Assembly: GCA_026414565.1 (NCBI GenBank)
Contig: JAOAIT010000062.1
Coordinates: 1-37,514 of the forward strand
Length of the DNA stretch: 37,514 bases
DNA from: Verrucomicrobiia bacterium
GTDB taxonomy: Bacteria; Verrucomicrobiota; Verrucomicrobiia; Limisphaerales; Fontisphaeraceae
Direction: 5' to 3'
Shown: positions 1 to 37,514 of the stretch, one piece after another
Position numbering within the stretch: position 1 is the stretch's first letter
Layout of the letters: the number at the start of each line of letters is the position of its first letter
The notes under the pieces: generated by a model
Databases searched by the model: none
Seen by the model: the letters and a program-made list of their open reading frames with translations, nothing else
Told to the model about the DNA's origin: nothing
Made by a program: the position numbers and the translations under genes

Positions 1-549
1 GAACACATAAAGGTTCGATGTTTCGTTCGGAGCGGTGGCCTTGCGTCTGGTTTGACGCTGCCGCTTGTCCTCAATCTGCGGCTTCCCCCGAAGCACTTCA
101 AATCCGAGTTCCCGCAACGGGTCTCTGTTTGGCCACCTTCCAGTGGTGGGATTGTAATAGCGGTAACCGTAGTAGAGGAGGCCGGTTTCCCAGTCGTGGT
201 ATTTGGTGGAGAAGAGGGGGTTGAAGCTTTGGGGGAGGGGGCCGGTGGCGCGGAGGAGTTCGCCAAAGGGGCCGTACTCGTATTGCGCCACCAACAAACC
301 ATCCGCCCCCCGCACATACCCCATCACGTTCCCATTCCCATCATAAAAAGGAAAATACACCCCTGCATCCGGCCCATTATGAATCACCGTCGCCAGCAAC
401 CCGCCCTCGTTGCAAGCATCGTTCGGAGGAGAGGGATTCTGTGGGATGGGATTTGCCTCCTCCCTGGCTTCATACGTGCCGATGGTTCCCCACGCTTGCA
501 TTTGCTTCTGGCTGACCCGCGGCCAATATCCCCCCAAACCTCTCTTCGT
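1..549 (-). pseudogene. RHS repeat-associated core fragment (3' part, runs off left edge)
   Basis: Reading the minus strand from 549 to 1 gives 183 codons without a stop; an in-frame TGA sits just upstream at 552-550. The translation shows the RHS core hallmark: GVYFPFYDGNGNVMGYV, then QYEYGPFGELLRATG, then STKYHDWETGLLYYGYRYYN and NPTTGRWPNRDPL, ending with SNLYVF at the window edge. RHS proteins are very large secreted YD-repeat shells; this piece has only the end of the core. The residues before the conserved GGLLA (from about 430 to 520) do not look like normal RHS sequence, so the core tip appears joined to foreign 5' sequence. The first ATG is near 501. A copy in inverted orientation lies at the right end. 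I regard it as a decayed or 5'-truncated RHS tip. The normal toxin-like C-terminus may lie beyond position 1. Confidence 0.75.
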
Positions 550-616
550 TCAAGGCCATTTAGGGGGATGGGTAAATGCAAAGTGCAAAGTGCAAAATGC
601 AAAATGCAAAACCGGA
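366..616. repeat. Left arm of a long inverted repeat (RHS tip plus heptamer array)
   Basis: This segment matches, as reverse complement, positions about 37264-37514. Shared landmarks are the heptamer array followed by CCGGAGG, the block TTAGGGG next to GGCC, the block with AGAGAGGTTTGGGGGGATAT, and the RHS codons up to GGGCCGGATG. Differences are scattered substitutions and a 1-bp indel near left position 500. The right arm is cut by the window edge, so the true repeat may be longer. Confidence 0.85.
577..611 (+). repeat. Heptamer array, five TGCAAAR units
   Basis: Five contiguous 7-bp units read TGCAAAG, TGCAAAG, TGCAAAA, TGCAAAA, TGCAAAA, followed directly by CCGGAGG. The other arrays of the window (759-793, 945-979 and, inverted, 37270-37304) also have exactly five units and 35 bp. 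Confidence 0.9.
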
Positions 617-758
617 GGGGCGAAGGCGAAGGTGCAAAATGGTGTGCATCAGTTCTGAATGTTAATCCTTGTCGGATTGGTTTGGCTTCGGGGGGGCCGG
701 AGGCGGCACGCGGGACGCATGCGTTCCCCGAGACCGAGGGGAAAGGCAGAGGGGGAAA

Positions 759-793
759 TGCAAAATGCAAAGTGCAAAGTGCAAAATGCAAAA
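759..793 (+). repeat. Heptamer array, five TGCAAAR units
   Basis: Units are TGCAAAA, TGCAAAG, TGCAAAG, TGCAAAA, TGCAAAA, followed by CCGGAGA. This array ends the first 185-bp tandem unit. Confidence 0.9.
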
Positions 794-944
794 CCGGAGA
801 ATTGTCGCAGGTGGATGTGTAAGAGGGTGAGGATCAGTCCTAATGGTTAATCCCTGCTGGATTGGTATGGCTTCAGCGGGGGCCGGAGGCGGCGCGCGGG
901 ACGCGTGCGCTCCCCGAGTCCGAGAGGAAAGGCAAAGAGGGAAA

Positions 945-979
945 GGCAAAATGCAAAGTGCAAAGTGAAAAATGCGAAG
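945..979 (+). repeat. Degenerate heptamer array, five units
   Basis: Units are GGCAAAA, TGCAAAG, TGCAAAG, TGAAAAA, TGCGAAG. This array ends the second 185-bp unit and is the most decayed of the four. Confidence 0.8.
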
Positions 980-983
980 CGGG

Positions 984-1283
984 AGGGGACGGAGGCGGGG
1001 AGGGAGACGGATGCGGCGTTCCCGGGGCATGGTTTTCGTTGATATTAGCAGGATGGTTTTGGGGGAATTGGTTTTGGTTTCAGGGGGCGGGGCAAGCATG
1101 GGGTGGGGTGTGGTCCGGAAGCGAGGCAGGGGGTGCGCTGCTAAGGCGGGGAAGCGCGTGGGCAGGCGCGGCGGTCGGGATGTTCAGCGAAAAAAACTGT
1201 GGCCGGGAAAGGGGGGATAGAATAAGGTAGGCGGCAACACCGTCAAAAGTGCAGCGAATGAATTGTGCATAAATCATTGTTTT
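984..1283. other. Intergenic region upstream of the first oxidoreductase gene
   Basis: G-rich sequence with no credible gene. A TAGAAT hexamer at 1218-1223 could be a -10 element, but I see no good -35 at 17 bp. No strong Shine-Dalgarno sequence precedes the ATG at 1284. Confidence 0.4.
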
Positions 1284-2669
1284 ATGAATAAGAACAGTTC
1301 GACCACCACACGCAGGAATTTTCTGAAAACCAGCGCCACCGCCGCCGGCGTGGTGCTTGCGGCGGGTCTGCCCCGGCCGGGTTACACGGCGGAGGATAAC
1401 ACCATCCGGATTGCGCTGATTGGCTGCGGCGGGCGCGGCACGGGCGCGGCGCAGAATGCCTTGAACACCAAGCTGGGGCCGGTCCGGCTGGTGGCGCTGG
1501 CGGATGTGTTTGAGAACCGGCTGCGGGGCAGTTATGGCGAGCTGAGCCGGCGGTTTGCGGAGCAGGTGGATGTGCCGGCGGAGCGGCAGTTTGTGGGATT
1601 CGATGCGTATCAAAAGGCGATGGACTGCCTGCGGCCGGGGGATGTGGCCATTTTTGCCACGCCGCCCGCCTTCCGGTGGGTGCATTTTCAGTATGCCATC
1701 CAAAAGGGCCTCAATGTGTTCATGGAAAAGCCGGTGACGGTGGACGGGCCCACCAGCAAGCGGATGTTGCAACTGGCCGAGCAGGCGAGCGCCAAGGGGT
1801 TGAAGGTGGGCGTGGGTTTGATGTCCCGCCACAGCCGCGAGCTGCAGGAGTTGCAGAAGCGGGTGAGCGACGGCCAACTGGGCGACATCATCCTGATGCG
1901 CGGCTACCGCATGCACGGGCCGGTGGGCTTTTTTGCGTCGCTGCCCAAGCCGCCGAACATCAGCCATCTGCGCTACCAGGTGCAGCGGTTCCACAGTTTT
2001 CTGTGGGCCAGCGGCGGCAATTTCAGCGATTTCTACATCCACATCATTGATCATCTTTCGTGGATGAAAAATGCGTGGCCGGTGCGGGCGCAGGGTTTGG
2101 GCGGCCGCCATTACCGGCAAAGCCCGGAAGGGCAGACGTACGTGGACCAGAACTTCGACACCTACTCGGTGGAATACACCTTTGCGGACGGCACGAAGTT
2201 TTATTTTGATGGCCGTTGCATGACCGGCTGCCGGGACCAGTACAACAGCTTCCTGCACGGCAGCAAGGGCATGGCGATCGCCTCGCGCTCGGGGGACTGC
2301 GGCGGGCCGTCGGCCATTTACAGCACGCAGAATCCCAGCCGCGCCAGCCAGGTGTGGGTGTCGAAGGCGCCGCCCGGGGAGGGGGATCCCTACCAGAACG
2401 AATGGAATGATTTGATGGCGGCCATCCGCAACAACCAGCCTTACAACGAGGCCAAATACGGCATCGAGGCCAGCCTGGTCACGAGCATGGGCCGCATGGC
2501 GGCGCACACGGGGCAGGAGATTACTTACGAGGAAATCCTCAACGGGGATCATGAGTTTGCGCCGGGTTTGGACAAGCTCACCGAGGACACCCCCGCCCCG
2601 TTGCAGGCCGATGCCCAGGGCCGTTATCCGGTGCCTGAGCCGGGCCGCAAGGGCAAGCGGGAGTATTGA
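1284..2669 (+). CDS. Tat-exported Gfo/Idh/MocA family oxidoreductase
   Basis: 461 residues. The N-terminus MNKNSSTTTRRNFLKTSA is a classic Tat signal (RRNFLK) followed by a hydrophobic Ala/Val stretch and a cleavage region near PGYTAED, so the protein is probably exported folded. The Rossmann nucleotide-binding motif IALIGCGGRGTGA follows at once, and the family motif EKPVTVD lies about 150 residues in. The C-terminal half has GGNFSDFYIHIIDH, matching the Gly-rich strand and conserved His/Asp of the dehydrogenase domain. Members oxidise or epimerise sugars and cyclitols using tightly bound NAD(P); the substrate cannot be read here. I chose ATG 1284 over an in-frame TTG at 1263 because it places the Tat motif normally. 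The gene stands alone, between repeats and a terminator. Confidence 0.92.
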   Translation: MNKNSSTTTRRNFLKTSATAAGVVLAAGLPRPGYTAEDNTIRIALIGCGGRGTGAAQNALNTKLGPVRLVALADVFENRLRGSYGELSRRFAEQVDVPAERQFVGFDAYQKAMDCLRPGDVAIFATPPAFRWVHFQYAIQKGLNVFMEKPVTVDGPTSKRMLQLAEQASAKGLKVGVGLMSRHSRELQELQKRVSDGQLGDIILMRGYRMHGPVGFFASLPKPPNISHLRYQVQRFHSFLWASGGNFSDFYIHIIDHLSWMKNAWPVRAQGLGGRHYRQSPEGQTYVDQNFDTYSVEYTFADGTKFYFDGRCMTGCRDQYNSFLHGSKGMAIASRSGDCGGPSAIYSTQNPSRASQVWVSKAPPGEGDPYQNEWNDLMAAIRNNQPYNEAKYGIEASLVTSMGRMAAHTGQEITYEEILNGDHEFAPGLDKLTEDTPAPLQADAQGRYPVPEPGRKGKREY

Positions 2670-2691
2670 TCCGGCATTCCATCTTTTCACA

Positions 2692-2722
2692 GGGCGCTGG
2701 CGGCAACCAGCGCCCTTTTTTT
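2692..2722 (+). terminator. Rho-independent terminator after the oxidoreductase gene
   Basis: A perfect 9-bp stem GGGCGCTGG / CCAGCGCCC with a 6-nt loop (CGGCAA) is followed by seven T. It begins 22 bp after the stop codon and separates this gene from the convergent phosphate transporter. Confidence 0.93.
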
Positions 2723-2817
2723 ATGGGGAGGGCCCTTTGCGTGGGGGGAAGGGAGGCGGGGGCGGGGCGCCGTTCGCCGGTTTCTTCGGAGGGCGGCGGG
2801 CTGGGGTGGGGATGGGG

Positions 2818-4554
2818 CTATTGAATCCATCCCACCCACTGGCCGAAGCGGCAGAGGAGGTAGCCGAGGCCGCCGGAGATGGGGATGGTAAAAATCCACG
2901 CCCAGACCATGCGCTCGACGACGGTCCAGCGGAGGGCGTTGAAGCGCCGGGCGCAACCCACGCCCATGATGGCGGCCGAGATGTTGTGGGTGGTGGAGAC
3001 GGGGATGCCGAGGGTGGTGGCCAGGAAGATCATGGTGGCCGAGCTGGTTTCGGCGGCAAAGCCGTTGATGGGCTGCAGCTTCACCATCTTATGGCCAAGG
3101 GTTTTGATGATGCGCCATCCGCCGGCGGCGGTACCGGCGGCCATGGTGATGGCGCAAACGATTTTAATCCAAAGTTTGATGCCCTCCATGTTGGCGGCCC
3201 GGTGGAAATAGCGGGCGGCCAGGGGCAGATTCTGGGGCACCTCCAGGCCGTGGCGGTGGAGCAGGCCCAGACAATACAGCGCCTCGGGATGCTGGCGCTG
3301 GGCGCTCTGCTCCCACAGGCGGAGGGCCTGGGCGCGATCACGCGGAGCGCCGCCGTGGCCGTCCCAATACCAGGCCGCCAGCACGGCTTGGGCGTCGGCG
3401 TTGTTGCGGGCGGCGCGCTGTTGCAGCCAGGCCAGGGCCGCGGTTTCGTCCGCGGGCTGGCCCTCCAGGCGGCGGCGCGGGAAGACGACTGGCGGCGCCG
3501 GCGGCGGCAGGGTGTTGAGCAGCTCGGCGGCCTTGGCCTCGTCCCGGGGCACGCCCAGGCCTTTTTGGTATAACTCGGCCAGCTTTTCCTGGGCGGGGCG
3601 ATGCTTGAGTTTCACCGCCTGCTCCAGCCATTCGGCGGCGAGGCGGTAATTGACCTCCACGCCGCGGCCTTCCAGGTACAAGAGGGCCAGGTTGTATTGC
3701 GCCTGGGGGTTTTTGTTTTGCGCGGCATGTTTGAAGTCGCGGGCCGCCTGGGGCAGATTCAGCGGCAAGCCCTGGCCGTCCCGGGCCATTTCGCCCAGTT
3801 GATTGTAGGCCTCCTGGATGGCGGGCAGGGACGAGGAGGGATAGTACAGCCAGTTGAGGTAACGCGGCAGGTGGTCAAACGTGCCGGCGGCGGTGGCGGC
3901 CATGAGGGCAAGGGCGATGATGCCCATGGTTTTCTGGGCGTCATTGGTGCCGTGCATGACACCCATGGCGGCGGCGCTCAAGATTTGGGCCTTGCCAAAG
4001 GTGAGGTTGACCAGGCGCGGGGTGAGCCGCAGCAACGAGACCAGGAGGTAAAGGAGGGCCATGATGAGAAACCCCAGGAGGAAACCGCCCAAAGGCGAGC
4101 TGAACATGGGAATGACCACCTTGTAGAGGAGGCCGCCGCTCTTGATCCAGTCGTTGGGATTGGGCTGGGACCAGATGATGGCCTTCCAGTTGTTCTGGGC
4201 GCCGGCGAGCGCCGCGCCACACAGACCGCCAATCAGCGCATGACTGGAGCTGGAGGGCATGCCAAACCACCAGGTGATGAGGTTCCAGGTGATGCCGCCC
4301 AGGAGGGCGCAGACCAGCATTTCGGAGGTGACGGTGACCACCTTGCTGTCAACCAGGCCGGAGGAGATGGTCTTGGCCACCGCCGTGCCGAGCATGGCGC
4401 CGCCCAGGTTGGCCAGGGCAGCCATGATCACCGCCTGCCGCGGGGTGAGCACCTTGGTGGAGACCACGGTGGCAATTGAATTGGCGGTGTCGTGGAAGCC
4501 GTTGATGTACTCGAAAATCAACGCCACCAAGATGACCACAAAAACCAGTTCCAT
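2818..4554 (-). CDS. PiT-family inorganic phosphate transporter with an inserted Sel1-repeat block
   Basis: 578 residues in one uninterrupted frame. Residues 1-228 and 459-578 are a PiT phosphate:cation symporter: the first signature GFHDTANSIATVVSTKVL (19-36), GMPSSSSHALIGG (98-110), the second-half GVMHGTNDAQKTMG (198-211), and PVSTTHNISAAIMGVG (518-533), with hydrophobic segments around each. Residues 229-458, where the cytoplasmic loop of PiT proteins lies, form a soluble Sel1/TPR-like block: AQYNLALLYLEGRGV (285-299), AQEKLAELYQKGLGV (321-335), ADAQAVLAAWYWDGHGG (386-402) and ALYCLGLLHRHGLEV (425-439). Sel1 repeats usually bind proteins. The family is usually shorter, with a plain loop. 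The gene lies 73 bp downstream of the DUF47 gene, and both are likely transcribed from the Pho-box promoter at 5281-5319. Confidence 0.93.
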   Translation of the reverse strand: MELVFVVILVALIFEYINGFHDTANSIATVVSTKVLTPRQAVIMAALANLGGAMLGTAVAKTISSGLVDSKVVTVTSEMLVCALLGGITWNLITWWFGMPSSSSHALIGGLCGAALAGAQNNWKAIIWSQPNPNDWIKSGGLLYKVVIPMFSSPLGGFLLGFLIMALLYLLVSLLRLTPRLVNLTFGKAQILSAAAMGVMHGTNDAQKTMGIIALALMAATAAGTFDHLPRYLNWLYYPSSSLPAIQEAYNQLGEMARDGQGLPLNLPQAARDFKHAAQNKNPQAQYNLALLYLEGRGVEVNYRLAAEWLEQAVKLKHRPAQEKLAELYQKGLGVPRDEAKAAELLNTLPPPAPPVVFPRRRLEGQPADETAALAWLQQRAARNNADAQAVLAAWYWDGHGGAPRDRAQALRLWEQSAQRQHPEALYCLGLLHRHGLEVPQNLPLAARYFHRAANMEGIKLWIKIVCAITMAAGTAAGGWRIIKTLGHKMVKLQPINGFAAETSSATMIFLATTLGIPVSTTHNISAAIMGVGCARRFNALRWTVVERMVWAWIFTIPISGGLGYLLCRFGQWVGWIQ

Positions 4555-4627
4555 GCGCTGCCCTCAAAGGTTTTTCGGTTGCCTTCCCGCGGGGGCCGCC
4601 CCGGGCGCGGCCGCCGGGAAGCCAGGT

Positions 4628-5257
4628 TCAGGAGTGTTTGAGCACGATGTAGGTCACGGTGTTGCCGGCGTCGCGGCAGCGGTCCACGGTTTTCTCCAGC
4701 AGCTCATGCAATTCCTTGAGCGCCAGCACCTGCAGCGGCGGGTATTTGCCGCTGTACAATTCCTTGAACACGTCCAGCAGGTATTTGTCGGCCTCGCCCT
4801 CCACCTCCTGCAGGCGGCCGTTGAGGTCTTTCAATTCTTCCAGGGGCGCATGGCGGCGCAGGGCGTGGACCATTTCGCCCACCAGGGTGGCCGCCCGCTC
4901 CACCAGCCGCGCCAGGGGAGAAAAGTCAAAGTCCTGCACCAGCGGCCGGATTTGCTGGAAACGCTCCACAAATTTTTCGATGGTTTTGGGGATTTTGTAG
5001 AGGGCGCTGGACAACGATTCGATATCTTCCCGTTCCAAAGCTGTCACAAATGTCTTAACCAGCCGCTCCTCAATTTCGCGGGTGATTTTTTTGTCATTCC
5101 GCCGAAAATCGGTGAATTCCTTGAGGTCCGCCGGGGATTGCGGCTGGCGCAGGAGGCGGGCCAGCACCTGGGCGCTTTGCAGGCCTTCCTGGGCGCTGGC
5201 TTCGAGCAAATTGTAAAAAACATCGTCTTTGCCCAAAAGCTTTTGAATCGAGATCAT
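4628..5257 (-). CDS. DUF47 family PhoU-like accessory protein of the phosphate transporter
   Basis: 209 residues, all-helical, normal length for DUF47 (PF01865), whose members resemble PhoU and sit beside PiT permeases. The start MISIQKLLGKDDVFYNLLE and the later stretches ALYKIPKTIEKFVERF, ELKDLNGRLQEVEGEAD and ELHELLEKTVDRCRDAGN fit the family, including the acidic/Asp-rich helices that bind metal in PhoU-like folds. It is the first gene of a two-gene operon with the PiT permease and is thought to regulate transport or phosphate signalling. The ATG at 5257 lies very close to the predicted promoter and lacks a Shine-Dalgarno sequence, so the message may have a very short leader. Confidence 0.92.
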   Translation of the reverse strand: MISIQKLLGKDDVFYNLLEASAQEGLQSAQVLARLLRQPQSPADLKEFTDFRRNDKKITREIEERLVKTFVTALEREDIESLSSALYKIPKTIEKFVERFQQIRPLVQDFDFSPLARLVERAATLVGEMVHALRRHAPLEELKDLNGRLQEVEGEADKYLLDVFKELYSGKYPPLQVLALKELHELLEKTVDRCRDAGNTVTYIVLKHS

Positions 5258-5280
5258 GCAGATTTATTTAGAAAACTTAT

Positions 5281-5319
5281 GTTACAGTTATATGACATCA
5301 TTGTAACGAAAAAGTTACG
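5281..5319 (-). promoter_or_regulatory. Tandem Pho box upstream of the DUF47-PiT operon
   Basis: On the minus strand four half sites are spaced exactly 11 bp apart: CGTAAC (5319-5314), CGTTAC (5308-5303), TGTCAT (5297-5292) and TGTAAC (5286-5281). PhoB/PhoP-type regulators bind direct repeats resembling TGTCA with an 11-bp period. An AT-rich stretch (TCTAAATAAAT) between the last half site and the ATG could hold the -10. This predicts induction by phosphate starvation; the assignment is by pattern only. Confidence 0.65.
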
Positions 5320-5495
5320 GTTTAAGGCCGCGTGCGGCTGTTGCTGCCGGGACGGCGTCCCCCCATCCCAGCAGGGTGGTGGCTGGCCGGGGCAGGGTAG
5401 AGAGTGCCTGGAGTGACCGTTGAGGGGGCGGCCATTGCGGGTTTTGTGGGTTGCGCTCGACAGGCGTCATGCTTCTGGTTAGCCTCACGGCACTT

Positions 5496-6233
5496 ATGCC
5501 AATCCGTGCTCATCGGCCGCGCCCCTTGGGGGCGTGCCGGATGTGGGCCCTGCTGTTGGGGACAGCGGGGTGGCTGGCGGGTGCCCCCGCGCCGGTGGTG
5601 GAGACCAATGTGGCGCCGGGCATCAACCAGGAATACACCCGCACGAACATCAACGTGGAGCGCTGGGTGCAGAACTTTGAACGCGAAAGCCGCGAAATCT
5701 ACGCCCAGCGCGACAAGATCATGGAGACCCTGCAGCTCCGGCGCGGGATGCGCGTGGCCGATGTGGGGGCGGGCAGCGGCTTGTTCACGGTGTTGATGGC
5801 GCAGGCGGTGGGGCCGCGCGGCAAAGTGTATGCGGTGGACATTGTGCCCGCCTTCCTGAAGCACATCGAGGCTCGCGCCCGCGAGGCGGGGCTGAAGCAG
5901 ATTCAAACCGTGCAGGCCACGGAGCGCTCGTCCCGCCTGCCCGCCCAAAGTGTGGACCTGGTGTTTATTTGTGACACCTACCATCATTTTGAGTATCCCC
6001 AGTCCACGCTGGCCTCCCTTCATCGGGCCTTGCGCGCCCGGGGACAACTGGTGATCATTGATTTCCACCGCATTCCGGGCAAATCCTCCGCCTGGACGCT
6101 CCAGCATGTGCGGGCCGGGCAGGAAGTATTTGCGCGGGAAATTGAGGCGGCGGGCTTTGAGCGGCTGCCGGATCCGCCGCAGGATTTCCTCAAGGAAAAC
6201 TACCTCATGCGCTTCGTGAAACGGGGACGCTGA
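5496..6233 (+). CDS. Class I SAM-dependent methyltransferase with an N-terminal signal sequence
   Basis: About 245 residues. The SAM-binding motif I VADVGAGSGLF is clear, followed by the acidic end of strand 2 (KVYAVDIVPAF), motif VDLVFICDTYHHFEYP and the strand RGQLVIIDFHR. From ATG 5496 the N-terminus MPIRAHRPRPLGACR plus MWALLLGTAGWLAGAPAP is a textbook signal peptide (basic region, hydrophobic core, AGA site). ATG 5469 and TTG 5451 are possible earlier starts and would add a short hydrophobic stretch. A secreted or membrane-tethered SAM enzyme is odd, since SAM is cytosolic; the segment might instead be an uncleaved anchor. The substrate is unknown. The APC permease starts 44 bp downstream, so the two may be cotranscribed. 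Confidence 0.85.
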   Translation: MPIRAHRPRPLGACRMWALLLGTAGWLAGAPAPVVETNVAPGINQEYTRTNINVERWVQNFERESREIYAQRDKIMETLQLRRGMRVADVGAGSGLFTVLMAQAVGPRGKVYAVDIVPAFLKHIEARAREAGLKQIQTVQATERSSRLPAQSVDLVFICDTYHHFEYPQSTLASLHRALRARGQLVIIDFHRIPGKSSAWTLQHVRAGQEVFAREIEAAGFERLPDPPQDFLKENYLMRFVKRGR

Positions 6234-6277
6234 GGTGCACACAGGCAGGCGGCCGGATGGCCGAGGGACGAGAGCGC

Positions 6278-7567
6278 ATGAGCAACAAACGGCAACTGGG
6301 GTTGGTGTCGGCCACCGCGCTGGTGGTGGCCAACATGATTGGCATGGGCGTGTTCACCACCAGCGGTTATACGCTGGGGGATTTGAAATCGCCGTGGCTG
6401 GTGCTGGCCGCCTGGGCGGTGGGCGGCGTGATTGCGGCCATGGGGGCGCTTTGCTATGCCGCTCTGGCGCGGCGCATTCCGGAGTCGGGCGGCGAGTACC
6501 TGTTCCTTTCGCGGACGTTGCATCCGGCGGCGGGCTACGTGGCGGGCTGGATATCCCTGCTGGTGGGTTTCTCGGCCCCGCTGGCGGCGGTGGCCTATGG
6601 ATTTGGCGAGTATGCCAAAACGTGGTATCCCGGCTGGGACGCGCAGACGGTGGGGGCCGTGTTGATCATTCTGTTTGCGGCCCTGCATGCGGCCGATGTG
6701 AAACATGGGGCGTGGGTGCAAAACGCCACGGTCATCCTAAAAATCATCCTGATCCTGGGCTTCATCGGGTGGGGGTTTGCCCATCTGCCGGAGCCCCGGC
6801 CGTATGCGCCGCCCAAGTTTCCGCTGGGGCTTTTTGCGGTATGTCTGGTCTGGATTTCCTTTTCCTATTCGGGCTGGAATGCGGTCATTTACATTGGGGG
6901 TGAAGTCAAGGACGGGGAACGGATCCTGCCGCGCGCCATGTTGTTGGGCACGGGGATTGTGACGGTGTTGTATTTATTGCTCAACGCGGTGTTTGTGTTT
7001 GCCGCGCCCATGGAGCAGTTGCAATACCAGGTGGCCATTGGCTGGGTGGCGGCCCGGGCGCTGGGGGGGGATTTATGGGCCAATTTCATCACGGCGCTGG
7101 TCTCTCTGGCACTGATCAGCTCGGCTTCCTCCCTGCTCATGGTGGGGCCGCGCGTCTATGCCAAAATGGCCGAGGACGGCTGGCTGCCGCGCTGGCTGGC
7201 GGCCGAGAGCGGGCCGCCGCGGCGGGCCATAGGTTTGCAGGCGGTGCTGGCGTTGTTCCTGTTGTGGCACACCGAGTTTCAAAACCTGATGAATTACATC
7301 GGATTTACCCTGCTCTTGAGCACCACCGCGACGGTGCTGGGGCTGATCCGGCTGCGTCTCCGGGAAGGGGCCGCCGTGCGGGTGGTGGGCTGGCCGTGGC
7401 TGCCGTTTTTGTATCTGGGGGTGGTGTATGCCATGGCGTTGTTCAACGTGCAGCTTCGCCCCACCCAAAGCCTGTACGGGCTGGGCACCATCTTCCTGGG
7501 CGTGGTGGCCTGGTGGCTCACGGCGCGTTATCGCCGCCGCCCGCCCGCCACCCGCGCCGTTACCTGA
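6278..7567 (+). CDS. APC superfamily amino acid/polyamine permease
   Basis: 429 residues, about 12 hydrophobic segments. The start [20 protein letters not shown] followed by [11 protein letters not shown] is the first transmembrane helix of the amino acid-polyamine-organocation family with its unwound Gly-rich substrate motif. [21 protein letters not shown]-like sequence (here [13 protein letters not shown]) after TM2 is also typical. I chose ATG 6278 over ATG 6257 because the family begins just before TM1 and a purine-rich GAGGGACGAGAG stretch precedes it. It imports or exchanges a small amine or amino acid across the inner membrane; specificity cannot be told. Its last 8 bp overlap the convergent pseudopilin gene. 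Confidence 0.92.
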
Positions 7568-8294
7568 GCCGCAAGACCGCCGGCCGGAGCCGTCCCACCC
7601 GGTGCTCCGGCAACAAGGGGTCCAGCGAGCCGGGCTCGGGACGCTCGCTGCCGACGTGGCCGTCACAGAACACGGCGCTGGCGGTTTGCTCGTGGCGGAA
7701 ATGGGCCGTGCGCTCGGTGGTGTTGGTGCTCACGTAATAAAACTCCTCCAGCATCGGATTGTCGGGCGAGGCCGGCGGCTGAAAGGTGTTGATTTGGGCG
7801 GCATCGGCCAGCAACACCGTTTCCGCCGCCGACTTCAGTTGATACACGTTCACAGGCGGGGCGGAGGGCGGAGCGGACAGGCACAGGTTGTAGCCATAGC
7901 CGTAGGCCGCGCCGGTGGCCTTGAGCTTGAACGAAGCCAGGCTGTAATCCAGGGCGGGACACAACTCCACCCCCCGCCCCAGCAAATACGGATAAAGCGC
8001 CCCCAGCTCCGGGCGAAAAGCGCGCTGGCCTTCCGCGCCGTTTTCCATCCAGCCAAACCAGTACAGGCGGCCGCCGTTGGTGGCCGTGCCGCCATAGCGG
8101 AAGGTCTGGCCCTGATAATCATCCCAATACATCTGGGCGGCCAGGCCCATCTGGCGCAGGTTGCTGAAGCACCGCACCCGCTGCGCCGCCCGCTGGCTGC
8201 GGCCCAGCGCCGGCAGGAGCAGGGCCAGGAGCACGGCCAGAATGGCCACCACCACCAGCAGCTCCACCAGCGTGAATGCGCAGCGTCGCTTCAT
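7560..8294 (-). CDS. Pseudopilin-like protein (type IV pilin N-terminal methylation motif), fourth gene of the B12-riboswitch operon
   Basis: 244 residues. The N-terminus [20 protein letters not shown] is a type III signal peptide: a short basic leader, cleavage before Phe, Glu at mature position 5, then a long hydrophobic helix. The following region [20 protein letters not shown] and the C-terminal [18 protein letters not shown] resemble the pseudopilin-like proteins (GspG/H type, prepilin-type cleavage) that are numerous in Verrucomicrobia and Planctomycetes. Such proteins are processed by a prepilin peptidase and act at the envelope; their roles are mostly unknown. It starts 3 bp after the stop of the LamG-like gene. 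The last residues overlap the 3' end of the APC permease gene on the other strand. Confidence 0.9.
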
Positions 8295-8297
8295 GAC

Positions 8298-9329
8298 CTA
8301 GGGGCGCGTAATGGCAATGCGGTAAAATCGTTGCGGCGGCGTCTCCGGTTCGAGCGGCCATTCCAGCCATCCCCCGGTGCCCGCCATCGGCTCATGGAGC
8401 GGGGTCCATTGCCGCCAGTCCGCCGTGGCCTCCACCACAAAACGATACCCGGCCGCCCCCAGATAACGCACCGCCCGCCCGTTTGCGGTGCGGACGGCCT
8501 GCAGTCCCTGCACCGGCGGCTCCGGGACGGTCCAAATCACGTTGTCCACGTACCCCCGCGCGTAAAGCGAGCCGCCCGCGCCGGCATCGCTGTAACTGGC
8601 CACGGCAAAGGTGTCCACGCGGTAATCGGTAAAGGAGCCGGTGAGCTGCGAGGTGAATTGCGCCAGCAGGCTGCCCTCCTCCCCCGTCACAAAGGGCGTG
8701 GCGCTGGCGCGCAACGTGGTGGTCAGTTGCCGGGTGGCGGCCTGATAGCTCATGCGCACGCGCAGCCAGGTCTGGGTGGGCAGCGTGATTTCACGATAGG
8801 CATTGGGCCCGTCGTAATTGAACTGGCCATTGGTGCTGGTGAACGTTGGCCAGACTGTGGCCTGATGGCTGTAGAGATCCTGGGGATGATAGTACTCGGG
8901 GAAATAATCGAATTCGATCAGGTTGGGCGCGTAACCCACGCCGCGGCCGCGCTGGAAGGAGTCCCGCACGGCCTGCACGGAGTTGTGAAAGCCCAGCGCC
9001 ACTTCAAACGAATACGGTTTGTCTGGATTCACCCCAATCCGCGCCTCCAGCAGGTACAGGTCAAACCCCAGCGTGAACGAGTCCGTTTTGGCCAGAATCA
9101 CGCCCAGGGGACGCCGGAAGTAGGAGTTGCTCCGGCTGGAATCCCACGTCACCGCCAGCCATTGGCGCGCGGCGTCCCACTCGAAAAGCGAAGCCTGGCC
9201 GTGCACCTGCCAGCCGCGCCGGGCCGGGTCGGTGGAGAAATCTTCCGTGAACGTGGCCGCAGCCGCGGCGCCGGCCGCCGTGACCAGCGCCAGGCCGAGC
9301 CACCTTTGAATGAGGTGTTTTGCCGTCAT
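8298..9329 (-). CDS. Secreted LamG/concanavalin-like protein, third gene of the B12-riboswitch operon
   Basis: 343 residues. The N-terminus MTAKHLIQRWLGLALVTAAG plus a run of Ala is a signal peptide. The mature start FTEDFSTDPARRGWQVHG, then WLAVTWDSSRSNSYFRRPLG and DSFTLGFDLYLLEARIG, looks like a jelly-roll concanavalin/LamG-type domain (to about residue 245). A small C-terminal beta domain (RFVVEATADWRQWTPLHEP) resembles the add-on beta modules common in Verrucomicrobia secreted proteins. No PEP-CTERM anchor is seen. Its ATG overlaps the stop of the CWC gene (ATGA). I do not recognise a named family; a ligand- or glycan-binding surface role is inferred from fold and context. The start at 9329 was preferred over upstream codons because it begins the signal peptide. 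Confidence 0.85.
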   Translation of the reverse strand: MTAKHLIQRWLGLALVTAAGAAAAATFTEDFSTDPARRGWQVHGQASLFEWDAARQWLAVTWDSSRSNSYFRRPLGVILAKTDSFTLGFDLYLLEARIGVNPDKPYSFEVALGFHNSVQAVRDSFQRGRGVGYAPNLIEFDYFPEYYHPQDLYSHQATVWPTFTSTNGQFNYDGPNAYREITLPTQTWLRVRMSYQAATRQLTTTLRASATPFVTGEEGSLLAQFTSQLTGSFTDYRVDTFAVASYSDAGAGGSLYARGYVDNVIWTVPEPPVQGLQAVRTANGRAVRYLGAAGYRFVVEATADWRQWTPLHEPMAGTGGWLEWPLEPETPPQRFYRIAITRP

Positions 9330-9586
9330 GCGCCGTTGTCTTTCACGGCCTCCCACGGAGTAAGGGAAGGGCCATCGTCCCACACGCGCCGGGTCAGGCA
9401 CGCGCGGCACAGGCACACCTTTTGCCGCAGGGCGGCGGGCACGCGCGCCAGCGCCTCCGGCGCGGCGCGCACGCCCCAACACCAGCAGGGGTCCCCCACC
9501 TCACCACCGGCGGCCACCACACAATCATTGGGCTGCCCGCACAACGGGCAGGCGCCCGGGTCTATGACGCCGGGATGAGCCTTCAT
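9326..9586 (-). CDS. Cysteine-rich CWC family protein, second gene of the B12-riboswitch operon
   Basis: 86 residues, no signal peptide. Cysteines are arranged as CPLCGQPNDC, then CWCWG, then CLCRAC, matching the cysteine-rich CWC family, small proteins presumed to bind metal through two Cys clusters. Function is unknown. The ATG overlaps the stop of the PEP-CTERM gene (ATGA, 9586-9583), and its own TGA overlaps the ATG of the next gene (9329-9326), so it is translationally coupled on both sides. Being locked inside a cobalamin-controlled operon suggests a role in handling cobalt or corrinoid, or the thiol chemistry of a surface protein; that is inference only. An upstream start at 9619 exists but would lie inside the previous gene. 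Confidence 0.88.
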   Translation of the reverse strand: MKAHPGVIDPGACPLCGQPNDCVVAAGGEVGDPCWCWGVRAAPEALARVPAALRQKVCLCRACLTRRVWDDGPSLTPWEAVKDNGA

Positions 9587-10419
9587 GGCCTGGCGCTGTT
9601 GCGCTGACGCCGCACCCACGCCAGCAAGCCCACCCCCGCCAGCCCCAGCAGCCAGGTGGCCGGCTCGGGCACCGCCGCCAGGGCGTCCAGTTTGATTTGG
9701 CCCTCCAGCACGCTGAGCCGCACGTAATGGATTTCCTGCAGGGACACCGGTTGTCCCTGGGCGTCAATGGCCCAGCCCAGGTCATAGCCCACCCCGCCCG
9801 CCGAGCCGCCATACAAGGCCCGGATCTCCGGCAGGGTTTTGCCGGCAAAAGCCGCCGGGGTTAGCGCCGGATTGGGCGGCAGGCCAAACTGTCCGGCGGA
9901 ATCGGTTGGCAGGGCGGCCTCGGTCACCGGCGCCAGCGAGGGGTTGAGCAGGTAAAAGTTCTGGCCGTCCGCGCTGACCGAGATGCGCGTCACTCCGCCC
10001 AGGTTGCCAAACACCGTGCCATCGGAGAGGCCGTTGGGCCAGTTCACATCCACCAAGGCCGCCCCGCCATACACCACGAAATCCAGGCCGTAGGGGTGGG
10101 CGGGAAGATTGCGGACCGGCTCGGCAAAACGGAGCGTGAGCGAGCCGCCGGCGCCGATGCCGACGAGTTGATCCGAGGTGTAGGGCGCTTCAAAGGGGGT
10201 GATGGGGGTCGGCTCGGGGGACCACGGCGGGAAGGCGGGGTTGAAGGTGGCGGGCATGCCCAGGGCGGCGGCGGCATTGGTGTAGCTGGATAGCGAGCCG
10301 CTTAATGCGCCTGGTTGATAATCCACCACACTGGAGGCGTAGGCGGCGGCGTGAAGGGTTGCCCAACTCGAAACCATTACGCTGGCCAGGGCCAGCCCGG
10401 CGGTCATCCATCGTTTCAT
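9583..10419 (-). CDS. PEP-CTERM surface protein under cobalamin riboswitch control
   Basis: 278 residues. MKRWMTAGLALASVMVSS begins a signal peptide cleaved near HAAAYA. The C-terminus is a PEP-CTERM sorting signal: VPEPATW, a hydrophobic helix LLGLAGVGLLAW, then VRRQRNSARP. Exosortase would process it and deliver it to the cell surface. The body contains GAGGSLTLRFAEPVRN, YGLDFVVYGGA, ISVSADGQNFYLL and GVGYDLGWAIDAQGQPV, then IHYVRLSVLEGQIKLDALAAV. From memory this order (a strand capping an edge, a 'D-F-x-V-Y/F-G' strand, 'D-x-x-W-A-V/I-D', 'I-x-x-V-R') matches cell-surface proteins found beside BtuB/BtuG in Bacteroidetes B12-uptake loci; a profile search is needed. ATG 10419 follows AAGGTGA at a suitable distance. 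It is the first gene of the operon. Confidence 0.9.
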   Translation of the reverse strand: MKRWMTAGLALASVMVSSWATLHAAAYASSVVDYQPGALSGSLSSYTNAAAALGMPATFNPAFPPWSPEPTPITPFEAPYTSDQLVGIGAGGSLTLRFAEPVRNLPAHPYGLDFVVYGGAALVDVNWPNGLSDGTVFGNLGGVTRISVSADGQNFYLLNPSLAPVTEAALPTDSAGQFGLPPNPALTPAAFAGKTLPEIRALYGGSAGGVGYDLGWAIDAQGQPVSLQEIHYVRLSVLEGQIKLDALAAVPEPATWLLGLAGVGLLAWVRRQRNSARP

Positions 10420-10496
10420 GAACTTGCAGTCACCTTCGCTCCGGCTCAAACGGAGCTGCTGTTGTTTGTTGCCGGCCAGGGGGAGCATGAAGGCAC

Positions 10497-10533
10497 AAAA
10501 AAACCTTCATCCTCCGCCACACGGGAATGAAGG
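10497..10533 (-). terminator. Intrinsic terminator between riboswitch aptamer and first gene (expression platform)
   Basis: On the minus strand CCTTCATTCC (10533-10524) pairs with the later GGATGAAGG (10512-10504), about 9 bp with one G-U pair, and is followed by seven T (10503-10497). It lies between the aptamer and the ATG at 10419. A competing 8-bp pairing is possible between TTCTCCGC (10598-10591) and GCGGAGGA (10517-10510), which overlaps the 3' arm and could act as antiterminator. Confidence 0.8.
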
Positions 10534-10620
10534 CTTTCCACAGGTCCAGTTCCGAAACGGCGAAACCGGCTGGCCTCATCCTTCTCTTGAGCGGAGAAGT
10601 TGGGTCGTCAACCCGACGAG

Positions 10621-10767
10621 CGCAGCCTGACCGGTATCCTGACTTCGGGCCTCAAACCTCGCTCCCGCCTTCCCGCCCATGGAGAGCAGTGGCCGTGGGA
10701 GTTTGTAACCCGTTACAGTGGCGCTACCGTCCCTGATTCTCACAGGGTTCCCTGTCATCCGGCTGCG
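10621..10767 (-). promoter_or_regulatory. Cobalamin (vitamin B12) riboswitch aptamer
   Basis: Read on the minus strand, the aptamer starts with CGCAGCC (10767-10761), which pairs with GGCTGCG (10627-10621) as P1. Then come CAGGGAACCCTGTGAGAATC, CAGGGACGGTAGC and GCCACTGTAACGGG, the conserved junction pieces of B12 riboswitches (GGGAA, GTG-AATC, C-G-AC, GCCACTG). The B12 box is AAGTCAGGATACCGGTCAGG near 10646-10627. All elements are in the right order and spacing, so the call rests on sequence alone with little doubt. It leads the four-gene operon 10419-7560; with the terminator at 10497-10533, cobalamin is expected to turn the operon off. Confidence 0.94.
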
Positions 10768-10827
10768 TTGAGGGCCATGCTTTTCCCGGCGGGAAAGCGC
10801 ACGGCCTGTTTGAAAGAACCGGGCTCA

Positions 10828-10856
10828 TTCATAAGCTTTGACCTCCGCCCCGGCAA
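10828..10856 (-). promoter_or_regulatory. Candidate sigma-70 promoter of the riboswitch operon
   Basis: Minus-strand TTGCCG (10856-10851) and TATGAA (10833-10828) are separated by exactly 17 bp. Transcription would start near 10821, about 55 nt before the aptamer, giving a leader of about 400 nt. Each hexamer matches consensus at 4 of 6 positions. Confidence 0.45.
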
Positions 10857-10988
10857 GCCATTTTTTCCCATGATATCCGGCGGCGGCCGGGCCCCCCGCC
10901 GGCACGGGAAAAACGCCCGCGCACCGCCCCCGGCAAAATTTGAGCTGCACGCCGCGGGGGCCGATGCTAACATCCGCGCAACCCGACT

Positions 10989-13352
10989 ATGCCCAAACCA
11001 AAGTCCAAGGCCGATGCGGCGCGCACCGCCCGCCCCGGGGCCCATCCCCGCCGGCGCCTGGCCATTAAACTGCTGGTCATCGCCTTGCCGCTGCTGGCCG
11101 TGGTGGTTTTGGAGGGTGTCCTGCGCCTTGCCGGTTATGGTTATCCCACGGAGTTCTGGCTGCCTGCCGAAGTCCAGGGCCGGCCCGTGTGGACGGAAAA
11201 TCCCCGCTATGGCTGGCGGTTTTTCCCGCCGCGCATCGCGCGGGCCCCGCAGCCCATGGTGGTGGACCGCGTGAAACCGCCGGGCACCGTGCGGGTGGTC
11301 ATTTTGGGCGAATCGGCCGCCCTGGGGGATCCGGAGCCGGCCTACGGTTTCGGACGGTATCTCGAGGTGCTGCTCAATGAAGCCTTTCCGGAGAAAAAGT
11401 TTGAGGTGATCAACACCGCCATGACCGCCATCAACTCCCACGTCATCCGCCTCATCGCCCGGGACTGCGTGAAACTGGACGCGGATTTTTGGGTGCTCTA
11501 CATGGGCAACAACGAGGCCGTGGGGCCGTATGGCTCGGGCACCGTGTTTGGCGGCCAGGCCCCGGAGCTGCCGCTGCTCCGCGCCGCACTCTGGTTCCGC
11601 ACCCTCAAGGTGGGCCAACTGGCCGAGGCCGCCCTTCAAAAATTTTCCCGCCGCGCCGCGCCCGCCACTGAATGGGGCGGGTTGGAGATGTTTCTGGAGC
11701 ACAAACTCCACCCGGAGGATGCCCGCGTGCAGCGCGTGTACGAGCATTTTCAGAAAAACCTGGAGGACATCCTCGCCACCGGACAGCGGGCCGGCGCCCG
11801 GGTGGTGGTGGCCACCGTCGGGGCGAATTTGAAAGATTGCGCCCCCTTCGCCTCGCTGCATCGCACCGATCTGTTGCCGGCCGATTTGTCAGCGTGGGAG
11901 GCGGCCTTCCGCGAGGGCGCCCGGCTGATGGGGGAGGGAAAGGCCGAAGAGGCGCTGAAGCACTGGCAAAAGGCCTATGAGCTGGACCAGGATTACGCCG
12001 AGTTGCAATTCCGCATCGGCGAGGCCAAAGCGGCGGCCCGACAATACCGCGAGGCCCGCGGTTTCTACGTGTGGGCGCGCGATTTGGACGCCCTGCGCTT
12101 CCGGGTGGACTCGCGCCTGAATGACATCACCCGCACCGTGGCCTCCGGCAAAACCAACGCCCACGTCCGCCTGGTGGATGCCGAGCGCGCGCTCCAGCGC
12201 CTGGCTCCCAACCAAATCCCGGGCCGTGATTTATTTTATGACCATGTGCATCTGAACTTTGCCGGCAATTATGCCCTGGCGCGGGCCGTGGCCGCGCAGG
12301 TGGCCCCCGCCGACGGCCGCCCGCGCTGGTTGTCGGCCCAGGAGGCCGGGGCGCGCCTGGCCGTCACCCCATACGACCAGCTCCAGGTGTGGCGGGAGAT
12401 GCGCCGGCGCCTGCAACGCCCGCCTTTCACCCAGCAACTTAATCACGCCGCCCAGCTCCAATGGGTGGATGAACAAATCGCCGCCCTGCGGCCGCAATCC
12501 ACCGCCACCGCTTTGATGCAACAGGCCGCGATTTACCAGCCGGCCCTCGCCAGACGCCCGGAGGATCCCGTATTGCGCGGCCGCCTGGGCCGGTTGCTGG
12601 AGGAGGCGGGAGATTACCAGGGCGCCCTGCAACAGTGGGAAAAAGTGAGCGAACTTCTGCCCCACGATTTTCAGGCTGTCTATTCCCAGGGCCTGCTTTG
12701 GCGCAACCTGGGCCGGTTGGAGCGCGCGCGGGAGTGTTTCCAGCGCACCCTCCAACTGCGGCCCAACGTGGCCGAGGCCTGGAACGGGTTGGGTTTGTGC
12801 GAAATGGATGAAGGCAGGCTGGAGCAGGCGCTGGCCTACTTCGATCAAGCCCTGGCTGAACGGCCCGCCGACGCGGACTTTCATTACAACAAGGGCATCG
12901 TCCACAGCAAAGCCGGCCGTACCAATGACGCCCTGGCCTGTTACCGGCAGGCGCTCACCGCCGCCCCGGATCACACCAGCGCCCGTTACAACCTGGCCAA
13001 CCTGCTCCTTCGCCAGGGGCAATGGGCCGAAGCGGCCACGGAATTGCGCACCCTGTTGCAACACACGCCCGAACACACCCGGGCCCGCAATAATTACGGC
13101 CTGGCGCTGCTCCGGCTGGGACGCCCTCAGGAGGCGGTGGAGCAGTTCCGCCAGACCTTGCGGGAAGAACCAAACAATGCCGAGGCCCGCTACAACCTGG
13201 CCAACACCCTCCTCGGCCTGAAACAATATGACGAGGCCATCAGCCATCTCGAAACTTTTCTGGCCGCGCATCCCGGCCATCCGGGCGCCCAGCAAAAACT
13301 CACCGAGGCACGGGCTTTGCGCGCCGCCAGCCGGGGCGGCTCTTCCCCCTAA
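10989..13352 (+). CDS. SGNH-hydrolase-like protein with C-terminal TPR repeats
   Basis: 787 residues. A basic N-terminus and one hydrophobic helix (about 22-45, LAIKLLVIALPLLAVVV) anchor it in the inner membrane, facing the periplasm. The SGNH blocks follow: ILGESAALGD with candidate nucleophile Ser109, MGNNE with Asn174/Asn175, and YDHVHLNFAGN with Asp418 and His421. Between blocks is a helical insertion with TPR-like pairs (EGARLMGEGKAEEALKHWQK). From about residue 500 to 780 come tandem TPRs (AEAWNGLGLCEMDEGRLEQA, ARYNLANLLLRQGQWAEAA, ARYNLANTLLGLKQYDEA). SGNH enzymes of this layout are esterases or acyltransferases; the substrate is unknown. It leads a plus-strand cassette with the next two genes, 50 bp from the second, and is divergent from the B12 operon. 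Confidence 0.87.
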   Translation: MPKPKSKADAARTARPGAHPRRRLAIKLLVIALPLLAVVVLEGVLRLAGYGYPTEFWLPAEVQGRPVWTENPRYGWRFFPPRIARAPQPMVVDRVKPPGTVRVVILGESAALGDPEPAYGFGRYLEVLLNEAFPEKKFEVINTAMTAINSHVIRLIARDCVKLDADFWVLYMGNNEAVGPYGSGTVFGGQAPELPLLRAALWFRTLKVGQLAEAALQKFSRRAAPATEWGGLEMFLEHKLHPEDARVQRVYEHFQKNLEDILATGQRAGARVVVATVGANLKDCAPFASLHRTDLLPADLSAWEAAFREGARLMGEGKAEEALKHWQKAYELDQDYAELQFRIGEAKAAARQYREARGFYVWARDLDALRFRVDSRLNDITRTVASGKTNAHVRLVDAERALQRLAPNQIPGRDLFYDHVHLNFAGNYALARAVAAQVAPADGRPRWLSAQEAGARLAVTPYDQLQVWREMRRRLQRPPFTQQLNHAAQLQWVDEQIAALRPQSTATALMQQAAIYQPALARRPEDPVLRGRLGRLLEEAGDYQGALQQWEKVSELLPHDFQAVYSQGLLWRNLGRLERARECFQRTLQLRPNVAEAWNGLGLCEMDEGRLEQALAYFDQALAERPADADFHYNKGIVHSKAGRTNDALACYRQALTAAPDHTSARYNLANLLLRQGQWAEAATELRTLLQHTPEHTRARNNYGLALLRLGRPQEAVEQFRQTLREEPNNAEARYNLANTLLGLKQYDEAISHLETFLAAHPGHPGAQQKLTEARALRAASRGGSSP

Positions 13353-13402
13353 GCTGAACGGCTGTCACGGCCCCGTTGCGCAACGTTGACCGTCCCCTGC
13401 CC

Positions 13403-15280
13403 ATGACTCCGAAAGCTCGTCCCTCCTCCAGCGGCCCGCGGCGCAAACTGCCCGCCGGCGTGCCGGTGTGGGGCCTGGAGGCGCTGTGGGCCGTGGCGCT
13501 GTGGCTGACGCTTTATTTCTGGGTCCAACCGCATTGGCTTTATTACCAGGCCGATGCGGCGGTGTTTCATCCGGCGCCTTTCACCCCCGGCGAGCTGGTG
13601 CAGCCCGGGCGGCTTTTCTGGCGGATGCTGGCGTGGGGCATCCATGCCTGCCAGTTTCCCGCTCTGGGAGCAACGCTGGGCACGCTGCTGATCTGGTTCA
13701 TTACCGCGGCGGCCGGCCGCTTGTTCTGGCGGGGGCCGGGCGGGCGGCCGCGACTGGCCCATTGGGTGCTGGCTCCGCCGCTGCTGGCGGTCCTGGGCCG
13801 CTATGATGAGGGTGGCGCGGCGCTGGTGCTGGGCTGGGCATGGGCCTTGGGGCTGGCCGCCGCGGCCGCCTGGCTGGCGTCGCGCGGGGGGCTGTGGCGC
13901 TGGCTTGCACCGGCGGTGGGGGCGGCGGTGGTGTACGTGGCGGCGGGCGGCGGTCCGCTCTGTGCCTATGCGATCCTGGCGCTGCTGGCGGCGGGGCTGA
14001 CGGGGCGCTGGTGGGCCGCGGAGCATCTGGTGCTGCTGGTGGCGGTAGCGGCGGGCGTGGGCGTGGAGGTCTGGCTGCTGGGCAAAGCCTGGCCCCGCTG
14101 GTGGGAGCCTTGGATCAGGCCGGCCTGGGCCTGGCCGGCTGCGCTCCAGGCCGGCGTTTTCGCCGTGGTGGCCCTCATCGCCGCCCGGCTGGCCGCGGTG
14201 CCGACGCCTCCAACCCGAACCTCTCCCGCCCCGGTCAAGAAGAAGGGCGGGGAACAGCCGGTTTGGCCGCTGGTCTTTTGGGTGGCGGGCCTGGCGGCGG
14301 GAATCATCTTGATGGTGGTCATGCGGGATGATGCCCGGCGGGCCACGCTCCAACTGCGCGCCCTGGCCCTGGCGGAGAAGTGGCCGGAGTTTCTGGCGCT
14401 GGCGCGCCAGCAAACCCATTTGGAGCCGGAAACCCGGCTGGAACTGGCGCTGGCGCTGCATCACACCGGCCGGCTGTTGGATGATTGGTTTGCCTATCCC
14501 GTGGTGCGGCAGGACGAGTTCCTGCCCAACATCGGCCACGGACCGCCGGCCTATGCCGTGATGAGCCGCGCCATGCTGGCCCTGGGCCAGGTGAACCATG
14601 CCGAGCGTTACGCGGCCGAAGCGCTCGAAATCCTCGGCCCGCGCCCCGAGCTGCTCTGGGTGCTGGCGCAGGTGAACGTGCTCAAAGGCCATCCGGTGGC
14701 GGCCGCCAATTTCCTGCGCGTGCTCGAGCGCCAGCCCTTTCACGCCCCCACCGCCCGGCGCTGGCTGGCGGAGCTGTCCCGGGATCCGCAACTGTCCGAA
14801 GAACCCCGCCTGCGCGTCTGCCGGGCGCTGATGGTCACCACCGATTACCCGCATCCCGACAACCCCACCTCGCCCCTGATGCAGCAACTGTTGCACACCA
14901 ATCCCACCAACCGCATGGCCCTCGAGTTTCTGCTGGCGCATGACCTGCTGACCCTGCAACTGGACAAACTCATGGATCACGCCGGGCGTCTGCGCGATGC
15001 CCGGCTGGGCTATGCCGCCCTGCCGCGGCACCTCGCCGAGGCCGCCCTCCTGTGGGGCAGCATCAACAAGTCGGCCGTCGCCGATGTGGCGGGCTTTCCC
15101 CTGGACCCCGCCCTCCGCCAGCGGTTTGCACGGTTTGATGAAATCGTGCGCGCCCACGTGCAAAACGTGGAGGCCGTGCGCCCGCGGCTGGCGGCAGAAT
15201 TTGGGGATACCTACTGGTATTATTATATATATGGCCAGTCCGGCCGTTGGAAAACAGCGCCCGCAGCCGTCATGCCATGA
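13403..15280 (+). CDS. Polytopic membrane protein resembling DUF6057
   Basis: About 625 residues. The N-terminal half has around eight or more hydrophobic helices, starting with GLEALWAVALWLTLYFWVQP, then WLYYQADAAVFHPAPF, which resembles from memory the conserved loop of DUF6057 proteins of Bacteroidetes. After the last helix (LVFWVAGLAAGIILMVVMRD) comes a soluble helical half with TPR-like pairs (LRALALAEKWPEFLALARQ, LALGQVNHAERYAAEALEIL), probably periplasmic. Function is unknown. ATG 13403 was chosen over TTG 13376. Its stop overlaps the next start (ATGA, 15277-15280), showing translational coupling to the CXXCH propeller protein. Confidence 0.8.
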   Translation: MTPKARPSSSGPRRKLPAGVPVWGLEALWAVALWLTLYFWVQPHWLYYQADAAVFHPAPFTPGELVQPGRLFWRMLAWGIHACQFPALGATLGTLLIWFITAAAGRLFWRGPGGRPRLAHWVLAPPLLAVLGRYDEGGAALVLGWAWALGLAAAAAWLASRGGLWRWLAPAVGAAVVYVAAGGGPLCAYAILALLAAGLTGRWWAAEHLVLLVAVAAGVGVEVWLLGKAWPRWWEPWIRPAWAWPAALQAGVFAVVALIAARLAAVPTPPTRTSPAPVKKKGGEQPVWPLVFWVAGLAAGIILMVVMRDDARRATLQLRALALAEKWPEFLALARQQTHLEPETRLELALALHHTGRLLDDWFAYPVVRQDEFLPNIGHGPPAYAVMSRAMLALGQVNHAERYAAEALEILGPRPELLWVLAQVNVLKGHPVAAANFLRVLERQPFHAPTARRWLAELSRDPQLSEEPRLRVCRALMVTTDYPHPDNPTSPLMQQLLHTNPTNRMALEFLLAHDLLTLQLDKLMDHAGRLRDARLGYAALPRHLAEAALLWGSINKSAVADVAGFPLDPALRQRFARFDEIVRAHVQNVEAVRPRLAAEFGDTYWYYYIYGQSGRWKTAPAAVMP

Positions 15281-16800
15281 ACTTTCGTCTTGATTGCAAG
15301 CCTGGTGGTCCGGCCCTCGGCGGGCTGTTGGCGCTGCTGGTTGTGGGCCTCGGCGTGGCCGGGGGCGCGGCGCCCGAGGATCAGGCCGCGCCCTCCTCCG
15401 CGACGGTGTGGATGCAGCCGGACTATGGCGGCATCATCGTCCCGCCGAATATCGCGCCGCTCAATTTCCGCCTCACCGCCACGGGCACGGCCTACCGGGT
15501 GGTGGCCCGCTCCACCCGCGGCGCCTCCATCACCGTGGAAGACCGGCAGGGGCGCATTCAATTTCCCCTGCGCGCCTGGCGCGCGCTGCTGCAGGAGAAT
15601 GCGGGGAAGCCGTTGATCTTCGAGCCGTGGGTGCGGCAGGCTTCCGGCCAATGGACCGCCCTGCCGCCGGTCACCAATCACATTGCCGCGGCGCCCGTGG
15701 ATGAATACCTGGCGTATCGCCGCCTGGGGCCGCTGTACAACCTTTATGCCCGCATGGGGTTGTACCAGCGGCATCTCGGCTCCTTTGAGGAAAAGGAGAT
15801 CATGGAAAACTCCCGCATCAATGGGAGTTGCCTCAACTGCCACACCTTCCTCAATCACTCCCCGGAGCGCATGTTCTTTCACCTGCGCGCCGTGCCGGGC
15901 AATCCCATCCTGCTGCGCGACGGCCCGGAGCTGAAGCAGATTGCGCGCACGGCCGGTTATTCCTCGTGGCATCCCAGCGGGCGGCTGATCGTGTACTCGG
16001 TCAACAAGTTATCGCTCTTCTTTCATACCCGCGGCAATACACGCGATGTGTATGACGCCGATTCGGACTTGAACGTGTACCGGCTGGATGACAACACGGT
16101 GGAGGCGCCGCCGCCCATTGCGCTGACCAACCGGCTCGAAACCTGGCCGTGTTGGTCGCCGGATGGCCGCTTTTTGTACTATTCGAGCGCCCCGCCGCTG
16201 CCCCAGGAGCGGTTTCGCGAGATTCGTTATGACTTGATGCGCGTCGCCTACGACATCGAAAAAAACCGCTGGGGCGAGCCGGAATTGGTGGTCTCCGGGC
16301 GCGAGGCCAATTTATCGGCCACGCAGCCCCGGGTGTCCCCCGATGGCCGCTGGCTGCTCTTCACCGCCTCGCGATACGGCAATTTTCCCGTCTATCAGGC
16401 GGGTGCCGATTTATGCCTCATTGACCTGGCGACCCGGCAGATTCGCGCGCCGGAAATCAACAGCCCGCAAACCGATTCGTGGCATTGCTGGTCCAGCAAC
16501 AGCCGCTGGATTGTGTTCAGCAGCAAACGCCGCGATGGCGTGTTTTCCTTCCCCTACCTGGCCTACGTGGACGAGGAGGGACAGTTTTCCAAACCGTTTA
16601 TTCTGCCGCAGGAAGACCCGGGTTATTACGCCATCACCTTGAAGAACTTTAACATACCCGAGTTCATCAAAACGCCGGTCAACGTGGCGCCGGCGGATTT
16701 GGCGCGCGCCGTGTTGCAGCCGGCCAAAAAAATCGAGCCGGTTCTTGATCCCGTGCATCCGCCCTCCGGCCGCCAGGGCACGCGCGGCGCGGCCCAATAA
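15277..16800 (+). CDS. Periplasmic PD40/TolB-like beta-propeller protein with one CXXCH motif
   Basis: 507 residues. The start has a hydrophobic signal stretch (GGLLALLVVGLGVAGGAAPED). An N-terminal beta domain (to about residue 150) precedes NGSCLNCHTFLNHSPERMFFHLR, where CLNCH (185-189) is a possible c-type heme site and PERMFFHLR could supply the distal Met or His. The rest is a propeller with PD40-type blades: YSSWHPSGRLIVYS, CWSPDGRFLYYSS, RVSPDGRWLLFTAS, CWSSNSRWIVFSS. From memory, this same arrangement beside a DUF6057 membrane protein occurs in Bacteroidetes. A redox or sensing role is only a guess. Coupled by ATGA to the upstream gene. Confidence 0.85.
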   Translation: MNFRLDCKPGGPALGGLLALLVVGLGVAGGAAPEDQAAPSSATVWMQPDYGGIIVPPNIAPLNFRLTATGTAYRVVARSTRGASITVEDRQGRIQFPLRAWRALLQENAGKPLIFEPWVRQASGQWTALPPVTNHIAAAPVDEYLAYRRLGPLYNLYARMGLYQRHLGSFEEKEIMENSRINGSCLNCHTFLNHSPERMFFHLRAVPGNPILLRDGPELKQIARTAGYSSWHPSGRLIVYSVNKLSLFFHTRGNTRDVYDADSDLNVYRLDDNTVEAPPPIALTNRLETWPCWSPDGRFLYYSSAPPLPQERFREIRYDLMRVAYDIEKNRWGEPELVVSGREANLSATQPRVSPDGRWLLFTASRYGNFPVYQAGADLCLIDLATRQIRAPEINSPQTDSWHCWSSNSRWIVFSSKRRDGVFSFPYLAYVDEEGQFSKPFILPQEDPGYYAITLKNFNIPEFIKTPVNVAPADLARAVLQPAKKIEPVLDPVHPPSGRQGTRGAAQ

Positions 16801-16869
16801 GTCGTCGGCACCCGGCCGCGGGGGGCGATTTTGCTTGCGCTTCCCCGTCCCCCGTAGCAATCCAGTGCC

Positions 16870-18324
16870 GTGCATAAGGCATCCATCATCCATCAGCCCG
16901 GGGCGTGCCGCCCGCGGCCGAGGCTGGCCGCAGCGGGGGTTCTCGCGGTGGGGCAAACATGGCTTCTGTTCCTCTTGTGGCTTTTGGTCATGGCGGGCGG
17001 GCTGGGCGCCGCCGCCGAACCGCCCGGCGGAGCTTCGCGACCGGCCCTGCCCGGCACGGTGGCCGTCCGCGCCGAGGATTTTCTGAACAGCCTGGGCCTC
17101 AATTCCGCCATCTCCCGGCGGGGTGAACGCCTGACCAACACCATCCAGGCCGCCCGTTATCTGGGCGTGCGCTGGTTTCGCGTGGGTTATGAAAGCGGCA
17201 TACCGGTGGCGGATCTCCTCACCCTCCACCGGGAGACCGGGGTGCGCTTCAGCTACGGTCTGATGAGCGGCGGCACCAATCTTGCCCGGCTCCTGGACGG
17301 CGCCCGCCAGCTTGCCGCCGCCGGCGCCCTGCTGGCCATGGAGGGCAACAACGAGCCGAACAACTGGGGGGTGACTTATGAGGGCCAGCGCGGCGGCCGC
17401 ACCAATTCCTGGCTGCCCGTGGCCAAACTCCAGCGCGATCTCTACCAGGCCGTGAAACAGGATCCGATCCTGAAAAGTTACCCGGTGTGGAGCATCAGCG
17501 AAAACGGGGCCCAGACGGACAATGTGGGCCTCCAGTTTCTCACCATACCGCCCGGGGCGGGCACCTTGATGCCGGAGGGCACGCGCTATGCCGATTTTGC
17601 CAACTGCCACAACTACCTCACCCATCCCGCCTGGCCGGGTTTGCATGACAACCAGACATGGATTGCTGCCGATCCTGGCCGGGGCTGCCGCGTGGACGGG
17701 CTTTATGTCAATTACGGACGCACCTGGGCCCGCGGCTTTATCGGATATTCCGAGGCCGAGCTGCAAACGCTGCCCCGCGTGACCACCGAAACCGGCGTCA
17801 CCCTGCAAGGCCCTTTTACCGAGGAAATGCAGGCGCGGCTGTATCTCAGCCTTTATCTGGCCCAGTTCAAGCGGGGCTGGAAACACACCGCCATCTACCT
17901 CCTGCGGGATCGGAGCGATGAAGGCGGCAATCAGACTTTTGGTTTCTACACCCCTGACTACACCCCCCGGCGTGCCGCCCATTACCTCCACCACCTTACC
18001 ACCATCCTTGCGGATAAACCTTCCAACACCCCCCTGGGAAGACTTCCCTACACCCTCGCCAACCCCCCGCCCACGGTGCATGATCTGCTCCTGCAAAAAA
18101 GCGACGGCCGCTTTGCTTTGGTCCTCTGGAATGAACGCTTCACCGGCGGGGCCGATACGATCAGCGTCAGTTTCGGCCTCAAGGCTCCGGCCGTCGGGTT
18201 GTACGATCCCACCGTGGGGACGAATGTCCTGCAGCGATGGAGCAACGTCACCTCCCTTTCGCTCACCCTCAGCAACCATCCGGTGATCCTGGAAGTGGCC
18301 GGGCCTCTGGCGCCTCTCCGCTAA
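16870..18324 (+). CDS. Secreted glycoside-hydrolase-like protein (clan A type TIM barrel)
   Basis: 484 residues. The GTG start at 16870 gives a long basic N-region and hydrophobic core (WLLFLLWLLVMAGGLGAAAEP), a signal peptide. The body looks like a (beta/alpha)8 barrel: ARYLGVRWFRVGYE, ALLAMEGNNEPNNW with a candidate acid/base Glu in the 'N-E' motif after strand 4, FANCHNYLTHP, and LPRVTTETGVT with a candidate nucleophile Glu at strand 7. The last 80 residues (RFALVLWNERFTGG) form a beta sandwich. It is similar in outline to GH39/GH5-type enzymes, but I cannot place the family or the substrate. The next gene, also secreted and glycan-active in appearance, has its own promoter. Confidence 0.78.
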   Translation: MHKASIIHQPGACRPRPRLAAAGVLAVGQTWLLFLLWLLVMAGGLGAAAEPPGGASRPALPGTVAVRAEDFLNSLGLNSAISRRGERLTNTIQAARYLGVRWFRVGYESGIPVADLLTLHRETGVRFSYGLMSGGTNLARLLDGARQLAAAGALLAMEGNNEPNNWGVTYEGQRGGRTNSWLPVAKLQRDLYQAVKQDPILKSYPVWSISENGAQTDNVGLQFLTIPPGAGTLMPEGTRYADFANCHNYLTHPAWPGLHDNQTWIAADPGRGCRVDGLYVNYGRTWARGFIGYSEAELQTLPRVTTETGVTLQGPFTEEMQARLYLSLYLAQFKRGWKHTAIYLLRDRSDEGGNQTFGFYTPDYTPRRAAHYLHHLTTILADKPSNTPLGRLPYTLANPPPTVHDLLLQKSDGRFALVLWNERFTGGADTISVSFGLKAPAVGLYDPTVGTNVLQRWSNVTSLSLTLSNHPVILEVAGPLAPLR

Positions 18325-18385
18325 TCGGCCACGGCCCGGGCAGTCTTGATGTCCGTGCCCGCCCGCTGCGGCGCGGAAAGGGGGC

Positions 18386-18415
18386 TTGACGACCGGCGCG
18401 GGCGCCCCCTACAAA
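18386..18415 (+). promoter_or_regulatory. Candidate sigma-70 promoter of the GH43-like gene
   Basis: TTGACG (18386-18391) and TACAAA (18410-18415) with an 18-bp spacer. Transcription would begin near 18422, within a few bases of the first ATG (18426), so the message may be nearly leaderless or use the second ATG at 18438. Confidence 0.55.
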
Positions 18416-18425
18416 CGCAGCGAAT

Positions 18426-19526
18426 ATGGCACCACTCATGATTCTGCGCTCGTATGTCTTTGCCCTGTTGCCGGTGATTCTGGGCCTGAGTTTCGTCCGC
18501 GCGGCGGAGACGCCGGCGGCCCCGGCCCCGGGGCCCAACACCGCCTTTGAGCCGGGCAAACCCTGGCGGGACACCCAGGGCCAGCCCATCCGCTCGCACG
18601 CTGGCGGCATCCTGGAGCGCGAGGGCGTTTATTACTGGTACGGCCAGGAGTGGGCTGGACGCCCCAGCGGGGTGACGGTGTATCGCTCCCGCGATTTGTT
18701 GAACTGGGAGCCGCTGGGGCTGGCCCTGCGCCGGGAGGTGCTGCCCGAGGAGGCGCGCGAGCGCGGCGTGTGCGAGCGCCCCAAAGTCCTGTGGAATGCC
18801 AAAACGCGGCGTTACGTCATGTGGATGCACCTCGACAACCGCGCTTACACCTACGCCATGGCCGGCGTGGCGGTGAGCGAGCAACCCGAAGGCCCCTTCA
18901 CCTTCCTGGAGGCGTTTCGGCCCATCCGCCATGATTTTGGCTACCCGGAGAACGATCGCTGCCGCCAGCGGGAGCTGGGCAACACCTTCCGCGACATGAA
19001 TCTGTTTCTGGATGAGGACGGCCAGGCCTATGTGTTTTACGCTTCGGAAGACAATCGCACCCTGTACGTGGTGCGGTTGAACGAGGCGTTCACCCGCCCG
19101 GCCGAGCCGGTGGCCCTGGGCCGCACCTGGGCGCGCATCCTGGTGGATCAATACCGGGAGGCGCCCGCCCCGTTCAAATTCCGCAACAAATATTATCTTT
19201 TTACCTCCGGTTGCACGGGCTGGAATCCCAACGCCGCCGATCTCAGCGTGGCCAACAGCCTGTTTGGCCCGTGGACCAGCCGCGGCAATCCGTGCGTGGG
19301 GCCGGAGCGGCATCTGACCTTCCGCGCCCAAAGCACCTTTGTGCTGCCGGCGCCCGGCCAGCCGCCCGGCAGCTTTATTTTCATGGCGGATCGCTGGGAG
19401 CCCAAACGCCTGGAGCAGTCCACCCATGTTTGGCTGCCGTTCGTGCTGCGGGAGGATACGGTGATTTTGGAGTTTCGGGAACGGTGGGACTTTTCCATTT
19501 TTGCAACGTTGACGAGTGGCAAATGA
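18426..19526 (+). CDS. Secreted GH43-like five-bladed beta-propeller glycosidase
   Basis: 366 residues. MILRSYVFALLPVILGLSF is a signal peptide ending near VRAAE; the ATG at 18438 may be the true start. The mature part shows GH43-type propeller features: IRSHAGGILEREGVYYWYG, VYRSRDLLNWEPLG, ERPKVLWNAKTRRYVMWMH, FRDMNLFLDEDGQAYVFYAS and the last-blade SFIFMADRW. 'R-D-x-N-L-F-x-D-E-D-G-x-A-Y' is typical of exo-acting GH43 members related to 1,3-beta-galactanases. It probably removes sugars from plant or algal polysaccharide outside the cell; the linkage is not deducible. The DUF2779 gene starts 12 bp after its stop. Confidence 0.85.
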   Translation: MAPLMILRSYVFALLPVILGLSFVRAAETPAAPAPGPNTAFEPGKPWRDTQGQPIRSHAGGILEREGVYYWYGQEWAGRPSGVTVYRSRDLLNWEPLGLALRREVLPEEARERGVCERPKVLWNAKTRRYVMWMHLDNRAYTYAMAGVAVSEQPEGPFTFLEAFRPIRHDFGYPENDRCRQRELGNTFRDMNLFLDEDGQAYVFYASEDNRTLYVVRLNEAFTRPAEPVALGRTWARILVDQYREAPAPFKFRNKYYLFTSGCTGWNPNAADLSVANSLFGPWTSRGNPCVGPERHLTFRAQSTFVLPAPGQPPGSFIFMADRWEPKRLEQSTHVWLPFVLREDTVILEFRERWDFSIFATLTSGK

Positions 19527-19538
19527 GTCCGAAGGCGC

Positions 19539-21014
19539 GTGACGCTGTTCAATGAAAACCACTTCGTTGCCGCGAGCCGGTGTCCCCGGGCGGTGTATTT
19601 GCTGACGCACGCAGCGCCAGCCACCTCCTTCGCCGTCATGGACCCGGATGAGCACCGGCGGGTGTTGCGACTGGCGGCGCCATTGATGCCCGGCCCCGTG
19701 GTCACCATTCAGGGGGAGCCGGAAGACCGCCTGCACCAAACCCGGCAGGGGCTTAAGGCGCATCAGGCCATGCTGGGCGCCACCCTGGCCCATGAGGGCT
19801 GGATGGCCGAGGTGGATTACCTGGGGCCGCATCCCCGGGGCGGCTGGCAGATGCTGGCCGTGGTGCCCGAGCAGTCGGTCGCCAAACCCCTGCTCCGGTG
19901 GCTGGCCTATCAGGCGCATATCGTGCAGGCGGCCGGGGTCGAGCTGGTGGAGGTGGGCGTTTTCACCCTCAACCCCGGCTACTGCCGCGGGCAGCGGCTG
20001 GAGCCGGCCCGTTTGTTTCAGCTCCAAACGGTCACTTCCGCCGTTGCCCACGCGAGCCGCGAGATGGCGGAAGGCCTGGGCCGTTTTGCCGCTGCCGCCA
20101 GCCGGCTGGCGCCAGACCCTGAATCGGCCGCTGCTTCCTCCGCGCTGCCGCTGGGCCCGCATTGCGAGGATGGGGGCGATTGTCCTTTCAAGCCCCGCTG
20201 CTGGCGCGAGCATCTGCCCGAGCACAACGTCTTTCACCTCTACCAGCTTAACCGCGCCAAAGCCTTCAAGCTCTATCAGGAGGGCTGGGCGGCTTTGCAT
20301 TTGTTGCCCAGGTCCCTGCGCACTCCGCGCCGCGAGGCGCAACTTTACGCCATCCAAACGCGGCGCCCCTATGTGGACCGCCCGGCGCTGCGCCAGTTTC
20401 TGGCCCGGCTGGAATACCCTTTGCATTGTTTGGATTTTGAGACCGTCAGTGCCGCCGTGCCGTGGATGCCCGGATTGCAGTCGTTTAATCTGATCCCGGT
20501 GCAATTTTCGCTCACGCACGTCAAAGCCCCCAACGCGGCGCCCGAGCACGAAACCTTCCTCCTCGCCGGTCAAAGCGATCCCCGCCTGCCCATTTTGGAC
20601 CGCCTGAAAGCCGGCCTCGGCCGGCGCGGCAGCATCCTGGCGTACAATGCCCCGTTTGAGCAAATGGTGCTGGGAGGCCTGGTGCGAGGGCAACCGGCCG
20701 AGGAGAGCTGGTACCAATCCTTGGCGCCGCGGTGGGTGGACCTGCTGGAGCCTTTCAAGAATTTTTATTGCTACTACGCCGGGCAGAAGGGGAGCTGCTC
20801 GCTCAAGGACGTGCTGCCCGCGGTCACCGGCAAAGGCTACGAGGATTTGGCCATCCAGGACGGGCAGCAGGCTACGCGGGCCTGGTTGCGGCTGATCTTT
20901 GACCGGCTGCCGGACGAAGAATCCGCCCGGCTGCGGCTGGAATTGAAGGCGTATTGCCGCCGGGACACCGAAGCCCTGGTGTGGCTGGTGCAGGCGCTGC
21001 AGGCGCTGGTGTGA
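19539..21014 (+). CDS. DUF2779-like protein: Cas4-like Fe-S region plus DEDD exonuclease-like domain
   Basis: 491 residues from a GTG start. The N-terminal half resembles Cas4-type PD-(D/E)XK nucleases with four cysteines for an Fe-S cluster: Cys15 (SRCPRAVYL), Cys209, Cys215, Cys221 (HCEDGGDCPFKPRCW). The nuclease E-x-K that should follow WQML is not visible (AVVPEQSV), so this half may be catalytically dead. The C-terminal half is an RNase H-like DEDD exonuclease of the DUF2779 type: CLDFET (Asp299, Glu301), LIPVQFS, ILAYNAPFEQMVL, WVDLLEPFKNFY (Asp401) and AYCRRDTEALV (Asp476). These enzymes probably degrade or repair DNA; no partner is evident here. Position and start MTLFNENHFVAASRC fit the family N-terminus. 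Confidence 0.85.
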   Translation: MTLFNENHFVAASRCPRAVYLLTHAAPATSFAVMDPDEHRRVLRLAAPLMPGPVVTIQGEPEDRLHQTRQGLKAHQAMLGATLAHEGWMAEVDYLGPHPRGGWQMLAVVPEQSVAKPLLRWLAYQAHIVQAAGVELVEVGVFTLNPGYCRGQRLEPARLFQLQTVTSAVAHASREMAEGLGRFAAAASRLAPDPESAAASSALPLGPHCEDGGDCPFKPRCWREHLPEHNVFHLYQLNRAKAFKLYQEGWAALHLLPRSLRTPRREAQLYAIQTRRPYVDRPALRQFLARLEYPLHCLDFETVSAAVPWMPGLQSFNLIPVQFSLTHVKAPNAAPEHETFLLAGQSDPRLPILDRLKAGLGRRGSILAYNAPFEQMVLGGLVRGQPAEESWYQSLAPRWVDLLEPFKNFYCYYAGQKGSCSLKDVLPAVTGKGYEDLAIQDGQQATRAWLRLIFDRLPDEESARLRLELKAYCRRDTEALVWLVQALQALV

Positions 21015-21212
21015 TGCGGGTTTTTTGCATTTTTTTCTGGACATCAAGGACTTGGGAAGGCATATACGAAGCGAAACTCAAGCAGCATAAAGTGGACAAA
21101 CGACCATGGGGATGCTATTTAAGTGGCCAGTATTTTGACGGTGGCCGCCCGTGGTCAGGCAGATGTTCCTTTGCAGGCCGGTAGCGGGCAGTAATGGCAA
21201 ACATGGTATAAC

Positions 21213-22880
21213 ATGCCGGGACAACCAAACACGCAGCCAACGTGGCCTCAGGTGAGGAGCCTGTTTTGTGCCTTGCTTATTGTCCTGGCTGCCGGGACCT
21301 CCGCCCAGACGCCCGTGGGCAGCGAGCGCCGCGTCAATCCCCTGGACACAGCCGGCAGCGCGCGGGGGTATTCGATCGTCGGCGAAGCCGGCGAGCCGGG
21401 CAGCGCCGGGGGCATGGGCACGGTGGAGCCGAATCCCATCCAGGAAGTCCGCGCCGCGTATGACAGCATGTTTCGGACGATCAACCGCGGCGTGGTGCGG
21501 CCGGTCAAAGTGGTGGAGGGCGAAGGGACGCTGCGGGTGGCCACGCCGCCGGGCTTCACGTGGGGCGTGCCGCTGATTGAATGGGCCTTTCGGCCCGAGG
21601 ATGCCGAGATCAAGATCGGCAATTTCTATCTGGATTTTCGGACGCTGTCGGGCAGTTTGCTGTATTCCGACAATGCCACGCGCTCCGATCCGGCGGTGGA
21701 GAGCGGCTTCATCAGCATGATCGGATGGAGCTTCGCCGCCATGTTCCAGGCCACCGAGCGCCTGCGGCTGGCGGTGGGCATTCAAATGGTGTACCTGCCG
21801 TTTGAAAACAAAATCGGATTCATAGATCCGATGGAGATGTTTGCCTTCAATGCCACGCCGCGCGGGCTGGCGCAGTTGAGCTACACCTTCCCGATTGGCA
21901 ACTGGGATGTGCACCTTTACGACAACTTCAGCGTGTACACCCCCAGCTATATCTGGGGCGGGGCGTTTGATTTGTTTGACACGGATTACAACGCCGCCGA
22001 CACGGTGGGCCGGTATTCGTATCGCATCATTGATCGCAACATCCAGGAGCGGGCCGACACGTTCAACCGGCTGTTTGATTATTTTGTGTTTCGCAACACC
22101 GTGGGCGCCCACGTGAGCCATCTGCTGCCCACCGAGACCCGTTTCTCCGCGGGAGCGGCGCGGTATGACATCTGGTCCGACGGTTTGCCCAATGAAGTGC
22201 CGCGCTCGGGCGAGCGCTATTACGCAGCACTGGACAACGAGCGCGAGAACATGCGCTTCAAGCCGCATGTGCACTACGCGGCGACGCACCATGACCGGCA
22301 GGACGGGTTCAGCCACACCCTGATGGGCGGTTTCCGGGGGCCGCTGACCGATTACCTTTCGCTGATGGGCGAGGCCGGCTATTACTGGGCGGACAACCGC
22401 CGGCGGGAAGCCCTGTTGTGGACGCTGAATCTGGAGCATGCCATTTCGCCCACCATGTCGCAGCGGCTGTATTTCCAGCGCAGCATCACCTGGCCGCTGG
22501 AAAGTGTGCGGACGGCCATTGGCTATTTCTTCCGCAAGACGCTGGGGCCGGATTTGCGGATGGAACTGGTGGGCGAGTACAGCGAATATGACCCGGTGGA
22601 TTTGCCGCACGTGCCCAAGTACAGCGAATGGCAGGGTGGCCTGCGTTTCATGTACAGCATGAGCACGCGGCTGGGGCTGCGCAGCGGGGCCTATTACCGG
22701 CTGATGGACAATGGCACGTACGAATGGGACGCGCTGACGTTGCGCAATGAATTGTACCTGCGGGCGACCGACACGGTGGATGCCACGCTGATGCACCAGT
22801 ATCAGAACACGGCATGGACGGTGGGACCGAATGGCTGGCAGGAGAACCTGCTGATCCTGACACTGCGCAAGTCGTTTTGA
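21213..22880 (+). CDS. Outer-membrane beta-barrel protein next to a polysaccharide-export gene
   Basis: 555 residues. A signal peptide (RSLFCALLIVLAAGTSAQ) leads to a mature protein dense in alternating aromatic/hydrophobic strands and ending in Phe (LILTLRKSF), the usual C-terminal signature of outer-membrane barrels. Strand-like stretches include RLRLAVGIQMVYLPF, NWDVHLYDNFSVYTP, LGPDLRMELVGEYSEY and RLGLRSGAYYRLMDNG. No named family is recognised. It lies 131 bp before an SLBB export protein and is probably an exopolysaccharide-related porin, by context only. The 200 bp upstream hold no gene; a weak promoter (TGGACA 21093, TATTTA 21116, 17-bp spacer) is possible. Confidence 0.8.
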   Translation: MPGQPNTQPTWPQVRSLFCALLIVLAAGTSAQTPVGSERRVNPLDTAGSARGYSIVGEAGEPGSAGGMGTVEPNPIQEVRAAYDSMFRTINRGVVRPVKVVEGEGTLRVATPPGFTWGVPLIEWAFRPEDAEIKIGNFYLDFRTLSGSLLYSDNATRSDPAVESGFISMIGWSFAAMFQATERLRLAVGIQMVYLPFENKIGFIDPMEMFAFNATPRGLAQLSYTFPIGNWDVHLYDNFSVYTPSYIWGGAFDLFDTDYNAADTVGRYSYRIIDRNIQERADTFNRLFDYFVFRNTVGAHVSHLLPTETRFSAGAARYDIWSDGLPNEVPRSGERYYAALDNERENMRFKPHVHYAATHHDRQDGFSHTLMGGFRGPLTDYLSLMGEAGYYWADNRRREALLWTLNLEHAISPTMSQRLYFQRSITWPLESVRTAIGYFFRKTLGPDLRMELVGEYSEYDPVDLPHVPKYSEWQGGLRFMYSMSTRLGLRSGAYYRLMDNGTYEWDALTLRNELYLRATDTVDATLMHQYQNTAWTVGPNGWQENLLILTLRKSF

Positions 22881-22915
22881 GTTAAAATAAACTTTACAAC
22901 CACAGCATTTTAGGG

Positions 22916-22944
22916 TTGCTTGGACGATGGTCATGCGCTAAATT
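22916..22944 (+). promoter_or_regulatory. Weak candidate promoter of the SLBB export gene
   Basis: TTGCTT (22916-22921) and TAAATT (22939-22944) with a 17-bp spacer, in an AT-richer gap than its surroundings. The start codon is at 23012. Each hexamer matches consensus only in part. Confidence 0.35.
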
Positions 22945-23011
22945 GAGGGCCGTCGCTGGCAACGTAAACAACTGAACGAGCTGTTTTTGCGGAACGGAAA
23001 TCATAAATGTC

Positions 23012-24238
23012 ATGAAAGCTACCACGTTATCCCTTGTTGGCGCGCTGGCGTTTGCCGGTTGGGTGGGCTCGTCGGCGGTGTTCGGCCAGGACACCGAAAA
23101 AATTGAAAAGTTCCGCCGTGAACTGGAGGAGCGCAACCGGGCGGAAACGGTGATGCGCAACCTGGCGGGCCGCCAGGGCGAAGCCCAGCGGACGGTGGAG
23201 CGGCTCCAGCGCAAGAAGGCCGATTTGACCCGCGACATGAATTACTACAAGTCGCGGCTGGAGCGGGCCACCAAGGACGCGGACATGATTTCCAAGATGA
23301 CCCCGGTGGACAAGGAGCTGCTCGACAGCGTGAAGAAGGATGTCGAGTACTACCAGGGGCGCTACCGCGTGGTGGAAGATGAATTGACCAAGACCGAGGC
23401 CGAGCTGGCCGCGGCGGTGAAGGCGCTGCAGGAAAGCTACCAGGCCTCGTTGAAGGAGAAGATACTGCTGCCCGGCCAGGTGGTGCAGTTGTTCGTGCTG
23501 GAGGACGAGACGTTCAACGGCCTTTACCAGGTGCGGGAGGGCGGCTATCTGGTGCTGCCGCGGGTGGGCCGGGTTTCCGTGATTGGCAAGGATTTCGACG
23601 GCGCCGCCGCCGCCATCAAGGCCGAGCTGGAAAAGACCCAGTTGCGCAACGCCACGGTGATGCTGGAAATCTCGTCCGGCATTTATGGCGAGGAGGAATC
23701 GGATGTGATTTATCTGGCCGGGGAGTTCCGCACCACCGGCCCGCTGCGCACGCCCAAGGGCATCCAGCCCACGCTGGTGACCACCATTCTGCGTGCCGGC
23801 GGCCTGACGCCCTCGGCGGATCTCACCCGCGTGAAGCTGCTCCGGCTGGAAGGCGGCAACGCGCTGGTGGAAGAGGTGAATGTGCAGGCCATCCTGGACG
23901 GCAACGGGCTGCAATCGGATCTGGCCCTGGCGCCGGGCGATGTGATTGTGGTGCCCGCCTTTGCGCCGGTGATTTACGTCACGGGCAATGTGCGCAGCCC
24001 GGGCGTGCTGCGGCTCAGCCCGGATGAAGAGCTGACCGCCTACGCCGCCATCCTGCGGTGCGGTGGTTTCTCGCGCTTTGCCAAGCTCTCCGGCGTGTAT
24101 GTGTTGCGGGACCGCGGCGCCGGTGAAAAGGTCAAAATCCCGGTGAACATCAAGCAACTGCAGGCCGGCCAGCGCGCCGATGTCATCCTGCAGGGCAAGG
24201 ATATCGTGGTGGTGCCGGAGAAATTCTTCAGCTTCTAG
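23012..24238 (+). CDS. Polysaccharide export protein with coiled coil, PES and SLBB domains
   Basis: 408 residues. MKATTLSLVGALAFAGWVGS is a signal peptide ending at VFGQ. Residues about 25-155 form a long charged coiled coil (EKFRRELEERNRAET, ERLQRKKADLTRDMNYYK, DELTKTEAELAAAVKALQE). A polysaccharide biosynthesis/export (PES) domain follows (ILLPGQVVQLFVLEDETFNG, YLVLPRVGRVSVIGKDFDG), then two SLBB domains (VIYLAGEFRTTGPLRTPKG, DVIVVPAFAPVIYVTGNVR and SPGVLRLSPDEELTAY). It is of the Wza/outer-membrane auxiliary type that exports surface polysaccharide, but lacks an obvious lipobox and has an unusual N-terminal coiled coil, which may span the periplasm. No Wzc-type kinase or glycosyltransferase is nearby; the gene ends at a strong terminator. 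Confidence 0.92.
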   Translation: MKATTLSLVGALAFAGWVGSSAVFGQDTEKIEKFRRELEERNRAETVMRNLAGRQGEAQRTVERLQRKKADLTRDMNYYKSRLERATKDADMISKMTPVDKELLDSVKKDVEYYQGRYRVVEDELTKTEAELAAAVKALQESYQASLKEKILLPGQVVQLFVLEDETFNGLYQVREGGYLVLPRVGRVSVIGKDFDGAAAAIKAELEKTQLRNATVMLEISSGIYGEEESDVIYLAGEFRTTGPLRTPKGIQPTLVTTILRAGGLTPSADLTRVKLLRLEGGNALVEEVNVQAILDGNGLQSDLALAPGDVIVVPAFAPVIYVTGNVRSPGVLRLSPDEELTAYAAILRCGGFSRFAKLSGVYVLRDRGAGEKVKIPVNIKQLQAGQRADVILQGKDIVVVPEKFFSF

Positions 24239-24261
24239 CCCCACAGAAAAGACCCCCACGT

Positions 24262-24296
24262 AGCGGACGCCGCACCTCCCGGCGTCCGCTTTTTTT
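24262..24296 (+). terminator. Rho-independent terminator after the SLBB export gene
   Basis: Perfect 11-bp stem AGCGGACGCCG / CGGCGTCCGCT with a 7-nt loop, followed by a T run to 24296. Confidence 0.95.
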
Positions 24297-24480
24297 GGCG
24301 GCGGCGCGCGGGTGTGCGGGAACCGGCCAAGCCCCAACCCGGTGGCTCACCCGCTGGACGATAAACGCGCCCGGGCCGGGAGAGGCTTCGCGCATGGCGG
24401 TGCATTTGAAGAAGCGGGTTTTGCGCGACGTCCAAATTTTGGCTTGTGAAAAGCCGCCTGAACCAGTTAACTGAAAGCTC

Positions 24481-25908
24481 ATGAGCAAATTTTTCAAAGT
24501 CTATGGGGCCGCGTCTGCCCAGTCGCGGCGTAACTTCTTGAAGTACACCGGTCTGGCCACCGGGGCCTTGCTGGCCGCGCCCAGCTTCCTGCGGGCGCAA
24601 AACGTCAACAACCGCATTCGCGTGGCCTGCATTGGCGTGGGGGGCAAGGGCGACAGCGATGCCAACAGCGCCGCCAACAAGGAATGGGGCGGGGACATCG
24701 TGGCCATTTGCGATGTGGATCGCAACCGGCTGGAAGCCAAGGCCAAACAATTCCCCAATGCCAAAAAGTACAAGGACTTCCGGAAGATGCTGGAGGAGAT
24801 GGAGAAGGAGATTGATGCGGTGACCATCTCCACGCCCGATCATGTGCACGGGCTGGCCACGGTGATGGCGCTCAAGATGAAGAAGCACGTGTACACCCAG
24901 AAGCCGCTGGTGCAGACGGTGTACGAGGCCCGGGTGGTCCGCCAGTTGGTGCAGAAGAATCCCAACCTGGCCACCCAGATGGGCAACCAGGGCAGCGCGG
25001 AAAGCGGTCTGCGCCGCGCCGTCGAAGTCATCCAGGCCGGTGTGATCGGCCCCGTCCGCGAGCTGCATGTGTGGTCCAACCGCCCCATCTGGCCGCAGGG
25101 CATCCCCCGGCCCCAGGGCGAAGACCCGGTGCCCGAGTGGCTGGATTGGGATTTGTGGCTCGGCCCGGCCCAGTTCCGTCCCTACAAGAGGGACGTTTAT
25201 CACGCCTTCAACTGGCGCGGCTGGTATGACTTTGGCACCGGCGCGCTGGGTGACATGGCCTGCCACACCGTCAACATGCCCTTCCGCGCCCTCAAGCTGG
25301 GCTATCCGACGGTCATCGAATGCGAGGAAACCTCGCAGTTGTTCCCGGAGACCTTCCCCAAGACCTCGCGCATCCGCTTCGAATTCCCGAAGCGCGAGGA
25401 CATGGTGCCGCTGAAGTTCTGGTGGTACGACGGCAACCCGGGCGACAAGAACACGCCTGCGCTGCGGCCGCCGGCGGAGCTGACCAAGGACATCGTGGCC
25501 CTGCGCGGCAGCCTGCCGGGCAGCGGCTGCCTGCTCGTCGGCGACAAGGGGCAAATCTTCTCGCCCGACGACTACGGCGCCCGCTTCTACATCAAGCTCA
25601 AGGACGAGGCGGAGTTCAAGTCGGGCAATGACCACGAGGCCTGCAAGGCGGTGCCGCAGACGATCCCGCGCTCGCCCGGCCATGACCGCGAATGGTTTGA
25701 AATGATGCGCGATCCCAAGAAGAAGGCCTACTCGAACTTTGAGATTGCGGCCTATCTGACGGAGATCATCCTGCTCGGTTGCATCGCCCTGCGGCACGGC
25801 GTCAAGCAGCCGATCCAGTGGGACGGCAAGGCCGCCCGCGCGCGCAACGCCAAGGTGGATCACCTGGTCAAGCGCGACTATCGCAAGGGTTGGGAATTGC
25901 CGGCGTAA
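24481..25908 (+). CDS. Tat-exported Gfo/Idh/MocA family oxidoreductase (QKP variant)
   Basis: 475 residues. SRRNFLKYTGLATGALLAAP is a Tat signal ending near SFLRAQ. The Rossmann motif is VACIGVGGKGDSDAN, with an acidic end of strand 2 (AICDVDRNRLE). The EKP motif of the family is replaced by TQKPLVQTV. The second domain shows DWDLWLGPAQFRPY, then FNWRGWYDFGTGALGDMACH and TVNMPF. This subgroup of exported oxidoreductases is very abundant in Planctomycetes and Verrucomicrobia; the substrate is unknown. Compared with the gene at 1284-2669 it belongs to a different subfamily (QKP and GDMACH versus EKP and FSDFYIHIIDH). The gene is monocistronic, between two terminators. No Shine-Dalgarno sequence is evident; ATG 24481 fits the Tat signal. 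Confidence 0.93.
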   Translation: MSKFFKVYGAASAQSRRNFLKYTGLATGALLAAPSFLRAQNVNNRIRVACIGVGGKGDSDANSAANKEWGGDIVAICDVDRNRLEAKAKQFPNAKKYKDFRKMLEEMEKEIDAVTISTPDHVHGLATVMALKMKKHVYTQKPLVQTVYEARVVRQLVQKNPNLATQMGNQGSAESGLRRAVEVIQAGVIGPVRELHVWSNRPIWPQGIPRPQGEDPVPEWLDWDLWLGPAQFRPYKRDVYHAFNWRGWYDFGTGALGDMACHTVNMPFRALKLGYPTVIECEETSQLFPETFPKTSRIRFEFPKREDMVPLKFWWYDGNPGDKNTPALRPPAELTKDIVALRGSLPGSGCLLVGDKGQIFSPDDYGARFYIKLKDEAEFKSGNDHEACKAVPQTIPRSPGHDREWFEMMRDPKKKAYSNFEIAAYLTEIILLGCIALRHGVKQPIQWDGKAARARNAKVDHLVKRDYRKGWELPA

Positions 25909-25926
25909 TCCCGCCTGGTTTCACCA

Positions 25927-25957
25927 CCCGGACCCGTGCGCGGGTCCGGGTTTTTTT
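25927..25957 (+). terminator. Rho-independent terminator after the second oxidoreductase gene
   Basis: Stem CCCGGACCCG / CGGGTCCGGG (10 bp, loop TGCG) followed by seven T; it begins 19 bp after the stop. The opposite strand has no T run, so it serves the plus strand. Confidence 0.95.
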
Positions 25958-25979
25958 GTGCCCGCGCCCGGGCCTGGGG

Positions 25980-27071
25980 TTACTGTTGCTGGCCGGGGCT
26001 GTCTTGCTGACGCGGGCGGATTTGCCATTCAATGAGGCTGCGCACCCAGTTCAGCTCCAGCTCCGTGATGCCGGCGGCGCGGGGGTTGATGCTGAAGGCG
26101 GTGAGCCACTCTTCCCGCGCCGGACGGTAGCCCAGTTCGGCGCGCAGGCGCTGCTCCAGATCGTGCATGTGGCCGGCCCCATAAAAAATGGCCACCTGGC
26201 GCGGGGGCCGGGGTTCGGCGAGCAGCCGGCGCACATCCTGCAGGACAATGTGGTTGCGCTCGCGAATGAGGAATTGCAACACGGCCTGCCATTCTTCGGG
26301 CACGCTCAGGGATTCGCTCAAGTCGCCTTTGATCGCGCCCATGGTTTCAATCAACACCACTTTCACCGTGGCCTGCAGGCGTGGGCTGGCGGCGATGAAT
26401 TGCACCATGGTGTGCGCCAGCACGCCCATGAAGGAAGTGCCTTCCATGATGCCCAGCAACTGGTCCATGCCCTCGCTCAAGGCGTCGTCCCCGGCATCCA
26501 CGGCCGCCGCCAGCTTCAGGGGCAGCGGGGGAGGAACGCACGTGGAGGGGCGCTTGAGTCTTTCGCCGCGCCAGACATCCAGAAACTGCTCGCTGGTCAG
26601 ATCGCTGTTTTTGAAATGGGGACGGTCATAGCGGATGGCCTCCAACTGAAATACCAGCCCCAGCGCGTGCGCCATGCGCACCTGCAGCGAGGCCTGCTCA
26701 CGGTTTTCCGGATGGAGCGAGGCCTGGCGGGGCGCATCGCCGATGCCCTCGTACAAAACCAGGTCGCAGCGATCCAACCGCTCCTGCAGGGCCTGGTAAT
26801 AATTGGTCTCGCCCAGATGCGTCACCCCCACCAGCAGCAGGGCAGGCCAGGTTTTGCGGGGCGGGGCCAGCTCGCGCACGGCCACCTGCAGGGCGAGGGT
26901 GGAATCCGGCGCACGATGCACGCGCATGTAGGGCTGCGGCGGGGCCGGCGCCCGGCGGGCCGTCTGCCGGGGGGCGCAGCCGACGGCGGCCAGGAGGGCC
27001 AGAAGCATTAAAAGACTCCCGGCGGCGGCACGATGCCGCAGGCCTCGGTGGATGAAAGGATGGATCTGCAC
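25980..27071 (-). CDS. Probable lipoprotein with a TraB/GumN-like domain
   Basis: About 363 residues. The N-terminal region has HRGLRHR, a hydrophobic stretch LLMLLALLAAVGC and a lipobox-like AVGC, so it is probably a lipoprotein. The domain resembles the TraB/PrgY/GumN fold: ALLLVGVTHLGETNYYQALQ (family G-x-x-H), CDLVLYEGIGDAP, and near the end VAIFYGAGHMHDLEQRLRAEL, the second conserved G-x-H motif. These proteins are thought to be metalloproteases of the TIKI/erythromycin esterase-like group; catalytic function here is inferred. Start choice is uncertain: GTG 27071, TTG 27098 or ATG 27008. The first gives a basic region before the hydrophobic core. It follows the coiled-coil gene closely and probably shares its transcript. 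Confidence 0.75.
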   Translation of the reverse strand: MQIHPFIHRGLRHRAAAGSLLMLLALLAAVGCAPRQTARRAPAPPQPYMRVHRAPDSTLALQVAVRELAPPRKTWPALLLVGVTHLGETNYYQALQERLDRCDLVLYEGIGDAPRQASLHPENREQASLQVRMAHALGLVFQLEAIRYDRPHFKNSDLTSEQFLDVWRGERLKRPSTCVPPPLPLKLAAAVDAGDDALSEGMDQLLGIMEGTSFMGVLAHTMVQFIAASPRLQATVKVVLIETMGAIKGDLSESLSVPEEWQAVLQFLIRERNHIVLQDVRRLLAEPRPPRQVAIFYGAGHMHDLEQRLRAELGYRPAREEWLTAFSINPRAAGITELELNWVRSLIEWQIRPRQQDSPGQQQ

Positions 27072-27102
27072 CGCGGGAGTGTGGGCGGCCCCGGCCAATT
27101 AT

Positions 27103-27747
27103 TCAACGCTCCAGCGCGCGCAACCGGCGGTCCATCTCCCGCAGGACACGCTGCATCTCCATCACCGCCCGCTCCAGGCGCTCGGTGCGCTCGGCGGCGC
27201 CGGGGCCTGGATCGTCCTGGGGGCCGCCGCCCCACGGTTCGCGCGGGCGATCCAACCCGCCGCGGTCGCCCAGGGCGCGGACTTCACGCGCCACCAGGTC
27301 GGCCAGTTCCGGATAGCCGGCCCGGCGCAGGATTTGCACGGCCTCCCGCACCATCTGCTGGCGGCGCTCCGGCTCCATGGGGGGACGCGGCCCGCCTTCG
27401 TCCGGGGCCATGGGGGCCAGCACGTCACGCGGTTCACGCTCCAACGCCAGACGCTCCCGCATCTGCTGGCGCTGGCGCTCCAGACGGTCGGCCGCCTCGT
27501 GGTCGCCCACCCGCCGCAGCTCCTTGATTTCGGCGTCCAGGCGGCGCAGGCGGTCTTCCATTTCCGCGGCCTCGCGCCGGCCGGGGACCGGCCCGCGGCG
27601 CTCCGGGCGCAGCTCCGGACCGCCTTCTGCGGGAGGCGGCGGCGGGGGCGGCACGGGTTGGGCGGGGCGTTCATTCTCGGCGGCAACAGCCCCCAGACCG
27701 AGCAGCAGGAGGAGGCTCAAGCAGGCGTAACGCAGGGTGGTTTTCAT
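27103..27747 (-). CDS. Secreted proline-rich/coiled-coil protein of unknown function
   Basis: 214 residues. MKTTLRYACLSLLLLLGLG is a signal peptide ending near AVAAE. A Pro-run (PVPPPPPPPAEGG) leads to a charged coiled coil (REAAEMEDRLRRLDAEIKEL, then a stretch rich in Glu/Arg/Gln), a helix pair (QMVREAVQILRRAGYPELAD), another Pro/Gly linker and a final coiled coil (LERAVMEMQRVLREMDRRL). It resembles the LTXXQ-less, Spy-like envelope proteins in composition only; I do not recognise a family. ATG 27747 was chosen over a start at 27783 because it begins the signal peptide. It lies directly upstream of the TraB-like lipoprotein gene. Confidence 0.75.
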   Translation of the reverse strand: MKTTLRYACLSLLLLLGLGAVAAENERPAQPVPPPPPPPAEGGPELRPERRGPVPGRREAAEMEDRLRRLDAEIKELRRVGDHEAADRLERQRQQMRERLALEREPRDVLAPMAPDEGGPRPPMEPERRQQMVREAVQILRRAGYPELADLVAREVRALGDRGGLDRPREPWGGGPQDDPGPGAAERTERLERAVMEMQRVLREMDRRLRALER

Positions 27748-27777
27748 AGGCGAGGTGATCCGGTTTCTGGGTGCCAC

Positions 27778-27806
27778 ATTCAAAGGATGCTTCGTGCCAT
27801 GGTCAA
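27778..27806 (-). promoter_or_regulatory. Candidate promoter of the coiled-coil/TraB-like gene pair
   Basis: Minus-strand TTGACC (27806-27801) and TTGAAT (27783-27778) with a 17-bp spacer, 30 bp before the ATG at 27747. A second TTGACC lies about 30 bp further upstream. Confidence 0.45.
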
Positions 27807-27913
27807 ACGGAAACCATGAAGTACCCTACTGCGTTTCATGAGCATGGTCAATGCCGGGATGGGGCCGCTGGCAGCTCCCCCCGCGCGCTTTCCCGCCGGA
27901 GGGGCAGGCTGTG

Positions 27914-30073
27914 TTACGCGGCGGCCTTCGAGGGTGCCTCTTCCGGTTTCCAGCGGACTTCGTAGATGACCACCGGCTCCTGGAAGCCTTTGACCTGGAC
28001 CGGCGAGAGGGGGATGCACAAGGCGGCCAGCGGAGGATCATCCCGTTTCAAGTCCTCATAGGTGCCGGCGCCGATGATGATTTTGCCGTGGCCGGAGATG
28101 CCCTCCAGGCGGCTGGCCAAATTGACCTCGCGGCCAAAGACGGTGTAGTTGAAAAGGTGCTCCTCCGAGCCCATCAAGCCCACGGTGACGGTGCCGGTGT
28201 TGATGCCGGAGCCCAGCTTGAGCAACGGCAGCAGCGGCAGCGGCGGGAGCTTGGCGGCGGCGCGCCGGACGTTTTCCTGCAGGCGCCGTTCATTTTCGCG
28301 GCCCCGCTCCTGATTCAGGCGGTGGATGGCGGATTGGGCGGCGATGGCCGCGCGCACGCAACTGGCGGCATGGCGGGGATTGGGTTGCGGCGCGCCCCAG
28401 AAAGCCATCACACAATCGCCCATGTACTTGTCCAGCGTGCCGCCGTGCTCCTTGATGATGCCGGCAACGGTGGAGAGGTAGAGGTTGACCGTGGCGAGCA
28501 GCTCCTCGGCGCGGGCGTCCATGTAATCCGTGGCGGCCTGGCCGCTCAGCCCCTGCTGGCGCACATATTCCTGGGCCTGGCGCTGCACTTCATCGGTGTA
28601 CTGGGTGAAGCCGCGGACATCGGCAAAATAAACCGTCACCCGCCGCTGGGCGCCGCCGAGCGCGAGATGCTCGGATTCCAGCAGTTCATTGACGATGGAA
28701 GGAGCAACCACCTTGGAGAAGATGCCTTTGATGCGGCGCTGTTCCTTCTGCTCGAAGACCACGCGGTAGGCCATGGCGGCAAAGTGGCAGGACAACAAGG
28801 CCCCCAGCAGCGGCGTGGCCACCGGCAGCACGTACAGGCCGCGCACGAACACCACGTAGCTCAAGGCCAGGTAGGCCGCCAGCGTGGCTATGACGGCGGC
28901 GGTGGCCAGCCAGGGGCGCGCCACCCAGGTCAAGATGAAACCGGCAAAGCTCATCACCACGATGAGCGCGATCTCCACCCCGAGGGGCGCCTCGCGCAGG
29001 AGCCGGTGGGTGATCAGTTGGCTGGCCAGATTCCAGTGTTTGCTGACCAGAAAGGTTTCCTTGCTCAAGGGCGTGGCGCCAATGTCACTCAGGTTGTTGC
29101 CGGTGCCGATGCTGCCCACCACCACCAGTTTATCCTTGAACACCGCGTTGGTGACGGGCTGGCCGGCCTGCCGGGCGGCGTCCATGTCGAGCACTTCCTC
29201 CAGGCTGACCTTGGTGAGGCGGGGATCATTCCACGTCATGCTCCAGTTCACCAGGAAGCGGCGGCGGTCGTCCACCTGCAGCGCGCGCGGCGCGCCCGCT
29301 GCCGGGCGCAAGGTGATGCGGCCCGGCGCCACCTCCGCCTGCGAGAGGTCCATGCCCAGCTCGGTGGCGGCCATCATCAACCCCAGCATCCAATAACGCC
29401 CGGAGCGGGCGGGGCTGGTGTCTTCATGGAAGGCCACGGCCCGGCGGGTGATGCCGTCGGGGTCGGCCTCGCTCATGATGTGCGCCAGCCGCACGCCATT
29501 GGTGAAGCGGGGGTTGGGCAGGAGCGGCTGCCAGATGACCTGCCCGGTGTCCGGCTCCAGGCGGGTCTCCCCCATGACGGCGAGGATGACTCGCGGCCCG
29601 GCGGCCTGCAGCGCTTCGGCAAAAAACTCGTCGCTGCCCACCACGCGGCCATCGGGTAGTTTGACATCGGTGCTGGGATGGCGCGGGTGGGCGCTGTCGA
29701 ACAAGATATCAAACCCGATGACCTTGGCGCCCTGGGCGGTGAGTTCACGCACCAGCCGGCCATAAAGCTGGCGGGGCAGCGGCCAGGAAAAGCCGTAACG
29801 TTCATTGAGGATTTTCAGCGTCTCATCGTCAATGAAGACGGCGGCCAGGTTGGAGGCCACCGGCGGCTGGGAGCGATAGAGGCCGCGCATCCGCCAGTCG
29901 AAGGCGTCCTCCTCGATAGACATGAGGAAACGCCAGTTGGGGAAGAGGGGGCTGTGGACCAACAGGCGCAACACGGTGACCACCACCACAATCGAGAGCG
30001 TGGTGAGCAGCGGCACCGGCTTGAGCCATCGCCAAAACACTGCTGAAGTATAGGCGCGGAAGCCCGCGGGCAC
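27914..30073 (-). CDS. CHASE2-domain class III adenylate/guanylate cyclase
   Basis: 719 residues from a GTG start. TM1 is at about 21-40 (PLLTTLSIVVVVTVLRLLV), a periplasmic CHASE2 sensor runs from about 50 to 360 (AAVFIDDETLKILNERYGFS, KVIGFDILFD, KLVVVGSIGTGNNLSDI), and three TM helices follow (366-436). The cyclase domain (about 475-705) has both metal Asp residues, Asp485 in VYFADVRGFT and Asp553 in DKYMGDCVMAFW, Lys549, and the transition-state pair Asn651/Arg655 in VNLASRLE. The usual 'G-D' before V-N is GREVN, so the base-selecting site is altered. About 35 extra residues (495-530) follow the first motif. It likely converts ATP to cAMP in response to an external signal. Divergent from ligA, 111 bp apart. 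Confidence 0.93.
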   Translation of the reverse strand: MPAGFRAYTSAVFWRWLKPVPLLTTLSIVVVVTVLRLLVHSPLFPNWRFLMSIEEDAFDWRMRGLYRSQPPVASNLAAVFIDDETLKILNERYGFSWPLPRQLYGRLVRELTAQGAKVIGFDILFDSAHPRHPSTDVKLPDGRVVGSDEFFAEALQAAGPRVILAVMGETRLEPDTGQVIWQPLLPNPRFTNGVRLAHIMSEADPDGITRRAVAFHEDTSPARSGRYWMLGLMMAATELGMDLSQAEVAPGRITLRPAAGAPRALQVDDRRRFLVNWSMTWNDPRLTKVSLEEVLDMDAARQAGQPVTNAVFKDKLVVVGSIGTGNNLSDIGATPLSKETFLVSKHWNLASQLITHRLLREAPLGVEIALIVVMSFAGFILTWVARPWLATAAVIATLAAYLALSYVVFVRGLYVLPVATPLLGALLSCHFAAMAYRVVFEQKEQRRIKGIFSKVVAPSIVNELLESEHLALGGAQRRVTVYFADVRGFTQYTDEVQRQAQEYVRQQGLSGQAATDYMDARAEELLATVNLYLSTVAGIIKEHGGTLDKYMGDCVMAFWGAPQPNPRHAASCVRAAIAAQSAIHRLNQERGRENERRLQENVRRAAAKLPPLPLLPLLKLGSGINTGTVTVGLMGSEEHLFNYTVFGREVNLASRLEGISGHGKIIIGAGTYEDLKRDDPPLAALCIPLSPVQVKGFQEPVVIYEVRWKPEEAPSKAAA

Positions 30074-30175
30074 AAGGCGGGAGCTGGCTGTGGGGCCTCA
30101 GGCCCCCCGGCGCGGCCGGGCCGGGAACAATTTGCGCTGTGGCCTCGACACCCGGGCCGCCGGCCGTTTTAATAA

Positions 30176-32263
<2,088 letters not shown>

Positions 32264-32284
32264 GCGCCCCACTGAGCGCCGGTC

Positions 32285-32944
32285 TCAGGGGGACGCCTCG
32301 CCCCAATCAAAATCATCAAACTGGGTTACGCTGTCGGCCTTGGTCCACAGGCCCACGCGGCCGGCCTGGGTGAAGGTGGTGTCCTCCACTTCAAACAACT
32401 TCTGGCCGTCAAAGAACACCGTGAAGCGGGGGCCGCGAAACGCGACGCGCAGGGTATGCCAGGTCTGGGGGGCGACCTTGTGCTCCACGCCGTAACCCTC
32501 CGTGCGGCCCACCAAGGGCAGGGCGGTGCGCCTGCCGTTCTGGACCTTGTAGAGCACCACGTTGTCTTCCCGGGCGTTGGCGCGGCAGATATAGTAATTG
32601 GTGGCGTTCTGATAGCGCCACACCACCCCGGCCGCCTGGTCCATTTCGCCGCTCACCGTCTTGAAGCGCACACTCACCCAGCCGTCCTGCAGCCGCGGCT
32701 CCTGCCGCACGCAGAGCGGAAACGAGGGCCGCGGCGTGAGGCCGGACTGCACCAGCACGCGGTTGGTGGGCGCGGCGGGGGACTCCGCCTGCACTGTCCA
32801 CACCGGCTGGCCGGCGCCGGTGATGGCGATTTCCCAGCCGGGCGGCGGTTGGTTGGTGGCGGCCTGATCAAAAACATCCGCAGCCCGCAGCGGAATGCCC
32901 GCCAGGCCCAGCATCAGGAGGATTTGCAACCCTGGTTTTTTCAT
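32285..32944 (-). CDS. Secreted DUF1080/LamG-like beta-sandwich protein
   Basis: 219 residues. MKKPGLQILLMLGLAGIPL is a signal peptide ending at RAAD. The mature part is a concanavalin-like jelly roll similar to the DUF1080 (3-keto-disaccharide hydrolase) fold: GWVSVRFKTVSGEMDQAAGV, VWRYQNATNYYICRANARED, TWHTLRVAFRGPRFTVFFDG, and GRVGLWTKADSVTQFDDFDW. Catalytic residues cannot be assigned. It is the third gene of the FtsK-HAD operon; its ATG overlaps the HAD stop (ATGA, 32944-32941), so translation is coupled despite unrelated apparent functions. Confidence 0.85.
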   Translation of the reverse strand: MKKPGLQILLMLGLAGIPLRAADVFDQAATNQPPPGWEIAITGAGQPVWTVQAESPAAPTNRVLVQSGLTPRPSFPLCVRQEPRLQDGWVSVRFKTVSGEMDQAAGVVWRYQNATNYYICRANAREDNVVLYKVQNGRRTALPLVGRTEGYGVEHKVAPQTWHTLRVAFRGPRFTVFFDGQKLFEVEDTTFTQAGRVGLWTKADSVTQFDDFDWGEASP

Positions 32945-33486
32945 ATTTGTAAAATCCATTCGGCGGCGGCGGCCAGATCAGGCACCACCACGGCATCGCG
33001 CAGCCGGGCGGCTTCCCGCGCCGCAGTTTCCTGCCCGTAGCCGGTGCACACCAAAATGCTGCGGCGCACGCCGGCATTCCAGCCGCATTCCAGATCAATC
33101 AACTTGTCGCCGATCATGTACGAGCGCCCCAGATCCAACTGAAACTCATCGCGCGCATCCCACAAAAAAGCGGGGGAGGGCTTGCGCCCGCGGCTGGGTT
33201 GATCCGGCGCCTCGGGCGCCACATACGTCTTGATGATCCGCACGCCCTGCCCGGCCAGCAATTCCTCCACGCGGGCCTGCACCCGCAAGGCATCGTCCAT
33301 GGAGAAATACCCGCGGCCAATGCCCGACTGGTTGGTGACAAAAAACAGCAGATAACCCGCGTCCTGCAGCCGTTTCAACGCCGCCGCCGCCCCGGGCAGC
33401 AGCTCCACTTGGGCCGGATCCTTCAAGTAATGTCGCTCGGCTATGACGGTGCCGTCGCGATCCAGAAATACAGCGGCCCGGCTCAT
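32941..33486 (-). CDS. HAD-IIIA phosphatase, GmhB-like
   Basis: 181 residues. HAD motif I is FLDRDGTVI (nucleophile and acid Asp), motif II FFVTNQSGIGRGYF, a Lys in RKPSPAFLWDA (motif III) and motif IV MIGDKLIDLECGWNAG. This order is that of D-glycero-manno-heptose-1,7-bisphosphate 7-phosphatase and histidinol phosphatase. The Zn-binding loop that most GmhB proteins have before 'RKP' is absent (YVAPEAPDQPSRGRKP has no Cys), so it may act on another sugar phosphate. ATG 33486 was preferred over TTG 33492. It starts 15 bp after ftsK ends and overlaps the next gene. Confidence 0.9.
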   Translation of the reverse strand: MSRAAVFLDRDGTVIAERHYLKDPAQVELLPGAAAALKRLQDAGYLLFFVTNQSGIGRGYFSMDDALRVQARVEELLAGQGVRIIKTYVAPEAPDQPSRGRKPSPAFLWDARDEFQLDLGRSYMIGDKLIDLECGWNAGVRRSILVCTGYGQETAAREAARLRDAVVVPDLAAAAEWILQI

Positions 33487-33500
33487 AGGCAAAAGGGGCG

Positions 33501-36392
33501 CTAGGCGGGGGTCAATCCGGGGCCGCCGGCGGACTTGGCGCCGTCCATGCCGGTGCCGTCGAGGTCAATGAGGATGTCCCGCGGCTCGGCGCCCTTGCTG
33601 GGGCCGACAATGCCGCGGCGCTCCAGTTCATCCATGAGCCGGGCCGCGCGGCCGTAGCCGAGTTTGAGCCGGCGCTGCAGCAGCGAGACGCTGGCCTTTT
33701 GCTCGCTGCGAATGACCTCGATGCATTGTTGGATCAGCTCCTCGTCCTCGTCGCTGGCCTCGGCATCCTCGTCCAGGCTGCTGGTGGGTTTGCTGAGCTG
33801 CTGGGTGATCTCCAGATCATAGCTCGGTTTGCCCTGCGCGCCGATGAAGTCCACAATGCTTTGAATTTCCTGGTCCGTGATGAGCGCGCCCTGGGCGCGA
33901 ATGAGCTTGGCCGAGCCGGGCGGCAGGTAGAGCATGTCGCCCTTGCCCAGGAGCTTGTCGGCGCCCATGGCATCCAGGATCGTGCGCGAGTCCACCTTGG
34001 CCGCCACCTGGAAGGCGATGCGGGCCGGGATGTTGGCCTTGATGACGCCGGTGATCACATCCACGCTGGGCCGCTGCGTGGCGACAATGCAATGAATCCC
34101 GGCCGCCCGCGCCATCTGCGTGATGCGCGCAATGGCCATCTCCACATCCGCCGGCGCCACCAGCATCAAATCCGCCAGCTCGTCAATGATCACCACGATG
34201 TAGCTCAGCTTCTCGGGGATGATGATGTCATCCTCGCGCGGCACCACAATCTCCTCGTCCACCTCCACGGCGAATCCCTCCGCGCCGGCCTCCACCTTTT
34301 CCTTGCGCGCGATGAGCGGCAATTCCTGCTCGCGGGAGGGGGCGGGGGGCGGTTTGTGGCGCGGGCGATCGTTGAAGGATTTGATGTTGCGCACGCCCAC
34401 CTTGGCAAAAATCTTGTAGCGCTTTTCCATTTCGTTGATGACCCAGCGCAGGGCGAGGATCACCTTCTTGGGGTCATTGACCACCGGCACCACCAGGTGC
34501 GGCAGGGCATTGTAATGCTGCAGCTCCACCACCTTGGGATCAATCATCACAAACCGCAGTTGATCCGGACTGAAGCGGTACAACAGGGAGGCCACAATGG
34601 CATTGATGCACACCGATTTGCCCGAGCCGGTGCTGCCGGCAATCAGCAGGTGCGGCATGTCCGCCAGATCCGCAATGATGGGATGCCCGTACACGTCCTT
34701 CCCCAGCGCCAGCGGAATGCGCGCCTTGGTGTTGGTCCACTCCTCCGACTCCAGCAGCTCGCGCATGGTGACCTTGGTCTTCACCGCGTTGGGCACCTCC
34801 ACGCCCACCGAGCTTTTGCCCGGCACCGGCGCGAGGATGTGGATGCGCTCGGCCTTGAGCGCCGCCGCGATGTTGTTGGTGAGCGCGGTAATCTTTTCGA
34901 GCTTCACCCCCGGCGCCGGATGCAGCTCGTAACGCGTGATGGTGGGGCCTTTGGTGATGTCGCCGATGGCCACCTCGATGTCGAATTGCGCCAGCGTGTT
35001 CTTCATGAGCTGCGCGTTGGCCATCAGCTCTTCCTTCGTCTCCGATGGTTTGACGGACAAATCCGGCAACTGCAACAGGTCCAGCGGCGGCAGCCGGTAA
35101 TTCCCAATGTGCGGGCCTTCGGCCACCGCGATGGGCTTGGACTTGCGCGGCGCCGGCTTGGGCTTGGCCGGCGTGGCCGCGGGCAAGGCGGCCATGGCCG
35201 CGGCGGGCGCAGCAAAGGGATTTTCCTTCTCCGGCTCCCGGGCCGCCGAACTGGGCACCGGCTCCCACGATTCCTGCGGTGTCACCTTGGCGGCAGGCTC
35301 GGCGGCTTTGGCGGCCACGGCGGGAGCGGCCGCCGCGGCGGCAGCCGGTGCCGCCTCCGGCGCGGCCTTGCCCCGGGCAGGCAGCGCGGCATCCTTGCCC
35401 AAGATATCGGCGGTGGTGGCCGCCGGCACCACCTTGGCCGCCGGGGGGGCGGCCTCCGCAGGTTCTTCTTTGGCGGCGGCGTCCGCCACCGGCTCCTTGG
35501 ATTTGCGGGAGGGAGATTTGATTTGCGGCACGCTCAAATCGCGCACCGTCGGCTCGGGCACCGGCTGCAAATCCGCTCCCAGCTCCGGCCCGGCTTTGCC
35601 GTTGGCCGCCGCTCCCGCCGCCGCGGGCGCGGCCTTGCCGCGGGCGCTGCGCTCCACCTCCTGCTCGAGCTCGCGGGCGCGCCGCTCCAGTTCCAGCGCC
35701 TTGCGCTTCAACTCCTTCTCCGGCTCGGTCAGACCGGCAAACAAATCGGCTTCGCGCCGCTTTTGCAGCCATTCACGCACCCAGTTGCCCAGCTCGAAGT
35801 TGGTGAGAAAATAGAGGCTGATGCAATAGAGCGTGCAATAAATGATCGTGGCGCCCGCCCGGCCGAAATGACCGAAGGCATATTGATTAAGCCACAAGCC
35901 CAGCAGCCCCCCCGCGGTGTCCGCGCCGATGTTGAAGGCAATTTTCTCGAGGAACCCGGCCTGGTCATAAGCATAACGGCGCGTGGCCATCTGCCGCACC
36001 ATCTCGCCGTCGGTGTACAAATTCAGCAGCCCCGTGCAGCACAGCAACACCACCCCCGCCGCGGCCCACGTCCACCACTTGCGGCGCAAATAGGCCATGA
36101 AATCCCACAAATACCCCAGCCCGAAAAACATCAGCAGCATGGGCAGGATGTACGCCGCGCCGCCCATCAGCAGAAACGTGCCCCACGCCACATAGGCCCC
36201 CGCCGGCCCGATCCAGTTGTGCGCCGGATCATGCGGCGGGACGCGCAAATACCGCACATCTCCGCGGTCAAACGACCACTGAGCCGCCATCAACAGCAAC
36301 GCCGCCGCCAACAGCGCAATCCCAATGATGTCATTGAAACCGCGGTTTGGGGCTGGCTCGCCATGCTCGTTGCGTGCCATGTAATTGCCCAT
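33501..36392 (-). CDS. ftsK: DNA translocase FtsK
   Basis: 963 residues. Four TM helices lie near the N-terminus (IIGIALLAAALLLMAAQW, WGTFLLMGGAAYILPMLLMF, WTWAAAGVVLLCCTGLL, TIIYCTLYCISLYFLTNF). A linker of about 250 residues, rich in Ala, Pro, Lys and Glu, follows. The motor domain has Walker A GSTGSGKSV with Lys592, Walker B YIVVIIDELADLM, and DKLLGKGDMLYLPPGSAKL. The C-terminal gamma winged helix (SVSLLQRRLKLGYGRAARLM) recognises the KOPS-type sequences that orient translocation. FtsK clears and aligns the chromosome termini at the division septum. I chose ATG 36392 because GGAGG lies 12 bp upstream; ATG 36380 is possible. The tRNA-Val is upstream on the other strand. Confidence 0.97.
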   Translation of the reverse strand: MGNYMARNEHGEPAPNRGFNDIIGIALLAAALLLMAAQWSFDRGDVRYLRVPPHDPAHNWIGPAGAYVAWGTFLLMGGAAYILPMLLMFFGLGYLWDFMAYLRRKWWTWAAAGVVLLCCTGLLNLYTDGEMVRQMATRRYAYDQAGFLEKIAFNIGADTAGGLLGLWLNQYAFGHFGRAGATIIYCTLYCISLYFLTNFELGNWVREWLQKRREADLFAGLTEPEKELKRKALELERRARELEQEVERSARGKAAPAAAGAAANGKAGPELGADLQPVPEPTVRDLSVPQIKSPSRKSKEPVADAAAKEEPAEAAPPAAKVVPAATTADILGKDAALPARGKAAPEAAPAAAAAAAPAVAAKAAEPAAKVTPQESWEPVPSSAAREPEKENPFAAPAAAMAALPAATPAKPKPAPRKSKPIAVAEGPHIGNYRLPPLDLLQLPDLSVKPSETKEELMANAQLMKNTLAQFDIEVAIGDITKGPTITRYELHPAPGVKLEKITALTNNIAAALKAERIHILAPVPGKSSVGVEVPNAVKTKVTMRELLESEEWTNTKARIPLALGKDVYGHPIIADLADMPHLLIAGSTGSGKSVCINAIVASLLYRFSPDQLRFVMIDPKVVELQHYNALPHLVVPVVNDPKKVILALRWVINEMEKRYKIFAKVGVRNIKSFNDRPRHKPPPAPSREQELPLIARKEKVEAGAEGFAVEVDEEIVVPREDDIIIPEKLSYIVVIIDELADLMLVAPADVEMAIARITQMARAAGIHCIVATQRPSVDVITGVIKANIPARIAFQVAAKVDSRTILDAMGADKLLGKGDMLYLPPGSAKLIRAQGALITDQEIQSIVDFIGAQGKPSYDLEITQQLSKPTSSLDEDAEASDEDEELIQQCIEVIRSEQKASVSLLQRRLKLGYGRAARLMDELERRGIVGPSKGAEPRDILIDLDGTGMDGAKSAGGPGLTPA

Positions 36393-36548
36393 CCATTGTA
36401 TGCACCTCCGCCCCGCCAAAAACAGGAAAATTTTACCCCCGCCACCAGACCCCTCGGCCACCGCCGCCCCTCTTTTTAAGCTTGCCACCGCGCGCCTCCC
36501 GCCGCACATTCTCACAACAGGTTCCGGCAGGCGCCTGCCGGCCGTCGT

Positions 36549-36623
36549 GCGCGGTTAGCTCAGGGGAAGAGCACTTCCTTGACACGGAAGGGGTCAGAGG
36601 TTCAAATCCTCTATCGCGCACCA
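36549..36623 (+). tRNA. tRNA-Val(GAC), CCA encoded
   Basis: A complete cloverleaf: acceptor GCGCGGT / ATCGCGC, D stem GCTC / GAGC, anticodon stem CTTCC / GGAAG with loop TTGACAC (anticodon GAC at 36581-36583), T stem AGAGG / CCTCT with TTCAAAT loop, discriminator A, and CCA at 36621-36623. Confidence 0.96.
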
Positions 36624-36835
36624 TTCTCCCGCCAACCTTTCTCCTTATCCAACGCCTTTCAGGGTGATGGCATCGCTCACAGACGCAGGACAAACGATCC
36701 CGGCGCTTCCCGGGGGGAGCACCAGACCGCTCTGCAAGCACGGCTCGCAGGCCGACGGGTTTGGACTTGCCCGCCGGACGCTGTTTGCTCATGGTGTGCC
36801 CGGATATCCAACCCGGCAGGGTTGGCCTGGCTACC

Positions 36836-37225
36836 ATGAAACCTAAACACCCCCTGGCCGCGTGCCTGGGAGCATTACTGCTCTTGGGCGGTCTGTCGTT
36901 GCTGGCCCTGCCCACACCGTGGGCAGCCCTGATCCCGTCGCTGATTGGCGCCGCACTCCTGTATTTGGGCTATCGGCCCGGCCGTGGCGCCACCATGCTC
37001 TTCGGCCATGCCTGCATCATCACCGGTTGCTTCCTGGTGACGTGGGGCATCTACCTCCTGCCCCATTCCGAACCCCGGCTGCTGCACATCTTCGGACGCC
37101 CCCTTTTCTGGGGATTAATTTCCATCTTTGGCGGCATCTGTGCCAATTACCACGGATTCTGTCGCTGCGTGGGCGCGGCCGAGCCTAAACATTGCGAGCG
37201 CCCCCTAGCCGGCAGGCGTGAATAA
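36836..37225 (+). CDS. Small membrane protein of unknown function
   Basis: 129 residues with four hydrophobic segments: LAACLGALLLLGGLSLLALP, WAALIPSLIGAALLYLGY, HACIITGCFLVTWGIYLLP and a shorter IFGRPLFWGLISIFGGI. The C-terminal tail CANYHGFCRCVGAAEPKHCE is rich in Cys and His and could bind a metal. I do not recognise a family. An upstream start at 36761 exists but would overlap a gene-free spacer; the ATG at 36836 begins the first hydrophobic helix. It lies between the tRNA and the right repeat, with no visible operon partner. Confidence 0.65.
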   Translation: MKPKHPLAACLGALLLLGGLSLLALPTPWAALIPSLIGAALLYLGYRPGRGATMLFGHACIITGCFLVTWGIYLLPHSEPRLLHIFGRPLFWGLISIFGGICANYHGFCRCVGAAEPKHCERPLAGRRE

Positions 37226-37269
37226 GTAGGACCGCCACCGCTTAACCCACTCGCCTCCGTCTCCTCCGG

Positions 37270-37304
37270 TTTTGCATTTTGCATTTTGCACTTTGCATTT
37301 TGCA
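37270..37304 (-). repeat. Heptamer array, five TGCAAAR units (minus strand)
   Basis: On the plus strand the units are TTTTGCA three times, CTTTGCA, TTTTGCA. It is flanked by CCTCCGG as in the left copy (CCGGAGG). Exactly five units, 35 bp. Confidence 0.9.
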
Positions 37305-37378
37305 TTTCCCTATTCCCCTAAATGGCCTTGAACGAAGAGAGGTTTGGGGGGATATTGGCTCCGGGTCAGCCGGAAACC

Positions 37379-37514
37379 ATGCAAGCGTGGGGAACCATCG
37401 GCATGTATGAAGCCAGGGAGGAGCCAAATCCCATCCCGCAGGATTCCTCTCCTTTGAACGACGCTTGCAACGAGGGCGTGTTGCTGGCGACGGTGATTCA
37501 TCATGGGCCGGATG
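37379..37514 (+). pseudogene. RHS core fragment (5' start region, runs off right edge)
   Basis: From ATG 37379 the frame reads MQAWGTIGMYEAREEPNPIP, then NDACNEGVLLATVIHHGPD at the window edge, the counterpart of the left RHS fragment. In the left copy one extra base just upstream keeps a longer frame open back to a TGA; here the frame is shifted before the ATG. It lacks the long N-terminal YD repeats of a true RHS protein, so it is probably a decayed tip, although the part beyond the window is not visible. Confidence 0.6.

What the first reader, a model, noticed from the sequence alone, without database searches (positions are those of the whole stretch)
7560..10856. A cobalamin-riboswitch operon with no B12 genes: PEP-CTERM, CWC, LamG-like and pseudopilin-like proteins
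The sequence shows a B12 aptamer, an intrinsic terminator and four genes joined by ATGA overlaps or a 3-bp gap, all on the minus strand. B12 riboswitches normally control uptake (BtuB, BtuFCD), synthesis, or B12-independent isozymes. Here the controlled genes encode a surface-anchored protein, a Cys-rich metal-binding-like protein, a secreted jelly-roll protein and a pseudopilin-like protein. The simplest reading is a B12-starvation-induced cell-surface system, perhaps capturing or relaying corrinoids at the envelope of a B12 auxotroph.
Basis: partly seen in the sequence, partly recalled or inferred. Interest (0 to 1): 0.9.

Follow-up and report, generated by a model that had tools for sequence, protein, structure and literature searches.

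The report
Vitamin B12-switched surface capture operon
A vitamin B12-sensing RNA switch controls a small set of cell-surface genes whose first protein resembles a known B12-catching protein of gut bacteria and whose last is a pilus-like protein, which suggests a so far undescribed way for these bacteria to scavenge B12.

Summary
In detail: a cobalamin aptamer (RF00174, 76.6 bits), a terminator-like hairpin and four tightly packed minus-strand genes. "No B12 genes" does not hold: gene 1 (PEP-CTERM) has a BtuH-type domain. In its predicted fold (pLDDT 92) the best PDB entries are the BtuG1 H-domain (Z 14.2) and B12-binding BtuH2 (13.5), next 9.4. Operons of this kind lie under a B12 riboswitch in 46 of 58 genomes of the order, but 16 of them have only genes 3 and 4 there, without gene 1. 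Eight other genomes have a TonB receptor at the switch; none has both. Ten of the 46 show no TonB plug protein. Outside the order, 11 of 11 fetched loci have a pilin of the gene-4 type behind the first gene; in two the first gene carries DUF4465, a proven B12-binding domain. The host has MetH and methylmalonyl-CoA mutase but no CbiC. Best reading: a B12-controlled surface system that captures corrinoids and stands where sister lineages have a TonB receptor. What the pilin does, and whether it replaces TonB-dependent uptake, is inferred; B12 binding and regulation were not tested. I found no description of it in the open-access papers searched.

The parts
10612..10794 (-). Cobalamin riboswitch aptamer RF00174, full length
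   Evidence: Infernal 76.6 bits, E 2.4e-17; only RF00174 match found in the genome
10497..10538 (-). Terminator-like hairpin and U7 run between aptamer and gene 1
   Evidence: RNA fold of 10490-10611, z -2.36; sequence; not listed by the simple scan
9583..10419 (-). P1: 278 aa, signal peptide-like N terminus, BtuH-like domain, PEP-CTERM tail (the open frame extends to ATG 10488)
   Evidence: PF07589; AlphaFold pLDDT 92.1; PDB matches
9664..10347 (-). BtuH-like domain of P1 (model residues 25-252)
   Evidence: VIA-align Z 14.2 to BtuG1 H-domain, Z 13.5 to BtuH2
9601..9675 (-). PEP-CTERM sorting signal of P1
   Evidence: PF07589, residues 272-296 of the 301-aa frame
9326..9586 (-). P2: 86-aa Cys_rich_CWC protein (domain 9395-9550)
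   Evidence: PF14375 51 bits; count in the order
8298..9329 (-). P3: secreted 343-aa protein, legume-lectin-like sandwich (residues 22-271) plus a small C-terminal beta domain
   Evidence: AlphaFold pLDDT 90.9; Z 15.8 to legume lectins; C-terminal domain shared with L183
7560..8294 (-). P4: 244-aa pseudopilin-like protein, N_methyl plus DUF1559-type
   Evidence: PF07963, PF07596; conserved family A1, set apart from other pilins by score

Best explanation
The operon is a B12-controlled corrinoid-scavenging system of the cell surface. Shown: a cobalamin aptamer with a terminator-like hairpin precedes the genes, and P1 carries a domain related to the B12-binding domain of BtuH2 and BtuG1. Inferred: when B12 is scarce the aptamer is empty, the terminator does not form and the genes are transcribed. 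P1, held at the surface by its PEP-CTERM tail (exosortase), binds corrinoid. P3, a secreted lectin-like protein, holds P1 or the cell to glycan or is itself a second binder; since 16 of 46 such operons have P3 without P1, the two may stand in for each other. P4, the most constant gene behind the switch, is a dedicated pseudopilin of the machine that brings the binders to the surface or carries captured corrinoid towards the periplasm. The operon stands where sister lineages have a TonB receptor at the riboswitch. P2 (CWC) probably handles corrinoid or cobalt inside the cell.
For: Aptamer. P1: a profile of 20 relatives hits 8blw_B (E 3.1e-6) and 7biz_A (0.022); one of 44 hits them at 4.9e-6 and 0.0063, in collinear segments; Foldseek's top three chains in the PDB copy are 8blw_B, 7biz_A and 7biz_B; Z 14.2 and 13.5 stand above the next, 9.4. 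These are BtuG1 with its BtuH domain and BtuH2 with B12 (PMC10404256 passages; PMC8941943 section 8). Recurrence: 46 of 65 RF00174 places in the order lead into P1 and/or P3, 42 of the 46 with P4; 62 of 64 scanned P4 loci have RF00174 and 5 more RF01482. No high-scoring P4 in 8 of 8 receptor-type genomes against 40 of 50 others, Fisher p 2.3e-5, kinship not corrected. DUF4465 in the first gene of two distant operons. The host has MetH and MCM; CbiC absent in 58 of 58.
Against: No binding or expression data. P1 is absent at the switch in 16 of 46 operon places, which have P3 and P4 or P3 only (16 P3+P4 and one P3 alone, G055's second place); whether those genomes have P1 elsewhere was not searched. 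Identity of P1 to the BtuG1 H-domain is 20% over 157 residues, and the sandwich fold is common; the window's P1 has Gly where 30 of 44 relatives have Asn, at the place I align by eye with BtuH2 Asn399. A profile of 14 long or distant P1-type proteins hit nothing in the PDB at E 1 or less, nor did one of them give BtuH. No transporter in the operon; a strong FecCD (BtuC family) match exists in only 4 of 58 genomes, so the inner-membrane step is unknown. 36 of 46 operon genomes have some TonB plug protein, and I classified only the two of the window's genome, so BtuB elsewhere is not excluded. Exclusivity at the switch is partly trivial, as 44 of 54 genomes have one RF00174 only. P4 was not folded. 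Three orphan P4 genes lack riboswitch and partners.
Confidence: 0.76

Rival explanations
1. B12 is used as a cue for a surface or adhesion programme: low B12 means 'away from producers', and the operon makes an attachment layer that does not itself bind corrinoid.
For: P3 has a lectin-like fold, P1 a PEP-CTERM tail and P4 a pilin N terminus; no known B12 transporter in the operon; 16 of 46 places lack the BtuH-like P1 but keep P3 and P4.
Against: P1's nearest solved structures are B12-binding domains; two distant operons carry DUF4465; P4 is not found at high score in the genomes with a TonB receptor at the switch.
Confidence: 0.15
2. P1 and P3 are accessory corrinoid capturers for a TonB receptor encoded elsewhere; P4 serves only their export. 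Uptake itself is ordinary and TonB-dependent. (This overlaps with the best explanation and rivals its replacement part.)
For: In Bacteroides, BtuH works beside BtuBG (PMC10404256 passages and PMC8941943 section 9); 36 of 46 operon genomes have some plug protein.
Against: 10 of 46 operon genomes have no plug match, 5 of them at 91-97% completeness; the two receptors of the window's genome match the TOL_0244 and Xanth-Caul models better than the BtuB models, all below cut-off. The excess of plug-less genomes over receptor-type genomes is not significant (10 of 46 against 0 of 8, p 0.33).
Confidence: 0.4
3. The riboswitch association is an accident of ancestry and the genes have an unrelated function.
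For: All loci come from related genomes, mostly MAGs; gene order alone proves no function.
Against: Two aptamer classes hold the same place; the link persists outside the order; P1 resembles BtuH.
Confidence: 0.05

Closest known systems
BtuH2 and BtuG1 H-domain of Bacteroides thetaiotaomicron (7BIZ, 8BLW)
   Same: Domain fold and weak sequence similarity; B12-riboswitch loci; cell surface
   Different: There PKD or beta-propeller proteins, mostly beside BtuB; here a PEP-CTERM protein with lectin-like and pilin partners and no receptor in the operon
DUF4465 / BtuJ family (9FCT, 9I2L, 9HMU)
   Same: Secreted or surface B12-binding proteins, shown also for D5EK51 of Coraliomargarita; DUF4465 heads two distant operons of this kind
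   Different: No match in P1-P4 nor in 58 genomes of the order
BtuB-type TonB receptor under a cobalamin riboswitch
   Same: Same riboswitch family in sister lineages of the order
   Different: No receptor or transporter in this operon
DUF1559-type pseudopilins
   Same: N_methyl signal and DUF1559 match
   Different: A conserved subfamily, 41 matches of 291 bits or more in 58 genomes, 36 of them behind RF00174 and one behind RF01482

Membership tests
Cobalamin riboswitch RF00174 | Covariance-model score over the gathering score | tested here: met
   76.6 against 31.5 bits
Cobalamin riboswitch RF00174 | Binds cobalamin and changes expression | not testable with these tools
   Needs in-line probing or a reporter
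BtuH B12-binding domain (P1) | Sequence and fold similarity to BtuH2 and BtuG1 H-domain, above other sandwiches | tested here: met
BtuH B12-binding domain (P1) | B12-contact residues (in BtuH2: Gln333, Asn399, Phe401, His476, Tyr510, Trp511, Trp577, Leu578; PMC8941943) | tested here: inconclusive
   Only the Asn399 place could be aligned, by eye from the segment: Asn in 30 of 44, Gly in the window
BtuH B12-binding domain (P1) | Binds B12 | not testable with these tools
   Needs protein
BtuB-containing B12 uptake locus | TonB receptor in the operon | tested here: not met
DUF4465 (BtuJ) | PF14717 match | tested here: not met
   No match in P1-P4 at E 10; 0 of 58 genomes
Type IV pilin-like / DUF1559 pseudopilin (P4) | N_methyl signal and DUF1559 domain over cut-offs | tested here: met
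   31.8/21.2 and 25.3/23.3 bits
Type IV pilin-like / DUF1559 pseudopilin (P4) | H-X9-DG model TIGR04294 | tested here: inconclusive
   14.5 bits, below the cut-off of 19
PEP-CTERM protein (P1) | C-terminal PEP-CTERM signal | tested here: met
   31.9/20.7; TIGR02595 16.7/16
PEP-CTERM protein (P1) | Exosortase in the genome | not tested
L-type lectin fold (P3) | Concanavalin-like sandwich | tested here: met
   Z 15.8 over 203 residues, 3.3 A
L-type lectin fold (P3) | Sugar- and metal-binding residues | not tested
   No residue comparison was made
Cys_rich_CWC (P2) | PF14375 over cut-off | tested here: met
   51/24 bits

The most novel reading that the evidence does not exclude
P4 is the mobile part of a TonB-independent outer-membrane import route: a B12-controlled pseudopilus that takes corrinoid from the surface binder (BtuH-like P1, lectin-like P3 or DUF4465) and draws it through the envelope, replacing a TonB receptor in much of the order and in other Verrucomicrobiota.
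Probability: 0.3. Interest if true: 0.93.

Novelty: new variant of a known kind. Interest (0 to 1): 0.77.

Why it matters
B12 is a contested micronutrient, and in Gram-negative bacteria its passage through the outer membrane is known through TonB-dependent BtuB (established knowledge). Here an order of B12 users, mostly known from MAGs, has a B12 switch before surface proteins and a pseudopilin, and several genomes show no TonB plug protein. If right, it extends BtuH-type capture to a phylum where the papers searched do not describe it, gives a B12-linked hypothesis for four poorly known protein families (PEP-CTERM P1, lectin-like P3, DUF1559-type P4, CWC), and makes a direct test possible of whether a pilus-like machine can import a vitamin.

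Tried and rejected
Rejected: that the riboswitch is a chance match (recurrence). That the downstream neighbour belongs to the system: it is an amino-acid permease in the window and in G001, and a phosphomannomutase in the two others scanned, G009 and G015. That P3 is a DUF4465 protein: no Pfam match, and the profile comparison with the DUF4465 protein L183 aligned only the small C-terminal domain. DUF4465 structures were not among the 50 rows, which decides nothing.

Led nowhere: the terminator scan; PDB searches with P3 profiles, best E 0.22; a long P1 protein and a profile of 14 long or distant ones against the PDB; a plasmid search for P1, no match, and one for the receptor L185, which gave other TonB receptors at under 60% identity; paper searches, none of whose listings showed such an operon (open-access PMC only; of these papers I read only passages of PMC12530212). 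One search gave the BtuH, BtuG and DUF4465 papers; the DUF4465 papers again.

Rows dropped: of the 80 P4 loci, ten have under 430 bases before the first gene (L096, L097, L100, L114, L120, L127, L150, L160, L165, L168; none has an aptamer) and L103 is a copy of L102; 69 remain, of which 67 have a B12 aptamer and L149 and L159 (a broken P3 fragment before P4) do not. At least 19 of the 69 are the same records as in the 58-genome set, by equal contig length. The 50 genomes were chosen from the P4 loci, so its 47 of 50 is no independent count.

Full report
What is there. The window lies in a 4.3-Mb, 71-contig genome, 97% complete. One cobalamin aptamer (RF00174) lies at 10794-10612 on the minus strand, 76.6 bits, the only one found in the genome. 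Behind it come a hairpin with U7 (not listed by the simple scan) and four genes with ATGA, ATGA and 3-bp junctions. P1 is a PEP-CTERM protein, P2 a Cys_rich_CWC protein, P3 a secreted protein of no named family, P4 a pilin-like DUF1559 protein. The ATG at 10488 follows the U run by 8 bases, so ATG 10419 is the likelier start (sequence).

Is it more than chance? In 58 genomes of the order, own genome included, from 56 families, 54 have RF00174, 65 places in all. I took the DNA behind all 65 and scored it. 46 places lead into P1 and/or P3: 18 with P1, P3 and P4, 8 with P1 and P4, 16 with P3 and P4, and 4 without P4 (G018 and G045 end after 1.7 and 1.3 kb; G028; the second place of G055). 9 lead into a TonB receptor, in 8 genomes (8 by the profile; the ninth, G049:C98, has a plug match and matches only the BtuB model). 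9 lead into nrd genes (NrdA shown for G050), the classic B12-independent isozyme target. One (G054:C147) leads into BluB (281 bits, cut-off 150). G003, which lacks RF00174, has RF01482 (AdoCbl, another B12 aptamer class) before a P1-P3 fusion and P4. So 46 of 58 genomes have such an operon under a B12 aptamer, 30 of them with P1 there.

A scan of public genomes with the P4 profile alone gave 288 relatives, of which the best 80 were kept. Of the 69 with upstream DNA, 62 have RF00174 and 5 RF01482 at the same place; L149 and L159 have none. At least 19 of the 69 are the same records as in the first set. By local profiles the 68 loci other than L159 hold P1+P3+P4 (38), P3+P4 (22), P1+P4 (5) or P4 alone (3: of these L139 and L140 have the aptamer directly before P4, L149 does not). 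P4 is therefore the most constant gene. In the 58 genomes 41 P4 matches score 291 bits or more and the next 110: 36 behind RF00174, one behind RF01482 (G003), one on a contig of its own next to a CWC gene (G018, probably the cut-off end of its operon), and three orphans (G017, G028, one of two in G055). Six further riboswitch-linked P4 genes are divergent, 81-118 bits, and are not set apart from other pilins by score.

What P1 is. No curated family covers it apart from its tail. A profile of 20 relatives has two PDB matches below E 0.1: 8blw_B (3.1e-6) and 7biz_A (0.022); with 44 relatives 4.9e-6 and 0.0063, in collinear segments. The AlphaFold model (pLDDT 92.1) has 8blw_B, 7biz_A and 7biz_B as its three best Foldseek matches among 350,542 chains; VIA-align gives Z 14.2 (157 residues, 3.6 A, 20% identity) and 13.5 (152 residues, 3.2 A), then 9.4. 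7BIZ is BtuH2 with B12; 8BLW chain B is BtuG1, whose C-terminal 250 residues are homologous to BtuH2 (PMC8941943 section 8; PMC10404256 passages). So P1 is a BtuH-domain relative with a PEP-CTERM tail; 18 of 20 full-length relatives fit a lenient pattern for such a tail. Whether the pocket is kept is open: the residue that I align by eye with BtuH2 Asn399 is Asn in 30 of 44 relatives but Gly in the window.

Outside the order. In a sample of 145 genomes of the phylum, 16 besides our own have a P1-type match; 11 of the 16 have an RF00174 match upstream on the same contig and strand within 2 kb (one, G214, at 30.6 bits, just under the gathering score), among them 8 of the 9 over 40 bits. I fetched those 11: in 11 of 11 a pilin of the P4 type (58-124 bits) is the next gene. 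In G217 and G163 the first gene carries DUF4465 (E 8.8e-51 and 1.9e-52). In G163 a P1-like segment follows the DUF4465 domain and a P3-type C-terminal domain ends the protein; its DUF4465 part matches solved DUF4465 structures (9qpm, 9fct, 9hmu, 9i2l). Eight DUF4465 proteins, among them D5EK51 of Coraliomargarita, bind B12 (PMC13398666 abstract and first part of the Results; I also read its sections on genome context and discussion). This ties the riboswitch-binder-pilin arrangement to B12 capture by a second domain.

Physiology. The genome has MetH (1983.6 bits, cut-off 1497) and methylmalonyl-CoA mutase (1310.7, cut-off 876). CbiC, a step of corrin synthesis, is found in 0 of 58 genomes, while it rings in 7 of 14 control genomes. 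This is one marker gene, not a pathway survey. A strong FecCD (BtuC family) match, over 260 bits, occurs in 4 of 58, all operon genomes, so how B12 crosses the inner membrane is unknown.

Relation to TonB receptors. The 46 operon genomes and the 8 with a receptor at the switch do not overlap (Fisher p 2.6e-7). This is partly trivial, as 44 of 54 genomes have a single RF00174; but none of the 10 with more than one combines the two, and P4 of 291 bits or more is found genome-wide in 0 of the 8 against 40 of the other 50 (p 2.3e-5; kinship not corrected). Ten operon genomes have no plug-domain match, five of them 91-97% complete. This suggests replacement but does not prove it: 36 operon genomes have some TonB receptor, and I examined only the two of the window's genome, which match other receptor models better than BtuB.

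P3 and P2. P3's model (pLDDT 90.9) is a legume-lectin-like sandwich (Z 15.8). CWC genes are not common in the order (23 matches in 22 of 58 genomes), yet 16 of 23 lie behind a B12 riboswitch on the same strand within 6.6 kb, by the coordinates: 11 in P1/P3/P4 loci, 4 behind a TonB receptor, 1 in an nrd locus; a 17th (G018) is next to P4. CWC is thus B12-linked whatever the uptake type, which fits an intracellular role (inference).

How it most likely works. B12 falls, the aptamer empties, transcription runs on (inferred from the anatomy). P1 goes to the surface and binds corrinoid (inferred from homology). P3 can stand in for P1, so it may bind corrinoid too (inferred). P4 serves display or transfer (inferred). 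Mean pairwise identity is 55% for P4, 49% for P1 and 41% for P3, on row sets that differ, which fits a P4 that touches a shared machine or the shared ligand.

Novelty. Paper searches (open-access PMC only, seen as listings except the papers named above, PMC12751083 in abstract and PMC12530212 in passages) showed no description of BtuH in Verrucomicrobiota or of a B12-riboswitch pilin operon. BtuH-type capture under a B12 riboswitch is a known kind; the PEP-CTERM, lectin and pilin setting without a receptor is a new variant. A pilus-like import route, if real, would be categorically new.

Noticed in passing
window 9395-9550 and the loci: Cys_rich_CWC (PF14375) genes: 16 of 23 in 58 genomes lie behind a B12 riboswitch, also behind TonB receptors and once in an nrd locus, so this family of unknown function looks linked to B12 in general.
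   Followed up: partly
58 genomes of the order: Only 4 of 58 genomes show a strong FecCD (BtuC family) match; the inner-membrane B12 importer of the rest is not known.
   Followed up: partly
L152, L167, L169, L171, L172, L190: Here the RF00174 aptamer before the operon is replaced by an RF01482 (AdoCbl) aptamer at the same place; L190 and L167 are the same contig by length.
   Followed up: yes
L139:4451-5705, L140:4612-5708: P4 is the first gene behind the aptamer, with no P1 or P3 match: a pilin alone under a B12 riboswitch.
   Followed up: no
window 2818-4554 (-): A PHO4 phosphate transporter match over residues 18-563 of 578 with Sel1 repeats inside it, an unusual insertion.
   Followed up: no
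L182:4693-7266 (-), L183:6040-7653 (-): DUF4465 proteins heading a B12-riboswitch and pilin operon, with a P1-like segment in the same chain in L183.
   Followed up: partly
L191, L192, L193: Orphan P4-family pilins without a riboswitch or P1/P3 partner in the 7 kb fetched.
   Followed up: partly
L069:3892-4770 (-): A cobalamin riboswitch before BluB (lower-ligand synthesis) in an incomplete genome, G054, that also has the P1/P3/P4 operon.
   Followed up: partly
L124:4608-4794: Two Acido-Lenti-1 RNA matches on opposite strands between P3 and P4 of this operon.
   Followed up: no
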